From contig NZ_JAMTCT010000011.1 of assembly GCF_024171995.1 (NCBI RefSeq), positions 124,001 through 188,000 of the forward strand: DNA of 64,000 bases. Reading direction: 5' to 3'. A program made the translations under genes and the position numbers. Of the stretch, positions 1-64,000 are shown in pieces; the first letter of the stretch is position 1; the number at the start of each line of letters is the position of its first letter. This DNA comes from Promicromonospora umidemergens. Its GTDB lineage: Bacteria > Actinomycetota > Actinomycetes > Actinomycetales > Cellulomonadaceae. A model generated the notes under the pieces. That model had not been told where the DNA came from. It saw nothing but the letters and a program-made list of their open reading frames with translations, and made no database searches.

Positions 1-2
1 TC

Positions 3-737
3 GGTCTCGACAACTACATCAGGGCGTTCAGCGAGCCGGCGTTCCTGCTCGTCCTTGGCAACACCGCCCTGTGGGTGCTGGTGGCCCCGCTCCTGGCCAC
101 GTTCATCGGCCTGGTCTACGCGGTGGTCGTGGACCGCAGCCGGTTCGAGAAGTTCGCGAAGGCGCTCGTGTTCCTGCCCATGGCCATCTCGATGGTCGGC
201 GCGAGCATCATCTGGCGGTTCGTCTACGAGTTCAAGCCCGCGAGCGTCGAGCAGACAGGCTTGCTCAACCAGCTGGTCGTCTGGCTGGGCGGCGAGCCCG
301 TGCAGTTCCTGCTGGAGCGGCCAGGTAACACGTTCCTGCTCATGGTGGTGCTCATCTGGATCCAGACCGGGTTCTCGATGACGCTGCTCTCGGCCTCGAT
401 CCGTGCCATCCCGACCGACATCGTCGAGGCGGCCCGCCTGGACGGCCTGTCCGGATTCGGCATGTTCTGGCGCATCACGATCCCGAGCATCCGCCCGGCG
501 CTCGTCGTCGTGCTGACCACCATCGCGATGACGACCCTGAAGGTCTTCGACATCGTCCGCACGATGACCGCCGGCCGGTACGGCACCTCGGTCGTGGCGA
601 ACGAGTTCTACGAGCAGAGCTTCCGGCAGAACAACGCGGGCCTGGGCGCCGCACTCGCTGTGCTCCTGTTCGTCATCGTCATTCCGGTGATCATCTACAA
701 CGTGCGCCAGATGCGCCTGGCCGAGGAGGTCCGATGA
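3..737 (+). CDS. Carbohydrate ABC transporter permease (MalF-like), 5' end missing
   Basis: Inner-membrane permease of a sugar-type ABC importer. The frame is open from the first bases of the window (GLDNYIRAFSEPAF), so the true start lies upstream and only the C-terminal part is present. Several hydrophobic helices are visible, and the EAA loop that docks the ATPase reads EAARLDGLSGFGMFWRI. The downstream permease gene overlaps its stop by ATGA, so the two are translationally coupled and probably form a heterodimer. The binding protein is expected upstream. No ATPase gene follows, as is common in actinobacteria that share one MsiK-type ATPase. The substrate cannot be deduced. Confidence 0.93.
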   Translation, partial: GLDNYIRAFSEPAFLLVLGNTALWVLVAPLLATFIGLVYAVVVDRSRFEKFAKALVFLPMAISMVGASIIWRFVYEFKPASVEQTGLLNQLVVWLGGEPVQFLLERPGNTFLLMVVLIWIQTGFSMTLLSASIRAIPTDIVEAARLDGLSGFGMFWRITIPSIRPALVVVLTTIAMTTLKVFDIVRTMTAGRYGTSVVANEFYEQSFRQNNAGLGAALAVLLFVIVIPVIIYNVRQMRLAEEVR

Positions 738-1660
738 GTACCACCACGCCGGCCGTGGCGCCCAAGGCGGTCCCTCCGCCGTCAGGCCTTCAGGAGCGGG
801 CGCGCAAGGCGAAGAAGAAGCTCACCTCACCGTGGGCCAGCATGATCGCCGTCGTGATCGCGCTGGCCTGGACGGTGCCGACGTTCGGCCTGCTGGTCAC
901 GTCGTTCCGGCCCGAGCTCGACATCCGGCAGAGCGGCTGGTGGACCGTCTTCGGCGACGCTCTCGCAGGCGAGGGCGTGTTCTCGCTGCGCAACTACGAG
1001 GCTGCGCTGTTCAGCCGCTCGACCAGCCTGATCGACTTCTTCGTGAACTCGTTCGTGATCACGCTGCCGGCGGTGTTCATCCCGATCACCATCGCGCTGC
1101 TCGCGGCCTACGGGTTCGCGTGGATCGACTTCAAGGGGCGGGACATCCTGTTCGTCGCGGTCTTCGCACTGCAGATCGTGCCCATCCAGATCACGCTCAT
1201 CCCACTCTTGCGTGCGTACGTGGACACGGGGATCAACGGCACGTTCTGGCCCATCTGGCTGTCGCACTCGATGTTCGCCCTGCCGCTGGCGATCTTCCTG
1301 CTGCACAACTTCATGCGGGACATCCCGAAGTCCCTCGTCGAGGCAGCTCGTGTGGACGGCGCGGGGCACGTGAAGATCTTCTTCCAGGTCATCCTGCCGC
1401 TGCTCGTTCCAGCGATCGCGGCGTTCGCGATCTTCCAGTTCCTGTGGGTGTGGAACGACCTGCTCGTCGCCCTGGTGATGGGTGGTACCGATACGTTCCC
1501 GCTCACGGTGCGCGTGGCCGAGCTGGCGGGCTCGCGTGGTGGTGACTGGCACGTGCTCTCAGCGGGCGCCTTCATCTCGATCCTGGTGCCGCTGATCGTG
1601 TTCCTCGCGCTGCAGCGCTACTTCGTCCGTGGCCTGCTGGCAGGTTCCGTCAAGGGCTGA
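734..1660 (+). CDS. Carbohydrate ABC transporter permease (MalG-like)
   Basis: Second permease of the sugar importer, 308 aa, the usual length for this family. The N-terminal cytoplasmic tail is rich in Pro and Lys, followed by about six hydrophobic helices. The EAA motif is seen as EAARVDGAGHVKIFFQVILP and the C-terminus ends LLAGSVKG, typical of MalG-type subunits. The start ATG overlaps the stop of the preceding permease (ATGA). It is the last gene of the operon: a strong inverted repeat follows and the next gene is convergent. The transported sugar is unknown. Confidence 0.95.
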   Translation: MSTTTPAVAPKAVPPPSGLQERARKAKKKLTSPWASMIAVVIALAWTVPTFGLLVTSFRPELDIRQSGWWTVFGDALAGEGVFSLRNYEAALFSRSTSLIDFFVNSFVITLPAVFIPITIALLAAYGFAWIDFKGRDILFVAVFALQIVPIQITLIPLLRAYVDTGINGTFWPIWLSHSMFALPLAIFLLHNFMRDIPKSLVEAARVDGAGHVKIFFQVILPLLVPAIAAFAIFQFLWVWNDLLVALVMGGTDTFPLTVRVAELAGSRGGDWHVLSAGAFISILVPLIVFLALQRYFVRGLLAGSVKG

Positions 1661-1690
1661 TCCCCCGGCGGGTCCGGTGGTCGACTCGAT

Positions 1691-1745
1691 CCGGTGGTCG
1701 AGCTTGTCGAGACGTAGCGAGGGTCTCGACGGGCTCGACCACCGG
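1691..1745. repeat. Palindromic hairpin between convergent genes
   Basis: Arms 1691-1713 and 1723-1745 are complementary at 21 of 23 positions around a 9-nt loop. The core words gtcgagcttgtcgagac and gtctcgacgggctcgaccac resemble an intergenic repeat often seen in Micrococcales genomes (from memory, not searched). It sits between the stop of the permease and the stop of the convergent ogt gene, so it could end transcription from both sides. There is no T-run after the stem. Confidence 0.75.
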
Positions 1746-1759
1746 CCTGTCTCACGGAG

Positions 1760-2311
1760 TCACCGTTCCCGGGCCAGCAGGCTCTCCTTGACCGGCAGCC
1801 CGTAGCGGAACCCGCCCAGCGTGCCGTCGGTGCGCAGGATGCGGTGGCACGGCACGAACAGTGCTGCCGCGTTCATCGCGCACGCTCCGGCCGCCGCGCG
1901 GACCGCGGCGGGCCGGCCCGCCCGCGCCGCGTACTCGGTGTACGTCAGGCGCTCGCCGGCCTTCACCTCGCGCAGCACGTCCCACGCGTGCGCCCGGAAC
2001 GGGCCGCTCGCCTGCCGTACGGGTACCCGCCCGGGTGCCCCGTGGTCGCCGTCGTAGTAGGCGCGGACGGCGTCGGTGGCCTCGGCGAGCACACCGTCCG
2101 ACGACGACGGCCGGGCGAGCTGCCCCGGACCTGTGACTGGCCGGAGGGTGGGATGGACGAGGGCGAGCAGCGCGTCGACGTCGGCGGTCCAGCCTGCGGC
2201 GAGCACCGCCTCCTGGGCCGAGGTGCCGTCGGTGCCGTCGGTGGGGTCCGGCCCGGCGCCGACGAGGATGCTGAAGGCGCCGTCCGGGGTGGTGAGAGTC
2301 GTGGCGTACAT
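1760..2311 (-). CDS. ogt: Methylated-DNA--[protein]-cysteine S-methyltransferase
   Basis: Suicidal repair protein that moves alkyl groups from O6-alkylguanine to its own cysteine. The active-site motif PCHRIL lies near the C-terminus, followed by the family GGFRYGLPVKESLL segment. About 183 aa, normal for Ogt. The start ATG at 2311 is chosen because GAAGGAG stands just upstream; the longer open frame has no such site. It lies downstream of the Ada-AlkA gene in the same direction, separated by about 68 nt that hold a nested hairpin, so both probably belong to one alkylation-repair unit. Confidence 0.95.
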   Translation of the reverse strand: MYATTLTTPDGAFSILVGAGPDPTDGTDGTSAQEAVLAAGWTADVDALLALVHPTLRPVTGPGQLARPSSSDGVLAEATDAVRAYYDGDHGAPGRVPVRQASGPFRAHAWDVLREVKAGERLTYTEYAARAGRPAAVRAAAGACAMNAAALFVPCHRILRTDGTLGGFRYGLPVKESLLARER

Positions 2312-2334
2312 GGTGCTCCTTCGGTGAGATGGGC

Positions 2335-2377
2335 TGTCAGCCGCACAGGCCACAGAGGGTGGCCCAGGTGGCTGACA
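2335..2377. repeat. Nested hairpin between Ada-AlkA gene and ogt
   Basis: Outer arms TGTCAGCC (2335-2342) and GGCTGACA (2370-2377) are perfect complements; inside them GGCCAC (2348-2353) pairs with GTGGCC (2359-2364). It lies just after the stop of the upstream repair gene and before the ogt ribosome binding site. It could be a terminator, an attenuator or an mRNA-stabilising structure. Confidence 0.6.
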
Positions 2378-2379
2378 CG

Positions 2380-4050
2380 TCAGGCAGAGCGCCAGAGGTG
2401 CATGGCGGCGTACGAGCGCCAGGGCGCCCACACCGCGCCGCGCCGGGCGAGCTCCTTGAACTGGTGGGGCCGGGGCGCCTCGGCGGAGACCAGGCCGAGG
2501 TTGCGTGCGCCGGCGAGCAGCGCGACGTCGCCGTCCATGAGGACGTCCGGGTCACCGAGCACCCGCAGCGCGACGTATCCGGCGGTCCAGGGGCCGATGC
2601 CGGGCCGGGACACGAGACGTCGGCGCAGGTCGTCGGGGTCGTCACCGACGCTGAGGGTGAGGGTGCCGTCCGCGAGGTCGCGACCGGCGTCGAGCACGGT
2701 CGCCAGGGTGCGGGCGGGCAGGCGGAGGTATGCGTCGGCGCCGCTCGCGCCGTGCGAGGCGTCCTCGTCGTGCTGCGCTCCCTCGCGGGGCCGCGGTGGT
2801 CCCGCCACCTGGGCAGGTGTGGGGAAGAGGCGGGTGAGCCCCTCGAACGCGGAGACATAGGTGGTACCGACGCCCTTCGCCAGGCGGGACAGGTGGGTAC
2901 GCGCTGCGGCGACGCTGATCTGCTGGCCGACTATCGCGCGGACCAGGAGCTCTGCCGGGTCGAGCGTGCCAGGTACCCGGATTCCCGGGACCGCGGCGAC
3001 CGACGGTGCGAGCACGGGGTCCGCGGCGAGGGCCGAGTCGACGGCCACCGGGTCGGCGTCGAGATCCAGCAGCCGCCGCACCCGGGCGACGGCGACCGGG
3101 GCGTCGGCCAGGTCGGCGAGCTCGAGGTCCAGGTCGACCCGGCCGCTGCCCGGCCTGGGCACTCGCACCTCGAACGCGCCGGGGCCGTGCGGCAGGGCGA
3201 CAGTCCGGGCATACCGGGGCAGAGCCGAACCGTCGGGCGAGCCGGTGCTCAGGTCCGCCGCCTCGACACCCTCCACCGCGCGGACCGCCAGGAACTCCAG
3301 CACGCCGTGCGCGTCGAACGGCTCCCGGACGGGCAGGGTGAGGGAGATCCGCACGGGCTGGTCCTCCGGAGCCGGGTCACCGGGGTCGGCACCTTGCATC
3401 GAGGTCGGTACAGGCCTGGACCGACCTCGATGCAAGGTGCCGACCTCGACGCGGCCGGACGGGCCGGAGCGCCGCGCCTTCGCGCGCAGCTCCGTCGGTG
3501 TGGTGCCGAAGACCTCGGCCACGGTGTCGTTGAACTGCCGGATCGAGCCGAACCCCGCGGCGAAGGCGACGTCGGCCAGCCGCAGGGAGGTGCCGACCAG
3601 CAGCGCACGCGCCGTCTGGGCACGCTGGGCGCGGGCCAGCGCCAGTGGGCCTGCGCCCAGCTGGCCGACCAGCAGCCGGTGCAGCTGCCGCTCGGAGTAG
3701 CCCAGACGGGTCGCCAGGCCGGGCACCCCCTCGCGGTCCACCACGCCGTCCGCCACGAGGCGCATCGCGCGGCCGGTGAGGTCGCGGCGCAGGTCCCAGG
3801 CGGGGGTGCCGGGGGCGGCCTCGGGCAGGCAGCGCTTGCACGCGCGGAACCCGGCCTCGTGCGCGGCCGCCGAGGTGAGGTAGAACGAGACGTTCTCAGC
3901 CTTCGGCGTGCGGGCCGGACAGGACGGCCGGCAGTAGATGCCGGTGGTCCGGACCGCGGTGTAGAACTGCCCGTCGAAGCGGGAGTCGCGTGCGGCGATC
4001 GCGCGGTAACGCTCGGTGAACGCGGGATCGCGGAGCTCGACGTCGGTCAT
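2380..4050 (-). CDS. Ada-AlkA fusion: methylphosphotriester sensor, AraC HTH, 3-methyladenine glycosylase
   Basis: Bifunctional alkylation-response protein of about 556 aa. The N-terminal Ada zinc domain shows four cysteines (CRPSC and CKRC), one of which accepts the methyl group from phosphotriesters. An AraC-type helix-turn-helix follows ([19 protein letters not shown]). The C-terminal half is AlkA-like, with the helix-hairpin-helix [11 protein letters not shown] and the downstream aspartate region LMDGDVAL. The start at 4050 follows AGGATGG; 4059 is an in-frame alternative. Odd feature: the linker between the HTH and glycosylase domains is encoded by a perfect 26-bp inverted repeat (3384-3445). 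The alkylated sensor probably activates itself and ogt. Confidence 0.93.
3384..3445. repeat. Perfect 26-bp inverted repeat inside the Ada-AlkA coding sequence
   Basis: Arms 3384-3409 and 3420-3445 are exact complements over 26 of 26 bases with a 10-nt loop. The element is in frame and encodes part of the interdomain linker ([16 protein letters not shown]). Such a long perfect palindrome is not required by the protein and suggests insertion of a mobile or intergenic-type palindrome into the gene. Confidence 0.9.
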
Positions 4051-4059
4051 GACCACCAT

Positions 4060-4199
4060 CCTGCGCCCCGTCCGGACGCATCGGCTAGCGGGATTCGGAC
4101 ACGGCGGTGGGAGGTGCGGACCGTGCGCACAGGATCCCCGCCGTCCTCACCCTGTGGATACATAGCGCCCACGACGCACACTCCGCCAGGATGGCGGTC
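4060..4199. promoter_or_regulatory. Divergent promoter region, Ada-AlkA and zinc-ribbon membrane protein
   Basis: About 140 bp between two divergent starts. Both genes have a CAGGATGGYGGTCATG arrangement, giving an AGGATGG ribosome site before the chosen start. An Ada-type operator would be expected here but I could not identify a clear one. Confidence 0.35.
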
Positions 4200-7100
4200 A
4201 TGCCAGCGACCTGGGCCGGCGACGTCGTCGCCCGTCTTACCGACACCACGAGGTGTCCCTCCTGCGGGGAACAGCTCGCAGCCATCGTCTGCTCCGCCTG
4301 CGGACTCGACATCTCCGGGCGGCGTGCGCAGGAGGTGTGGCGCTTGTCCCTCTCCGCTGCGGACACGCTCCGGGAGCGGGACAAGGTCCTCGACGCGATG
4401 CGCCGGGCGCAGGCTGTGGTGACCGGCGCTGGGACCGGTGCGGGCACGCGGACGCCGGAGAGCCAGGCGCGTCCGGTGCGGGCAGGTGGCGGCTTGCCGG
4501 CACCAGCCTCGCGGGCGGCTGTGACGCCGCCCGTTCCGGCTCCGGCTCCGGCTTCGACGCCTGCTCCGGCGACGCCACCGGCCCCGGCGTCGGAACCGGC
4601 GCAGGCACCGGCGCCGTCGGCCCCGAACCCTCCGGCCCCCGTGCCGCCGGCCGGCGGCACGGAGGCGGCACGGCCGTCCGCGCGGGAGGTCGCACGCCCC
4701 TTCGCACCGCCCGTCGACGTCCGCCAGGAGAAGGCAGCTGCTCGGCGCGCGTCCGGTCCGGGCGTCTCCCTGCAGCCGATCCTCGCGGGTGCCGGCGCCA
4801 CGCTGCTGGCGGTGTCGGCTGTCGTGTTCGTGTTCTTCACGTTCGGCGACAACCTGCTGCTGCGTGCCGTCGTCACCGGGATCGTCACCGTCGCGGCGGT
4901 GACCGTCGGGGCACTGCTGCGACGGGCGGGGCTGCGCACGACGAGCGAGGCCGTGGCGGCGCTCGCGGTGGTCCTCGCGTGGGTCGACGTCGAGCTCGGT
5001 CTGCAGGCGGGCCTGCTCGGACAGCTCGACCCCGCGATGGCGCGGGCCGTGGTGCTCGCGGTCCTGGCCCCCGGATTCGTCGCGATCGGGTCCTGGCTGC
5101 GGGTGCGGTCCTGGGTGTCGGCGGGTCTGCTGTCGGCTCCTGTGGTGCCGGTGCTGGTGGCGGCAGGTCTGCCGTGGTCGGCGTGGTCGGTGTGGTGGTG
5201 GGTGCCTGCGCTGATGCTGGTCGGCGTCGTGGCGTGGGCGGCGATGCGGACGGTGCCCCTGGTCGAGAAGCGGTCCGGTACGCGGCTCGGCACCGAGACG
5301 GCGGTGCTGCGGAGGGTGCGGGCCGCCGGGCCGCCGTTCGCCCTGTTCGCCGCGCTCGGGGCCGAGCCGCTCGGGGCCGAGACGCTGCCGTTCACGGCGG
5401 TGGGGGCGACGGCGGTCCTGTGGTCCGGGGTCATGGTGTGCTCTGTGGTGCTCGGGTCCTGGCTGCGGGTGCGGTCCTGGACGTCGACGGGCCTGGTGTC
5501 GGCTCCGGTCGTACCGCTGCTCATCGTGCTCAGCCTCCCAGCGGCCGCGGGGTCCGTGGGGTGGTGGGTCCTCGCGCTGGTGCTGGTCGCGGTCGTGGCC
5601 TGGGCAGCGATGCGACTGCTCCCGGCGGTCGCCCGCCGGCTCGGCGGTACCGCGACGTTCGAGCTCGAGACGGGGGTGCTGGAGGTGCTGCGAGCCGCTG
5701 GGCCGCCCCTTGCCCTGCTCGTCTCGCTGGGCGCCCAGGCGGTGCCGCCGCTGACGAGCTCGGGCGCGAGGACGGCGCTGTGGTCCGGGGTGGTCCTGTT
5801 CTCGGCAGCGCTGGGCTACCGCCTCCGGGTGCGCCCCTGGGTGTCGACCGCCCTGCTCGCCGCACCGGTGGTGCCGGTGCTGGTGGTGCTCAGCGTGCCC
5901 GGATCAGCGTGGTCGGTGTGGTGGTGGGTGCTCGCGCTGGTGCTGGTCGCCCTCATCGGCTGGGTGGCCGGACGAGCCGTTCCGGCGCTCGCGGAGCGGT
6001 TCGGCACGCCGTTCGCCATCGAGGCGAGGACGCTGCGCGTGGTGCGGGCGGCAGGATTCCCGCTCGCGCTGGCGGCGTCCTGCGTGGCTGGGCCGGTGCT
6101 GTCGCTCACTGGCCTCGGTGCGACGACGCTGCTGTGGTCGGCCCTGGTGGCGCTCTCGGCACTGTTCGGGTACGGCCTGCGGGTGCGCTCCTGGTCGTCC
6201 GTCGCGGTGCTCGCCGCGCCGGTGGTGCCGGTGCTGGTCGCGCTGAGCCTGCCCGAGTCGGTGTGGTCGGCGTGGTGGTGGGTGCTCGCACTGGTGCTGG
6301 TGGCGGTCGTGGCGTGGGCCGCGATGCGTCTGCTCCCGACGTTCGACCGGCGCCTCGACCCCAGCGGCGAACCGCTGTTCGTCGTCGAGGCGGGAATGCT
6401 GCGGGTGGTGCGTGCGACCGGCCTGCCGGTCGCCCTCGCGGCGTCGGTCCTGGCGCTCTTCGCCGCACCGGTCGGGGCCATGACGCAGGAGGGGACCACC
6501 GTCGTCCTCTGGTCAGCCGTGGTGGTCACCGGTCTGGTGCTCGGTCATGCGCTGCGGGTTCGGGCGTGGTCGTCCGCCGGAGTGCTCGCGGCGCCGGCGA
6601 TCCCGCTGTTGCTGCTCGGCGCCGCGGAACTGCCAGACGGCTCGTGGCTGCCCACGGTGGCGGTCCTCGCCGTAGCCCTCACCACGCTCCTCGCGCGTGC
6701 TGTCGGCATCGTCTCCGGGCCCCGCATCGGGTCCGGACTGCGGGCCGAGACCACCGGGCTCGACATCGTGGCCGTCGTCGCGATGCCGATCGCCGTTCTC
6801 CTGTCGTTCGGGGTACGACAGCCGGACGCGCTGCCAGGCCTCGGCGGCACCGCGGTGCTCACAGCCCTGGCGGCAGCGACCGTGACGGTCCTGCGGCGGG
6901 TCACCCACCACCGGCACTGGACGATCATCGGCGGTGTGCTCGTGGTTGCCGCCGGTGGTCTGCTGGGTGGGGTCGACGAATGGTCGGGGGCGGGCTGGGT
7001 CCCGTTCGGCGCCGCGTGCGTGTGGGCGGCGCTCGCGCTCCTGACCGCTCCGCGTCTGCTGGCGGCGACCCGCCTCGGCTCCGTCCGTGGGGCGCTGCAC

Positions 7101-9968
7101 CCGAGCACCCGGGACGACCTGTTGCTCAGCGGCTGGATCGCCGTCGCTGCCGCTGCGGTACCGGCCTTGATGCTGGTCCCGGTGCGCGCGACGGACGCAT
7201 GGGTCGCTGCCTGGTCCACGTCAGGTGCCGGATGGACCCTGCCCGCCGGTGCGCTGGTCAGCCCGGCGCCGGTCGGCCCGACGGTCGGGGAGGCCGAGGC
7301 CCTGGTGAGCCTGAACCTCCCCTGGACCCACCTGGGGACCGTCGCCCTCGCGGTCGTCACGCTGCTGGCGGCGAGGCTCGCCCGGCGCGGACGGCGGGTC
7401 GAGGCCGTCGTGGCCCCGGTGGTCGTGCTGCTCGCGGTGATCGGCCTCGCGCTCGATCCTCGCCTCCTCACCGCGGTCTCGCTGGCCGCCCTGGCCCTGC
7501 TCGCGTTCGTGCTCGTCGCGGCGACAGCGGACCGGGCGGCAGCCTGGCGTGGGCTGCGCCCCGCTGTCGCGGCCGTGCAGGGCGCGGCCAGGGCGCTGGT
7601 CCGCGCGTCGTGGCGCCTCCGCGTGATCGGCGGGACCGGGGTCACCGGCGCCGACCTGCGGCTCGCCCGCGCCACCGCGCTCACCGGTGCCTTCGTGGCG
7701 ACCGGGATGCTGCTCGTCCTCTCCTGGGCCTCGCGTCCCACGGCCGCCGCGGGGGCCCTCGTCGTCTGTGCGCTGCTGCTGTCGCTGCGTGGCGTGCTGC
7801 GGTCGACGGCCCGTCCCTGGCTGGTGGGCGCCGGGTACGTCTACCCGCTGGCCGTGCTGGGTGTCGTGCTCGGGTGGCTCGACCTGTCCACCGTCGCGGC
7901 GATCTGCACGGTCTCGGCCGTCGCTTCGTTGGTGACGATCGTGGTGACGCTCGGGGCACGCACCTCGCGGGCCGAGTGGTACGTGGTGCTCTGCGTGACC
8001 ACAGGGCCGTTCGCCGCGGGTGTGGTCACCGTGGTGTTCGAACGCACCTGGTGGTCCGCGGGCGCCGCTGCGGCCATGCTGGCCCTCGAGCTGGTGCTGC
8101 TGCTCACCGCCCGTGCGGGCCTGTCGGGCCTGCTCCGGTCGGGAGCGGCGTTCCTCCTGCTGCCGACGGCGTCCGTCATGGTCACCAGTGCGGGCGCCAT
8201 GATCCTGGAGGTCTCGGGATCGCCGTACGTCCTGCCGGCCACCGCCCTGGTCGTCTCGGCGGTCGCGGGCGGTGCGGCTCGGGTGGCGGAACGGATAGCC
8301 GCACGGGTGCCCGACGGCGGGCCGGGGCTCGCGTCGGGTGTCCACCGAAGCCTGGAGCGGTCCGCGCTGCTCACGGGCGCCATCACGATCCTCCTCGCCT
8401 ACGCCCGGCCGGCAGCCGGGCCGGACGTCGCGGTAGCCGTGCTGCTGCTCCTGATGGCCGGTACCGCGCTCGTCGCCAGGGAGCCCGGGCGCCGGCGCGT
8501 CTGGCTTCTCGTCGCCGCGCTGGGTCTCGCCGCGCTGTGGACGGCGCTGGCCGGCGGCGATGTGATGCTGATCGAGGCCTACACGCTTCCGCCCGCGCTG
8601 GGCGCGGTCACCGTGGGCGTGCTCCTGGCCTGGCGCCTGGGACGCGCTGGGGCAGGCACCGAGGGCGCGGGCCGACCGGCCCGACAGACGACCCGACCGG
8701 CTCGACCGACCGGGGCCGGCCGCGCGCCGGCTACGGCGGTGACGCATGCGTGGCGCCTTGCCGCGGTCGGTGCGGGGCTCGCCGTGGTGCCGAGCCTCCT
8801 GGTCCACCTGACCCGTACCGAGCCGGCCGACTGGCGGGCGTTCGCCCTCGTGGGTGGTGCTGTGATCGCTCTCGGGGTGGCGTACGCCCTGGGGTTGCCG
8901 GCCGTGCGCGGGCGGTTCGCCGTTCTGCGCGAGTCGTGGACGCACCCGGCGAGGCGGGGGCTGACCGCCCTGGCGGCGCTGGCCGGCCTCGCCGGAGTCA
9001 TCGAGTCCCTCCAGGTCGCGCGCGAGCCGGTGTCCTGGCTGGCCTTCGACCGGGAGACGTCGCCTGGCCTGCCCCGCCTGACGTGGTACGACGGCGCCCC
9101 GCTCGGTGCGCCGGTCGAGGCAGGCTGGGTGTTCGCGGTCGGTCTCGGCTGGGCGCTCCTCGCGGGAGCGCTGCTGATCGCAGCGGCAGCGGTGGCCCGG
9201 CGCGCGGCGGACGGCCGACCGTCACCGTGGCTCGACCGCTGGGGCATGGCGCCGGGCCTGGTCCTCGGGACGCTCGGCGCGGTGGCGAACACCCGGCCGG
9301 TGTGGGGGTCGATCGTGGCGCTCCTCGCGCTGGAGCTCGTGCTGCTCGCGGTGCTCGTCCTGGTCACGCGGCGTGCGGGGCGTGCAGGACAGGCGGGGCA
9401 GACGGGCGTCGGCGCACCGCCGTGGCTGGTCTGGCTGTGCGCAACGGCGGTCGCGATCGCTGCCTGGTCACCGCGCGAGCTGCGGGTCGAGGCGTTCTCG
9501 GTGATGCTGGGTGCCGGCTTGATCTGGTCGGGTGCCGCTGCCCTGCGCCGCTGGGTGGCGGCGGGCGAGCCGGCGGGTGCCACGGGCACCCTCATGACCT
9601 GGCCGGTCGGCTACCACGGCTCCTGGCGCACCATCGGCTGGGGTATCGCGGCCCTGGTCGGTCCCTCGGTGCTGTCCACCGTCACCGACCCGCTGACGAT
9701 CCGCGCGTCCTGGGTGGTGCTGGCCGCCCTGGCTGCGGTCCTCGTCGGGTCACGCCTGCGTCTTTCGGCGCCGTTCTGGATCGGCGTGTGGACCCTGGCC
9801 GTCGAGGTCGTCATCGTGTTCGCCAAGCTGGGTGTCGGCGTCTCACCGCTGCCATGGATCCTCACCCTCGTCCCAGCCGCCGTCGTCCTGCTCATCATCG
9901 CGACGCTCGACGAACGGAGGACAGCCGCCTCCGGCGGCACCGCCGCCTACCTGCGTGACCTGCGCTGA
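4200..9968 (+). CDS. Giant zinc-ribbon multi-spanning membrane protein (SCO7613 C-terminal domain type)
   Basis: About 1922 aa, function unknown. The N-terminus has a zinc ribbon with cysteines at residues 19, 22, 31 and 34 (CPSC, CSAC). An Ala/Pro-rich linker (roughly residues 80-180) follows, then dozens of hydrophobic helices to the end, matching what I know of the SCO7613-type large membrane proteins of actinobacteria. Residues near 298-790 contain five copies of a unit of about 120 aa, each beginning LRVRSW or similar and containing WSVWWWV-type and VVAWAAMR-type segments. The start at 4200 follows AGGATGG; 4191 is an alternative. Convergent with the next gene, only 9 bp away. Confidence 0.85.
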   Translation: MPATWAGDVVARLTDTTRCPSCGEQLAAIVCSACGLDISGRRAQEVWRLSLSAADTLRERDKVLDAMRRAQAVVTGAGTGAGTRTPESQARPVRAGGGLPAPASRAAVTPPVPAPAPASTPAPATPPAPASEPAQAPAPSAPNPPAPVPPAGGTEAARPSAREVARPFAPPVDVRQEKAAARRASGPGVSLQPILAGAGATLLAVSAVVFVFFTFGDNLLLRAVVTGIVTVAAVTVGALLRRAGLRTTSEAVAALAVVLAWVDVELGLQAGLLGQLDPAMARAVVLAVLAPGFVAIGSWLRVRSWVSAGLLSAPVVPVLVAAGLPWSAWSVWWWVPALMLVGVVAWAAMRTVPLVEKRSGTRLGTETAVLRRVRAAGPPFALFAALGAEPLGAETLPFTAVGATAVLWSGVMVCSVVLGSWLRVRSWTSTGLVSAPVVPLLIVLSLPAAAGSVGWWVLALVLVAVVAWAAMRLLPAVARRLGGTATFELETGVLEVLRAAGPPLALLVSLGAQAVPPLTSSGARTALWSGVVLFSAALGYRLRVRPWVSTALLAAPVVPVLVVLSVPGSAWSVWWWVLALVLVALIGWVAGRAVPALAERFGTPFAIEARTLRVVRAAGFPLALAASCVAGPVLSLTGLGATTLLWSALVALSALFGYGLRVRSWSSVAVLAAPVVPVLVALSLPESVWSAWWWVLALVLVAVVAWAAMRLLPTFDRRLDPSGEPLFVVEAGMLRVVRATGLPVALAASVLALFAAPVGAMTQEGTTVVLWSAVVVTGLVLGHALRVRAWSSAGVLAAPAIPLLLLGAAELPDGSWLPTVAVLAVALTTLLARAVGIVSGPRIGSGLRAETTGLDIVAVVAMPIAVLLSFGVRQPDALPGLGGTAVLTALAAATVTVLRRVTHHRHWTIIGGVLVVAAGGLLGGVDEWSGAGWVPFGAACVWAALALLTAPRLLAATRLGSVRGALHPSTRDDLLLSGWIAVAAAAVPALMLVPVRATDAWVAAWSTSGAGWTLPAGALVSPAPVGPTVGEAEALVSLNLPWTHLGTVALAVVTLLAARLARRGRRVEAVVAPVVVLLAVIGLALDPRLLTAVSLAALALLAFVLVAATADRAAAWRGLRPAVAAVQGAARALVRASWRLRVIGGTGVTGADLRLARATALTGAFVATGMLLVLSWASRPTAAAGALVVCALLLSLRGVLRSTARPWLVGAGYVYPLAVLGVVLGWLDLSTVAAICTVSAVASLVTIVVTLGARTSRAEWYVVLCVTTGPFAAGVVTVVFERTWWSAGAAAAMLALELVLLLTARAGLSGLLRSGAAFLLLPTASVMVTSAGAMILEVSGSPYVLPATALVVSAVAGGAARVAERIAARVPDGGPGLASGVHRSLERSALLTGAITILLAYARPAAGPDVAVAVLLLLMAGTALVAREPGRRRVWLLVAALGLAALWTALAGGDVMLIEAYTLPPALGAVTVGVLLAWRLGRAGAGTEGAGRPARQTTRPARPTGAGRAPATAVTHAWRLAAVGAGLAVVPSLLVHLTRTEPADWRAFALVGGAVIALGVAYALGLPAVRGRFAVLRESWTHPARRGLTALAALAGLAGVIESLQVAREPVSWLAFDRETSPGLPRLTWYDGAPLGAPVEAGWVFAVGLGWALLAGALLIAAAAVARRAADGRPSPWLDRWGMAPGLVLGTLGAVANTRPVWGSIVALLALELVLLAVLVLVTRRAGRAGQAGQTGVGAPPWLVWLCATAVAIAAWSPRELRVEAFSVMLGAGLIWSGAAALRRWVAAGEPAGATGTLMTWPVGYHGSWRTIGWGIAALVGPSVLSTVTDPLTIRASWVVLAALAAVLVGSRLRLSAPFWIGVWTLAVEVVIVFAKLGVGVSPLPWILTLVPAAVVLLIIATLDERRTAASGGTAAYLRDLR
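5091..6640 (+). repeat. Tandem in-frame repeats of about 360 bp in the membrane-protein gene
   Basis: Equivalent points of the repeat lie at 5091, 5457, 5817, 6171 and 6546, giving periods of 366, 360, 354 and 375 nt, all multiples of three. The first four copies are close to one another in protein sequence (SAPVVPVL, WWWV.AL.LV), the fifth is more diverged. This indicates stepwise duplication of a membrane-helix module. Confidence 0.85.
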
Positions 9969-9977
9969 CGCCCGCCG

Positions 9978-10994
9978 TCAGACCTTCGTGTCCAGCCAGT
10001 CCAGCACCGTGGACAGGTACTTCTCCCTGGCCGGCCTGGGGGACAGCGCCAGGTCGTGGGCGCCGCCCTCGATGATCGCTACGTCGACAGCGGCACCCAC
10101 CTGCGGTGCACGAGCGTGCATGTGCGCGACGTCGAGGATGGCGTCGGTGCTGAGCATGACCGCGGCGGCCCCGCCGTCGGGCCCGGTCGTGTCGCTGGTG
10201 CACAGAAGGGTGGGGCACCGCACGGTGAGGCCACGCGCGAGCCTGCGGTGGCCGCGCCGGATCGAGGCCAGCCACCCCGCCCGGACGGGGAAGCCTGCGT
10301 AGGGCTTCCACCGCAGGTCGTACTCCCACTCGCCGCCCGTGGCGTGGTGCAGGGCACGGCCGTAGTCCTCGCCGAGATGGGTCAGGACCGTGTTCGGCGC
10401 GACCCGTCCGAGCAGGTACACCAGCTGGGTGACCAGTCTTCGGTCCGACCAGCTGCCCCTCAGGTCGAACCAGGGGCTGTTGAGCACCAGGGCCGTCACC
10501 TGGTCCGGGCGCGCGTGCGCGTACATCGAGGTGATGAGCCCGCCCATCGAATGTCCCATGAGCACCAGCCCGCTGTGGCCGTCCGCTGCGATCGCCTCGG
10601 CGGCCGCGTCCAGGTCCTGCTGGTAGAGCCGCAGGCTGTTGACCATGTTGGCGTCGGCGCCGGCCGCGGCCCACGCCTCGATGGAGCGCCCGTAGCCACG
10701 CAGGTCGATCGCGTAGAACGGGTAGCCCCGCCCGGCGATCGCCTCGGCGAGGTGCCGCTGGAAGAAGTAGTCCGTGTAGCCGTGCACGTACAGCACGGGT
10801 GGGCGCCCGGCGTCGGGACGGCCCTCGGGCGTGTAGCGGACCAGGGTCGCCTCGGCGCTGTCGTCCGCCACGGGACGGCGTCGCCGACCCGCGGGGACCC
10901 GCAGCGACCCCGAGGGCCCCGGCAGCCGCAAGGTGCGAGCCTCGAAGCCAGCGCCCAGCACGTCCTCGGTCCACTCGTTCCCGCTGTCGTCCAT
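9978..10994 (-). CDS. Alpha/beta hydrolase (serine hydrolase, lysophospholipase-like)
   Basis: About 338 aa. The oxyanion region reads VLYVHGYTDY and the nucleophile elbow is GHSMGG, both hallmarks of the fold. A catalytic aspartate and the histidine in EGGAHDLAL near the C-terminus complete the triad. No signal peptide is seen, so it is cytoplasmic. The start ATG at 10994 follows AGGAG at short spacing; ATG 11012 is an alternative with a weaker site. The substrate cannot be told from sequence. It is convergent with the giant membrane-protein gene. Confidence 0.88.
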   Translation of the reverse strand: MDDSGNEWTEDVLGAGFEARTLRLPGPSGSLRVPAGRRRRPVADDSAEATLVRYTPEGRPDAGRPPVLYVHGYTDYFFQRHLAEAIAGRGYPFYAIDLRGYGRSIEAWAAAGADANMVNSLRLYQQDLDAAAEAIAADGHSGLVLMGHSMGGLITSMYAHARPDQVTALVLNSPWFDLRGSWSDRRLVTQLVYLLGRVAPNTVLTHLGEDYGRALHHATGGEWEYDLRWKPYAGFPVRAGWLASIRRGHRRLARGLTVRCPTLLCTSDTTGPDGGAAAVMLSTDAILDVAHMHARAPQVGAAVDVAIIEGGAHDLALSPRPAREKYLSTVLDWLDTKV

Positions 10995-11108
10995 GTCGCT
11001 CCTGTGCGTCATGCCTGCTTCTGGTCGGCCTGCCGTGTGCGCTGCCGTCGGCTGACGATATAGGCAACGAGCCCCCTGACGACGGTTACCAGGAACGCGG
11101 CGAGGCTG

Positions 11109-12014
11109 TCAGTATCCCGGAGGGAAGCTCGGCGGCCGGCTCGGGTCCGGAGGGGTGGCCTGCTCCTGCGGGTGCGGGGGTGCCGCGCCGTAGGGGCTCT
11201 TGGCGGCACCGTACGGCTGGGGCGCAGGTCGGGCGGGAGTCGGCTGCGGCACCTGCTGACCCGGGAACGGCGGGCCGGTAGCCACCTCCGGCCGGCGGTC
11301 GCGCACGCGCAGCATGGCCTGCCACACGATGACGCCGATGAGCAGCAGGATGACCAGCCCGCTCAGGCCGAGCGCCAGGACCATCCACTCCGGGACGACG
11401 GGTAGCGTGACCACCTCGGAGGCCCCGGCCGCCTCGTCGGCAGACCCGTCCATCGGGGCGACGGCCGATCCCCGGGCACTGATCTCGACGGCCTCGCCCA
11501 CCGTCGGTTCCCAGCGCACCGAGTTGCCGTCGATGGTCCCGTTCGAGTCCTTCACCGTGCCCGGGAACGTGATGTCGACGGTGACGCTCAGGTCGTCGAC
11601 GGATGCGCCGCCGCGGCTCCCGAGGCCTTGTTCGGTGAGGTCGAGCGTGCCGGACACCACGTAGTCGCCGCCCTTGCGGACCACCTTGATGGGCCAGCCC
11701 ACCCGGGCGCCGACGCCACCGATCTTCTCCTCGGGATAGACGTACCGCGTGCCGGTGTAGCCGTCCTGCTGAAAGTCCTCGGTGCGGGCCGCGTCCTGTG
11801 CCGGGTCACCCTGGCCCTCGGTGAGCGTGTCGATGACGTCGTCAGGGGACTGCCCGGTCTGGTCGAGGTACCTGTCCTCGATGGCGAGCACCACGCTCGA
11901 CACCGCCGTGTCGTCCGGCTTCAGCTCCACCTCGACACCCAGGCGTACGCACCCGGACAGAGTCAGGGTCAGTACGGCGAGGGAGGCGACTGCCACGAGG
12001 CGGGAGCGGAGCAC
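11109..12014 (-). CDS. LppM-family lipoprotein
   Basis: About 301 aa. The N-terminal signal ends in a lipobox (TLTLSGC, cysteine 22), so the mature protein is lipid-anchored on the outer face of the membrane. The middle part (about residues 25-190) matches the LppM domain. A second hydrophobic helix (VLALGLSGLVILLLIGVIVW) then leads to a Pro/Gly/Tyr-rich cytoplasmic tail. The start is GTG at 12014. Mycobacterial LppM affects surface behaviour; the function here is not known. It stands alone between an MFS gene and a hydrolase gene on the same strand. Confidence 0.85.
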   Translation of the reverse strand: MLRSRLVAVASLAVLTLTLSGCVRLGVEVELKPDDTAVSSVVLAIEDRYLDQTGQSPDDVIDTLTEGQGDPAQDAARTEDFQQDGYTGTRYVYPEEKIGGVGARVGWPIKVVRKGGDYVVSGTLDLTEQGLGSRGGASVDDLSVTVDITFPGTVKDSNGTIDGNSVRWEPTVGEAVEISARGSAVAPMDGSADEAAGASEVVTLPVVPEWMVLALGLSGLVILLLIGVIVWQAMLRVRDRRPEVATGPPFPGQQVPQPTPARPAPQPYGAAKSPYGAAPPHPQEQATPPDPSRPPSFPPGY

Positions 12015-12119
12015 TGAGACAGCATGCCGGTCGTCCCCCGGAATCGAGAAGCCTGATCGAGGGGAGTTGTCCCCATGGGCGGGACCCCAGGTGCGCGGTA
12101 TGGGCGCGGTCGGCCGTCG

Positions 12120-13478
12120 TCAGCCGACGGCGGCAGGAACGGTCGCCTTGGCGCTCGCGGCGAGCATCCGCTCCCGGCGCAGCGCGGGCAGGAAGCAGGC
12201 GGCGCCAAGGGTGCTGAACGTACCGGCCAGCACCATCGCCGCCGACGTGGAGAGCACGTCAGACGTCCAGCCGAGGACCGGGCCGGCCAAGGAGAACGAC
12301 GCGAACGAGAGCATCGAGGCCATCGACAGGACCGTCGAGCGGTTCCGTGACTCGGCTTCGCGGTGCAGGAGCGCCTGGTACGCGGGCCCGCAGGCGCCGT
12401 GCAGCCCGTACGTCACGAGGTAGGCGGCGACCAGGCCGACGGGACCGAGAGCCAGACCCATCCAGACGGCCCCGAGCCCGTTGAGCACGCGGGCCAGGAT
12501 CGCCGTGCGGGCGACCCCGATCCGGGGCGTGGCCAGGCCGGTCAGCGCCGCCCCGCCGGCGAACACCGCCCAGCCGGCCGCAGCGGCCGGTCCCGCGACC
12601 GCGGCACCGGCCGCGGTTCCGCCCAGCATCTCGGAGAGCCGGATCGGCTGGAACGTCTCGAACACCACCATGCCGACGCTCCAGAACACCTCGACGAGGA
12701 GCAGCCAGCGCAGCACGCGGTTGTCGCGGGCGAGCCGGAGCCCATCGCGGATGACGCCGGGAGCCTGTCGCGCGGACTGGAGCACCCGGCCCGCCACCCG
12801 TGTGCTCCCGGTGCCCGACGGCGGTAGGGCCGGCGCAGCGCCTGGGCCGCCAGTGCCGGTGCCGTCGGCCTCGGGAGCCGAGACCCTTGGCACCTCCCGG
12901 ACGAGGATCGTCACGGCGACGAGGTGCGCCAGCGCGAGCGTGGCGTACACCGCGTAGGGCAGCGTCAGTGCGGACCAGGCATCGAGCGGGTGCCACCAGA
13001 CGAGCCCGCCCGAGATGAGCGCACCGGCGGCGATCGACACACCCATCACGGTGCCGTGCGCCGCCAGCGGCCGGTCGACGTCGGCGCCGGGCTCGGTGGC
13101 GTGCACGGTGTCGACGAACCAGGCCTCCAGCGGTCCGGAGTCGAGCGCCCTGAAGGCGCCCGCTACGCCCGCGGCCAGGGCGAACGCCCAGAAGCTCTGT
13201 GCGGTGAGGAACAGGACGGCTGCCGCCACCTGCAGTACGGCGGCCATGACGAGCAGGGGGCGACGGCCGAGGGTGTCGGCGAGGCCGCTGGTGGGCAGCT
13301 CCAGGAAGAACACGGTGAGTCCCGTGATGGACAGCGCCGTCAGAGCCTGCGTGACCGAGAGCCCGCGTTCGAGCGGGAGCAGCGTGGTGACGGTGACGAC
13401 CAGCCCGACGGGGAACCACCTGGTCGCGGTCAGCAGCAGGAAGACCTTCCGGGCCCGGGCGGGCGTCAGGGGAGTCAT
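12120..13478 (-). CDS. MFS transporter
   Basis: About 452 aa with roughly twelve hydrophobic helices. The conserved loop after helix 2 reads SGLADTLGRRPLLVM, the family A motif. A charged central loop (VSAPEADGTGTGG region) splits the two halves. The start ATG overlaps the stop of the upstream ArsR-type regulator (ATGA), so the pair is co-transcribed and the pump is probably controlled by that regulator. Export of a drug or metabolite is likely, but the substrate is unknown. Confidence 0.92.
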   Translation of the reverse strand: MTPLTPARARKVFLLLTATRWFPVGLVVTVTTLLPLERGLSVTQALTALSITGLTVFFLELPTSGLADTLGRRPLLVMAAVLQVAAAVLFLTAQSFWAFALAAGVAGAFRALDSGPLEAWFVDTVHATEPGADVDRPLAAHGTVMGVSIAAGALISGGLVWWHPLDAWSALTLPYAVYATLALAHLVAVTILVREVPRVSAPEADGTGTGGPGAAPALPPSGTGSTRVAGRVLQSARQAPGVIRDGLRLARDNRVLRWLLLVEVFWSVGMVVFETFQPIRLSEMLGGTAAGAAVAGPAAAAGWAVFAGGAALTGLATPRIGVARTAILARVLNGLGAVWMGLALGPVGLVAAYLVTYGLHGACGPAYQALLHREAESRNRSTVLSMASMLSFASFSLAGPVLGWTSDVLSTSAAMVLAGTFSTLGAACFLPALRRERMLAASAKATVPAAVG

Positions 13479-14101
13479 GGCCGGTCCGATCCGGGGTTGT
13501 CGTCCGTGTCCGTGTCTGTGTCGGCGGCGCCGGGGATGTCGTCCGGTTCCAGCGGGAAGGCCGCTGCCCACAGGGTCACGCGGCGCCCGTCCGGGGCGGG
13601 GTCGACGTCCCGGTAGCGCTCGATGACCTCGTCCAGGTCTCGCCGCAGCGCCTGGAGCTGCTCCGGGTTGACCGTGACCCAGGAGTCACCCATGCCCGCC
13701 GCGTCCTGCCACTTGTCGGGCCACGCCTCGGCGACGTCGAGCCAGTGGCCGAAGTCGGTGCTGAACAGGCGCAGGTAGTCCCGCTCCAGCCAGCCGAGCG
13801 CGGTGGCGGCGTCCTCGTCGTGAGCCAGCTCCGTGCGCTCCCAGCTGTGGGAGCTTGTGGCGGCCCGCCACAACCGCTGCTTGCCTGTGCCCTCGCCCGT
13901 GTCCGCCACGAGGCCGACGGACTCGAGCTTGCGCAGGTGATAGCTGGTGGCGCCTGAGTTGGTGGTCAGCGCCGTCGCGAGCGTGGTCGCCGTCGCGGGC
14001 CCACCGCGCCGCAGGGTGCCGAGCAGGCGTGAGCGCAGCGGGTGGGCGAGGACCTTGACGGCCTCGGGAGTGAGTCGAAAGTTGTCCTGGGGAGCGGCCA
14101 T
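13475..14101 (-). CDS. ArsR-type winged-helix transcriptional regulator
   Basis: About 208 aa. The N-terminal winged helix (residues about 8-85) contains VLAHPLRSRLLGTL and the recognition segment TNSGATSYHLRKLESVGLV, typical of ArsR regulators. The C-terminal half is a variable ligand or dimer domain and ends in an Asp-Thr repeat tail. The start ATG 14101 places the gene directly after a cluster of TGCACAATA-type repeats that probably form its own operator. It is coupled to the MFS gene and likely represses the operon until ligand binds. Confidence 0.87.
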   Translation of the reverse strand: MAAPQDNFRLTPEAVKVLAHPLRSRLLGTLRRGGPATATTLATALTTNSGATSYHLRKLESVGLVADTGEGTGKQRLWRAATSSHSWERTELAHDEDAATALGWLERDYLRLFSTDFGHWLDVAEAWPDKWQDAAGMGDSWVTVNPEQLQALRRDLDEVIERYRDVDPAPDGRRVTLWAAAFPLEPDDIPGAADTDTDTDDNPGSDRP

Positions 14102-14104
14102 GTA

Positions 14105-14159
14105 TGCACAATAACCATGCACAGACTCTGTGCACAATAGTTATGCACGATAGTGTGCA
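14105..14159 (-). promoter_or_regulatory. Operator cluster of the ArsR-MFS operon
   Basis: Two 18-bp direct repeats, TGCACAATAACCATGCAC (14105-14122) and TGCACAATAGTTATGCAC (14131-14148), flank an overlapping palindrome TGCACAGACTCTGTGCA (14118-14134). A third TGTGCA word ends at 14159. The block is markedly AT-richer than its surroundings and abuts the regulator start codon. It is best read as an autoregulatory operator overlapping the promoter. Confidence 0.65.
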
Positions 14160-14517
14160 CCGGACTGCTTCGATCCGTTGGTGTGCTCGGTGTTGAACCG
14201 CAGGTCAGAAGTCCGTCGACCGCCCCACCTGTGCCGAACCGCAACCTTCGAGTCCTCCGGCCGCCGATCGGCGTCGGACCGCAGATCAACGTCGAACCGC
14301 AGGTTAGAAGCCCATTAGCCCGCCCACCGGCGTCGAGCCGCAAGTTGGTCGTCGTGGGACGCGCCGAGCCGCAACCTTCGAGTCGATGCGGGAACTCGTG
14401 GACGTGTCTGCTGCGGTTCGGCACGCCGGGCAGCGTTCAGGTTGCGGTTCGACGCCGGTGGGCGGGCCGGCGGACGCGCAACTTGCGGTTCGACGCCCGG
14501 CCCGGCGCCAAGCCCGG
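14160..14517. repeat. Non-coding array of GAACCGCA motifs with a large inverted repeat
   Basis: No convincing gene. Six forward copies of GAACCGCA-type words start at 14195, 14236, 14276, 14294, 14335 and 14366; three inverted copies (TGCGGTTC) start at 14412, 14443 and 14484. Segments 14291-14373 and 14412-14494 form an ungapped inverted repeat, 60 of 83 positions complementary, with a 38-bp spacer. Spacings are mostly 31 or 40-41 bp, near whole helical turns. The array lies between the divergent operator and the convergent end of a TauE gene. Confidence 0.8.
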
Positions 14518-15279
14518 TCAGAAAAGCATGAACAGCGCTGTCCCGCCGCCCGCTATCACCACGAGAACGCGGAACACGACGGGCGACATCTTGCGTCCGA
14601 GGCGTGCCCCGACGTACCCGCCCACCACCGATCCAGCGGCCAGCAGCCCGATCGCCAGCCAGTCCAGGTCGGCGACCGCCACGAAGATGACGGTGGCCAC
14701 GACGTTCGCGGCCAGTACGGCCAGCGTCTTGAGCGCGTTCACGATCCGCACCGGAAAGTCCGTCCCGAGCCCGAGCACCGCGGCCATCATGACGCCGGAG
14801 CCGGCCCCGAAGTAGCCGCCGTACGTGCCCGTGAGGACGGCGAGCACCACGGTTGCCGGTGACATCTCGTGGCGCAGGCGGGTCGGCTCGTTGCGGGTAC
14901 GGCGCAGCCATCGGCTGATCCACGGCTGCGCGCCGACGAGCAGGCAGGAGAGCAGGATCAGCCACGGCACCACTGCCTCGAACACGCCGGGCGGCAGCGC
15001 GAGCAGCAGGATCGCTCCGCCGACGGAACCGACCCCGCAGGCGGCGAGCACGACGATGACCGTCCGGGGGTGCTCGCGCAGCTCCTGGCGGTAGCCGAAC
15101 GCGCCGCTCAGCGCTCCGGGGACGAGGCCGACCGTGTTCGACGCGTTGGCGACGACGGGCGGCAGGCCGATGGCGAGCAGCACGGGGAAGCTCAGGAGCG
15201 ACGCGACGCCGACCGTCGAGGTGAGGATCCCTGCCCCGAGCCCGGCGCCGAGGACGGCGAGCTGTTCCCAGCCGGTCAC
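14518..15279 (-). CDS. TauE/SafE family membrane transporter
   Basis: About 253 aa with eight or so hydrophobic helices and the two family glycine-rich repeats (NASNTVGLVPGALSG and GTYGGYFGAGSGVMM). Members export sulfite, sulfonates or other small organic anions. The start overlaps the stop of the FadR-type regulator by ATGA, so regulator and transporter form one leftward operon that diverges from the MatC/CaiB/carboxyltransferase genes. The context suggests movement of a carboxylate-related anion, but this is inference. Confidence 0.9.
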   Translation of the reverse strand: MTGWEQLAVLGAGLGAGILTSTVGVASLLSFPVLLAIGLPPVVANASNTVGLVPGALSGAFGYRQELREHPRTVIVVLAACGVGSVGGAILLLALPPGVFEAVVPWLILLSCLLVGAQPWISRWLRRTRNEPTRLRHEMSPATVVLAVLTGTYGGYFGAGSGVMMAAVLGLGTDFPVRIVNALKTLAVLAANVVATVIFVAVADLDWLAIGLLAAGSVVGGYVGARLGRKMSPVVFRVLVVIAGGGTALFMLF

Positions 15280-15989
15280 TGTTCCTCGTCCCGCAGGAGC
15301 GCCACGTCGCTCACCATCTCGACGTGGGCGTGCATGGCGTCCGCTGCGGCCTCGGGCTTGCCCGCCCGGATGGCTTCCGCGATGGCGCGGTGCCCGTTGA
15401 GGGAGTTGCGAGGGCGGCCCGGCTGCGAGAGCGACTCGATCCGGCTCTCCCGGACCAGGCTCGCGATCTCCCGCATGGTCTGGGCCAGGAGGTCGGAGTG
15501 CGCGGCGGCGGTGACGGCCGCGTGGAACTGCTCGTCGGCGTCCACGCCCCGGTCCCCGTGCGTGATGGCCGCCTCCATCGTGTCCAGGGCCGCGTCGATC
15601 GCCCGGAGGTCGTCCTCCGTGCGCCGCTGTGCGGCCAGGGCGGCGATCTTGGTCTCGAGCGCGTCCCGGATGTCGATGATCTCGGGCATCCGGTCGGCGT
15701 GCGCGCGGATCGCCTCGACGATGCGGCTCTCGCTGAGCTTGCCGGTCAGCACGGTGCCGTCCCCGTGCCGCACCACGACGACGCCGACCACCTCGAGCGC
15801 GACGAGGGCCTGGCTGAGGGTCGCGCGGCTGACGCCGAGCCGCGCGGCGAGCTCACGTTCGGGCGGCAGTCGATCGCCGGTCTTGAGCCCGTTCTGCCGG
15901 ATCCAGGTGGTGATCTGCTCCGCCACCTGCTCGTACAGGCGCGTGCGGGCCAGCGGTGTCGGCAGTTCGGCGGAAGCCTTGGGGGTCAC
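15276..15989 (-). CDS. FadR/GntR-family transcriptional regulator
   Basis: About 237 aa. The N-terminal GntR winged helix contains LPPERELAARLGVSRATLSQAL; the C-terminal FCD domain is all-helical with candidate metal-binding residues (DEQFHAAV, HAHVEM). The start is taken as GTG 15989 because TATTCT lies 7 nt upstream (leaderless), and an earlier ATG (16064) would run through the operator. It diverges from a MatC-like transporter and probably controls both directions in response to a dicarboxylate or its CoA ester. Confidence 0.88.
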   Translation of the reverse strand: MTPKASAELPTPLARTRLYEQVAEQITTWIRQNGLKTGDRLPPERELAARLGVSRATLSQALVALEVVGVVVVRHGDGTVLTGKLSESRIVEAIRAHADRMPEIIDIRDALETKIAALAAQRRTEDDLRAIDAALDTMEAAITHGDRGVDADEQFHAAVTAAAHSDLLAQTMREIASLVRESRIESLSQPGRPRNSLNGHRAIAEAIRAGKPEAAADAMHAHVEMVSDVALLRDEEQ

Positions 15990-16010
15990 CTGACCGAGAA
16001 TACTTGACAG

Positions 16011-16047
16011 ATGGACCAGTGGACTATTGGCTAGGCCACTGATCCAT
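16011..16047. promoter_or_regulatory. Palindromic operator between FadR-type gene and MatC-like gene
   Basis: ATGGACCAGTGG (16011-16022) and CCACTGATCCAT (16036-16047) are complementary at 11 of 12 positions, separated by 13 bp. A TTGACA word (16004-16009) precedes it on the plus strand and TATTCT of the leftward promoter lies at 15997-16002. It is the likely binding site of the FadR-type regulator. Confidence 0.65.
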
Positions 16048-16096
16048 CGTGCCTCGTCGGTCAAAGGTGTCCGCCACGATGGGAAGAGGAGTTCTC

Positions 16097-17428
16097 ATGG
16101 GTCCTGAGTGGATCGCGATCATCGCGCTCGTCGCGTTGTTCGTCGTCGGGACAGTTCTACCGATCAACATGGGCGCGCTCGCCTATGTCGCGGCCTGGTT
16201 CGTCGGCGTCTTCGCGCTGGGCATGGACGACGGCGACGTGCTCGGCGGGATCAGCGCCAGCCTCGTCCTGACGCTCATCGGCGTCACCTACCTGTTCGCC
16301 ATAGCCAGGAACAACGGCACGGTCGACCTCATCGTCGCGCAATCGATCAAGATGGTCGGCGGCCGAGTGGCCCTGATCCCCTGGGTCATGTTCGCCGTCA
16401 CCGCGGTGCTGACCGCCATCGGTGCGGCCAGCCCCGCGGCGTGCGCCATCATCGGCCCGGTGGCGCTCGGCTTCGCCCGTCGTTACAAGATCAACCCGCT
16501 CATGATGGGCATGTTCGTGGTGCACGGCGCCCAGGGCGGCGGGTTCTCCCCGATCAGCATCTACGGAACCATCACCAACTCGATCATGGCCGACGTCGGC
16601 TACGAGGGCACCGAGATGGCCGTGTTCATCGCGTCGCTCGGATTCAACTTCGCGATGGCCGTCATCCTGTTCTTCGCGCTCGGCGGGCGTCGCCTGATGA
16701 GCGAGCGGGTCGACCCCGCTGACGCCGCCGGCCACGCCGCCGACCGCAGCGTCGACGGCCTGAACCCGGGCGGAACGCCGGCACCCGCCGGCGGTCAGGG
16801 TGCCCTCGCGACCGTCACGCGGACCGTCGGCGTGCGCCGCGACCACGTGCTGACGCTCGTCGCCTTCGCAGCGGTCGCCGTGACGGCCCTCGCGTACGAC
16901 CAGGACATCGGCTTCGTCTCGATCACGGCAGCGGTCTTCCTCGCCATGCTCTCCCCGCGCCAGAACAAGGACGCCGTCAAGCAGATCGCGTGGCCCACCG
17001 TGCTGCTGGTGGCCGGCGTGACCACCTACGCGACGGTCTTCACCGAGGCCGGCGCGCCCGAGTACATCGGCCTCTGGGCGGCGGGCCTCGGCATCGTCAC
17101 CATCGGCGCGCTCGTGCTCTGCTACGTCGGCGGCGTCGTCTCGGCGTTCGCGTCCTCCACGGCTCTGCTGCCGGTCATCATCCCGATCGCCGTGCCGCTC
17201 ATCGCCACCGGCGGCGTCAGCGCCTGGTCCATGGCGGCGGCCCTGGCCGTCTCGTCGACGATCGTCGACGTCAGCCCCTTCTCGACGAACGGAGCCCTGA
17301 TGCTCGCCAACCGGCCCGACACGATCTCGGAGCAGGCGTACTACAAGCAGATCCTCGGCTACGCAGGCATCGTCACTCTCGTGGGGCCGCTGCTGGTGTG
17401 GGCCATCCTCGTCCTGCCGGGCTGGTGA
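16097..17428 (+). CDS. MatC-like dicarboxylate carrier (SLC13-type permease)
   Basis: About 443 aa with ten or more hydrophobic helices. The N-terminal part resembles the dicarboxylate carrier MatC N-terminal family, and the motifs GAASPAACAIIGPVALG and SSTIVDVSPFSTNGAL fit this ion-transporter group. The start ATG 16097 follows GAAGAGGAG. It is the first gene of an operon with a CoA-transferase and a carboxyltransferase-like protein, which points to uptake of malonate or a similar dicarboxylic acid. Divergent from the FadR-type regulator. Confidence 0.88.
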   Translation: MGPEWIAIIALVALFVVGTVLPINMGALAYVAAWFVGVFALGMDDGDVLGGISASLVLTLIGVTYLFAIARNNGTVDLIVAQSIKMVGGRVALIPWVMFAVTAVLTAIGAASPAACAIIGPVALGFARRYKINPLMMGMFVVHGAQGGGFSPISIYGTITNSIMADVGYEGTEMAVFIASLGFNFAMAVILFFALGGRRLMSERVDPADAAGHAADRSVDGLNPGGTPAPAGGQGALATVTRTVGVRRDHVLTLVAFAAVAVTALAYDQDIGFVSITAAVFLAMLSPRQNKDAVKQIAWPTVLLVAGVTTYATVFTEAGAPEYIGLWAAGLGIVTIGALVLCYVGGVVSAFASSTALLPVIIPIAVPLIATGGVSAWSMAAALAVSSTIVDVSPFSTNGALMLANRPDTISEQAYYKQILGYAGIVTLVGPLLVWAILVLPGW

Positions 17429-17433
17429 GCGCC

Positions 17434-18630
17434 ATGACCGGACCGCTGGACGACGTCGTCGTCGTCGACCTCTCCCGTGCCCTCGCCGGGCCGCACGCCA
17501 CGATGATGCTGGGCGATCTCGGCGCACGCGTCGTCAAGGTGGAGGTGCCCGACCGAGGCGACGACACGCGAGGCTGGGGCCCGCCGTTCGTCGGGGAGGA
17601 GGGGGCGCGCGAGTCGACGTACTTCCTGTCCGCGAACCGGAACAAGGAGTCGATAGCGCTCGACCTCAAGGCCGACGCCGACCGGGCCACCCTCCTGGAG
17701 CTCGTCGACCGCGCCGACGTGCTCGTGGAGAACTTCCGGACCGGGGTGCTGGAGCGGCTCGGTCTCGGCGTCGACACGCTGCTCGAGCGCAACCCCCGCC
17801 TGATCGTGCTCTCGATCACCGGGTTCGGGCACGACGGTCCGGAGGGCGGCCGCGCCGGGTACGACCAGATCGCCCAGGGCGAGGCCGGCCTGATGTCCCT
17901 GACCGGGTCCGGCCCGGACGACCCGCAGCGCGTCGGCGTGCCGATCGGAGACCTGCTCGCGGGGATCTACGGCGCGTACGGCGTGCTCGCGGCGCTGCAC
18001 GAGCGGCACAGCACCGGCGTCGGCCAGGTGGTCCGGACGTCGCTGCTGGCCGCGGTAACCGGCGTGCACGCGTTCCAGGGCACGCGGTGGACCGTCGCGG
18101 GGGAGGTGGGGCACGCGCAGGGCAACCACCACCCTTCCATAGCGCCGTACGGCCTGTTCCGCTGCCGTGACGGCGCCATCCAGATCGCCGTCGGGTCCGA
18201 GGTGCTGTGGCAGCGGTTCTGCCGGGCCTTCGGGCTCGACGCCGACGCAGAGGGCATGCGGAGCAACGCCGAGCGGGTGGCCCACCGCGACCAGATCATC
18301 GAGGCGATCGAGGCGGCCTTCGCCGACCTCGACGCGGGACCGCTGCTGATGCAGCTCGCCGACGCCGGGATACCCGCCGGCCGGGTGCGTACGCTCGACG
18401 AGGTGTACGCATGGGAGCAGACGGCGAGCCAGGGACTGCTCGTGGACGTGCAGCACGCAAGCCTCGGCACGGTGACGCTGCCTGGACCGCCGCTGCGGTT
18501 CTTCGACCCGTCCGGCGACGAGGTCACCCGGCGGGACCACCAGGCGCCTCCCGTCCTGGACGAGCACGCCGCCCGGATCCGGGCCTGGCTCGACGAGCCG
18601 GTGGTGCCCGAGCCGGAGCCGGGCGCATGA
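17434..18630 (+). CDS. CaiB/BaiF family CoA-transferase
   Basis: About 398 aa, the normal length of class III CoA-transferases. The N-terminus reads VVVDLSRALAGPHATMMLGD and is followed by ARVVKVEVPDRGDD; the active-site aspartate should be in the VGVPIGDLLAGIYGAYG segment. It would transfer CoA to a carboxylic acid, here probably the substrate of the MatC-like carrier. The ATG at 17434 is chosen; GTG 17425 overlapping the upstream stop is an alternative. Its stop overlaps the next start (ATGA). Confidence 0.92.
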   Translation: MTGPLDDVVVVDLSRALAGPHATMMLGDLGARVVKVEVPDRGDDTRGWGPPFVGEEGARESTYFLSANRNKESIALDLKADADRATLLELVDRADVLVENFRTGVLERLGLGVDTLLERNPRLIVLSITGFGHDGPEGGRAGYDQIAQGEAGLMSLTGSGPDDPQRVGVPIGDLLAGIYGAYGVLAALHERHSTGVGQVVRTSLLAAVTGVHAFQGTRWTVAGEVGHAQGNHHPSIAPYGLFRCRDGAIQIAVGSEVLWQRFCRAFGLDADAEGMRSNAERVAHRDQIIEAIEAAFADLDAGPLLMQLADAGIPAGRVRTLDEVYAWEQTASQGLLVDVQHASLGTVTLPGPPLRFFDPSGDEVTRRDHQAPPVLDEHAARIRAWLDEPVVPEPEPGA

Positions 18631-20075
18631 CCCGCCGGTGGTCGGCGCGCGAGCTGCTCGACCTCGTCCTCGACGCGGACAGCTTCGAGTCCTGGGACGA
18701 GCCGGTCGACGTCTCCGGGCACCCGGCCGAGTACCGCGCGGTGCTGGCCGCCGCCGCCGAGAAGGCAGGCACCGACGAGTCGGTGCTCACCGGCCGCGGC
18801 CGCGTCCGCGGGCGCCCCGTCGTGGTCGTCGTCAACGAGTTCAGGTTCCTCGGCGGCTCCATCGGGCGTGCCGCCGCCCAGCGGATCGCCGCAGCCGTCC
18901 GGCGCGCGACGGCGGAGCGGCTGCCTCTCCTCGCGACGACGGCGTCCGGCGGCACCCGGATGCAGGAAGGCACCCCAGCTTTCCTCCGGATGGTCGAGAT
19001 CTCCCGCGCCGTCATGGACCACCGCGACGCCGGCCTGCCCTACCTCGTCTATCTGCGGCACCCCACGACCGGCGGCGTGTACGCCTCCTGGGGCTCGCTC
19101 GCGCACCTCACCGTCGCCGAGCCAGGAGCCCTGATCGGGTTCCTCGGCCCGCGCGTGGTCGAGGCGCTGACCGGCGAGGCCCTGCCGGACGGCGTGCAGT
19201 CCGCCGAGAACCTCGCCGCCAAGGGCGTGCTCGACGGCGTCGTCGCCCCCGAGAACCTGCCGGCGCTCGTCGAGCGGGCGCTCGCGGTGCTCGTCGACCC
19301 GCCGTCGCCGTCGGCCCTCCCGCGCAGGCAGGGAGAGCCCTCCGGGACGACGTCGGCCTGGGACTCCGTGCTGCGGACCCGTGCCGCCGACCGGGTGGGG
19401 GTGCGGGACCTGCTGCGCTACGGCGCCTCGGGAACGGTGCGGCTGTCCGGCACGGACGAGGGCGAGCGCGACGAGTCGATGCTGGTGGCGCTCACGCGGC
19501 TGGACGGCGTGCCGTGCCTCGTCGTCGGGCAGGACCGGACCCGGCAGACCGAGAGCACCCCGATGGGACCCGCCGCGCTGCGCGTCGCCCGGCGCGCGAT
19601 GGGGCTCGCCGAGGAGCTGCGGCTGCCCCTGGTCGCGGTGATCGACACCCCGGGAGCAGAGCTCTCGCAGGACGCCGAGGAGGGCGCGCTCGCCGGCGAG
19701 ATCGCGCGCTGCATGGCCGCGCTGACCCGGCTGACGGTGCCGACGCTGTCGGTCATCCTCGGCCAGGGCTGCGGCGGAGGGGCGCTCGCCCTGCTTCCCG
19801 CGCAGGTCGTAATCGCGGCCGAGCATGCCTGGCTGTCCCCGCTGCCGCCCGAGGGCGCGAGCGTCATCGTGCACGGGGACACCACGCACGCCGCGCAGCT
19901 GGCGGAGGCACAGCACATCCGCGCCGTCGACCTGCTGGCCGAGGGCGCGGTGCAGCGGGTGGTCCCCGAGCACGACGGCGACACGGCGCGGGACGTCGCG
20001 GTCGCGGTCGCCGCGGAGTGCGCGGCGCTCCTGCGTGGTGCCGCCCGAAATGCCGACCACCTCGATGATCGGTAG
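18627..20075 (+). CDS. Fused carboxyltransferase-domain protein (AccD/AccA or MdcD/MdcE-like)
   Basis: About 482 aa with two crotonase-like halves. The first has TASGGTRMQEG, typical of beta-type carboxyltransferase subunits; the second has VIDTPGAELSQDAEEG and GQGCGGGALALLPA, typical of alpha-type subunits. No biotin carboxylase or biotin carrier gene is nearby. Together with the CoA-transferase and the carrier this suggests decarboxylation of a malonyl-CoA-like ester, as the MdcDE subunits of malonate decarboxylase do, but acting on CoA rather than an ACP (inference). The stop codon lies inside the following hairpin. Confidence 0.85.
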   Translation: MTRRWSARELLDLVLDADSFESWDEPVDVSGHPAEYRAVLAAAAEKAGTDESVLTGRGRVRGRPVVVVVNEFRFLGGSIGRAAAQRIAAAVRRATAERLPLLATTASGGTRMQEGTPAFLRMVEISRAVMDHRDAGLPYLVYLRHPTTGGVYASWGSLAHLTVAEPGALIGFLGPRVVEALTGEALPDGVQSAENLAAKGVLDGVVAPENLPALVERALAVLVDPPSPSALPRRQGEPSGTTSAWDSVLRTRAADRVGVRDLLRYGASGTVRLSGTDEGERDESMLVALTRLDGVPCLVVGQDRTRQTESTPMGPAALRVARRAMGLAEELRLPLVAVIDTPGAELSQDAEEGALAGEIARCMAALTRLTVPTLSVILGQGCGGGALALLPAQVVIAAEHAWLSPLPPEGASVIVHGDTTHAAQLAEAQHIRAVDLLAEGAVQRVVPEHDGDTARDVAVAVAAECAALLRGAARNADHLDDR

Positions 20076-20129
20076 TTCGTCAGGTAGTCGGCACCTCGGA
20101 TTGCCGACTACCTGACGAATTACCGATCA
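20066..20129. terminator. 27-bp-stem hairpin at convergent gene ends
   Basis: Arms 20066-20092 and 20103-20129 match at 26 of 27 positions around a 10-nt loop. The element includes the stop codon of the carboxyltransferase gene and precedes the end of the convergent TauE gene. There is no T-run. Its arm shares most of its sequence with the hairpin at 53501-53558, so it belongs to a repeated family. Confidence 0.75.
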
Positions 20130-20150
20130 CCGGCACGGGGCACGGGCACG

Positions 20151-20945
20151 CTAGTGCTTCTGCAGGGCCTTGCGGATCTGCTGCGCCAGCGCGAACACGA
20201 GCAGCGCGGCGAACGCGATCGACGCGATCCTGGGCGGCAGCACCACCGAGAGGCTCGCGCCGCCGAACGAGAACACGGACGCCACCAGGCCGATGATCGC
20301 CGCCGACCTCAGGTGGACCAGGCGGTTGCGGGCATTGACCCACGTTCCCGAGACGGCGGTGGGGATCATCGCGACCAGGGACGTGCCCTTGGCGAGCGCG
20401 GGTGCGAAGTCGAACAGGGCGGACAGGCCCGGGACGGCGAGCTGGCCGCCCCCGATGCCGAGCAGGCCGGACGCGACCCCCATGACGAGACCCAGCCCGA
20501 TCATCCCCGCGCCGTCGAGCAGGCTGGGGATCCCCTGGGCGGAGTCGACCGACGGCGGCTCCCCGAACCCGTCCAGCAGGGAGCGCACGACCCCCGCGAC
20601 GAGCACCGCGACGAACAGCCAGCGCAGCAGGGTCTCCGGGACGCGGGCGAGCAGCCGCGCGCCGACCACCGCGCCGACCACGGCTCCCACGACGAGCAGT
20701 CCTGCGGCGATCAGGTCGACGGCGTCGTGCGTCAGGTACGGGATGGACCCGACGATCGCCGCGGGCAGGATCGCCGCGAGCGAGTAGGCGCTGGCCCGGC
20801 GCTGCGTGAGGCCGCCGAGCGAGGTCAGGAGCGGCACCATCACGATGCCGCCACCCAGGCCGAACAGCCCCGAGAACGCGCCGCCGACGATCCCGACGAC
20901 GGCGGCACGGGGTGGAGTCAGGGAGTCGTCAGTCTGCTCGGTCAC
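20151..20945 (-). CDS. TauE/SafE family membrane transporter (second copy)
   Basis: About 264 aa, start GTG at 20945. Hydrophobic helices alternate with the duplicated family glycine motif ([18 protein letters not shown] and [17 protein letters not shown]). It is not closely similar to the first TauE gene at 14518, so it is a separate subfamily. It is convergent with the MatC/CaiB/carboxyltransferase operon and overlaps the small kinase gene by 17 nt. The substrate is unknown; the position beside the acid-utilisation locus may be chance. Confidence 0.9.
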
Positions 20946-21486
20946 CCCGCGATGATCTCAGGCGTGCGGCGATGACCCGCGCGCAGTCCGCCGACGCGGT
21001 GCTCGTGGTGTCCACCTCCAGGTCGTAGGCCACGCCCTCGTGGACGACGACCGCCTGCTTCGCGGCCATGCCCGCCACGCGATCGCCGCGGGCTGCCTCG
21101 CGGGCCTCCGCGACCGCAGCGGCGCAGCGCACGCCGACCCAGAGGGTCGGCACGTCGCCCAGCGCGTCCAGCCAGCGCCGCTGGGACGCGGCGCCCCCGA
21201 GGAACACGTCGTCGACCACGACGTGTGCACCCGCGCGCGCCATGGCGGCCAGCCCGGCGATCCAGGCGTCCTGCAGCACCATGAACTCCTGCCCGACGTC
21301 GACGCCGCCGTCGTCCGCGAAGCCGATCCCGTCGCCGCCGGACGTCAGGCGGGCGGGCATCGCGTCGACGAGGGTGTCGATGCTGAGCGAGAGCCAGGCG
21401 TCGGGCAGGACTGCCTGCAGGCTGTGCGCGATGCCGGACTTCCCGGAGCTCGAACCGCCGTTGAGAACGATGACCTGGGTGTTCAT
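20929..21486 (-). CDS. Chloramphenicol phosphotransferase-like P-loop kinase
   Basis: About 185 aa. The P-loop is GGSSSGKS right at the N-terminus ([15 protein letters not shown]), followed by [10 protein letters not shown] and [10 protein letters not shown], matching the CPT-like family of small-molecule kinases. Members phosphorylate chloramphenicol or act on unknown hydroxyl substrates; resistance should not be assumed. The start ATG 21486 is the first fitting one. The 3' end overlaps the TauE start, so both are in one leftward transcript. It diverges from clpB. Confidence 0.8.
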
Positions 21487-21534
21487 GCGCCAACGGTACG
21501 AGTGTGGGTGGTGCACGCTACAGTGAGTTCCAAG

Positions 21535-21555
21535 GTTGAGTGGAGTAGGCTCAAC
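21535..21555 (+). promoter_or_regulatory. HAIR-like HspR operator upstream of clpB
   Basis: GTTGAGT-N7-GCTCAAC, close to the known HAIR consensus CTTGAGT-N7-ACTCAAG bound by the repressor HspR. It lies 50 bp before the clpB start. HspR control of clpB by this element is established in Streptomyces and mycobacteria. Confidence 0.75.
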
Positions 21556-21604
21556 TTTGACCCCTTTTGATCCCGTAGACACTTCAGCATCCCTGGGAGG
21601 CCTC

Positions 21605-24232
21605 ATGGACACCAAGTTCACGACCATGTCGCAGCAGGCGATCGGCGACGCGATCCAGTCGGCGTCGGCAGCCGGCAACCCGCAGCTCGAGCCGGTCCAC
21701 CTGCTCGCGTCGCTGCTGCAGCAGGAGCGCGGTGTCGCGACCGGGTTGCTCGACGCGGTCGGGGCGAGCACGCAGACCATCGGCCAGCAGGTGCGTGCAG
21801 CTCTCGTCGCGCTGCCCCAGGCGAGCGGCGCGAGCACCGCCCAGCCGAGCGCGAGCCGCGCCATGGCGACGGTCCTCGACCTGGCGTCCAAGGAGGCGCA
21901 GGGGCTGGGTGACGAGTACGTCTCCACCGAGCACCTGCTCGTCGCCGTAGCGGCCGGGCAGTCACCCGCTGCCCAGATCCTGACCGCCGCCGGTGCCACG
22001 GCCGACGCCCTGCGCGCGGCACTGCCCGCCGTCCGGGGATCCGGCCGGGTCACGAGCCCCAACCCCGAGGGCACGTACAAGGCGCTCGAGCAGTACGGCA
22101 CGGACCTGACGCAGCGCGCCCGGGACGGAAAGCTCGACCCGGTGATCGGCCGCGACTCGGAGATCCGCCGCGTGATCCAGGTCCTGAGCCGCCGCACCAA
22201 GAACAACCCGGTGCTCATCGGCGAGCCCGGCGTCGGCAAGACCGCCGTCGTGGAAGGGCTGGCCCAGCGGGTCGTGGCGGGCGACGTGCCCGAGTCCCTC
22301 AAGGGCAAGCGCCTCGTGGCGCTGGACCTGGCCTCGATGGTGGCCGGGGCGAAGTACCGCGGTGAGTTCGAGGAGCGCCTCAAGGCGGTCCTGGAGGAGA
22401 TCACGGCGTCGGACGGTGAGGTGGTCACCTTCATCGACGAGCTGCACACGGTGGTCGGCGCTGGTGCAGGGGGCGAGGGCGCCATGGACGCGGGCAACAT
22501 GCTCAAGCCGATGCTCGCGCGAGGTGAGCTGCGCATGGTGGGCGCCACCACGCTCGACGAGTACCGCGAGCACATCGAGAAGGACCCCGCGCTGGAGCGC
22601 CGGTTCCAGCAGGTCTTCGTTGGCGAGCCCTCGGTGGAGGACACGGTGGCCATCCTGCGCGGGCTCAAGGAGCGTTACGAGGCGCACCACAAGGTGACCA
22701 TCGCGGACTCCGCCCTCGTGGCCGCGGCGTCGCTCTCCGACCGGTACATCTCCGGGCGGCAGCTGCCCGACAAGGCGATCGACCTGGTCGACGAGGCCGC
22801 GTCGCGGCTGCGCATGGAGCTCGACTCCTCCCCGGTGGAGGTCGACGAGCTGCAGCGCGCCGTCACGCGGCTCGAGATGGAGGAGGTGGTGCTGTCCGAG
22901 TCGGAGGACGCCGCCTCCAAGGAGCGGCTGCAGCGCCTGCGTGCCGACCTCGCCGACCGCCGCGAGGCTCTGGCCGCGCTCACCGCACGGTGGGAGTCCG
23001 AGAAGGCGGGGCACAACCGGGTCGGTGACCTGCGTGCGCGCCTCGACGGGCTGCGCACCGACGCCGAGCGCAAGCTGCGCGAGGGGGACCTGGAGGGGGC
23101 CGCACGCATCCAGTACGGCGAGATCCCGGTGGTCGAGAAGGAGCTCGTGGCCGCGGAGGAGGCGGAGGCAGGTTCGGACGACGACCTGCAGGGCACGGGC
23201 CCGGAGCACGACGAGCCGCCGATGATCGCCGACAAGGTGGGCGCGGACGAGGTCGCCGAGGTGGTCGCCGCGTGGACCGGCATCCCCGCCGGACGGCTGC
23301 TGCAGGGTGAGTCCGAGAAGCTCCTGCACATGGAGGAGGTTCTCGGGGAACGGCTCATCGGGCAGCAGGCAGCGGTCGCCGCGGTGTCCGACGCCGTGCG
23401 CCGTACGAGGGCAGGCGTCTCGGACCCCGACCGGCCCACCGGTTCCTTCCTGTTCCTCGGTCCCACGGGCGTGGGCAAGACCGAGCTCGCCAAGGCGCTG
23501 GCGGACTTCCTGTTCGACGACGAGCGCGCCATGGTGCGCGTCGACATGTCCGAGTACGGCGAGAAGCACTCGGTCGCCCGGCTCGTCGGCGCGCCTCCCG
23601 GCTATGTCGGGTACGAGGAGGGCGGCCAGCTCACGGAGGCGGTCCGGCGTCGGCCCTACTCGGTGGTGCTGCTGGACGAGGTGGAGAAGGCGCACCCCGA
23701 GGTCTTCGACGTCCTGCTCCAGGTGCTCGACGACGGCCGCCTCACCGACGGCCAGGGCCGCACCGTCGACTTCCGCAACACGATCCTGGTCCTGACCTCG
23801 AACCTCGGCTCCCAGTTCCTCGTGGAACCGATGCTGTCGGACGAGGAGCGGCGCGAGTCCGTGATGACGGCCGTGCGCGCCTCGTTCAAGCCGGAGTTCC
23901 TCAACCGGCTCGACGACGTGGTGGTCTTCGACGCGCTGACTCTTGCCGAGCTCGGCAGCATCGTGGAGCTGCAGGTCGGTGCCTTCGCGAAGCGGCTGGA
24001 GGACCGTCGCATCACGCTCGACGTCACGGAGGCGGCGCGGGAGTGGCTCGCGCTCGAGGGCTTCGACCCGGCGTACGGCGCCCGTCCGCTGCGCCGTCTG
24101 GTGCAGCGGGAGATCGGCGACCGCCTGGCGCGGCTGCTGCTCGCAGGTGAGGTGTCCGATGGGGACACGGTGGTCGTGGACCGCGCGGACGGCGAGGGCC
24201 TGACCCTCGACCGCAAGGTGCTGACCGCCTGA
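21605..24232 (+). CDS. clpB: ATP-dependent chaperone ClpB
   Basis: Hexameric AAA+ disaggregase that works with DnaK to rescue aggregated proteins. About 875 aa with the full layout: N-terminal Clp repeat domain (to about residue 150), first AAA module with [13 protein letters not shown], coiled-coil middle domain (about 400-520), second AAA module with [14 protein letters not shown], and a C-terminal small domain. The start ATG 21605 follows GGGAGG ([12 protein letters not shown]). The HAIR-like element upstream implies heat-shock repression by HspR. Confidence 0.98.
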
Positions 24233-24382
24233 TCAAGCGGTCCCGTGTACGTCGTTCGGCGTACGCGGGGTCACGCAGCTCGGCCGATGTGGTGGTGTTG
24301 TGAAGGTGGCAGTCCGATCGTCCAGAACTGGAAATCTCCTACGTCCCTCTGTGTGTGCGGGACGAAAACCGGGGAGGGCCTG

Positions 24383-25382
24383 ATGCTGCGGTTTCATTTC
24401 ACTTCGGACGATCTTGCCCGGGTCCGGATAGCTCCGGTCCCGGACCCCATGTGGGAGGTGCTGCTCAGCGCTCATGTGGTGAACCAGCGTTCGGGCAGCG
24501 TGCTGTTCGGGCCCTGGCGGCAGCGGGTGCTGTCCGGCCTGGGCCCCGCTGCCCGGATGCTGCTGCGCCTGATGCCGCCGCGGGGGTGCTCGCCGGACTT
24601 CCTCACGCCCGTGACCGGTACCGATGATTTCGAGACCGGGCTCGACGCGGTGCTGTCCACCTCCAGGGTGCGGCTGGGCAACGACATCTCGATGCTGCCG
24701 CGCGGACACACGTCGCACGCCTGGATGCGCGACCTCGCCGACGGTTCCGCACCGGCGGTGCGTGGGCTCGGCGTCGCGATGCGTTCCTACTACGAGCAGG
24801 CGGTGGCCCCGTACTGGAGCGGGATCCGCGCCACCGTCGACATCGACCGAGCAGCGCGCACAAGGGCCTGGGTGGCGGGCGGCACCGAGCATGCGCTGCG
24901 GACGCTGCACCCCTCGGTCCGGTGGCAGCACCCGGTCCTGTCGGTGGCGACCGCCGCCGAGCGGGACGTCTATCTGGCGGGACGCGGCCTGTTGGTCATC
25001 CCGTCGTACTTCTGCGTTCGTGCGCCGATCACGTTGGCCGACTCCGAGCTGCCACCCGTGCTGGTCTATCCGATCGCGCGCGAACCCGCCGGGGCGGACC
25101 GAGGTCTCGAGGCCCGGTCCGACGGCGGACGTCAGCTCACCGCACTCCTCGGCCGCACCAGGGCCGCGGTGCTACGTGTGCTCGGCACCGGGGCCACGAC
25201 CAGCGAGATCGCGCAGCGGCTGGCGATCTCCCCGGCGTCGGCGTCCGAGCACGCCACGGTGCTGCGCAACGCCGGTCTCATCACCAGCGGACGCGAGCGC
25301 AACACGGTGATCCACGCGCTGACCCCGCTGGGTCAGACCCTGCTGGACGGCTGTGGCGGTCAGGCCCCGACGATGCTCTCGG

Positions 25383-25405
<23 letters not shown>
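24383..25405 (+). CDS. DUF5937/ArsR-type transcriptional regulator
   Basis: About 340 aa. The N-terminal two thirds begins LRFHFTSDDLARVRIAP and matches the DUF5937 region found fused to ArsR-type domains in actinobacteria. The C-terminal 80 residues form a winged helix (TTSEIAQRLAISPASASEHA, then VLRNAGLITSGRERN). The start ATG 24383 follows GGGGAGGG. No partner gene is linked: clpB lies upstream and the downstream gene is convergent, overlapping it by 23 bp. The ligand and targets are unknown. Confidence 0.85.
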
Positions 25406-27266
<1,861 letters not shown>

Positions 27267-27411
27267 GCAGTTAACTTACCGACATTCGGCAACGACCTTG
27301 GCACCGGGACGACGCCCGCTCCGACTGCGCTCCATTTATGGACAACGTCACCCGCTGATTTCCCCATCGCGGGTGGAACCTCTGCGTGCTCTGCCGCGTA
27401 CAGGGGGTGCA
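27267..27411. other. Intergenic gap upstream of the septum-formation gene
   Basis: About 145 bp between two leftward genes. It is relatively AT-rich near 27270-27290 and must hold the promoter of the septum-formation gene. I see no clear operator, RNA or small gene. Confidence 0.4.
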
Positions 27412-28236
27412 TCAGTCGGTCAGGTCGACGATCACGGGGACGTGGTCGGAAGCGCCCTTGCCCTTGCGCTCCTCCCGGTCGATCGCGGCGGCCGACGCAC
27501 GGCCGGCGAGCGCGGGCGACGCCCAGCAGAAGTCGATCCGCAGCCCCTTGTTCCGGGGGAAGGCGAGCTGCTGATAGTCCCAGTACGTGTAGGTGCGCTC
27601 CTCCGGGAGGAACTTCCTCGTCAGCTCCGTGTACCTGGCTTCGCCGAAGGCGTCGAACGCGGCCCGTTCCGGCAGGGACACGTGCGTCTTCCCCTCGAAC
27701 GCCGTGGCGTCGTACACGTCGGTGTCGAGCGGGATCACGTTCCAGTCGCCCATGAGCGCGACGGCGTCACCGGCGTCGGCCCAGCCCTGCGCGGCGGTAC
27801 GCAGAGTGTCGAGCCAGGCCAGCTTGTAGGTGTAGTGCGGGTCGCCGAGCGCGCGGCCGTGGGGCACGTACAGGCTCCACACCCGGACTCCGCCGCAGGT
27901 CGCGCCGATCGCACGTGCCTCGATCGGCGGCACGACGTCGAGCAGCGGGTCCGGGCCGTCCTCGATGATCGTCTTCGCGAATCCTGGCTGCTCCGGGAAG
28001 TGGGTGGCGACGTCGGCGAGGCCCACGCGCGACGCGATCGCCACGCCGTTCCACTGCGAGAGCCCGAAGTGCGCCACCTCGTACCCGGCGGCCTCGAACG
28101 CCGCCGTCGGGAACTGGTCGTCCCGGCACTTGGTCTCCTGGATCGCCAGGACGTCGGTCTGCGACCGGTCGAGAAAGGCGAGCACGCGGTCGACCCGCGT
28201 TCGGATGGAGTTGACGTTCCAGGTGACGAGGCGCAC
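27412..28236 (-). CDS. xthA: Exodeoxyribonuclease III
   Basis: AP endonuclease and 3'-5' exonuclease of base-excision repair. About 274 aa, usual length. The family signatures are present in order: TWNVNSIRTR at the N-terminus, AIQETKC with the metal-binding glutamate, YVPHGR, MGDWNV with the catalytic Asp/Asn, and GASDHVPV with the C-terminal Asp-His. The start ATG 28236 gives the canonical MRLVTWNVNS. It is monocistronic, with no coupled neighbour. Confidence 0.97.
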   Translation of the reverse strand: MRLVTWNVNSIRTRVDRVLAFLDRSQTDVLAIQETKCRDDQFPTAAFEAAGYEVAHFGLSQWNGVAIASRVGLADVATHFPEQPGFAKTIIEDGPDPLLDVVPPIEARAIGATCGGVRVWSLYVPHGRALGDPHYTYKLAWLDTLRTAAQGWADAGDAVALMGDWNVIPLDTDVYDATAFEGKTHVSLPERAAFDAFGEARYTELTRKFLPEERTYTYWDYQQLAFPRNKGLRIDFCWASPALAGRASAAAIDREERKGKGASDHVPVIVDLTD

Positions 28237-28436
28237 GAAGACAGCGTACGTGCGGGGCGCCGGAGCGCTGGCTGTTCAGTGGCGGGTGAAGCGGGCGACC
28301 GGTAGCGATCCTTTGTTCCGCTCCTCGCGTGAACGAACATTGCTGCGGTCACGAGATGGTGCGCACGCGGTGGAGTGGAAGGTGCGCAAAACGTGTAGTA
28401 GCGGATGTGGGGCAGTCAACGCCCGGCTGCTGCTGA

Positions 28437-28529
28437 GGAGAGAAAGGGGCCGTCATCACCACCGGCAAGTACGCCTACCGCCGTCAGGACGGCGTCGCTG
28501 TGATTCCCGCCGCACTTCTCGGGCCCTGA
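28437..28529 (+). pseudogene. Remnant of a DUF4143-type ATPase C-terminus
   Basis: A short open stretch ends in KYAYRRQDGVAVIPAALLGP and a stop. From memory this matches the conserved extreme C-terminus of AAA ATPases with a DUF4143 domain. There is a stop codon just upstream and no start, RBS or upstream coding similarity, so only about 30 codons survive. The rest of the 28237-28563 gap shows no other gene. Confidence 0.45.
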
Positions 28530-28563
28530 CCAGCGACAGGTTCACCCCGACTACCCTTGCTTC

Positions 28564-30084
28564 GTGCAGACCCTCACCAGGCGCCGCGCCGTCGGCGCAG
28601 TCGCCGCCCTCACCTCCGTGGCGCTCGTGGGGGCGTGCTCTGCCGGGAGCTCCTCCGGTGAGGCCGAAGGAGCACGCACCGACGTCGTCGTCGGCCTGAC
28701 CGGGGAGCCGACCAACCTCGACTTCACGACCACGTCGGGCTCGGCCATCCCGCAGCTGCTGATGAACAACGTGTACGAGGGCCTGGTCACGATCGACCAG
28801 GAGGGCGCGGTCCAGCCGCAGCTCGCCGAGTCGTGGGAGGTCAACGCCGACCGCACCGTCTACACGTTCATGCTGCACGACGGCGTGACGTTCTCCGACG
28901 GCTCGCCGTTCACCGCTGACGACGTCGTGGCGTCGATCGAGCGGGTCCAGGAGGACTGGACGCTGAGCCTGAAGTCCAAGATGGACGTGGTGGCGAAGGC
29001 CGAGGCGACGAGCGACACCGAGGTCGCGGTGACGCTGAGGCGCCCGAGCAACGCGTGGCTGTTCGACATGGGCACCTCCGTGGGAGCCATGTTCCCGGAC
29101 GACCTGTCCGCGGACCTGGCGACCGAGGCGGTCGGCACCGGCCCCTACACGGTCGAGGAGGTCGCCCCCGGCGAGCACATCACGCTCGCCGCCCGCGACG
29201 ACTACTGGGGGGCGGCACCTGCCATCACGGACGTCACCGTCCGCTACTTCGCGGACGCCAACGCGCAGGCGAACGCGGTCCGCGCCGGAGAAATCGACAT
29301 GGCGTACAACCTGCAGACCCCCGACCTGCTGGCAGGCCTCGAGCAGAACGAGGAGCTGCAGGTCATCGACGGCACGTCGACGGGCGAGGTCCTGCTCGCG
29401 CTGAACAACGCCGAGCCGCCCTTCGACGACCTCCAGGTGCGCCGAGCGATCATGTACGCGATCGACCGGCAGGCCGTCCTCGATACCGCGTGGGCCGGGC
29501 ACGGGGAGCTCATCGGCTCGATGGTCCCGCCCACCGACCCTTACTACCAGGACCTGACCGACGCCTACCCGTACGACCCGGACAAGGCAAGGGAGCTGCT
29601 GGAGGAAGCCGGCGCCGAGGACCTGAGCATCACCTTCGACGTCCCGACCCGCCCCTACGCGGAGGCCGTCGCCCAGGTGGTCGTGTCACAGCTCCAGGAC
29701 GTCGGCATCGACGCAAAGATCGTCCCGGCGGAGTTCCCCGCCGTCTGGCTGGACAAGGTGTTCACCAAGCACGACTACCAGATGTCCGTGATCCTCCACA
29801 CCGAGGCCCGGGACCTGCTGACGATCTTCGGCGACCCCGACTACTACATCGGCTACGACAACCCACGGCTCACCGAGGTCGCCCAGCAGGCCGACCGGGG
29901 CAGCCCGGACGAGTACGTCGCAGGCATGCAGCAGGTCGCCCGGATGATCGTCGACGACGCGGCGAGCAACCCGCTGTTCCTCTTCCCCAACACGGTGGTG
30001 GCGGACGCCCGCCTGACGGGCATCGCCGCGAACGCGACCACGGAGTCGATGGACCTGACCGGCCTGCGCTGGTCCGACGGCTGA
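28564..30084 (+). CDS. Peptide/nickel-type ABC transporter substrate-binding lipoprotein
   Basis: About 506 aa, SBP family 5. The signal peptide ends in a lipobox (VALVGAC, cysteine 25), so the protein is membrane-anchored outside the cell. The mature part starts DVVVGLTGEPTNLDF and includes AESWEVNADRTVYTFMLHDG, a typical family-5 motif. The start is GTG 28564, 6 nt after TACCCT, suggesting a leaderless mRNA. It is followed by a DppB-type permease and a permease-ATPase fusion, completing an importer for oligopeptides, nickel or opine-like solutes. Confidence 0.94.
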   Translation: MQTLTRRRAVGAVAALTSVALVGACSAGSSSGEAEGARTDVVVGLTGEPTNLDFTTTSGSAIPQLLMNNVYEGLVTIDQEGAVQPQLAESWEVNADRTVYTFMLHDGVTFSDGSPFTADDVVASIERVQEDWTLSLKSKMDVVAKAEATSDTEVAVTLRRPSNAWLFDMGTSVGAMFPDDLSADLATEAVGTGPYTVEEVAPGEHITLAARDDYWGAAPAITDVTVRYFADANAQANAVRAGEIDMAYNLQTPDLLAGLEQNEELQVIDGTSTGEVLLALNNAEPPFDDLQVRRAIMYAIDRQAVLDTAWAGHGELIGSMVPPTDPYYQDLTDAYPYDPDKARELLEEAGAEDLSITFDVPTRPYAEAVAQVVVSQLQDVGIDAKIVPAEFPAVWLDKVFTKHDYQMSVILHTEARDLLTIFGDPDYYIGYDNPRLTEVAQQADRGSPDEYVAGMQQVARMIVDDAASNPLFLFPNTVVADARLTGIAANATTESMDLTGLRWSDG

Positions 30085-30109
30085 CGCGGCCCGACGCCGG
30101 ACACCACCC

Positions 30110-31057
30110 GTGGCCAGACACCTCGCCTCCCACCTCGCCCAGCTCGTCGCCACCCTCCTCGTGGCGACGGCGGCGATCTTCGTGCTGCTGCGAGTGCTTC
30201 CCGGTGACCCCGCCGTCGTGGCGCTCGGGATCGAGGCGTCCCCCGAGGCGCTCGCGGCCTGGCGCGCCGAGCACGGCACGGACGGGCCGCTCGTCGCCCA
30301 GTACCTGGAGTGGGTCGGCGGGCTGCTCACGGGGGACCTCGGTACGAGCTACGTGACCTCGCAGGACCTCACACCGCTGATCGCCGACCGGGTACAGGTG
30401 ACGGGCATCCTCGTGCTGCTCGGCATGCTGGTCGCCCTGGTCGTAGCGATACCGGTGGGCACGCTGGCCGCCGTCTGGCACCGGAACGCGGGCGGCGTGA
30501 CCCTGTCCGCGGTCAGCCAGGTGGGCGTGGCCGTGCCGAACTTCCTCGTGGGTGTGCTGCTCGTGGCGGTGTTCGCCGTGCGGCTCGGGTGGCTGCCCTC
30601 GGGCGGCTGGACGGCGCCCGCCGAGGGGCTCGGGGAGTTCTGGCGGCACGTGCTGCTGCCCGCCGTCGCGCTGGGTTCCGTGCAGGCCGCGATCATCACC
30701 CGGTACGTGCGGAGCGCCGTGCTGGAGATCATGCGCGAGGACTTTCTCCGCACCGCCCGCGCCAAGGGGCTCACGTTCACGGGCGCGCTCGTGCGACACG
30801 GGCTGCGGAACGCCGGCGTGCCGATCGTGACCGTCGTGGGCGTGCAGATCGCGTCGATGCTGATCGGCGCCGTCGTGATCGAGCGGGTGTTCGCCGTGCC
30901 AGGCCTCGGCAGCCTGCTGCTGGACTCGGTGGGCAACCGCGACCTGCTCGCCGTGCAGTCGATCGTGGCGGTGCTCGTGGTGCTGGTGGTCCTGCTGAAC
31001 TTCCTGGTCGACCTCGCGTACACGCTGCTGGACCCCCGGCTCAGGAGAGCGTCATGA
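30110..31057 (+). CDS. ABC transporter permease, DppB type
   Basis: About 315 aa with six hydrophobic helices. The N-terminus ends the first helix with FVLLRVLPGDPAVV, the DppB/OppB signature, and the EAA-type loop reads EDFLRTARAKGLTFTGALVRH. The C-terminus ends YTLLDPRLRRAS as usual. The start is GTG 30110, 25 nt after the binding-protein gene. The stop overlaps the next start (ATGA). It pairs with the permease half of the following fusion protein. Confidence 0.94.
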   Translation: MARHLASHLAQLVATLLVATAAIFVLLRVLPGDPAVVALGIEASPEALAAWRAEHGTDGPLVAQYLEWVGGLLTGDLGTSYVTSQDLTPLIADRVQVTGILVLLGMLVALVVAIPVGTLAAVWHRNAGGVTLSAVSQVGVAVPNFLVGVLLVAVFAVRLGWLPSGGWTAPAEGLGEFWRHVLLPAVALGSVQAAIITRYVRSAVLEIMREDFLRTARAKGLTFTGALVRHGLRNAGVPIVTVVGVQIASMLIGAVVIERVFAVPGLGSLLLDSVGNRDLLAVQSIVAVLVVLVVLLNFLVDLAYTLLDPRLRRAS

Positions 31058-33600
31058 GCGACCCGACCACGGCCGCCGTCGGCCCGCCGCCGCCGGACCT
31101 CGGGCCTGCCACAGAGCCCCGCCGCTCCGGCAGGCACCCCCAGCTCGTGATCGGCGCGACGCTGGTGGGGCTGGTCGTGGTCACGGCCTTGGTGTCGCTG
31201 GTCTGGACGCCGTACGACCCGGAGCACGCGGGCGCCGAGCGCCTCCTGCCGCCGGGCGCCGAGCACTGGTTCGGGACGGACCGGTTCGGCCGCGACCTGT
31301 TCTCCCAGGTCATGGCGGGTGCGCAGATCACGTTGCTGGTGGGCGTCGTCGCGGTGGGGATCGCAGCGGTGGTGGGCGTACCGCTCGGCGTGCTCGCGGG
31401 GATGCGGGGCGGGCGCCTCGGCGCCCTCCTGATGCGGGGCAGCGACCTCCTCCTCGCGTTCCCGGGCCTGCTGCTCGCGATCGTGCTGGGAGCCGTCTAC
31501 GGCGCGGGCACGGTGACGGCGATGGTCGCGCTCGGCATCGGCTCGATCCCGGCCTTCGCCCGCGTGGCCCGCAGCGGGACGCTCCAGGTCATGCGGTCCG
31601 ACTACGTGCTCGCCGCCCGGGCGGCGAACCGCGGGGAGGCCGCGATAGCGCTGCGGCACGTGCTGCCCAACATCGCGGGCACCGTGCTGGTGCAGTGCTC
31701 GGTGAACTTCGCGATAGCCGTGCTCGCGGAGGCAGGCCTGTCCTTCCTCGGCCTCGGCACACCCCCGCCGACGCCGTCGTGGGGCCGCATGCTGCAGGAG
31801 TCGCAGCAGTTCCTCGGCGTCTCCGACCACCTCGCGATCGTGCCCGGCGTCGCCATCGCGGTGGCCGTGCTCGGGTTCAACCTGCTGGGCGACGGGTTGC
31901 GCGACGTGCTCGACCCGAGGCTCTCGGCGGTCTCCCCGACCGAGCGCGACCCGCTGGCCGAGCCGGTCGACACCCCGTCGGCCGGGCCCGGGACGTCGGC
32001 CGGGCCCGCCGAGACCTCCGCCCTCGACCTCCGCGACCTCACCGTCCGCACGGACGGTGGTCGCACGCTCCTGTCCGGCGTGTCCCTCCGGGTCGCCCCG
32101 GGCGAGCGCGTCGGCCTGATCGGCGAGTCCGGCTCCGGCAAGACCATGACAGCCCTCGCGGCGCTCGGCCTGCTGCCCGACGGCGTGGCGGCGACCGGGC
32201 ACGTCGCCCTCCACCAGGTGCCGGGAAACCTCCTGGACCGGGGCGAGCGCGCTCTGGCGCGGCTGCGCGGCGAGGCGATCTCGATGGTGTTCCAGGAGCC
32301 GATGACCGCCCTCAACCCGCTGATGCGGGTCGGCAGGCAGGTCGCCGAGGCGATGACGGTGCACGGCGCCGCGCACGCGGCCGCGGCGGCGCGCACCGCG
32401 GAGCTGCTGGCCGAGGTGGGCCTGCCGGACGGTGCCGCCCGGCGCTACCCGCACGAGCTGTCGGGCGGGCAGCGGCAGCGGGTGGTGCTGGCGATGGCAC
32501 TGGCCAACGACCCGGCGGTGCTGGTGGCGGACGAGCCGACGACGGCCCTCGACGTCACCGTGCAGCGCCAGGTGCTCGACCTCATGGTGCGCCTCGTCGA
32601 GGACCGGGGGGCCGGCCTCCTGTTCATCACGCACGACCTCGCGGTGGTGTCCCAGGTCTGCGAGCGGGTGGTGGTGCTGCTCGACGGCGTGGTGGTCGAG
32701 GAAGGGCCGGTCGCCCAGGTGTTCGCGCAGCCGCGGCACGAGTACACGAGACGGTTGCTGGCGGCGTCGACCCTGCGGCCACGGGCCGGGACCGGGCCGG
32801 CTGCCGTGGTCCCGGGACCCGCGCTCATCCGCGTCGAGGACGTGACCCGTACGTACCCGGGCGGGGGCCGACCGGTGCACGCGCTGCGCGGTGTCTCCCT
32901 GGAGGTCCGCGAGGGACAGCGGCTCGGCATCGTGGGGGAGTCCGGATCGGGCAAGTCGACGCTGCTGCGGATCGTGGCGGGCCTGGACCGTGCGACGTCG
33001 GGCCGGGTGACCAGCGCGGGCGTCGACCTGCCTGCTGCGCCGCACGAGCTGGGCGACCTGCGCGCCGCCCTGCAGCTCGTGTTCCAGGACCCGTACGGCT
33101 CGCTCGACCCGCGCATGACCGTCGGTGCCATCGTGGCCGAGCCGCTCCTGAACCCGGCGAACGTGCGCGAGGGCGGCCCGCGGACGGCCTCGGCCCGGCG
33201 CGACGCCGTGCGCGAGATGCTGGACGCCGTCGGCCTGCCGCTCGATGCCACGGAGCGGTACCCGCACCAGTTCTCGGGCGGGCAGCGGCAGCGCATAGCC
33301 ATCGCACGGGCCCTGGTGTGCCGGCCGCGGATCCTCGTGGCGGACGAGCCGGTCAGCGCGCTCGACGTCTCCGTCCGGCGGCAGGTGCTCGACCTGCTCG
33401 GGCGGCTGGCGGACGAGCACGCCCTGACGCTGCTGCTCGTGTCGCACGACCTGGGCGTGGTGCGGCACGTCTGCGACCACGTGGCGGTGATGCGCGACGG
33501 ACGGATCGTGGAGCAGGGGCCCGTCGGCCAGGTGTACGACGACCCGCAGCACGAGTACACCCGCAGCCTCCGCGAGGCGACGCCCGTTTTGAGGCGCTGA
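31054..33600 (+). CDS. Fused ABC permease (DppC type) with two ATPase domains (DppD and DppF types)
   Basis: About 848 aa. Residues 1-300 form a DppC permease (GTDRFGRDLFSQVMAGAQ; EAA region DYVLAARAANRGEAAIALRH). Residues about 325-580 form the first ATPase with GESGSGKT, LSGGQRQR and VLVADEPTTALD. Residues about 590-848 form the second with GESGSGKS, FSGGQRQR and ILVADEPVSALD. All ATPase motifs are intact in both. No frameshift separates the parts, so one polypeptide supplies a permease and both ATPases of the importer. It is the last gene of the operon. Confidence 0.95.
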   Translation: MSDPTTAAVGPPPPDLGPATEPRRSGRHPQLVIGATLVGLVVVTALVSLVWTPYDPEHAGAERLLPPGAEHWFGTDRFGRDLFSQVMAGAQITLLVGVVAVGIAAVVGVPLGVLAGMRGGRLGALLMRGSDLLLAFPGLLLAIVLGAVYGAGTVTAMVALGIGSIPAFARVARSGTLQVMRSDYVLAARAANRGEAAIALRHVLPNIAGTVLVQCSVNFAIAVLAEAGLSFLGLGTPPPTPSWGRMLQESQQFLGVSDHLAIVPGVAIAVAVLGFNLLGDGLRDVLDPRLSAVSPTERDPLAEPVDTPSAGPGTSAGPAETSALDLRDLTVRTDGGRTLLSGVSLRVAPGERVGLIGESGSGKTMTALAALGLLPDGVAATGHVALHQVPGNLLDRGERALARLRGEAISMVFQEPMTALNPLMRVGRQVAEAMTVHGAAHAAAAARTAELLAEVGLPDGAARRYPHELSGGQRQRVVLAMALANDPAVLVADEPTTALDVTVQRQVLDLMVRLVEDRGAGLLFITHDLAVVSQVCERVVVLLDGVVVEEGPVAQVFAQPRHEYTRRLLAASTLRPRAGTGPAAVVPGPALIRVEDVTRTYPGGGRPVHALRGVSLEVREGQRLGIVGESGSGKSTLLRIVAGLDRATSGRVTSAGVDLPAAPHELGDLRAALQLVFQDPYGSLDPRMTVGAIVAEPLLNPANVREGGPRTASARRDAVREMLDAVGLPLDATERYPHQFSGGQRQRIAIARALVCRPRILVADEPVSALDVSVRRQVLDLLGRLADEHALTLLLVSHDLGVVRHVCDHVAVMRDGRIVEQGPVGQVYDDPQHEYTRSLREATPVLRR

Positions 33601-33704
33601 GCAGGCACGACGCCGGATCTGCTGCCCAACCTTCTCAGCTCCCCGGGCGTCATCCCCCGTGAGGTGGCACTCCTGCCGCCGGCTTCTCACGAAGGAGACA
33701 GCAG
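33601..33704 (+). promoter_or_regulatory. Structured leader of the subtilase gene
   Basis: Two nested pairings are visible: GACGCC (near 33609) with GGCGTC (near 33646), and CGTGAG with GGTGGCA against TGCCGCC and CTCACG (about 33658-33691). An AAGGAGA ribosome site follows. A structured RNA or riboswitch of the c-di-AMP (ydaO) type is conceivable because those precede secreted wall-active enzymes, but I cannot confirm it. Confidence 0.3.
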
Positions 33705-36700
33705 ATGCGTGCCAGAGCAGGCGCAGCAGCAGCGGCGATCGCCGTAGCGGTCGCGACGGGGGCGGGAGTACCGGCGTTGACGCTCGGTGCCGTCGCGGCG
33801 GGACCGGACGGTGACGGCGCCGCCGTCGCGCCGGTGGTCCTGACGAGGTCGGGCCCCCCGTCGACCGCGACCGTCACCCTGATCACCGGCGACCGGGTCA
33901 CACTCACCCGGCATGCCGACGGTCGCAGCTCGGCGGCCGTCACGCCAGGGGCTGGGCGGGAGGGCATCGCGTTCCAGCGGATCACGGAGGGCGACCGGCT
34001 GCACGTGATCCCCGCCGACGTCGCCGGCCTCGTGCCGGACCGGATGGACAGCGCGTTGTTCGACGTCTCCGGCCTGGTCGCGGCCGGGTATGACGACGCG
34101 AACCGGGGCACCGTCCCGGTCATCGTGCAGGACGCCGCCGTGGCGCACGAAGCGGCCGCCGGGTCCGACATGTCCGCCCGGGGCGACCGGACGGCGTCGG
34201 GCGCCGGGAAGCCGCAGGACCGGCGCCAGCCCGACTGGGCGGCGCTCGGTCTGGAGCCCGAGCGGACGCTCGAGTCGGCCGGGGCGATCTCGGCGGACCT
34301 GGACCGCGAGGCAGCGGCCGACCTGCTCGCAGGACTACGACGCGACACGTCGAGGTCGGCGGCCCGGTCGACCACGCCCGAGGTCAAGGTGTGGCTGGAC
34401 GCACCCGTCCAGGCGCTCGACGAGGACTCGATGCCTCAGATCGGCGCCCCCGCGGCCTGGGAAGCTGGCTACACCGGTGAAGGTGTGACGGTGGCGGTGC
34501 TCGACTCGGGCGTAGACCGCACGCACCCGGACCTGGACGATGTCGTGGTCGGGGCCAAGGACTTCACCGGTTCAGGGAACACCAAGGACCACTACGGCCA
34601 CGGCACGCACGTCGCCTCGATCGCGCTGGGCTCCGGCGACGCGTCGGGCGGCGAGAACCGTGGCGTCGCGCCGGGGGCCGATCTGCTCGTCGGCAAGGTG
34701 CTCGACGAGTTCGGCGGCGGCGAGATGTCGTCGGTCGTCGACGGTATGGAGTGGGCCGCCGGCGAGGGCGCCGACGTCGTGAACCTGAGCCTCGGCGAGT
34801 CCGAGAACTACACGGACGGCACTGATCCGACCTCCGTGGCCCTCGACACGCTGAGTGCCCGGCACGGGACCCTCTTCGTCGTCGCGGCGGGCAACGACGG
34901 CGAGTACGGGACGGTGGCCACGCCCGGGGCCGCGAGCTCCGCCCTGACGGTGGGCGCCGTGGACGACGCCGACGACGTCGCCACCTTCTCCAGCCGCGGC
35001 CCGCGAGCGCTCGACCAGGCGATCAAGCCGGACGTCACCGCACCGGGGGTAGAGATCGTCGCGGCCCGCGCCGCCGGCACGAAGCCAGGTTCGGGCACCG
35101 GCAAGTACGTCGCCTGGAGCGGCACCTCGATGGCGGCTCCGCACGTGGCGGGGGCGGCGGCGGTCCTCAAGCAGGCACGCCCCGACCTGTCGGCGCAGCA
35201 GCTCAAGGCAGTGCTCATGGGTTCCGCCCAGCACACGAGCGGCGGCGTGTTCGACGAGGGCGCCGGGCGCATCTACCTGCCCGCCGCGCTGGAGCTGCCG
35301 GTCATGGCGTCTCCCGACTCGCTGTCGTTCGGCGCGCTGGAGTTCCCGCAGCAGGGCAGGGTGAAGCGGACGCTCACCTACGAGAACGACACCGACACGG
35401 CGGTCACGCTTGACCTCGCGGTCACGGCGACCCGCCAGGACGGCAAGCCCCTGCCGGCCCGCGCCGTCACGCTCGGCTCGAGCACGCTGACCGTCCCGGC
35501 GCAAGGCACCGCAACCGTCGACGTCCGTGTGAACACGACGGTCGGTGCCGTCGAGCGCCGCTACTCGGGCGCCGTCACCGCCACCGGACCGGACGGCCAG
35601 GAGGTCCGTACCCCGCTCGGCTACTACAAGGAGCCCGACCTCGCCGACCTCAAAATCGACGCGGTCGGGCGCGACGGGAAGCCGCATGCCGGCTCGTCCA
35701 CCGTCCGTGTCGTGAACGTCGACGACCCCGCCCTGTTCAGCGAGCACCTGGAGATCGGCGCGGAGGGCGCCGACCTGCGGGTACCGCCGGGCAGCTACTC
35801 GGTAACGGGCTTCCTGTGGACCGCGGACGAGGAGTTCGTGGTGTCCGAGGCGACCGCCGTGCTGCACCCCGAGGTCAAGGTGGCCGACGACACGGCGCTG
35901 GTCCTCGACGCGCGGACGGCACGGGAGCTGACGGTGACCACCCAGCGGCCCGCGGGCCTCGCCTCGCTCGCGCTGGATGACACCCGGACCGCGGCCGACG
36001 GTGAGCCCTACGGCTTCGGGCTCGTGGTCACCGGCGAGGCGACGGCCTACGCGACGCCCACCAAGGCAGCGGTCACCACCGGTACGCACGACCTGCAGAC
36101 CCATTTCGTCCTGACGGGCCCGTCGGGTGCGAGCCGTGCGCCGTCGTACACCTATGACCTCCTGTACGCGCAGGAGGTGGTGGACACGTTCAAGTTCCGG
36201 GCGACGGAGCGGAACACGGCGCCGCTCACCACGGGATACGCGGCGCTCGGCACAGACCACCGGAACGCGAGCGCGCGAGTCGGCTTCGCGGCCGATCATC
36301 TCTGGGGCTCGGCGGTGTCCAGCCCGGTCGCGACTCCTGGCCGGCGCACCGAGTACGTGAGCGCGAACGGCGTCGCGTGGGGCCACGAGGTGTACGTGGG
36401 TTCGGCCGAGTCCGACCAGGGCTATTTCCAGGGTGAGCCTCGCACGTACGCGCCGCGTGAGAAGGCGCGGACGACCGTCGGTGGCGCCGTGCTGGGCACC
36501 CGGCTCGACGAGGGGGCGATCACCGCCGAAGGGCGCACGCTCGCCCTCGGCCTCGTGCCCTGGAGCGATGCGGACAGACATCCGTTCGATTCGTTCGGCG
36601 GGGACACCACGCGGCTCCGCGTCTGGCAGGACGGCGCTGCCGTCGCCGACAACACGTACCCGTCGGCGCAGGTGCGCATCCCCGCCGGGGGCGCCGACCA

Positions 36701-37136
36701 CCGTGTGGTGCTCGGCGCGGCGTGGGAAGCGCCCTGGTGGGACAGGTCCACGCGGGTGCGCACGGAGTGGACGTTCCACGCGGAGCCTGGCGGGTCCAAG
36801 GCAGGGTCGGTCGACCTGCCCGTCCTCGACGTCGCCTACGCCGTCAAGGGCATGAGCCTCGCCAACAAGGCTCCGCGGCAGACCACCGCCACGGTGACGG
36901 TCGGTCACCAGGCTGGTAGCTCTGGAGGCAAGGTGACCGGGGCGCGTCTGTGGTGGTCGCCCGATGACGGCGTCACCTGGCACAAGGCGGCGCTGCGCCG
37001 GACCGGCGCAGGTGTCTACACCAGCGGTCTCAAGGTGCCGACCGGCACCGAGCATGTCTCCGTCCGCGTCGAGGCACGGGACGCAGCAGGCGGCACCATC
37101 GAGCAGACGGTGATCCGGGCGTACGGCGTCCGCTGA
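33705..37136 (+). CDS. Secreted S8 family serine peptidase (subtilase)
   Basis: About 1143 aa. A signal peptide is followed by a propeptide (to about residue 220). The catalytic triad is visible as VAVLDSGVD (Asp near 267), GHGTHVA (His near 299) and SGTSMAAPHVAG (Ser near 475); the oxyanion Asn is in VVAAGNDG. The remaining 600 residues are Ig-like or beta-rich domains without a sortase motif or membrane anchor, so the enzyme is probably released. The start ATG follows AAGGAGA. It is preceded by a structured leader and followed by a perfect hairpin. Confidence 0.95.
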   Translation: MRARAGAAAAAIAVAVATGAGVPALTLGAVAAGPDGDGAAVAPVVLTRSGPPSTATVTLITGDRVTLTRHADGRSSAAVTPGAGREGIAFQRITEGDRLHVIPADVAGLVPDRMDSALFDVSGLVAAGYDDANRGTVPVIVQDAAVAHEAAAGSDMSARGDRTASGAGKPQDRRQPDWAALGLEPERTLESAGAISADLDREAAADLLAGLRRDTSRSAARSTTPEVKVWLDAPVQALDEDSMPQIGAPAAWEAGYTGEGVTVAVLDSGVDRTHPDLDDVVVGAKDFTGSGNTKDHYGHGTHVASIALGSGDASGGENRGVAPGADLLVGKVLDEFGGGEMSSVVDGMEWAAGEGADVVNLSLGESENYTDGTDPTSVALDTLSARHGTLFVVAAGNDGEYGTVATPGAASSALTVGAVDDADDVATFSSRGPRALDQAIKPDVTAPGVEIVAARAAGTKPGSGTGKYVAWSGTSMAAPHVAGAAAVLKQARPDLSAQQLKAVLMGSAQHTSGGVFDEGAGRIYLPAALELPVMASPDSLSFGALEFPQQGRVKRTLTYENDTDTAVTLDLAVTATRQDGKPLPARAVTLGSSTLTVPAQGTATVDVRVNTTVGAVERRYSGAVTATGPDGQEVRTPLGYYKEPDLADLKIDAVGRDGKPHAGSSTVRVVNVDDPALFSEHLEIGAEGADLRVPPGSYSVTGFLWTADEEFVVSEATAVLHPEVKVADDTALVLDARTARELTVTTQRPAGLASLALDDTRTAADGEPYGFGLVVTGEATAYATPTKAAVTTGTHDLQTHFVLTGPSGASRAPSYTYDLLYAQEVVDTFKFRATERNTAPLTTGYAALGTDHRNASARVGFAADHLWGSAVSSPVATPGRRTEYVSANGVAWGHEVYVGSAESDQGYFQGEPRTYAPREKARTTVGGAVLGTRLDEGAITAEGRTLALGLVPWSDADRHPFDSFGGDTTRLRVWQDGAAVADNTYPSAQVRIPAGGADHRVVLGAAWEAPWWDRSTRVRTEWTFHAEPGGSKAGSVDLPVLDVAYAVKGMSLANKAPRQTTATVTVGHQAGSSGGKVTGARLWWSPDDGVTWHKAALRRTGAGVYTSGLKVPTGTEHVSVRVEARDAAGGTIEQTVIRAYGVR

Positions 37137-37148
37137 CGCCTGACCCGA

Positions 37149-37192
37149 GTGTCAGACCCCCAGGTCAGCACGGCGACCTGGGGGTCTGACAC
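37149..37192. terminator. Perfect 18-bp hairpin after the subtilase gene
   Basis: Arms 37149-37166 and 37175-37192 are complementary at all 18 positions, with an 8-nt loop. It starts 12 nt after the subtilase stop and is followed by a new promoter-like TAGCCT. It is likely the subtilase terminator, although no T-run follows. Confidence 0.75.
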
Positions 37193-37221
37193 GTACCTGT
37201 GCCGTGTAGCCTCTGCGCGAC

Positions 37222-37899
37222 ATGATCGAGCAGACGACCAGCGGCGACAGCGACCTCCCCGCGCTCGACGGCGCCGTCCGGCACGCCGTCGGACAGCCGG
37301 GCAAGGCCCCGCTCCGCGTGATCTTCGTGCCCGGGCTGGGCGACCGGCTGCCGCCCCTTGTGCACCTCCAGCGCGAGGCGCTGCGCACGTGGCGCGCCCT
37401 GGGCGTTCACACCACGATGTTCCGCGTCCGCTGGTCGTCCGACGCGTCGTTCCAGGACCGGCTCGACCGGCTCGACGAGATGGTCGAGCGCTACGAGCAG
37501 CGCGGAGAACGGGTGGCGCTCATGGGCGCGTCCGCCGGAGCGGGGGCCGTCCTCGCGGCGTACGCCCGACGCCGCTCGATCGTCGCGGTCGTGATCATCG
37601 CAGGGAAGTGGCTCGAACCCGAGGACATCATCAAGCCCGTGCTCGAACGCAACGCGCCGTTCGCGCAGTCCCTGTCGGCGGTGCCGAAGCTGCTGGAGGA
37701 GCTGGGCCCGGACGACCGGGCCAAGATCCTCAGCCTGCGCTCTGCCCGGGACGGTGTGGTCGACGACGAGGACACGCTCCTCGAGGGTGCCGTGAACGAG
37801 ACGATGCGCGTGGTGGGCCACGTCATCGCCATCGGCTACGCGCTGATGTTCCGGGCTCGGCGCGTGGTGCGGTTCCTGCGCGAGGCAACGAGCGACTGA
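37222..37899 (+). CDS. Alpha/beta hydrolase-like protein
   Basis: About 225 aa. The N-terminal half resembles an alpha/beta hydrolase: VIFVPGLGDRLPP for the oxyanion region and MGASAGAG as the nucleophile elbow (GxSxG). A clear catalytic His/Asp pair near the C-terminus is not obvious, so activity is uncertain. The C-terminus has a hydrophobic stretch (VGHVIAIGYALMF). The ATG 37222 lies 9 nt after TAGCCT with no ribosome site, suggesting a leaderless transcript. No functional link to its neighbours is apparent. Confidence 0.7.
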   Translation: MIEQTTSGDSDLPALDGAVRHAVGQPGKAPLRVIFVPGLGDRLPPLVHLQREALRTWRALGVHTTMFRVRWSSDASFQDRLDRLDEMVERYEQRGERVALMGASAGAGAVLAAYARRRSIVAVVIIAGKWLEPEDIIKPVLERNAPFAQSLSAVPKLLEELGPDDRAKILSLRSARDGVVDDEDTLLEGAVNETMRVVGHVIAIGYALMFRARRVVRFLREATSD

Positions 37900-37967
37900 A
37901 TCCATTCGCCCATGAAAGCAAGTTCAACTTGGCATGTTGTAGTTGCCAACTTAGGAGGTGAAACCCT

Positions 37968-38195
37968 ATGTCCGAACTTAAGCCGAAGGAACTGGCCGAG
38001 ATCGAGCGCGACTTCGAGAACTTCGACATCGACACGGCCGAGGTCTACGACGTCGGAGTCGACGAGCTGCCCCCGCAGGTAGTGCTCACCCGGGCCATGG
38101 CTGAGCGCGAACTCCTCCTGCGGCAGGCCGACGAGGTGATGCACGACGCGATAGGCACGGCCCGTGCGGCAACCAAGGGTCGCATCAGCGCCTGA
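37968..38195 (+). CDS. Small acidic protein of unknown function
   Basis: 75 aa, not recognised. It has an unusually strong ribosome site (AGGAGGTGA) and an AT-rich leader with the palindrome AAGTTCAACTT (37920-37930), unlike its GC-rich neighbours. The N-terminal half is acidic (EIERDFENFDIDTAEVYDVG), the C-terminal half helical and more basic. It has no Cys, no signal peptide and no membrane helix. The acidic stretch loosely recalls RiPP leader peptides, but no modifying enzyme is adjacent. The coding call rests on the strong start signal and codon bias. Confidence 0.7.
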   Translation: MSELKPKELAEIERDFENFDIDTAEVYDVGVDELPPQVVLTRAMAERELLLRQADEVMHDAIGTARAATKGRISA

Positions 38196-38279
38196 CAAGT
38201 AGCGGGCCTTACCGACACTTCAGGAACCGTGGTGCTCCCGGCGCTTGCCGTGGCGGCTCAGCCTCCGCAGACTCTGGCT

Positions 38280-38699
38280 ATGACGACCTCCCAGGACACC
38301 TCCGCCGCCGTCGCGCACTTCACCGAGCGGCTCACCTTCGAGACCGACGTCGCCGACGTCCACGCCGATCTTGCCGCCGGCGTCCCGTTCACCCTCGTCG
38401 ACGCGCGGTCCCAGGAGTCGTGGGACCAGGGGCACATCCCCGGCGCGGTGCACCTGCCCGGCGGCAAGGTCCGGCTGCGGGCCGAGCAGCTCGTCGACCG
38501 GGACCTGCCGGTCGTCACCTACTGCTGGGGCCCCGGCTGCAACGCCGCGACCAAGGCCGCGCTCGAGTTCGCGAAGCTCGGCTATCAGGTCAGGGAGATG
38601 CTCGGCGGGTTCGAGTACTGGGTGCGCGAGGGCTTCGCGTACGAGACGGCGACGGGCCGGACCCAGCCGAACCCGGACCCGCTGGCCTCGCCGGTCTGA
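38280..38699 (+). CDS. Rhodanese-like domain protein
   Basis: About 139 aa, a single rhodanese domain. The domain entry TLVDARSQESWDQGHIPGAVHLP is characteristic, in two parts: LVDARSQESWDQGHIPGA and the following loop. The catalytic cysteine lies in YCWGPGCNAATKAA. Such proteins carry sulfane sulfur and act in sulfur transfer or detoxification. The start ATG 38280 is preferred as it leaves a short, typical N-terminus; the ribosome site is weak. It is convergent with the CitB-type regulator, with a hairpin between. Confidence 0.9.
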   Translation: MTTSQDTSAAVAHFTERLTFETDVADVHADLAAGVPFTLVDARSQESWDQGHIPGAVHLPGGKVRLRAEQLVDRDLPVVTYCWGPGCNAATKAALEFAKLGYQVREMLGGFEYWVREGFAYETATGRTQPNPDPLASPV

Positions 38700-38715
38700 T
38701 CGCTGTCGCGGCTTC

Positions 38716-38769
38716 TACCCCGCGATTGCGCCCGGAACAGGGGCGAGATCTAGGCGCAATCACGGGGTA
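38716..38769. terminator. 17-bp hairpin between convergent genes
   Basis: Arms 38716-38732 and 38753-38769 match at 16 of 17 positions with a 20-nt loop. It separates the rhodanese gene from the convergent response-regulator gene and could serve both strands. Confidence 0.65.
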
Positions 38770-38804
38770 CGCGCGCAGCACGGCCGAGGGCGGATCGGCG
38801 CCGG

Positions 38805-39560
38805 TCACGTCGGCCGGTAGCGGTTCTCCGGGCGGCCCGTCGCCCCGTAGCGCGGGCTGACCCGCGCATGGCCCTCGGCGACCAGGTGCTCCAGGTAGCG
38901 GCGAGCACTCACGCGTGACATCCCGACCGCCTCGGCGACCTCGACCGCCGACGCGTCCCTGATGCCGGACCCGCCCCGCCCGTCCGGCGCCCCCGGGCCG
39001 GTCGGCCCCTCCGGCCCGCCCGTGCTCGGGTCCGCGCACAGCCGGACCAGCGCCTCGTGGACCAGGGTGCGGCTCCGCTCGGAGAGTCCCTTCGGTGGCA
39101 GGGCCGTGGCCGACCGCGGACCGGCGAGGAGCTGGTCCACCTCGTCCTGACCGAGCGTGTCCTGGGCCCGTCGCACGTCCTCGCGCCGCTGCCACACCTC
39201 ATCGAGGCGTTCGCGCAGGGCGGCGGCGCTGAAGGGCTTGACCAGGTAGGCGACGACGCCGCCGGCCATGGCCTGGCGCACGCTGTCGAGCTCCCGGGCA
39301 GCGGTGGTGGCGACGACGTCGACGGGCGGGCCGGGCAGCAGCCGCAGCCGGCGGAGCACGTCGAGCCCACCGATGTCCGGCAGGTGCAGGTCGAGCAGCA
39401 CCAGGTCGGGCCGCAGCGCGGCTGCCAGCCGCAGCGCGTCCGCGCCGTTCCGGGCCTCGCCCACCACGACGAACCGGGGATGGCTCTCCACGAACTCCCG
39501 GTGCACGACGGCGACGGCAGGGTCGTCCTCGACGACGAGCGTCCGTGCGCGTTCCGTCAT
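38805..39560 (-). CDS. CitB/DpiA-type response regulator
   Basis: About 251 aa. The receiver domain has the acidic pair VVEDDPAV, the phospho-acceptor in LVLLDLHLPD and the conserved lysine in YLVKPFSAAAL. The C-terminal half carries a helix-turn-helix (VEVAEAVGMSRVSARRYLEHL) as in CitB regulators. The start overlaps the stop of the histidine-kinase gene (ATGA). With that kinase it should sense an extracellular carboxylate and activate the divergent tctCBA operon. Confidence 0.94.
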   Translation of the reverse strand: MTERARTLVVEDDPAVAVVHREFVESHPRFVVVGEARNGADALRLAAALRPDLVLLDLHLPDIGGLDVLRRLRLLPGPPVDVVATTAARELDSVRQAMAGGVVAYLVKPFSAAALRERLDEVWQRREDVRRAQDTLGQDEVDQLLAGPRSATALPPKGLSERSRTLVHEALVRLCADPSTGGPEGPTGPGAPDGRGGSGIRDASAVEVAEAVGMSRVSARRYLEHLVAEGHARVSPRYGATGRPENRYRPT

Positions 39561-40921
39561 GGTGCCGCCTCCCCGGCCCCGGCCCTGGCCCGGACCCCGG
39601 CACCGACGCCGGCGCCGACCTCGGCCCCGGCCGCCCGGAAGAGCCCGCCCGACACCGGCACCCGGACCGGCAGCTCGACGGTCATCCGCGCCCCGCCGAG
39701 GTCGCCGGTCCCGATGGCCACCTCGCCGTCGCGCCGGTCCACCACCCGCCTGACCAGGGCAAGGCCGATGCCGCGGCTGTGCTCCCTCATCCCGGGCACC
39801 TTCGTGGAGAACCCGGCCTTGAAGACCTGGTGGTGCAGGTGGGTGGGCACGCCGGGGCCGTCGTCGTCGACCTGCAGGCGCAGGTGCGTGCCGTCGGAGG
39901 CCAGCAGCACCCGGACCCGTCCGTCGGGCGCAGTCGCGTCGACCGCGTTGTCGATCAGGTTCCCGAGCACGATGAGCGCGTCCGTGTGCAGCGACGAGGC
40001 GTCCGGCGTGGCCGGGGCGTCGAGGGTGGACGAGTCGTCGACATCGAGGAGCACGCCGCGCTCACGCGCCGTGACGGCCTTGACCAGGAGCAGCGCCGCG
40101 ACCTCGGGGGACCGCACGCCCGGCGCGACCGCCGCCGAGGTGAACAGCCCCCCATAGCCCGACCGCTCGATGAACGCGACGGCATCCTCGGTGCGGCCCA
40201 GCTCCAGCAGCCCCGAGATCACGTGCACGGTGTTGGCGAACTCGTGCGACTGGGAGCGCAGGGCGTCGGTGAGGCCGCGGGTCTCCAGGAGGCCGGCGAT
40301 GTCCTCGGGCTCGAGCAGGTAGATGCGGCGGCGTACCAGGCGGGTCAGCCACGCCGCGCAGAGCACGCCGACCGCCGCGGCGGCCGCGAGCGAGCCGAGC
40401 AGCCAGCCCCGGTCGTCGGTCAGGTCGGCGCGCAGCTCTGACTCGAGGATCCCGACGCTGGCGGTGCCGATGACGGGGGCGGTCGAGGCGTCGTCGGCCG
40501 CGTCCCCGTAGACGGGCACCTTGACGCGCCACGACGTGCCGAGCGTGCCGGTCTGCGTGCCCGTCCACACCCGCCCCGACAGGGGTACGGAGGGGTCGGT
40601 CGAGACCCGCCGCCCGATCTGCTCGGGGTCGGGATGGGAATAGCGCATGCCGGCGTCGTCGGTGACGACCACGTAGGTCACCTCGGACGCCTCACGGATG
40701 ACCTCCGCGATCGGCTGGATCGTGGCGGAGGGGTCGTCGTCGTCGAACGCGTCCTGGATGGCGGGCAGCCGCGCCACCGACTGTGCCACCCCTGCCATCC
40801 GGTCGACGTAGGCCTCGCGGAGCTGGCGCTCCTGCAGGGCCGAGGCCACCAACCCGGTGGTGCACACCAGCACGAGCACGATCACGACCTGCAGCACCAA
40901 CAGTTGCGCCCGGAGCGTCAT
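39557..40921 (-). CDS. CitA/DcuS-type sensor histidine kinase
   Basis: About 454 aa. One N-terminal helix, an outer sensor region (about residues 35-175), a second helix, then the kinase core. The phosphorylated histidine lies in LRSQSHEFANTVHVISGLLE, the arrangement typical of CitA/DcuS kinases. ATPase boxes are seen as LGNLIDNAVDA, DDDGPGVP and HSRGIGLALV. The C-terminal tail is Ala/Gly-rich. The start ATG 40921 follows AGAAGAG. It likely detects citrate-like acids at the cell surface and controls tctCBA. Confidence 0.93.
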   Translation of the reverse strand: MTLRAQLLVLQVVIVLVLVCTTGLVASALQERQLREAYVDRMAGVAQSVARLPAIQDAFDDDDPSATIQPIAEVIREASEVTYVVVTDDAGMRYSHPDPEQIGRRVSTDPSVPLSGRVWTGTQTGTLGTSWRVKVPVYGDAADDASTAPVIGTASVGILESELRADLTDDRGWLLGSLAAAAAVGVLCAAWLTRLVRRRIYLLEPEDIAGLLETRGLTDALRSQSHEFANTVHVISGLLELGRTEDAVAFIERSGYGGLFTSAAVAPGVRSPEVAALLLVKAVTARERGVLLDVDDSSTLDAPATPDASSLHTDALIVLGNLIDNAVDATAPDGRVRVLLASDGTHLRLQVDDDGPGVPTHLHHQVFKAGFSTKVPGMREHSRGIGLALVRRVVDRRDGEVAIGTGDLGGARMTVELPVRVPVSGGLFRAAGAEVGAGVGAGVRARAGAGEAAP

Positions 40922-40990
40922 CGCTCTTCTCACGGACGCCAGTGTGCACCGGTTGACGGCCGGTGCGGTAGCCGAGCGGTGCGACCGAAA

Positions 40991-41020
40991 CGACCACAAC
41001 CTTCGTTGCGACCACAACCA
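40991..41020. promoter_or_regulatory. Direct repeats between CitAB and tctCBA
   Basis: CGACCACAACC occurs at 40991-41001 and again at 41009-41019, 18 bp apart, in the 207-bp divergent region. Direct repeats with about two helical turns spacing fit binding of a dimeric response regulator upstream of tctC. Confidence 0.5.
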
Positions 41021-41128
41021 GGCCCCCGAGGCGTGCGCTCCCTACGCTCACGCCGAGGTAGACCGAGGGCCGTCGACGTAGCCGGCTCCGGGTACCCGCA
41101 TCCGCCGCATCCACTCAAAGGAGAAGAC

Positions 41129-42130
41129 ATGCGCATCATGCGAACCGGGGCTGCCCCGGTCGGAATCGTCCTTGCACTGGCCCTGGCCGGCTGCTCCAGC
41201 CTTGAAGCGGGCGGTGGCGGCAGCGACGCCGCCATCGACGAGCTCAGCATCGTGGTCCCGGCGGGTCCGGGCGGCGGTTGGGACCAGACCGGCCGTGCCA
41301 TGCAGGCCAACCTGCAGGACGAAGGCCTGGTCGGCAGCGCGACGGTGACCAACGTCGACGGAGCGGGCGGCACGGTCGGCCTGGCGAACATCGCCAACGC
41401 CTCCGACCCGAACACCCTCCTCGTGATGGGCCTGGTCATGGTGGGGGCCGTCGAGACCAACCAGTCGCAGGCACGGATCGAGCACACCACCCCGATCGCG
41501 CGCCTCACCGAGGAGCAGGAGGTCATCGTGGTTCCGGCGGAGTCGCCGTACGAGACCATCGACGACCTCCTGGCCGACATCGAGAAGAACGGCAAGGACG
41601 TGTCCATCACCGGCGGGTCCGCGGGCGGTACCGACCACATCCTCGCCGGGATGCTGCTCAAGGCCGCGGGGATGCCGCCGTCCAACATCGGGAACAAGCT
41701 CAACTACATTGCCTACTCCGGTGGCGGCGAGTCCCTGGCGGCGCTGCTCGGCAACAATGTCAACGCGGGCATCTCGGGCATCAGCGAGTACGCGGAGCAG
41801 GTCCAGGCCGGCGAGCTGCGGGCGCTCGCGGTCTCCGGCGAGGAGCGCGTCGATGCGCTCCCGGACACGCCGACCCTCACCGAGGCCGGGTACGACGTCG
41901 TCCTGACGAACTGGCGCGGTGTGGTCGCTCCCGGCTCCATCGACGACGAGGAGCGGGAGGCGCTGACCACCGCTGTCACGAAGCTCGCCGAGTCCGACGC
42001 GTGGCAGGCCACGCTCGAGGAGAAGGACTGGGACGACGCGTTCCTCGCCGGTGAGGAGTTCGACACCTACCTCGACGGCAACATCGCAGAGTCCTTGACG
42101 GTGCTCAAGGACATCGGTCTCATCCGGTGA
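41129..42130 (+). CDS. tctC: Tripartite tricarboxylate transporter binding lipoprotein
   Basis: About 333 aa. The signal peptide ends with LALALAGC (lipobox, cysteine 22). The mature protein begins LSIVVPAGPGGGWDQTGRAM, the family signature for the substrate pocket, and continues with GGTDHILAGMLLKAAG. It delivers citrate or similar acids to the TctAB membrane parts. The start follows AAAGGAGAAG. It is the first gene of the operon, its stop overlaps tctB (GTGA), and it is probably activated by the divergent two-component system. Confidence 0.94.
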   Translation: MRIMRTGAAPVGIVLALALAGCSSLEAGGGGSDAAIDELSIVVPAGPGGGWDQTGRAMQANLQDEGLVGSATVTNVDGAGGTVGLANIANASDPNTLLVMGLVMVGAVETNQSQARIEHTTPIARLTEEQEVIVVPAESPYETIDDLLADIEKNGKDVSITGGSAGGTDHILAGMLLKAAGMPPSNIGNKLNYIAYSGGGESLAALLGNNVNAGISGISEYAEQVQAGELRALAVSGEERVDALPDTPTLTEAGYDVVLTNWRGVVAPGSIDDEEREALTTAVTKLAESDAWQATLEEKDWDDAFLAGEEFDTYLDGNIAESLTVLKDIGLIR

Positions 42131-42732
42131 CGCCCGACGGCGCGGCGCCCGAGGCGCCCATAGCACCTGGTGCACCGACGGACGAGGCGGGCCCTCCGCC
42201 GTCGGACGCCCTGGAGCCGAGGGCGGCGCAGAAGCCGCGCCGCCGGTGGGGCGAGCTCGTGCTGGCCCTCGCCACCACGGCGCTCGGCACGTACGTCCTC
42301 GTGGCCGCCGGGAGCATCACCGTCCCTGGTTCGACCAACACGCTGGGACCGCGCGCCTTTCCCTACCTGGTGGGCGGCATGCTCGTCGTCGCGGGAGTGG
42401 TGCTGGTCGTCCTGGTCCTGAGCGGCCGGGGCGGCGAGGAGGAGGGCGGCGAGGACGTCGACCCGAACGTCCGGACCGACTGGCTGACCGTGGTGCTGAT
42501 CGTGGCCATCCTGGTCGTCCACGTGTTCGCGATCAACGTCATCGGCTGGCCGTTCGCCGCCGCGATCCTGTTCGCGGGTGCCGCGGTCGTCCTCGGCGCG
42601 CGCCCGTGGTGGCGCGCCGCCGTGGCCGGGCTCGTGCTGGGCCTGATCATCCAAGTGATCTTCGGCGGGCTGCTGGGGCTGTCGCTCCCGGCCGGCCCGC
42701 TCCTGGAAGGGGTGCCGTTCCTCCGTGGATAA
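42127..42732 (+). CDS. tctB: Tripartite tricarboxylate transporter small membrane subunit
   Basis: About 201 aa with four hydrophobic helices after a Pro/Ala-rich N-terminal tail of about 40 residues. The segment [20 protein letters not shown] is typical for TctB. It overlaps tctC at the start (GTG 42127) and tctA at the end, as expected for co-translated membrane subunits. The long soluble N-terminal tail is more extended than in textbook TctB proteins. Confidence 0.9.
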
Positions 42733-44227
42733 CTTCTCCGCACTGCTCGACGGGTTCTCCACCGTCCTGCACCCCACCTACCTGCTGTGGGCGCTGTTCG
42801 GCGTGTTCATCGGGACGGCGGTCGGTGTGCTGCCGGGCATCGGCCCGGCCATGACGATCGCCCTGCTCCTGCCGCTGACCTACTCCCTCGAGCCGACGGC
42901 GGCGATCATCGTCTTCGCCGGCATCTACTACGGCGGCATGTACGGCGGGTCGACGACGTCGATCCTGCTCAACACGCCCGGCGAGTCCGCCTCGATCGTG
43001 ACGGCGATCGAGGGCAACAAGATGGCGCGCGCCGGGAGGGGCGCTGCGGCGCTCGCCACCGCAGCCATCGGCTCGTTCGTGGCGGGGACCCTCGCCACGG
43101 TGGCGCTCACCTTCCTGGCGCCCGTGATCGCCCGCTGGGCGGTCCAGCTCGGCGAGCCCGACTACTTCGCCCTCATGGTGGTCGCGTTCATCACCGTGGG
43201 CGCCCTGCTCGGCTCGTCGGTCCCGCGCGGCCTCGCCGCGCTCTCCCTCGGCCTCTTCCTCGGGCTGGTCGGCACGGACACCCTGACCGGCCAGCAGCGC
43301 TTCACGTTCGGTGTGCCCAACCTTGCGGACGGGATCGACGTCGTGATCGTCGCCGTCGGCCTGTTCGCCGTCGGTGAGGCCCTGTACGTAGGTTCCCGGA
43401 TGCGGCACGGCCCGATCAAGGTCATCCCGATCGAGAAGGGCTGGCGCTCCTGGATGAAGCCGGACGACTGGCGGCGCTCCTGGAAGCCGTGGCTGCGCGG
43501 CGCCGCGATCGGTTTCCCGGTGGGCACCATCCCGGCCGGCGGTGCCGACGTCGCGACGTTCCTCTCCTATGCCTCCGAGCGCAGGCTCGCCGGGAAGGAG
43601 CGGCGCAAGCAGTTCGGCAAGGGTGCCATCGAGGGCGTTGCCGGCCCGGAGGCCGCGAACAACGCGGCGTCGGCGGGCGTGCTGGTCCCCCTGCTCACCC
43701 TCGGCCTGCCCACGACGGCGACCGCGGCCATCATCATCGTCGCGTTCCAGTCCTACGGGATCCAGCCCGGCCCGCTCCTGCTGCAGAACGAGTCAACGCT
43801 CGTGTGGGCACTGATCGCGAGCCTGTACATCGGCAACGTCATGCTGGTGGTGCTGAACCTGCCGCTCGTTGGCATGTGGGTACGCGTGCTGCGCATCCCG
43901 CGGCACTACCTCTACGCGGGCATCATCCTGTTCGGCGCGCTCGGCTCGTACGCGCTGAACTTCTCGCCCGTCGACGTGCTGCTGCTGGTGCTGATCGGCC
44001 TCGCGGGGTTCTTCATGCGGCGGTACGGGTACCCGGTGGCGCCCCTGGTGGTCGGCATGATCCTCGGCCCGATGGCGGAGGACCGGCTGCGCCGTTCGCT
44101 CGCGATCAGCCAGGGCGACCTGTCCTACCTCGTGAGCAGCCCGTTCGCCGCGAGCGCGTACGTGGCGATCGTGGTGCTGCTGGCCCTGGGCATCTGGCTG
44201 AAGCGCCGGGAGCGTGCGCAGGCCTAG
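42725..44227 (+). CDS. tctA: Tripartite tricarboxylate transporter large membrane subunit
   Basis: About 500 aa with roughly twelve helices. Family motifs are clear: [40 protein letters not shown] and the central [20 protein letters not shown]. The loop [20 protein letters not shown] is also conserved. The start is GTG 42725, overlapping tctB. The stop codon TAG is part of a TAGGCT hexamer that probably serves as the -10 of the next gene. Confidence 0.96.
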
Positions 44228-44236
44228 GCTGCGGAC

Positions 44237-45013
44237 ATGGGCACAGCACTGATCACCGGAGGCTCCGCCGGCCTGGGGCTCGAGCTCGCGCGGCAGCTCG
44301 CGGCGCGAGGCCACGACCTCGTGCTGGTGGCGCGCGACGAGGGCCGGCTGAACAAGGTCGCCGAGGAGCTCCGCTCCGCCCATGGTGCGGCGGTCGAGGT
44401 GCTCCCGGCGGACCTCTCGGTGCCCGACGACGTCGCGCGGGTCGCCCAGCGGCTCGCGGTCGTCGGCGGCCGGCCCGAGGACGGCGGCCTGCGCCCCGTC
44501 GGGCTGCTCGTCAATAACGCGGGCTTCGCCACCGGGGCGAGCTTCGCGACGGGCCGGGTCACCACGGAGCGCCGTGGGATCGACGTCATGGTGCGGGCGG
44601 TCGTGGAGCTGACGCACGCCGCCGTCGGGCAGATGCTCGAACGGGACCGGGGGGCGATCCTCAACGTCGGTTCGGTCGCCGCCCTCACCGCCGGCGGCAC
44701 GTACGCAGCGGCGAAGGCGTACGTGCGGACCTTCACCGAGTCCCTGGCGGTCGAGCTCAGGGGCACGGGTGTGACGGCCACGCTGCTGTCCCCCGGGTTC
44801 ACGCACACCGAGTTCCACGAGCGGGCCGGCATCCCCGAGTCGGCGATCCCGGACTGGGGCTGGCTCGACGCCGAGTACGTGGTCCGGACGGCCCTGGCGG
44901 ACGTGCGCAGCGGCGTCGTGCTGTCCACGCCGTCGGTGCGCTACAAGCTGGCCAGCGCGGTGCTGCGGGCGGCGCCGCGCCGGGCCGTCCGCGCCCTCGG
45001 CAAGTACCGCTGA
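44237..45013 (+). CDS. Short-chain dehydrogenase/reductase
   Basis: About 258 aa. The Rossmann motif is ITGGSAGLGLELAR, followed by LVNNAGFATG; the catalytic Tyr/Lys pair is in GTYAAAKAYVRT and the serine in ILNVGSVAALTAG. It resembles the DltE-like SDR group with NADP preference (ARD region after strand 2), but the substrate is unknown. ATG 44237 lies 6 nt after TAGGCT, which overlaps the tctA stop, so a leaderless transcript is likely. Confidence 0.93.
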   Translation: MGTALITGGSAGLGLELARQLAARGHDLVLVARDEGRLNKVAEELRSAHGAAVEVLPADLSVPDDVARVAQRLAVVGGRPEDGGLRPVGLLVNNAGFATGASFATGRVTTERRGIDVMVRAVVELTHAAVGQMLERDRGAILNVGSVAALTAGGTYAAAKAYVRTFTESLAVELRGTGVTATLLSPGFTHTEFHERAGIPESAIPDWGWLDAEYVVRTALADVRSGVVLSTPSVRYKLASAVLRAAPRRAVRALGKYR

Positions 45014-45056
45014 CGAGCCGGCCGGCCCGGCGGGCGGACAACGGTGCGTGCGGCCG

Positions 45057-45266
45057 TCAGAGCCAGCCGACCCGCTTGAAGATCCAGTAGAAGATCCCGC
45101 CCAGACCGAGCATCCCGGCGATCGCGAGCGGGTACCCGAACGTCCAGTGCAGCTCGGGCATGTGGTCGAAGTTCATGCCGTAGATGGTGCCGATCAGCGT
45201 CGGTGCGAAGAGGATCGCCGCCCAGGCCGAGATCTTCTTGGTCTGCTCGCTCTGCGTCAGGCTCAC
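45057..45266 (-). pseudogene. corA: CorA magnesium channel C-terminal fragment
   Basis: The reverse strand encodes SEQTKKISAWAAILFAPTLI, the GMN filter motif (TIYGMNFDHMPELHW) and a second helix ending FKRVGWL, which is the conserved C-terminal end of CorA. About 70 codons survive; the N-terminal 250 residues are missing and are replaced by the pyrE promoter and gene. It looks like a deletion remnant. A short open frame extends upstream but does not resemble CorA. Confidence 0.75.
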
Positions 45267-45364
45267 AGCAGAACCCTCCCAGAGGTCGGCGGCAACCCAG
45301 GACGGCGCCCGCGCCACCAGGCAGGCTTCCGCGCGGCGTGCCGGCGCCACGTATTCTTGCCACC

Positions 45365-45940
45365 GTGAACTCTGACTTCTCCCCGACCCCGCGCGAGCAG
45401 CTGGCCGAGCTCATCAAGGAGCTCGCCGTGGTGCACGGCAGGGTGACTCTGTCCTCCGGCAAGGAGGCCGACTACTACGTCGACCTGCGCCGCATTACCC
45501 TGCACCACCGGGCCGCTCCGCTCGTCGGCCACGTGCTCCTTGACCATCTCGAGGAGGCAGGGCTCGGCACGGCGGAGATCGACGCCGTCGGTGGCCTCAC
45601 GCTGGGCGCTGACCCGATCGCGGACGCGCTGCTGCACGCCGCGGCCTCGCGCGGCCAGGACCTGGACGCCTTCGTGGTGCGCAAGGCGGCGAAGGCGCAC
45701 GGTATGCAGCGCCAGATCGAGGGGCCCGACATCGCAGGGCGCAAGGTGGTCGTCGTCGAGGACACCACCACCACCGGTGGGTCCCCCATCGCGGCGATCG
45801 AGGCGGCCCGGGCGGCCGGCGCCGAGGTGCTGGGCGTTGCCACGATCGTGGACCGGGCGACCGGCGCGGGCGAGAAGATCGAGGCCCTCGGGGTGCAGTA
45901 CCACTACCTCTACGACCTGCAGGACCTCGGGCTCGCCTGA
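45365..45940 (+). CDS. pyrE: Orotate phosphoribosyltransferase
   Basis: Makes orotidine monophosphate from orotate and PRPP in pyrimidine synthesis. About 191 aa. The PRPP-binding loop reads VVVVEDTTTTGGSPI, and the catalytic flexible-loop region is VRKAAKAHGMQRQIEG. The start GTG 45365 gives the expected N-terminus; TATTCT stands 7 nt before it, so translation probably starts on a leaderless mRNA. The other pyr genes are not in this window. Confidence 0.95.
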   Translation: MNSDFSPTPREQLAELIKELAVVHGRVTLSSGKEADYYVDLRRITLHHRAAPLVGHVLLDHLEEAGLGTAEIDAVGGLTLGADPIADALLHAAASRGQDLDAFVVRKAAKAHGMQRQIEGPDIAGRKVVVVEDTTTTGGSPIAAIEAARAAGAEVLGVATIVDRATGAGEKIEALGVQYHYLYDLQDLGLA

Positions 45941-46021
45941 ACCCCTCGATACCGTAATCTGGGCATCTCGATATCACTTACCGTGAAGACTTTTGCCTAG
46001 CGCTACTGTATCTTTAGATTC

Positions 46022-46750
46022 ATGGGGCCATTTGTCGCTTTAGTCCTGCTCGTTGTCGGCGTAGTGACCTTCACCGTTGCCGCGGCACGGATGATGAGAC
46101 GCGGCCGTTCGCAAGACGTCGCCCAATGGGCGGAGGCGAACGGCTGGGAGTACGTGGACAAAGATCTGACGCTTGCCCAGCGATGGAGCGGGCGGCCCTT
46201 CGGTATCGGCCTCGACCGGGTGGCTCGCGACGTCCTGCGCGGCAACGTCGACGGCCATGACATCGTCTCTTTCACCTATACCTGGCGCGCGGGCACGCCC
46301 GGCGCCGACTCGCGTCGTCGTGGTCTGCGGCGCACGGCGCACGTGGTCGCCCTCGACGCGCTGCCCGGCGAGCCGGTGGTCGACCTGTCGCCAGAGGGCT
46401 TCCGCGAGAAGTGGCAGAAGCTCTTCGGCGCCCAGGACGTCCAGATCGACAACCCCGCGTTCGACGGGCAGTGGCTCGTGCGGGCCTCCGACGAGGTGTT
46501 CGCCCGCCGTGCCCTCGACGCGCGGCTCGCGAACATCGTGATGCTGCCCGACTTCCACGGCTCCCGGCTGCGGATCGAGGGCCCCTCGATCCTGCTGTGG
46601 CGGCCCGGCCGCACCGATGTGACGACCCTGGCCGAGCGGGCCAAGCGGGTCGCGGAGGTCGCGCGCATCGTGCTGCCCATGGAGAAGGACAGCCCGCGCT
46701 TCGAGACCGGCGGCAAGATCGACGGCTTCGGGATCCCCGGCCTGACCTGA
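46022..46750 (+). CDS. Membrane-anchored protein of unknown function
   Basis: About 242 aa, not recognised. One N-terminal helix (FVALVLLVVGVVTFTVAAA) anchors it, and the rest is a soluble cytoplasmic-type domain containing AEANGWEYVDKDL and FTYTWRAG, resembling many uncharacterised actinobacterial proteins. No catalytic motif is visible. The upstream region is AT-richer; ATG lies 7 nt after TATCTT, so it may be leaderless. It stands alone between pyrE and a convergent HAD gene. Confidence 0.8.
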   Translation: MGPFVALVLLVVGVVTFTVAAARMMRRGRSQDVAQWAEANGWEYVDKDLTLAQRWSGRPFGIGLDRVARDVLRGNVDGHDIVSFTYTWRAGTPGADSRRRGLRRTAHVVALDALPGEPVVDLSPEGFREKWQKLFGAQDVQIDNPAFDGQWLVRASDEVFARRALDARLANIVMLPDFHGSRLRIEGPSILLWRPGRTDVTTLAERAKRVAEVARIVLPMEKDSPRFETGGKIDGFGIPGLT

Positions 46751-46774
46751 CCCTGCGCTGCCCGGGCGGGCGGA

Positions 46775-47551
46775 TCAGACCAGGTCGGCGATGTCCGCTA
46801 TCGAGTTCACCACGTGGCTGGGGCGGAACGGGTACTTCTCGACCTCGTCGGCCGATGTCGAGCCCGTGAGCACCAGGAACGTCTCCAGGCCGGCCTCCAT
46901 GCCGCCCAGGATGTCCGTGTCCATGCGGTCGCCCACCATGGCCGTTGACTCCGAGTGCGCGCCGATCAGGTTGAGCGCGGACCGGAACAGCACCGGGTTC
47001 GGCTTGCCCACGTAGTAGGGCTGGCGGCCGGTCGCCGCCGCGATCATCGCGGCCACCGACCCGGCAGCAGGCAGCACGCCTTCTTGCGAGGGGCCGGTGA
47101 CGTCCGGGTTGGTGCAGATGAACCGGGCACCGCCGACGATCAGCCGGATGGCCTTGGTGATGGCCTCGAACGAGTAGGTCCGCGTCTCGCCGAGCACCAC
47201 GTAGTCCGGGTCGGACTCGGTGAGGGTGAAGCCGGCCTGGTGCAGCGCCGTCGTCAGACCGGCCTCGCCGATCGCGTACGCGCTGCCGTTCGGGATCTGG
47301 TCCGCGACGAACTGGGCGGTCGCAAGGGCCGACGTCCAGATGTTCTGCTCCGGCACGTCGATGCCGCTGTAGGCGAGCCGGGCGCGCAGGTCGCGCGGCG
47401 TGAAGATCGAGTTGTTCGTCAGGACGAGGAACGGCAGGTCCTTGTCCCGCAGTGCCTTGATGAACTCGGGTCCGCCGGGCAGGGCCGTTCCCTCGTGCAC
47501 CAGCACGCCGTCCATGTCAGTGAGCCAGGCTTCGGTGGTCCGCTCGATCAT
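46775..47551 (-). CDS. HAD-IIA family sugar phosphatase (NagD-like)
   Basis: About 258 aa. The first motif is LTDMDGVLVHEG with the nucleophile aspartate, motif 2 is VLTNNS, and motif 4 is AMVGDRMDTDILGG. The cap between motifs 2 and 3 fits class IIA (NagD/AraL type). Members dephosphorylate sugar or nucleotide phosphates. The start ATG 47551 gives MIERTTEAWLTDMDG. Divergent from the DUF368 gene. Confidence 0.93.
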   Translation of the reverse strand: MIERTTEAWLTDMDGVLVHEGTALPGGPEFIKALRDKDLPFLVLTNNSIFTPRDLRARLAYSGIDVPEQNIWTSALATAQFVADQIPNGSAYAIGEAGLTTALHQAGFTLTESDPDYVVLGETRTYSFEAITKAIRLIVGGARFICTNPDVTGPSQEGVLPAAGSVAAMIAAATGRQPYYVGKPNPVLFRSALNLIGAHSESTAMVGDRMDTDILGGMEAGLETFLVLTGSTSADEVEKYPFRPSHVVNSIADIADLV

Positions 47552-47640
47552 GGGCGTCAGCCTAACGCCAGCCACGTCCGGCTCGTGGGCACGCCTCGTG
47601 GGTGTGCGCCGAGCCCTGTGGCGGGTCGTAGGCTTCGCGC

Positions 47641-48627
47641 GTGACCAACCTTGTCCCTGACGACGCGACGCGCCCCGGGCCGGTTCGCCGCCACCCCTCC
47701 ACGTCCTCCAGGACGCCCTGGTCCGCCGCACCGGGCAACGCGGTGCGCGGCGGACTGGTCGGCGCCGCCGAGTCGGTTCCCGGCATCTCGGGCGGCACCA
47801 TCGCCCTCGTCGTCGGCCTGTACGACGGCCTGCTCGGCGCGGCCAGCCAGCTCGTGCACGCCCTCCGCGAGCTCGTCCAGGGCCTCGTCGGGCGCCGCGG
47901 CCTCCGGCAGGCCTCCGCGGCGCTGCGCGAGATCGACTGGCCGTTCCTCGTTCCGGTGCTCGCCGGCATGGTCGTGATCCTGCTCGTCTCGCTGAACACG
48001 ATCGCGCCTCTGCTCGAGTCGAACCCCGTGCCGATGCGCGCACTGTTCTTCGGCATGATCGCCGTGTCGATCAGCGTCCCGCTGCGGATGATGCCGCACC
48101 GGTTCCGGCCGCTCGACGTCGGGCTGCTGGTGGCCGGGGCCATCGCCGCCTTCTTCCTGACGGGGCTGCCCGCCGCAGAGCTCAGCGACCCGCCCCTGTG
48201 GCTCGTGTTCGTCGGAGCGGCGATCGCCATCAACGCGCTCGTGCTGCCCGGCATCTCCGGCTCGTTCGTCCTGCTCGCCATGGGCCTGTACGTCCCGGTC
48301 CAGGCGGCCCTGCACGACCGCGACCTCGCGTTCATCGGCACCTTCATGCTCGGTGCGGCGGTCGGGCTCGGATCGTTCGTCAAGTTCCTGCACTGGCTGC
48401 TGGAGCACCGCCGTCAAGGCACGATGGCGCTGCTCGCCGGCCTCATGCTCGGCTCGCTGCGCGCGCTGTGGCCCTGGCAGGACGAGGCAGGCGACCTGCT
48501 GGCTCCCCCCGGAGACTTCATCGTCCCGGTGCTGCTCGCCCTGGTGGGTGCGGCGGTCGTCGCCGTGGCGATCTGGTGGGAGTCGCGCCGGACGCAGGGC
48601 TCGGCCGCTCCCGTCGCGGCAGGATGA
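47641..48627 (+). CDS. DUF368 family membrane protein (PopT-type polyprenyl-phosphate transporter)
   Basis: About 328 aa, eight or more helices. Two family repeats are visible: AAESVPGISGGTIALVVGLY and ALVLPGISGSFVLLAMGLYV. DUF368 (PopT) proteins recycle undecaprenyl phosphate across the membrane for wall synthesis, according to recent work; that role here is by family. The start is GTG 47641, 6 nt after TAGGCT (leaderless). Its stop overlaps the methyltransferase start by ATGA. Confidence 0.9.
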   Translation: MTNLVPDDATRPGPVRRHPSTSSRTPWSAAPGNAVRGGLVGAAESVPGISGGTIALVVGLYDGLLGAASQLVHALRELVQGLVGRRGLRQASAALREIDWPFLVPVLAGMVVILLVSLNTIAPLLESNPVPMRALFFGMIAVSISVPLRMMPHRFRPLDVGLLVAGAIAAFFLTGLPAAELSDPPLWLVFVGAAIAINALVLPGISGSFVLLAMGLYVPVQAALHDRDLAFIGTFMLGAAVGLGSFVKFLHWLLEHRRQGTMALLAGLMLGSLRALWPWQDEAGDLLAPPGDFIVPVLLALVGAAVVAVAIWWESRRTQGSAAPVAAG

Positions 48628-49256
48628 CGGGTGTGGCCGACGAGCCTGTCGGGACCGGCCACCCGGTCGGCGTCGGCCCCTGGCCCGGCCCGCTGCCCGA
48701 CGACCCGCGCTACGACCCGGAGCTCCTGGCCGACGGCGACCGCCGGAACGTGGCCGACCAGTACCGGTACTGGTCCGTCGAGGCGATAGTCGCCGACCTG
48801 GACACGCGCAGGCATCCCCTCCACGTGGCCATCGAGAACTGGGCGCACGACCTCAACATCGGCTCCGTCGTCCGCACCGCCAACGCGTTCAACGCGGCAG
48901 GCGTGCACATCGTGGGCCGGCGCCGGTGGAACCGCCGCGGCGCGATGGTCACCGACCGGTACCTGCACGTGACGCACCATCCGGACGCCGGGGCGCTGGC
49001 CGAGTGGGCGGCGTCCCCCGGGCTCCCGATCATCGGCATCGACAACGTGCCAGGCTCCGTGCCGATCGAGGGCTACGCGCTCCCGCGCGAGTGCGTCCTG
49101 CTGTTCGGCCAGGAGTCCACCGGCCTGACTGCGGAGGCGCAGGCCGCGTGCGACGTCGTCCTGCACATCACGCAGTACGGCTCGACCCGCTCGATCAACG
49201 CGGGAGCAGCGGCTGCGATCGCCATGCACGCGTGGGCGACGCAGCACGCTCGGTGA
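48624..49256 (+). CDS. TrmH/SpoU family RNA methyltransferase
   Basis: About 210 aa. The three SPOUT motifs are present: ENWAHDLNIGSVVRTANAF, ECVLLFGQESTGLT and SINAGAAAAIAMHAW. It would 2'-O-methylate tRNA or rRNA using SAM bound in the trefoil knot. The ATG 48624 overlaps the DUF368 stop; GTG 48633 is an internal alternative. The N-terminal extension of about 60 residues (Pro/Gly-rich, then ADQYRYWSVEAIV) is longer than in minimal SPOUT enzymes and may bind RNA. Confidence 0.92.
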   Translation: MTGVADEPVGTGHPVGVGPWPGPLPDDPRYDPELLADGDRRNVADQYRYWSVEAIVADLDTRRHPLHVAIENWAHDLNIGSVVRTANAFNAAGVHIVGRRRWNRRGAMVTDRYLHVTHHPDAGALAEWAASPGLPIIGIDNVPGSVPIEGYALPRECVLLFGQESTGLTAEAQAACDVVLHITQYGSTRSINAGAAAAIAMHAWATQHAR

Positions 49257-49349
49257 CCGGGCGAAAGTAGTGGCGCTCGTGACTCCACATCTCGCGGGTG
49301 AGCGGCGTCTTAAGGGGCGCAAGCACATCCCACGCACCTGGAGGTCCAC
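49257..49349 (+). promoter_or_regulatory. Leader of the amidoligase/ECF operon
   Basis: 93 bp between the methyltransferase stop and the first gene of the operon. A TGGAGG ribosome site ends it. An autoregulated ECF promoter is expected here, but I could not recognise a trusted -35/-10 pair. Confidence 0.35.
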
Positions 49350-49904
49350 GTGACCAGCACGACCCGCACCCTCCGCTCCAAGACCTTCCGCATCACCGCG
49401 ATCGGCGTCGCGGCCACCGGCCTGTGCGTCGCAGGCGCAGGCCTGGCCGCCGCGGCCAACCCGACCTCGAGCTTCGGTCAGGCGGTCGGCACCACGGTGA
49501 ACGCCGTCGGCGTCGACTGGTCCGACATGCCCGCCGGGTACACCCAGGCGCAGTACGAGGCGTTCTGGGGCGCCGAGTACAGCGGTGAGGACCTCGTCGA
49601 GCTGCAGGAGATCTGGTCGCTCGAGGAGACCGAGACCAAGTCCCGCGCCGGACAGATGATCCTGGACGGCGAGGAGCTCCCGTTCGCGCCCGGTACGCAC
49701 ACCACACCCGAGCTGCCCGCGAACGAGTCCGAGGCGATCCTGGCGTTCCTCGACGCCGGCTACTCGGGCGGGGACGTCGAGGAGCTGAGCGCCCTGTGGA
49801 ACACCGAGTACGTGGAGACCAAGGCCCGCGCCGGTCAGATGGTGCTCGACGGCGAGGAGCTGCCCCTCGACCCCGCCGACGTGGCCACCACGTCCGGTAG
49901 CTGA
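49350..49904 (+). CDS. Secreted repeat protein of the amidoligase/ECF operon
   Basis: About 184 aa, function unknown. A signal peptide (ITAIGVAATGLCVAGAGLAA) is followed by a 140-aa outer domain with two related halves, each ending in RAGQMILDGEELP or RAGQMVLDGEELP. The first half has GYTQAQYEAFWGAEYSGED, the second GYSGGDVEELSALWNTEYVE. The same domain reappears in the protein encoded by 51607-52323, at high identity. The start GTG follows TGGAGG. It is the first gene of a four-gene operon; the amidoligase gene follows 3 nt later. Confidence 0.88.
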   Translation: MTSTTRTLRSKTFRITAIGVAATGLCVAGAGLAAAANPTSSFGQAVGTTVNAVGVDWSDMPAGYTQAQYEAFWGAEYSGEDLVELQEIWSLEETETKSRAGQMILDGEELPFAPGTHTTPELPANESEAILAFLDAGYSGGDVEELSALWNTEYVETKARAGQMVLDGEELPLDPADVATTSGS

Positions 49905-49907
49905 CCT

Positions 49908-51014
49908 GTGCTCCCGGCACCGCTGACGACTCGCCAGGAGACGACCATCGACACCCTCACGCTGCGCACCGGCTTCGAGATCGAGCTGCTCGCGCCCGCC
50001 GGCTCCGACCGGCAGGTGCTCGCGGACGCTCTTGCCGCCCGCCGCGCCGGCCGGGTGTGCCGGTCGTTCCACACCGACAGCGAGCCGTCAGCGGTGCCGG
50101 GCGTCGGGGTGTTCCGGCACCTGTCCCCCGCGTTCGACGTGGTGGACGGTGCCGGCGCCCCGGTGGCGCGGCTCGTGGACGACATCACCATCGTGTCCGA
50201 CCTGGCCGGCACGACAACCCGGCCCGGGCACCGCGGGTGGTACCGGGTGCTGTGCGACGAGCCCCGTCTGCTGCGCCTGATCGAGCGGTGCTCGGACCCT
50301 GTCGCCGCCCTGCCCGACGTCCTGGCTCCGGTCGCCGAGCTGTTCGGCACCCAGGTCGAGCCGAGAGGCGGGGCGGCGAGGGTGAACGACGCCTCTGGCG
50401 CCACCATCGCGGTCGCGATGCCGCTGCCGGCAGGGCGCGAGCGGCCCTGCGAGGTGGTCACCCCGCCGATCACCGAGGACCACGGCACGGTGCTCGACGA
50501 GCTGCTCACCCCCGCGCGGGACCTCGGCTTCACCGTGCCCGCAGAGGCCGCCGTCCACTTGCACCTGGACGGCGCGCCCTTCCGGCGGCCCGCGGCGTTC
50601 GCCAACCTGGTCCGGCTGTTCGGGCACTGGCGCGAACCGCTGTGGGCGGCGCTGGGCACCAACGAGGCCTGCCGCCGTCTGGCACCGCTGCCCACCGAGC
50701 TGCTCCGGCTCGTGGAGCGCGGTGACCAGTCGTGGGGCGAGCTGCGCGCGGCCGCGCGCGGGATCGGCCTGACGAAGTACGCCGACGTGAACCTCACCCA
50801 GCTCGTCGCCCCGCACCCCGTCCGCGACACCGTCGAGGTGCGCATCCTGCCCGGTGCGCTGGAGGCCTCGGACATCCTGCGCCGGGCCGCGCTCGTCGAG
50901 CGCCTGGTGCTGAGATGCCTCGACGACGCCCCGGTCCCGCGGCCCGACGGCGGCGCGGCGCACGACCCGACCGGGGCACTGCTGGCCCTGGCGACGACGG
51001 GAGCCGGTCGATGA
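49908..51014 (+). CDS. Amidoligase family protein (COOH-NH2 ligase)
   Basis: About 368 aa. Matches the amidoligase pattern: GFEIELLAP near the N-terminus, the central VHLHLDGAPF, and a late YADVNLTQLV followed by TVEVRILPGALEASDIL, which carries the conserved Asn and Glu-Arg of the family. Amidoligases form amide bonds between carboxylates and amines using ATP and are proposed to modify peptides or proteins. The GTG start follows the preceding stop by 3 nt; the stop overlaps the sigma-factor start. The substrate may be the acidic operon partner proteins (inference). Confidence 0.8.
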   Translation: MLPAPLTTRQETTIDTLTLRTGFEIELLAPAGSDRQVLADALAARRAGRVCRSFHTDSEPSAVPGVGVFRHLSPAFDVVDGAGAPVARLVDDITIVSDLAGTTTRPGHRGWYRVLCDEPRLLRLIERCSDPVAALPDVLAPVAELFGTQVEPRGGAARVNDASGATIAVAMPLPAGRERPCEVVTPPITEDHGTVLDELLTPARDLGFTVPAEAAVHLHLDGAPFRRPAAFANLVRLFGHWREPLWAALGTNEACRRLAPLPTELLRLVERGDQSWGELRAAARGIGLTKYADVNLTQLVAPHPVRDTVEVRILPGALEASDILRRAALVERLVLRCLDDAPVPRPDGGAAHDPTGALLALATTGAGR

Positions 51015-51610
51015 CCGTCTGGCTACCCGCCACCAGCCCGAACAGCACGCCCGTCCCGCGCGTGGTGGAGCCGCGAGTGCCCACGCACGACGCCGGCCAC
51101 GCCGGCCCGGCCCGGACCCTGGACGAGCTGGTGCGGACGCACCTGCCTGGCCTGATCCGGTATGCGACGGTGCTGGTCGGTGACCAGCACACCGCCGCGG
51201 ACCTGGTGCAGGAGGTACTGCTGCGCGCTCACCAGCGGTGGCACCGGATCGCCCTGACGGAGCGGCCCGACCTGTACCTCCGGCGCATGATCACCAACGA
51301 GCACCTCTCGTGGCGCCGCCGTTGGCACGTGCGGATGATCCAGCCCACCGCCGACGACACGCTGGTCAGGCGCGGTGGCACCGCGGGGGACCACGCGGAG
51401 AACCTCGCACAGGAGGACGACATGTGGCGCCGCCTCGAACAGCTTCCGGCGCGGCAGCGCACGGTGCTCGTGCTCCGGTACTACGAGGGGCTGGTGGACA
51501 CGGAGATCGCGACAGTTCTCGGCACCTCGCCCGCCACCGTTCGTTCCCACGCCTCGCGCGCTCTGGCCACTCTCCGGCGCACCGCCCCGATCTTCATGGA
51601 GACGAGATGA
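51011..51610 (+). CDS. ECF RNA polymerase sigma factor (SigE family)
   Basis: About 199 aa. Region 2 is RYATVLVGDQHTAADLVQEV with the -10-binding segment, and region 4 is RQRTVLVLRYYEGLVDTEI then VLGTSPATVRSHASRAL. The 35-residue N-terminal extension is low-complexity. The start ATG overlaps the amidoligase stop, and its stop overlaps the next gene, so sigma factor and membrane partner are co-translated. The partner is the likely anti-sigma factor. It probably drives its own operon. Confidence 0.94.
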   Translation: MTVWLPATSPNSTPVPRVVEPRVPTHDAGHAGPARTLDELVRTHLPGLIRYATVLVGDQHTAADLVQEVLLRAHQRWHRIALTERPDLYLRRMITNEHLSWRRRWHVRMIQPTADDTLVRRGGTAGDHAENLAQEDDMWRRLEQLPARQRTVLVLRYYEGLVDTEIATVLGTSPATVRSHASRALATLRRTAPIFMETR

Positions 51611-52323
51611 ACCACGACCGTCCCACGGGCACTCCGGTGCCCGGAACCCGGCCGGAGGGCCGCACCCGGCACGATGCCCAGCACGACGCCCTCGCCGAGC
51701 AGATCGCGGCGGCCCTGCGCTCGCGCGAGCCTGCCGCCGCCGACACCGCTGCGCTGACCCAGCGGATCGCTGCCCGTGTCGGAGCAGCGGCCGACGGCCG
51801 GAGCGGCGCCGCGACCCCGTTCGTCCGGCGCGCGGGCTTTATCGCGGTCACCGGTGTGGTCGCATCGGCACTGGGCGTGGTCGGAGCGGCCACCGCCGCG
51901 GCGACCGACCCCTATACGGAGTTCGCCGCCACGGTCGACGGCATCGCACACGCCGTGGGTGTCGACTGGTCCTCGATGCCCGACGGCTACACGCGCGAGC
52001 AGTACGAGGCGTTCTGGGGCGCCGAGTACAGCTACGAGGACCAGGTGAAGCTCGAGGAGATCTGGGCGCTCGACTCCACCGAGACCAAGGCACGGGCAGG
52101 CCAGATGATCCTGGACGGCAAGGAGCTCCCGTTCGAGCCGGGCAGATACACCACGCCAGAGCCGTCGGTGGCCGACACTGCGGCAGCTCATGCGTTCATC
52201 GATGCCGGCTACGACGCCGACGACGCCGAGGCGCTGAGCGACCTGTGGGAGACCGACTTCGTCGAGGCCAAGGTGCGGGCCGGCCGGATGCTGCTCGACG
52301 GCGAGACGCCGCCGCTGCCCTGA
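51607..52323 (+). CDS. Membrane-anchored repeat protein, candidate anti-sigma factor
   Basis: About 238 aa. A cytoplasmic N-terminus of about 75 residues (DALAEQIAAALRSREPAAAD) is followed by one helix (FIAVTGVVASALGVVGAA) and an outer domain closely similar to the secreted protein at 49350 (GYTREQYEAFWGAEYSYED, RAGQMILDGKELPFEPG, RAGRMLLDGE). Position after the ECF gene, ATGA overlap and topology are those of an anti-sigma factor, but no standard zinc anti-sigma motif is visible. It may sense or compete with the secreted homologue. Confidence 0.82.
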   Translation: MNHDRPTGTPVPGTRPEGRTRHDAQHDALAEQIAAALRSREPAAADTAALTQRIAARVGAAADGRSGAATPFVRRAGFIAVTGVVASALGVVGAATAAATDPYTEFAATVDGIAHAVGVDWSSMPDGYTREQYEAFWGAEYSYEDQVKLEEIWALDSTETKARAGQMILDGKELPFEPGRYTTPEPSVADTAAAHAFIDAGYDADDAEALSDLWETDFVEAKVRAGRMLLDGETPPLP

Positions 52324-52335
52324 TCGAGCGTGATT

Positions 52336-52360
52336 CGGCCGTTCGACTGTCGAACGGCCG
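52336..52360. terminator. Hairpin terminator of the amidoligase/ECF operon
   Basis: Perfect 11-bp stem, CGGCCGTTCGA (52336-52346) with TCGAACGGCCG (52350-52360), 3-nt loop. It stands 12 nt after the last stop codon of the operon. Confidence 0.7.
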
Positions 52361-52463
52361 CACACGGCTGCCTGTGGATCGTGGCAAGATCGATGGTGCA
52401 TACCCGGGCGGCCTTGGACATTCCTGCGACCGCCCATCTCACCAGTCGTTTGGAGTTTCGCAG

Positions 52464-53483
<1,020 letters not shown>

Positions 53484-53500
53484 GTCGGCAGCTGGCGTGA

Positions 53501-53558
53501 TCGGTAAAAGGTCAGGTGGTCGGCAGCTCGGGCTGCCGACCACCTGACCTTCTACCGA
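53501..53558. terminator. 26-bp-stem hairpin after fbaA
   Basis: Arms 53501-53526 and 53533-53558 match at 25 of 26 positions with a 6-nt loop, between the convergent fbaA and STAS genes. The arm beginning TGATCGGTA and containing GTCAGGTGGTCGGC is nearly the same as that of the 20066-20129 hairpin (22 of 27 positions). Confidence 0.75.
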
Positions 53559-53575
53559 CCATCCGAAGGCGGCCG

Positions 53576-54046
53576 TCAGCCGCCTACACCGGCAGGGGCC
53601 GGAGCGCCGTCGGACGGCGGCGGGCCGGACGGGCCGTCGTCGTCCAGCTCGAAGCCCGGGTCCTCGTCCACGATGTCGAGGAGGTCGCCGATCCGGGTCA
53701 CCTCGAGCAGAAAGCGCACGGTCGGAGGTGCCCGCAGCACGCGCACGCGGTGCGGGCTGCGGCTCGCGAGGCGCGCGAGGAACGCGACGCCCGACGAGTC
53801 CATGAAGGTCACATGATGCGCGTCGATCTCGACCGGGAGACGTGACTCCTCGGCCGCGGCCGTGGCCTCGTGCAGATCTCCGCCGATATCGGCGTCGATC
53901 TCTCCGGAGAGCACGATCCGGGCGCGGGAGCGGCCCACGATGACGTGGATGCTCGCGGGATCGCCGATCTCGGGGGTCTGATGGCCGGGGTCCTGGGGGC
54001 TCCCGCCCTGCGGACCGCGCGGGGGGTCGTAAGTTCCGTCCTGCAC
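53576..54046 (-). CDS. STAS-domain anti-sigma factor antagonist (first)
   Basis: About 156 aa. The STAS core has ARIVLSGEIDADIGGD and the phosphorylatable serine in VTFMDSSGVAFLARL. The flanks are Pro/Gly-rich tails, longer than in minimal SpoIIAA-type proteins. The GTG start follows AAGGAGA. It diverges from the SpoIIE/HATPase protein and probably is its dephosphorylation target, releasing a sigma factor from a partner kinase (partner switching, by family). Confidence 0.93.
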   Translation of the reverse strand: MQDGTYDPPRGPQGGSPQDPGHQTPEIGDPASIHVIVGRSRARIVLSGEIDADIGGDLHEATAAAEESRLPVEIDAHHVTFMDSSGVAFLARLASRSPHRVRVLRAPPTVRFLLEVTRIGDLLDIVDEDPGFELDDDGPSGPPPSDGAPAPAGVGG

Positions 54047-54190
54047 GGTTCTCCTTCCGGGAGCAGTGGTCGTAGCGCTGTGTCGGTCCGATGATAGAGG
54101 TTGAGGTTCAGATCTCGGACCGTCCCAATCTACGGTTGAATGTCCTGCTGGAGAAGCACCTCGAGCAACAGATACCGTTGGGAGGGCATT

Positions 54191-56665
54191 TTGACCGATT
54201 CATCCGGTCTGACACCGTCCTCTCCGCCGCCGCGGCACCCCGGCCTTTCCGTATTCGGCCTTGGTCCGACTCAGGACGGGACATCGAACGGTAGAACGAG
54301 CAGAACATCGAACGGTATGTCGAACGGGAACGGCTTCGGCGCCGGCAGGCCTGCTCGTGCCGACGCGGTGAGCGTGCCCCCGAGCATCCCGCCGAGCAAC
54401 GCGCCGCGGGGCGCTCACCGGGCAGCCGGCGGCGCGGAACCGCGGAGGCACGCACCGAGCACCGGCATCCCGCGGACCCTGCCGCCGTCGGTCGGCGATG
54501 TGGTCCTGCGCGCCGCGGTGAGCGTGGGCATCCCCGTCTTCCTGACCGGGCCCACCGAGGACGGCATGCCGATGCTGTGGGCCAACAGCGCGTTCGAGCA
54601 CTACGCGGGCGTGCGGTTCACCGACTTCGCCGGGTACACGGTGCGTCGGCTCGGCGAGATGCTCGTGGAGCCGCAGGACCTCGAGCGGATGACCGAGCTG
54701 GTCAACGCGGGCCAGGAGGTGCACGCGACCGTGCGCTCCCACCTGCGTGGTGGCACGCACGGCTGGGCCCAGCTCACGCTCACCCCTGTCCGTGCGGGCC
54801 GCAGCGAACGCATCACCCACTGGGTCGGCTTCAGCGTGGACGTCTCCGACCACATGGAGCGGCACGCTGCCCAGCTCGCGAGCCTCGAGGTCGAGCGGCA
54901 GCAGCGCGAGGACCTCGACCTCATCGCGCAGACCACCGAGATCCTGACCGACCTCGAGTACCCGTACGCCCTGCGCGACATCGCGGAGCTGCTCCAGTCG
55001 ATGGTGCGCTGGGCCGGTTTCTACGTGAACGACGACGGTCTCAGGCACGCCGCAGGCATCGACGTCGCGGCACCGCCGAGCGGCCGTGGACGCAGGCACG
55101 CGCGGTACATCGAGGGCGACAACATCGCGGACAAGAGCCAGCGCCGTCGGCCGCAGACCGATGCGCTCGGTGACTCCGTCACCACCGGGCCCATGCCCAT
55201 CCTCGAGGTGGTGGACTCGGTGCAGGACGTGCTCGACGGCGCGCTCGACGGCCCCGTCGCGCTGCACCTCGACATCCCGCACGCGCCGCACTCGGCGTCG
55301 GGCTGGCTGCAGCGCGACCTCACGCTGCGCCTCGCCGACGAGCTGGGCAAGGCGCCCGAGTCGGTCGTGGTGCACCCCGTAGCCGGACGGCGGGACGTGC
55401 TCGGGCTGGTCGTGATCGTCCCGGACGAGGACGAGCCGGGCGACTACGTCGATGCCGACGAGTCGGACACGCTGCGCACGGTGGTGGAGGTGGTGGCCCG
55501 TCGCGCGGGCAGCGCCATCGACAACGCGCGCATGTACGCGCGGGAGCACAAGCTCGCCGAGACCTTGCAGCGCGCCATGCTCCCCGAGCAGGCCGACGTC
55601 GCGGGGCTCGACGTATGGACCTACTACGCCCCGAACGCCGAGCACGCCCAGGTGGGCGGTGACTGGTACGACGTGCTGCAGATCTCGCCGGAGCTCGTCG
55701 GCCTGGTCATCGGCGACGTCGTCGGGCACGACGTCGAGGCCGCCGCGACCATGGGGCAGCTGCGGTCCGTGGTGCGCTCGTACGCCTTCGAGCTGTCGAC
55801 GCCGAGCCGCGTGCTCGAACGCGTGGACCAGCTCGTCGCCGGCATGGGCATCCCGCGCTCGGCAAGCATGGTGTACGCCTCCCTGAAGCGCGAGGAGGAG
55901 CCGGACGTCTGGACCATCGGCTACTCGCGTGCGGGCCATCTGCCGCCGCTCCTGCTGCGTGCCGGCGAGGTGATCAAGCTGGACGAGGGCGGCGGTGCGC
56001 TCGTCGGCTTCGGGTCACGGGAGCGGACCACCGGCGAGGCGCGCCTCCAGCCGGGTGACACGCTCCTGTTCTACACGGACGGGCTGATCGAGCGGCGCGA
56101 CCGGTCCCTGCGGCTGGGCCTCGATGCGCTGCTGGAGACGGCGTCGGCCATCACGGCCCGTGACGCAGCGGGTGTGGGCGAGGAGCTGCTGTCCCGCCTG
56201 GCGGACGCACCGGAGGACGACGTGGCGATAGTCGTGGTCCGCATCCCCGACCCGACCGGCGACGCCGGGGAGACCGCTCTGTCGCCGCGGTGGCGGCGCT
56301 GGATGCTGCCGAGCGAGCCGTCGTCGATCGGCAGGGCCCGGCACTCGGTGCTGCGCACCTGTCAGGCGTGGGGGATCGAGGAGTCCGCGCAGGCGGAGCT
56401 CGTGGTGTCGGAGCTGGTCGCGAACGGTGTGCTGCACGGTTGGGGGCACATCGCGCTGCGCCTGTACGACACCGGCGACGGGCTGCGGATCGAGGTCGAG
56501 GACAACAACCCCGCGCCGCCGGTCGCCACCGACGGGCACCCGAACCGCCTGGGTGGGTTCGGCATGCAGATCGTGGACCGGCTGGCCGAGTGGGGCTGGC
56601 GCCCGTCGGGCAGCGGAAAGCTGGTCTGGGCAAAGCTCCGTCGCCAGCCCACCCCACCCAAGTAG
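54191..56665 (+). CDS. PAS-GAF-SpoIIE phosphatase-HATPase switch protein (RsbU/RsbW-like)
   Basis: About 824 aa. A low-complexity N-terminus (to about residue 95) is followed by a PAS domain (VFLTGPTEDGMPMLWANSAF), a GAF region (about 240-440), a PP2C/SpoIIE phosphatase (LQRAMLPEQADVAGLDVWTY; VGGDWYDVL; GDVVGHDVEAAA) and a C-terminal HATPase (SELVANGVLHGWGHI). The start is TTG 54191 because GGGAGGG stands 4 nt upstream. Having phosphatase and kinase-like domains in one chain lets it both phosphorylate and dephosphorylate STAS partners, two of which flank it. Confidence 0.93.
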   Translation: MTDSSGLTPSSPPPRHPGLSVFGLGPTQDGTSNGRTSRTSNGMSNGNGFGAGRPARADAVSVPPSIPPSNAPRGAHRAAGGAEPRRHAPSTGIPRTLPPSVGDVVLRAAVSVGIPVFLTGPTEDGMPMLWANSAFEHYAGVRFTDFAGYTVRRLGEMLVEPQDLERMTELVNAGQEVHATVRSHLRGGTHGWAQLTLTPVRAGRSERITHWVGFSVDVSDHMERHAAQLASLEVERQQREDLDLIAQTTEILTDLEYPYALRDIAELLQSMVRWAGFYVNDDGLRHAAGIDVAAPPSGRGRRHARYIEGDNIADKSQRRRPQTDALGDSVTTGPMPILEVVDSVQDVLDGALDGPVALHLDIPHAPHSASGWLQRDLTLRLADELGKAPESVVVHPVAGRRDVLGLVVIVPDEDEPGDYVDADESDTLRTVVEVVARRAGSAIDNARMYAREHKLAETLQRAMLPEQADVAGLDVWTYYAPNAEHAQVGGDWYDVLQISPELVGLVIGDVVGHDVEAAATMGQLRSVVRSYAFELSTPSRVLERVDQLVAGMGIPRSASMVYASLKREEEPDVWTIGYSRAGHLPPLLLRAGEVIKLDEGGGALVGFGSRERTTGEARLQPGDTLLFYTDGLIERRDRSLRLGLDALLETASAITARDAAGVGEELLSRLADAPEDDVAIVVVRIPDPTGDAGETALSPRWRRWMLPSEPSSIGRARHSVLRTCQAWGIEESAQAELVVSELVANGVLHGWGHIALRLYDTGDGLRIEVEDNNPAPPVATDGHPNRLGGFGMQIVDRLAEWGWRPSGSGKLVWAKLRRQPTPPK

Positions 56666-56667
56666 CT

Positions 56668-56731
56668 GGTTGTGGGCGCGATCATTTGTGGCTAGAACGG
56701 ACAGGTAGCCGCAAAGATCGCGCGCACAACC
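56668..56731. terminator. Hairpin between convergent switch-protein and STAS genes
   Basis: Arms 56668-56693 and 56707-56731 pair at about 23 positions with one bulge, around a 13-nt loop. It lies just after the phosphatase gene and before the end of the convergent second STAS gene. Confidence 0.65.
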
Positions 56732-56754
56732 GAGCAGGGGGTTTGGATAACGTT

Positions 56755-57159
56755 TTACGCAGTGGACGCGTCGCGATGGGATAACGGGGACACGTCATCC
56801 TCCCGCGAGGCCAGGACCGCGAATCCCGAGTCAGGGGCGGAGGGCTCGCACGAGTGCTCGTCGTCGATGCGGAAGAGCTCCATCGCTCCGCACACCTCGA
56901 GCACGAACAGATCGCGCTCGTCAGCCCCGCGGATCACGGTGGCGCCGCCGCGCTTGCGGCCGGCGTCGGCCAGCGAGATGAGGAACGCGGCCCCGGTGGA
57001 GTCCATGAACGTGACCCGGCACATGTCGATGACGAGCAGCTGCCTGCGCAGGCCGACGACGCGCGCCGCGATCTCCGGGAACTGGTCTCGTTCGGCGAGG
57101 TCGAGGTCGCCGGCGATCACGAGCGTCGTCGTCGTGGGAGACGTCGCGATCTCGATCAT
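56755..57159 (-). CDS. STAS-domain anti-sigma factor antagonist (second)
   Basis: About 134 aa. The STAS core shows LVIAGDLDLAERDQFPEIAA and the phospho-acceptor serine in VTFMDSTGAAFLISLAD. The ATG 57159 is chosen as TACGCT lies 6 nt upstream and longer starts lack support, so the mRNA may be leaderless. It is convergent with the SpoIIE/HATPase gene and probably a second client of it. It shares the DS(S/T)G motif with the first STAS protein but is otherwise diverged. Confidence 0.92.
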   Translation of the reverse strand: MIEIATSPTTTTLVIAGDLDLAERDQFPEIAARVVGLRRQLLVIDMCRVTFMDSTGAAFLISLADAGRKRGGATVIRGADERDLFVLEVCGAMELFRIDDEHSCEPSAPDSGFAVLASREDDVSPLSHRDASTA

Positions 57160-57290
57160 GTGTCGAGCGTAACGACTGTTGTCGGATCGCACCGGATGAA
57201 AGGCAAAATTCACCATCCCGGCCGGTGTCCGGGGCAATGCCGTGCGGTCCCCTTTGTCCATCCCTGCCGTCGAGGTGTGAGAATTTGCGC

Positions 57291-57734
57291 ATGAGTACTC
57301 ACGAGAACCTGCTGCAGGGCCCCGAGCCGACCTTGCTCCCCGACGACTACCCGGCAGCTCGTGAGCGCCTGACCAGCGGTGACGACCCGGTCGAGGTAGC
57401 GGCGTCGGCCCCGGCGTCGTCCATCGTCTGGGCGGTCCTCGCGGAGGGCGCGCTCGCAGCGGACAGCGCCGCGGGCAATGTCGAGGCGTACGCCTACGCG
57501 CGCACCGGGTACCACCGTGGGCTGGACGCGCTGCGCCGGGCCGGCTGGCGCGGGCAGGGCCCGATCCCGGCGAGCCACGGGCCGAACCAGGGCTTTCTCC
57601 GGGCGCTGCTCGCGCTCTCCCGGGCGGCTCACCTCATCGGCGAGGAGGACGAGTCGGAGCGTTGTGCGAAGTTCCTGACCGACTCGGGCACTTCGGTGGA
57701 CGAGGTACGCGCCCTGACGCTCACCACGAAGTAG
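57291..57734 (+). CDS. DUF3151 family protein
   Basis: About 147 aa, function unknown. It begins MSTHENLLQGPEPTLLPDD and contains RTGYHRGLDALRRAGWRGQG, which match the DUF3151 family found beside fba and purA in many actinobacteria. No catalytic motif is apparent; the protein is soluble and helical. The ATG 57291 lies 6 nt after GAGAAT in an extended TGTGAGAAT context, suggesting a leaderless transcript. It is followed 75 nt later by purA. Confidence 0.9.
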   Translation: MSTHENLLQGPEPTLLPDDYPAARERLTSGDDPVEVAASAPASSIVWAVLAEGALAADSAAGNVEAYAYARTGYHRGLDALRRAGWRGQGPIPASHGPNQGFLRALLALSRAAHLIGEEDESERCAKFLTDSGTSVDEVRALTLTTK

Positions 57735-57809
57735 ACTCGGGCGCGGCCCGCGGGCGCCATCGTGCGCACGACGCGGAGCAACCCCAGCAATCCGAGAAGG
57801 TGGAGATCC

Positions 57810-59102
57810 ATGCCAGGCGTCGTGCTCGTCGGGGCCCAGTGGGGCGATGAGGGCAAGGGAAAGGCGACGGACCTCCTTGGCTCCCGCGTCGATTACGTGG
57901 TCAAGTTCAACGGGGGGAACAACGCGGGACACACCGTCGTCATCGACGACGAGAAGTACGCGCTGCACCTCCTGCCGTCGGGGATCCTGTCGCCGGGCGT
58001 GGTGCCGGTCATCGCCAACGGCGTGGTGGTCGACATCGAGGTCCTCTTCGAGGAGCTCGACGCCCTGATCGAGCGCGGGGTCGACGTGTCCCGCCTGCTC
58101 GTCTCGGGCAGCGCGCACATCATCGCCCCGTACCACCGCACCATCGACAAGGTCACCGAGCGGTTCCTCGGCAAGCGCCGCATCGGCACGACGGGCCGCG
58201 GGATCGGCCCGTCGTACGCCGACAAGATCAACCGCGTCGGGATCCGCATGTGGGACCTGTTCGACGAGAAGATCCTGCGCGCCAAGATCGAGGGCTCGCT
58301 CGACCAGAAGAACCACCTGATGGTGAAGGTCTACAACCGTCGGGCCATCACGGTGGACGAGACGCTCGACGAGCTGCTCCAGTACGCCGACCGGCTGAGG
58401 CCCATGGTCACGGACACCGCCGTCGAGCTGGACAAGGCCATCCAGGCGGGCAAGACCGTCCTGTTCGAGGCGGGCCAGGCGACCATGCTCGACATCGACC
58501 ACGGCACCTACCCGTTCGTGACGTCGTCCAGCGCGACGGCGGGCGGCGCGGTGACGGGGTCTGGCATCGGGCCCACCCGGATCGACTCCGTGATCGGTGT
58601 CATCAAGGCGTACACGACGCGCGTCGGCGAGGGACCGTTCCCCACCGAGCTGTTCGACGACAAGGGCGAGTTCCTGCGCAAGACCGGCGGTGAGTACGGC
58701 GTCACCACGGGCCGCGCGCGCCGCACCGGCTGGTACGACGCGGTCATCGCCCGCTACGCGACCCGCATCAACGGGCTCACCGACATCGTGCTCACCAAGC
58801 TCGACGTGCTCACCGGCATGGAGAAGGTGCCCGTCTGCGTGGCGTACGACGTCGACGGCGTCCGCCTCTCCGAGATGCCCACCGACCAGACGGCGTTCCA
58901 CCACGCGAAGCCGATCTACGAGGAGTTCGACGGCTGGTGGGAGGACATCTCCAAGGCCCGCGCCTTCGAGGACCTGCCGCCGAACGCCCAGGCCTACGTG
59001 AAGGCGCTCGAGGAGATGTCCGGCACCCGGATCTCCGCGATCGGCGTGGGCCCGAAGCGCGACGAGATCATCCCTGTCCACGACCTCATCCACAGCCGCT
59101 GA
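57810..59102 (+). CDS. purA: Adenylosuccinate synthetase
   Basis: GTP-dependent first step from IMP to AMP. About 430 aa. The P-loop [13 protein letters not shown] is near the N-terminus, followed by [11 protein letters not shown] (IMP site), [12 protein letters not shown] and the GTP-specificity region [16 protein letters not shown]. The start ATG 57810 follows AGAAGGTGGAG. The downstream purD is 32 nt away and likely co-transcribed. Confidence 0.98.
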
Positions 59103-59134
59103 GTCGGTACCCACCAAGAGAGCCCTCTGCCACA

Positions 59135-60424
59135 GTGAAGATCCTCGTCATCGGGACCGGTGCCCGCGAGCACGCCATCATCCACTCCCTGCACAGGGAG
59201 ACCGCGTCCGGGTCCGCCGCCCATGAGCTGCACGCGGCGCCGGGCAACCCGGGCATCGCGGCGCTGGCCACCCTGCACAAGATCGATCCCCTGGACGGCG
59301 CGGCGGTGGCGGCGCTGGCCGAGCAGGTCGGCGCCGAGCTGGTCGTCGTCGGTCCCGAGGCGCCGCTGGTCGCCGGCGTGGCGGACTCGGTCCGGGCGGC
59401 GGGCGTCCCGGTGTTCGGGCCGTCGGGGGAGGCTGCCCGGCTCGAGGGCTCCAAGTCGTTCGCCAAGGAGGTCATGGCCGCAGCGGGTGTGCCGACGGCC
59501 ATGGCGCACGTGTGCACCGACGCCACAGAGGTCGTCGCGGCGCTCGACGCGTTCGGCGCCCCGTACGTGGTCAAGGACGACGGGCTCGCTGCGGGCAAGG
59601 GCGTGGTCGTCACCGACGACCGCGAGGCCGCGCTCGCGCACGGCGAGGCCTGCCTGTCCCACGAGAACGGCCGCGTGGTGGTCGAGGAGTACCTCGACGG
59701 CCCTGAGGTCTCGCTCTTCTGCGTGTCCGACGGCGTGACGGTGGTCCCGCTGGTCCCGGCGCAGGACTTCAAGCGCGTCGGCAACGATGACGAGGGCCCG
59801 AACACGGGTGGCATGGGCGCCTACAGCCCGCTGGACTGGGCGCCGTCGGGCCTCGTGGACGAGGTCCTGACCCGTGTCGCCCAGCCGACGGTCGAGGAGA
59901 TGGCCCGCCGCGGCACCCCGTTCTCCGGCGTGCTGTACGTCGGGCTGGCACTCACGAGCCGGGGCACCCGCGTGGTGGAGTTCAACGCGCGCTTCGGCGA
60001 CCCGGAGACCCAGTCCGTGCTGGCCCGGCTCGTCACGCCGCTCTCGGAGGTCATGCTCGCGGCGGCGCGCGGCAGGCTCGCCGAGCTGGAGGCGCTGCGC
60101 TGGCGCCCCGAGGCGTCGGTGACCGTGGTCGTCGCGTCGGAGGGCTATCCAGAGCTGGCCCGGTCCGGCGACCCGGTCACCGGCATCGAGGATGCCGAGG
60201 CGCTCCCCGGGGTGCACGTGCTGCACGCGGGCACCGGCCGCGCCGGGGCCGGCGACCTGGTCAGCGCCGGCGGACGCGTCCTGTCCGTCGTGGCGCTGGG
60301 CACCGACCTGGCGGACGCCCGGCGTCGGGCCTACGAGGGCGTCGCGAAGATCGGGCTCAAGGGCTCGCACCACCGCACGGACATCGCGCTGAAGGCGGAG
60401 CGCGGCGAGGTCACCGTCCCGTAG
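59135..60424 (+). CDS. purD: Phosphoribosylamine-glycine ligase
   Basis: ATP-grasp ligase of purine synthesis (GAR synthetase). About 429 aa. The N-terminal domain begins VKILVIGTGAREHAI, the ATP-grasp loop reads VKDDGLAAGKGVVV, and the catalytic region includes FNARFGDPETQSVLARL. GTG 59135 gives the expected start and lies 32 nt after purA. It is convergent with the sugar-binding/PAS protein, 13 nt apart, with no obvious hairpin in the gap. Confidence 0.97.
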   Translation: MKILVIGTGAREHAIIHSLHRETASGSAAHELHAAPGNPGIAALATLHKIDPLDGAAVAALAEQVGAELVVVGPEAPLVAGVADSVRAAGVPVFGPSGEAARLEGSKSFAKEVMAAAGVPTAMAHVCTDATEVVAALDAFGAPYVVKDDGLAAGKGVVVTDDREAALAHGEACLSHENGRVVVEEYLDGPEVSLFCVSDGVTVVPLVPAQDFKRVGNDDEGPNTGGMGAYSPLDWAPSGLVDEVLTRVAQPTVEEMARRGTPFSGVLYVGLALTSRGTRVVEFNARFGDPETQSVLARLVTPLSEVMLAAARGRLAELEALRWRPEASVTVVVASEGYPELARSGDPVTGIEDAEALPGVHVLHAGTGRAGAGDLVSAGGRVLSVVALGTDLADARRRAYEGVAKIGLKGSHHRTDIALKAERGEVTVP

Positions 60425-60437
60425 GACGGCGCCGCCG

Positions 60438-62684
60438 TCACCGCGCCACGCCCCGGCGTTCCCGCGCAGGCATGCCCGTCACGTCCATGAGCACCCCGAT
60501 CATGCGCGCGCGGATGCCTGCGTCGTCGGTCACGGTGGTGGCGCGGCAGCGCACCCACATCTCGCGGCCGTCGGCGGCGAGCAGGCGGTGCTCCAGGTCG
60601 AGCGGCTCGGTAGCACCGGCGAGCTGGCGGGCGATGGCGATCTGCACGGCCCGCACGTCCTGCGGGTGCACGCGCCCGGTCCACTCCTCGATGCCGGTGC
60701 ACGAGGCGTCGTCGGGCAGGCCGACAAGGGCCCGCCAGGTGCGCGAGTAGAAGACCTGGCCGGTCGCGATGTCCCAGTCCCAGGAGCCCTCGAGAGCGAC
60801 GTCCTGGACCAGGGCGTTGCGCTCGACCTCGGTGCGGAGGTCGAGCACCAGCGCGCGTTCCCTGGCGGCGGCCTCTGCGAGCGCCGCCTGCTGCTGCTGC
60901 AGCGAGGTGAGGCGGGCCTCGCGGTCGAGCGCGACGGCGACCATGGCCGCCCAGTGGTCGTACTTGTCGCGGGAGCTGGTGGCGTGCGTGTCGACGCCGC
61001 CGCCGATGGCGAGCATGCCCCAGTCGCTCTGCCCGAACGTCACCGGCACGACGAACACGACGCCTTCGCCGGCCAGCGCCGGCGGCGGGAACTTGCTCAC
61101 GGGCAGGTGTGTGCCGACCAGGGCGGTCGCCTTGCGGGACGCCGCGGTGGTGCCGACGATCTCGAGGGTCCGTGCCCCGTTCACGGGGCCGGGTGCCGGT
61201 GCGGCGCCGGGCAGGGGGGCCACCTCGACGTCGGTCCACAGGGCGAGCGTGGCGGGGCCGCGGTGCGCGCGGGGTAGCCAGGTGAGTGCGCGGATCGCCC
61301 GGCCGTCGCCGTGCAGCAGGTCCAGGTCGAGCTCGTACTGGTCGCCGATCGTGCGTTCGAGCTGTCCGGACCGGGCCAGCAGGGTCTGGGTGCAGCCGGC
61401 GCTGAGGGCGACGAGCACGTCGGTGGCCGTGTGGGTGACCGCGCGAGCGCGTGCGGCGCGGCTCGGGGGGCTGGGCCGCTCGCCGGGCACCGCTGGTACC
61501 TGGCCGCTGCGCACCTGTGCGCGGAACTCCTCCTCGACCGACCGCAGCGCGGGGATGAGCTGTTCCAGCGCCTCCGGGTGGGGCCGGAGCGCTCGCGTGC
61601 TCTCGGCGAGGCTCGTGAGCGTCGCCTGCGTGGGCGCCTGGCCCAGTGCCGCAGCGCTCCGGAAGAGCCGCTGCACGCCCCTGAGCCAGGAGTCGAGGTC
61701 GGCACCTGGCCCGAGGCGCGCCTCCGCGCCGTCGAACGTCGCGCGTGCCACCTCGCCGAGCCGCCGCCACGCCGTCGAGCCCTCCTGCGCGGGGAGGCCT
61801 TCGAGGAGCGTGCCGGCGCGTGCGTCGAGGCAGCCGCACGACTCTCGCGTGACGAGCGTCGAGCGGGACAGGTGCTGGCCGGCCACGCGCTCGCCGCGGA
61901 TCCGGGCGAGCAGCAGGGACACCGCGAGCTCGCCGACCTGGTCGTGGTGCGGGTCCACCGAGGCGAGGCGTGGGCGCACCCGGGCGCCCGCCTCGGAGTG
62001 GTCGAACCCGATGATCGCCTGGTCGCCCGGGAGGGACAGTCCTTGGGCGCACAGCGCGCGGGAGAACCCGATCGCGTTGCGGTCCGTCGCGGCGACCGTC
62101 GCCGTCGTCGGCAGCCCTGGACCGCCCACGAGGGCCTGCGCCACGGTGGCGGCGCTCGCCTCCTGGTTGTCGGCCGTGCGGTAGAGCCATTCGGGCCGGG
62201 GCGTGATGCCGTGTGCGACGAGCGTGGCGAGGTAGGCCTCGTGGCGCTCGACGATGTCGGCCTGCCGCAAGTTGCCGAGGAAGCCGATCTCCCGGTGCCC
62301 GTGCGCGATGAGGTGTTCCACCGCCGCGCGGGTCCCGCCCTCGTTGTCCGGTGTCACCACCGGGGCGTCGATGCTGGCCGTGCGCTCGCTGACCAGCACT
62401 ATCGGAGTGCCGTCGTCGTCGATCCGGAGCAGTGTCGCCTCGTTCACCGCGGTGGTGATGACGATGACGCCGTCGAGCTGGCCGAGGCTGACGGCGGCCG
62501 TTCCCGGTGGCCGGTCCGGGAACTGGTCGCGTTCCAGGTCGGCGGGGTAGGTCTGCACCGCGACGACGCGGTGCCCGTCCGGGCGGACGGTGCGCGCGAT
62601 CCCGGCGAGCACCCGCCCGAAGTAGTAGCCACCGACCACCGGGGACAGCACCCCGATGACATACCTGCGCTTTCCACTAAGCAT
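60438..62684 (-). CDS. Sugar-binding-domain/PAS sensor protein without output domain
   Basis: About 748 aa. Residues 1-290 resemble the effector domain of LacI regulators (YVIGVLSPVVGGYYFG; VTPDNEGGTRAAVEHLIAHG) but no DNA-binding helix precedes them. A cysteine pair, RESCGCLDA, follows near residue 300. The centre is helical and GAF-like; the C-terminus is a PAS/PAC domain (GSWDWDIATGQVFYSRTW; MIGVLMDVTG). No kinase, GGDEF, EAL or HTH is seen. The start ATG 62684 is preferred over TTG 62717. Divergent from a LacI regulator, so perhaps a sugar-sensing partner. Confidence 0.8.
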   Translation of the reverse strand: MLSGKRRYVIGVLSPVVGGYYFGRVLAGIARTVRPDGHRVVAVQTYPADLERDQFPDRPPGTAAVSLGQLDGVIVITTAVNEATLLRIDDDGTPIVLVSERTASIDAPVVTPDNEGGTRAAVEHLIAHGHREIGFLGNLRQADIVERHEAYLATLVAHGITPRPEWLYRTADNQEASAATVAQALVGGPGLPTTATVAATDRNAIGFSRALCAQGLSLPGDQAIIGFDHSEAGARVRPRLASVDPHHDQVGELAVSLLLARIRGERVAGQHLSRSTLVTRESCGCLDARAGTLLEGLPAQEGSTAWRRLGEVARATFDGAEARLGPGADLDSWLRGVQRLFRSAAALGQAPTQATLTSLAESTRALRPHPEALEQLIPALRSVEEEFRAQVRSGQVPAVPGERPSPPSRAARARAVTHTATDVLVALSAGCTQTLLARSGQLERTIGDQYELDLDLLHGDGRAIRALTWLPRAHRGPATLALWTDVEVAPLPGAAPAPGPVNGARTLEIVGTTAASRKATALVGTHLPVSKFPPPALAGEGVVFVVPVTFGQSDWGMLAIGGGVDTHATSSRDKYDHWAAMVAVALDREARLTSLQQQQAALAEAAARERALVLDLRTEVERNALVQDVALEGSWDWDIATGQVFYSRTWRALVGLPDDASCTGIEEWTGRVHPQDVRAVQIAIARQLAGATEPLDLEHRLLAADGREMWVRCRATTVTDDAGIRARMIGVLMDVTGMPARERRGVAR

Positions 62685-62747
62685 ACAAATACACCCGTCT
62701 TCGTTGACGCTGTGCAAAATTCACCCGAGGGTGCATGCTACGTGGTT
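62685..62747. promoter_or_regulatory. Divergent region between PAS sensor and LacI-type regulator
   Basis: About 63 bp, AT-richer than the flanks. CACCCGAGGGTG (62722-62733) is a 5-bp-arm palindrome. It could be a regulator site, but the evidence is weak. Confidence 0.35.
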
Positions 62748-63860
62748 ATGGTCCCAACGTCGCGACCGAACGATCCTGAACTGTCCGAATTTCCGACGCA
62801 TGCGCGCCGGCCGACGATTGTTGACGTTGCCAGGGTGGCCGGCGTGTCCACGGCGGTCGTCTCGTACACCCTGAACGGCCGCAGAGGGGTCTCCGCCACG
62901 ACCAGGGAGCGGGTGCTCCGGGTGGCGGACGAGCTGGGCTGGCGACCCGCCACGGCGGCCAGGTCCCTCCGCAGCGGCCCGGCTGCCGCGGCTCTGGTGG
63001 TGGTGCACGACCAGCCGTTCGGCACGCGTGCCGCGTTCCCGCTCGACCTCGTGGCGGGCGCGCTCCAGACCCTGGGCCCGGACACGCTCACGCTGGCGGT
63101 GCACGTCGCAGAGTCACCCGCGGACGCGGCGCAGCTCATGGACCGCTGGTGGACGGAACGCCGCTACGCGGCCTTCGTCGTCACGGGCGTCCGGGTCGAC
63201 GACGCGCGCCTCGCGGCCCTGCGTACCCTCCCGGCGCCCGCCGTGGTGGTGGGAGCCGCGGTCGACAACGCGCCCGGCACCTGGCAGCACGTGGTCCTTG
63301 ACGACGGCGACGCGTTCGCACAGGTGGGTTCCTTCCTTGCGGGCCTCGGGCACCGGCGGATCGCGATGGTCGCAGGGTCGGAGCGTCTGGTCGCGCCGGC
63401 CCGCCGTGCGGCCGCGCTGGAGGCGGCGCTCGTGGGGTACGGCATCGAGCTGCGCACGGTCGCGGGCGACGGCCCAGAGCGCGCGTCGGCGGCGCTGCGC
63501 CCGCTGCTCTCCGCGGCCGACCGCCCCACGGCGATCGTGACCGACGACGACGCCACCGCCGGCCTCGTGCTCGACGTCGCACGGCGGCTCGGTCTCGGCG
63601 TGCCGTGGGACCTGTCGGTCGTCGCGGGGACCGACTCGCCGGCCTGCTACCTGACGGCGCCGTCGCTCACCGCCGTGCCGTATCCCGTCGAGGAGCTCGG
63701 CCGGGCCACCGGCAGAGCCCTGCGCGCGGTCCTCGGCACCGCGACGTCCCGGCGTGCGGTGGGGGTGGATCCGACGGAGGGCGCCGCGCCGCCGTCGGGC
63801 ACCGTGCCGGTGGGGCGGCTCGTTGTGCGCGGCTCGACGGCGCCTCCGCCCGGGGACTAA
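62748..63860 (+). CDS. LacI-family transcriptional regulator
   Basis: About 370 aa. The N-terminal helix-turn-helix reads TIVDVARVAGVSTAVVSYTL, with the hinge helix RPATAARSLRSG. The effector domain covers residues 75-340 (VLDDGDAFAQVGSFLAGLGH; DDDATAGLVLDVARRLGLG). The start ATG 62748 leaves about 25 residues before the HTH; no ribosome site is clear. It probably regulates sugar-related genes beyond the window or itself. The divergent PAS protein carries a similar ligand domain. Confidence 0.93.
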   Translation: MVPTSRPNDPELSEFPTHARRPTIVDVARVAGVSTAVVSYTLNGRRGVSATTRERVLRVADELGWRPATAARSLRSGPAAAALVVVHDQPFGTRAAFPLDLVAGALQTLGPDTLTLAVHVAESPADAAQLMDRWWTERRYAAFVVTGVRVDDARLAALRTLPAPAVVVGAAVDNAPGTWQHVVLDDGDAFAQVGSFLAGLGHRRIAMVAGSERLVAPARRAAALEAALVGYGIELRTVAGDGPERASAALRPLLSAADRPTAIVTDDDATAGLVLDVARRLGLGVPWDLSVVAGTDSPACYLTAPSLTAVPYPVEELGRATGRALRAVLGTATSRRAVGVDPTEGAAPPSGTVPVGRLVVRGSTAPPPGD

Positions 63861-64000
63861 TCGTTTAAGAAGGTTCTGCTGGAGCTTAACGGTGGGCAAA
63901 GGTGCGATATGCCACGGCGGAACGAGCCGCCGCGGTGCGCGTGGCGTCGACCGGCCCGAGCCGGAGCGGTACGCGCTCGGCACGACCAACGGAGGTCACC
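63861..64000 (+). promoter_or_regulatory. Region after the LacI gene, start of an unseen locus
   Basis: No gene is seen. CGTTTAAG (63862) and CTTAACG (63882) form an imperfect inverted pair, and CGGCGG/CCGCCG forms a small hairpin near 63915-63932. The window ends with ACGGAGGTCACC, which looks like a ribosome site for a gene that begins just outside. Confidence 0.35.

Follow-up and report, generated by a model that had tools for sequence, protein, structure and literature searches.

Introduction

Enzymes of the Amidoligase_2 family (PF12224), which Iyer et al. are said to have described in Mol Biosyst in 2009 as glutamine synthetase (GS)-like COOH–NH2 ligases, carry the name 'putative amidoligase' only. 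Known PF12224 contexts include genes for glutamine-amidotransferase-like peptidases or AIG2 cyclotransferases. The GS and YbdK folds act on small molecules. In Pup–PafA pupylation a GS-fold ligase with a dedicated protein substrate forms isopeptide bonds on lysine, and in the graspetides ATP-grasp ligases introduce side-chain amides into short precursors. In the literature we searched, no substrate has been described for the kind of actinobacterial PF12224 enzyme considered here.

This enzyme is encoded in a 64,000-nt stretch of Promicromonospora umidemergens DNA (contig NZ_JAMTCT010000011.1, positions 124,001 to 188,000, forward strand), which we refer to as the window. It resembles Amidoligase_2 proteins in its profile match and GS-like fold and in conserving acidic residues together with His, Arg and Lys. 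Its genomic context differs from those known for the family: the partner that recurs throughout is an exported repeat protein, in most cases with an ECF sigma/anti-sigma pair. The amidoligase/client pair we propose is similar, by description, to Pup–PafA in combining a GS fold with a protein substrate and a lysine target, but we saw no Pup or proteasome gene in the operon, and the residue proposed as the target is a single lysine of helical repeats that are exported. As in the graspetides, an ATP-dependent ligase adjoins the gene for its substrate, here a candidate, although the fold is that of GS and the substrates would be folded repeat proteins. The regulatory genes are like SigV–RsiV-type switches in that the gene after sigma encodes a protein with one TM segment, a cytosolic N-terminus and an outer domain, and in having a promoter at the cassette itself; they differ in that the outer domain is the repeat also found in a co-expressed secreted protein, likely an enzyme client, and that the one-TM protein has no annotated anti-sigma domain.

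Gene organisation

The four genes, which we call A, amidoligase (AL), sigma and D, are as tightly packed as the first-pass annotation had described, with a 3-nt gap between A and the amidoligase and ATGA overlaps at the amidoligase/sigma and sigma/D junctions. The features of the locus are as follows:

49283..49312, + strand, ECF-type promoter CTCCACA-N16-CGTCTTA upstream of A
49340-49344, GGAGG 5' of the gene A start
49350..49904, + strand, gene A, secreted protein with two 45-aa repeats (GTG start, 184 aa)
49551..49685, + strand, A repeat 1 (K30 codon 49638-49640)
49737..49868, + strand, A repeat 2 (K30 codon 49821-49823)
49908..51014, + strand, amidoligase, PF12224, GS-like fold (GTG start, 368 aa)
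51011..51610, + strand, ECF sigma factor, SigE-family TIGR02983
51607..52323, + strand, gene D, candidate anti-sigma factor (two predicted N-terminal helices, one TM, two outer repeats)
51832..51891, + strand, TM segment of D (approximately residues 76-95; hydropathy approximately 2.0 over 19 residues)
52000..52134, + strand, D repeat 1 (K30 is K161, codon 52087-52089)
52183..52317, + strand, D repeat 2 (K30 is K222, codon 52270-52272)
52336..52360, + strand, hairpin 3' of the operon (arms 52336-52346/52350-52360, 11-bp stem, 3-nt loop)

Comparison by eye supports 49908 as the amidoligase start, with an ATG, GTG or TTG codon at the matching place in 10 of 11 loci (the window, L031, L033, L043, L054, L074, L075, L076, L078 and L080; L079 has CCG). 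At the other end of the operon, the 'clean hairpin' noted earlier is a fair description of the stem-loop, but it is only a possible terminator because 12 of 200 shuffles of the 66-nt stretch fold equally well (z -1.64) and no U run follows 52336-52360.

The promoter pattern CT[CG]CACA-N14..18-CGT[CT].. was found at A in 19 of the 21 A-first loci with upstream sequence, with variant motifs in L033 and L079 and five additional matches elsewhere, and a scan of the genus located nine sites in 8 of 13 genomes, eight of these sites preceding an A gene. All six loci ordered sigma–D–A–AL have GGCAAC[CG]-N16-CGTC ending 9 nt before the A start codon and a same-type site 5' of sigma. These motifs suggest that the operon promoter is used by the cassette's own sigma factor. 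A wide sigma regulon was rejected, as outside the operon the strict motif has one site in the 13 genomes compared with 11 for the control pattern.

The encoded proteins

The amidoligase call is supported by a PF12224 match above the cut-off (46.3 bits compared with 22; E 6.2e-12). The enzyme lacks a strongly hydrophobic segment, and the solved folds closest to its predicted structure (pLDDT 89.9) in a Foldseek search are GS and YbdK, the first four matches being GS 9n4x (twice), 1tt4 and YbdK 1r8g (E 1.0e-3 to 2.0e-3, probability 0.97-1.00), with TM-scores of only 0.27-0.33 and no match with E below 0.001. Across 33 enzymes including that of the window, 69 columns are invariant, among them H55, D57, E59, E178, H217, K290, E310 and R312; a TAG in the profile match of four genomes lies at the match end or within eight codons of it and was taken to be the gene end. 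None of the ten flanking proteins scanned in the window is a glutamine-amidotransferase-type peptidase or an AIG2 cyclotransferase. The assignment of the third gene to the ECF sigma factors also held, with 145.2 bits against TIGR02983 (cut-off 141.55) and both Sigma70_r2 and Sigma70_r4_2 regions present.

D fits the layout of a membrane anti-sigma factor, its gene adjoining sigma and its predicted topology comprising an N-terminal part and a single TM segment, and in D proteins from the other clade a short basic N-terminus and a single hydrophobic segment are retained (assessed by eye). No anti-sigma domain was recognised by Pfam in nine D proteins (the window and eight others), and NCBIfam gave no match for the window D. 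We consider D, which had been placed in the anti-sigma position by the first-pass annotation, a likely membrane anti-sigma factor bearing the outer domain of A, and as such it would be expected to bind the sigma factor.

The domain common to A and D is a repeat of approximately 45 residues, present twice in each protein, modelled as three helices (pLDDT 95-98) and carrying an invariant Trp (W22) and a near-invariant Lys (K30). It matches no known family in Pfam, NCBIfam, PHROGs, PADLOC or PDB: the window A and D have no Pfam or NCBIfam family above threshold, the best values in searches with the A/D family were 0.011 (PHROGs), 0.014 (Pfam), 0.14 (PDB sequences) and 0.43 (PDB folds), and a fold search with D returned no matches with E below 0.001. 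A has one hydrophobic segment close to its N-terminus, and its homology to D includes the membrane segment; A resembles D minus the cytosolic part.

The earlier statement that the outer domain is 'almost unchanged' between the two proteins is true of repeat 1 alone (80% identity in the window, compared with 59% for repeat 2). This near-identity is a local feature: of 17 loci, 15 have an A–D identity of 0.50-0.71 in repeat 1, and the window and L031 have 0.80-0.84, while the best A–A match is at least 0.82 in 13 of these loci and the best D–D match 0.67-1.00. Co-adaptation of A and D within loci was judged weak, with own-locus identity exceeding the mean to other loci in 12/17 (repeat 1) and 8/17 (repeat 2), mostly slightly.

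Distribution and gene order

Within the order, the repeat profile was found in 21 of 297 genomes and the amidoligase profile in 20, each of which also has the repeat. The one genome with the repeat alone, G185, is 76% complete, and its repeats sit on a 3.7-kb contig. A phylum sample of 396 genomes yielded repeats in two and a strong amidoligase in the same two, with one further weak amidoligase match (G617). Wherever a genome has both (21/21), the amidoligase match starts 14-153 nt after a repeat.

The order A–AL–sigma–D is found in 21 of 45 distinct loci, including the window, and the others comprise six sigma–D–A–AL, three sigma–D–AL, six A–AL, three sigma–D (L073, L081 and L082) and six cut by contig ends; these counts come from a biased sample, since loci were found by matches to D, the repeat or the enzyme. 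The six A–AL stretches contain no sigma match, and two of them (L059 and L063) begin less than 0.8 kb upstream of A. The genomes with free-standing sigma–D pairs (G073, G106 and G092) carry an amidoligase elsewhere, and one locus, L056, with a Cellulomonas-type operon on a contig of an otherwise f14 genome, may represent contamination. The genes are real and conserved, and their arrangement exceeds chance, as gene order and co-occurrence are kept across families. Of the three refuting conditions set beforehand in the first-pass annotation, the reading thus withstands two, lack of linkage in relatives and failure of the amidoligase call in a profile search. The common core is the amidoligase plus a repeat protein.

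The cassette is flanked on both sides by trmH and fba in the window, L031, L074, L076 and L078, and trmH alone is near that of L079 (at a contig end); they were dismissed as partners, as L075, L080 and all the stretches searched outside Promicromonospora have neither. In Promicromonospora, the second gene upstream is VCA0040-like (undecaprenyl phosphate translocase-like), a linkage found in loci of this genus only. We also rejected a phage origin (36 pattern matches in viral contigs involved two peptide patterns only, none confirmed as an amidoligase relative), a plasmid origin (tblastn against 72,556 plasmid records gave no match) and a defence or phage origin based on PADLOC and PHROGs (no convincing match for A, the enzyme or D).

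Conservation of K30

K30 is kept in all 129 repeat copies from loci with an intact amidoligase, compared with 4/7 copies from loci without one and 3/5 in a locus with a decayed enzyme (L077, from the same genome as L031, is left out, and ten copies in loci cut by contig ends, nine with K30, form a separate class). Eight other conserved repeat positions show no such difference. In G580, a genome which played no part in forming the K30 idea, the residue is present in 4/4 copies. Loss is confined to a few loci (L073, L081, L057 and perhaps L070), and the associated P of 7e-4, with L057 counted as linked, concerns related copies and a pattern noticed before the test. K30 is retained in 3/3 copies of L082 and in 2/2 of an A–D chimera in G300, where the loss of the amidoligase and sigma was probably recent.

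The strict co-occurrence and this pattern lend support to the earlier guess that the repeat protein is amide-modified, and the enzyme probably acts on K30 of both A and D; K30 may instead be a ligand contact or a structural residue. An intra-repeat K30–D14 lactam is not favoured, because, of 12 copies with no intact enzyme linked to them, 11 keep D14 but five have lost K30, and because D14 suits what appears to be a helix-capping position.

Discussion

The explanation we favour, although we would put it slightly short of an even chance, is an autoregulated ECF sigma/anti-sigma cassette producing a dedicated amidoligase and its client repeats, with K30 as the candidate target. D would hold the sigma factor until a signal comes, and the freed sigma factor would start transcription at the cassette's own promoter. 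In the cytoplasm, the amidoligase would then spend ATP on making an amide bond at K30 in the three-helix repeats of A before export, and likewise in the D repeats where D is made beside the enzyme, after which A would be secreted and D inserted in the membrane, its repeats facing outwards; that a modified chain can be exported is an assumption. With the same client repeats as A, D could report the state of the repeats or of a partner bound to them, and this readout would set the amount of A and enzyme. The genes, their linkage, co-occurrence and order, the promoter motifs, the fold class and the K30 pattern are observed, and from these we infer the enzyme–client relation, K30 as the target, the binding of sigma by D and the signal. 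A more specific proposal, which we hold only tentatively and regard as somewhat unlikely, is that the circuit senses its own product, the anti-sigma factor bearing the substrate repeats with K30 modified as in A, and the success or failure of that modification, or of whatever the modified repeat binds outside, setting sigma activity and thereby enzyme and substrate levels; the repeat would then be a new client domain for a GS-fold protein-lysine ligase.

Possible, but on the unlikely side, is that the product of the amidoligase is a small amide or an altered envelope precursor, which the repeats bind through K30, with A carrying or buffering it and D sensing it. The family name specifies no protein substrate ('putative amidoligase'), the nearest folds are those of GS and YbdK, an invariant Trp and near-invariant Lys in a small helical module suit ligand binding, and a cytoplasmic enzyme with exported repeats is explained without modification before export; the VCA0040-like gene also agrees with this, but its linkage is restricted to Promicromonospora loci. 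K30 but not W22 is lost in loci without the enzyme, a pattern more in keeping with a target than with a binding pocket. The amidoligases encoded elsewhere in G073, G106 and G092 mean that D could still meet the enzyme there, and they make the client model slightly less likely and the ligand alternative slightly more so.

The homology of A and D across the membrane segment and their 80% identity over repeat 1 in the window would also accord with a model in which secreted A and the D ectodomain compete for a ligand or protease, so that A damps or triggers the switch. We think this improbable: in most of the 17 loci A and D group like separate lineages, there are D-only and A-only loci, and the regular presence of the amidoligase is left unexplained. 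The mimicry of D by A suggested in the first-pass annotation thus gained no specific support, the near-identity being local to few loci, and competition is not the common core given the three loci where D is the sole repeat protein and the six A–AL loci without a sigma match. Very unlikely, too, is that D is a second exported client rather than an anti-sigma factor, with sigma controlled otherwise; this would account for the lack of a Pfam anti-sigma domain in the nine D proteins, but D directly follows sigma (with the ATGA overlap in the window), its counterparts in the other clade keep the basic N-terminus and hydrophobic segment, and sigma–D pairs occur on their own.

For soil actinobacteria, the cassette suggests a dedicated protein-modification system with a sensor built from its own substrate. 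It supplies a candidate protein client, a candidate residue and a minimal two-gene unit of repeat protein and enzyme suited to expression in laboratory hosts, and natural loci in which the enzyme is absent or decayed exist for comparison. If our favoured explanation is true, the GS-fold ligases would gain a system for protein-lysine amidation, and the ECF switches a member that builds its sensor from the substrate of the enzyme under its control.

The operon and its shared repeat

In the 6.6 Mb Promicromonospora genome carrying the window, the four genes reported in the first-pass annotation are all present with the spacing it described, a 3-nt gap and two ATGA overlaps, and are referred to here as A, AL, sigma and D:

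49350–49904, A, secreted protein with two repeats of ~45 amino acids
49908–51014, AL, amidoligase (PF12224)
51011–51610, sigma, ECF sigma factor (TIGR02983)
51607–52323, D, candidate membrane anti-sigma factor with two repeats
52336–52360, hairpin

Profile searches placed the amidoligase and the ECF sigma factor above curated cut-offs, and the outer domain said to be common to A and D is borne out, as each has a membrane or signal segment followed by two copies of a ~45-residue repeat. The hairpin after the operon, described as clean, is real and is followed by no U run.

No family in Pfam, NCBIfam, PHROGs, PADLOC or the PDB matched the repeat convincingly. Across 145 distinct copies, W22 and P44 (numbered within the 45-residue repeat) are 100% conserved, followed by L18 (98%), G34 (98%), G40 (97%), K30 (96%) and D14 (94%). 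An AlphaFold model predicts three helices per repeat at a pLDDT of 95–98, and in the same model residues 67–99, including the TM region, have a pLDDT under 50. In two Cellulomonas genomes, D is followed by a third repeat protein (L034:1616–2206 and L040:9137–9718), which has a hydrophobic segment at its N-terminus.

The window enzyme and 32 relatives (53–89% identical to it) have 69 invariant columns in common, and the nearest folds to its model (pLDDT 89.9) are glutamine synthetase and YbdK, both at borderline significance and with low TM-scores. The enzyme is probably cytoplasmic, because it lacks any 19-residue stretch with a hydropathy >1.6. At the AL start of L058, L061, L065, L066, L068, L069 and L071 there is a CTGA in which the stop codon of the preceding repeat gene overlaps a CTG in frame with AL; no ATG, GTG or TTG was found before the conserved AL N-terminus in L058, and the nearest lies 33–98 codons upstream of it in L061, L066 and L068. 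On this basis, AL may be translated from the rare CTG codon by coupling in these loci.

Conservation of gene order

The four-gene linkage is kept in relatives. We compared 45 distinct loci (the window, 14 named loci, 30 stretches minus one duplicate, and the locus of G580, a genome from outside the window's order), and the A–AL–sigma–D order was found in 21 from Promicromonospora, Cellulomonas, Sanguibacter and other genomes, a count which includes L057, where the enzyme and D change frame, and L079, where D is truncated at a contig end. The other loci are permuted or partial, with sigma–D–A–AL in six, sigma–D–AL in three, A–AL without a sigma match in six (the sigma search was repeated on all six; the L059 and L063 stretches start <0.8 kb upstream of A), sigma–D without the enzyme in three, and truncation by contig ends in six, including both Actinotalea loci. 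All 9/9 sigma-first loci with the enzyme come from genome family f14, and in genome G073 the cassette is split, with A–AL and sigma–D on different contigs.

Among 297 genomes of the order, 21 carry the repeat, and the enzyme was found in 20 of these 21 and in no others (hypergeometric P 3e-30, kinship ignored). The two strong repeat cases in a phylum sample of 396 genomes are the same genomes as the two strong enzyme cases, and a third enzyme match there, in G617, is weak (5.6e-4, 45 positions). G580 alone has the repeat among 30 genomes of its own order, and the enzyme is found in 8/13 Promicromonospora genomes. Since the enzyme match begins 14–153 nt 3' of a repeat in 21/21 genomes with both, what stays constant is a repeat protein followed by the amidoligase; the sigma–D pair is the usual regulator of this unit without being universal.

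Two loci are unusual. L056 (G092:C6) is a Cellulomonas-type operon on a 13-kb contig in an otherwise f14 genome holding its own sigma–D pair (L082), and is either contamination or a recent transfer. L158 (G300:C183:20000–39500) is a chimera in which the first part of A is fused to the end of D, with the amidoligase and sigma absent and the promoter motif intact upstream; this looks like a recombination-driven deletion between the A and D repeats.

A VCA0040-like protein (undecaprenyl phosphate translocase family; 47641–48627) is encoded two genes upstream of the operon, a linkage seen at Promicromonospora loci only. An apparent partner-switch module lies downstream of an aldolase gene, at 53576–57261; it combines a PAS-SpoIIE-HATPase protein with a STAS-domain gene and another gene that looks STAS-like by eye.

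Promoters and regulation

Upstream sequence was available for 21 A-first loci; 19 of them have the motif CT[CG]CACA-N16(17)-CGT before A, L033 and L079 have variants, and the stretches hold five matches at other places. The strict form of the motif has nine sites in eight of the 13 genus genomes, eight upstream of an A gene and one in other places, where a control pattern has 11. For the 20 stretches of other layouts, GCAACC-N14..18-CGT[CG] gave 25 matches, of which 10 precede sigma, 7 precede A and 8 lie elsewhere, against 7 matches in 263 kb for a control pattern; there was no match in L067, L070, L071, L083 or L128, and the single L073 match is before neither sigma nor A. All six sigma–D–A–AL loci have a site upstream of sigma as well as GGCAAC[CG]-N16-CGTC ending 9 nt upstream of the A start codon. 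The two predicted transcription units of a locus share one promoter type which varies by clade, and this supports, without proving, transcription of A and the enzyme being driven by the sigma factor.

Four A genes from family f15 (L059, L060, L063 and L072) have CGCAACC- or GGCAACC-N16-CGTG upstream and no sigma match in the stretch, and the retention of this ECF-type motif suggests that these A–AL units are under an ECF sigma factor encoded elsewhere. In L058, L061, L062, L064, L066 and L068, the putative ECF promoter has its CGTCT box ending 8 nt upstream of the A start codon, and the A mRNA of these six f14 loci is probably leaderless because this spacing has no room for a Shine-Dalgarno sequence.

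K30, the amidoligase and a proposed mechanism

K30 is lysine in 129/129 repeat copies from loci with an intact enzyme, and in 4/7 copies from the sigma–D loci without it (L073 0/2, L081 1/2 and L082 3/3), whose genomes encode the enzyme at another place. In L057, K30 is lysine in 3/5 copies by alignment, the enzyme is split across two frames with VTGSEPS for the usual HTDSEPS motif, and the D gene also changes frame; sequencing error is a possible cause of these frame changes. Only K30 differs between the loci with and without an intact linked enzyme among nine conserved positions (P 1.8e-6, with P44 next at 0.085), in what is a post hoc count of related rows, and the difference has P 7e-4 with L057 classed as linked. 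G580, added later, has lysine in 4/4 copies. The G300 chimera is a counter-case, keeping K30 in 2/2 copies with the enzyme and sigma gone. The D repeats retain K30 at every intact-enzyme locus, which suggests that D is also a client of the enzyme.

Our literature search found no paper bringing an amidoligase together with a sigma factor, anti-sigma factor and ECF, nor any description of the cassette, though subscription papers were largely outside the search and an earlier mention is possible. The main rival to an enzyme–client relationship is that the repeat would bind a ligand made by the amidoligase. The first-pass annotation had proposed that A mimics or competes with the sensor domain of its own regulator; such decoy action is possible, but accounts for the least of the observed pattern. 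We favour an enzyme–client pair under an autoregulated ECF switch, in which the amidoligase would act on the repeat proteins as its clients, the switch would regulate its own cassette, and the anti-sigma factor D would itself display client repeats.
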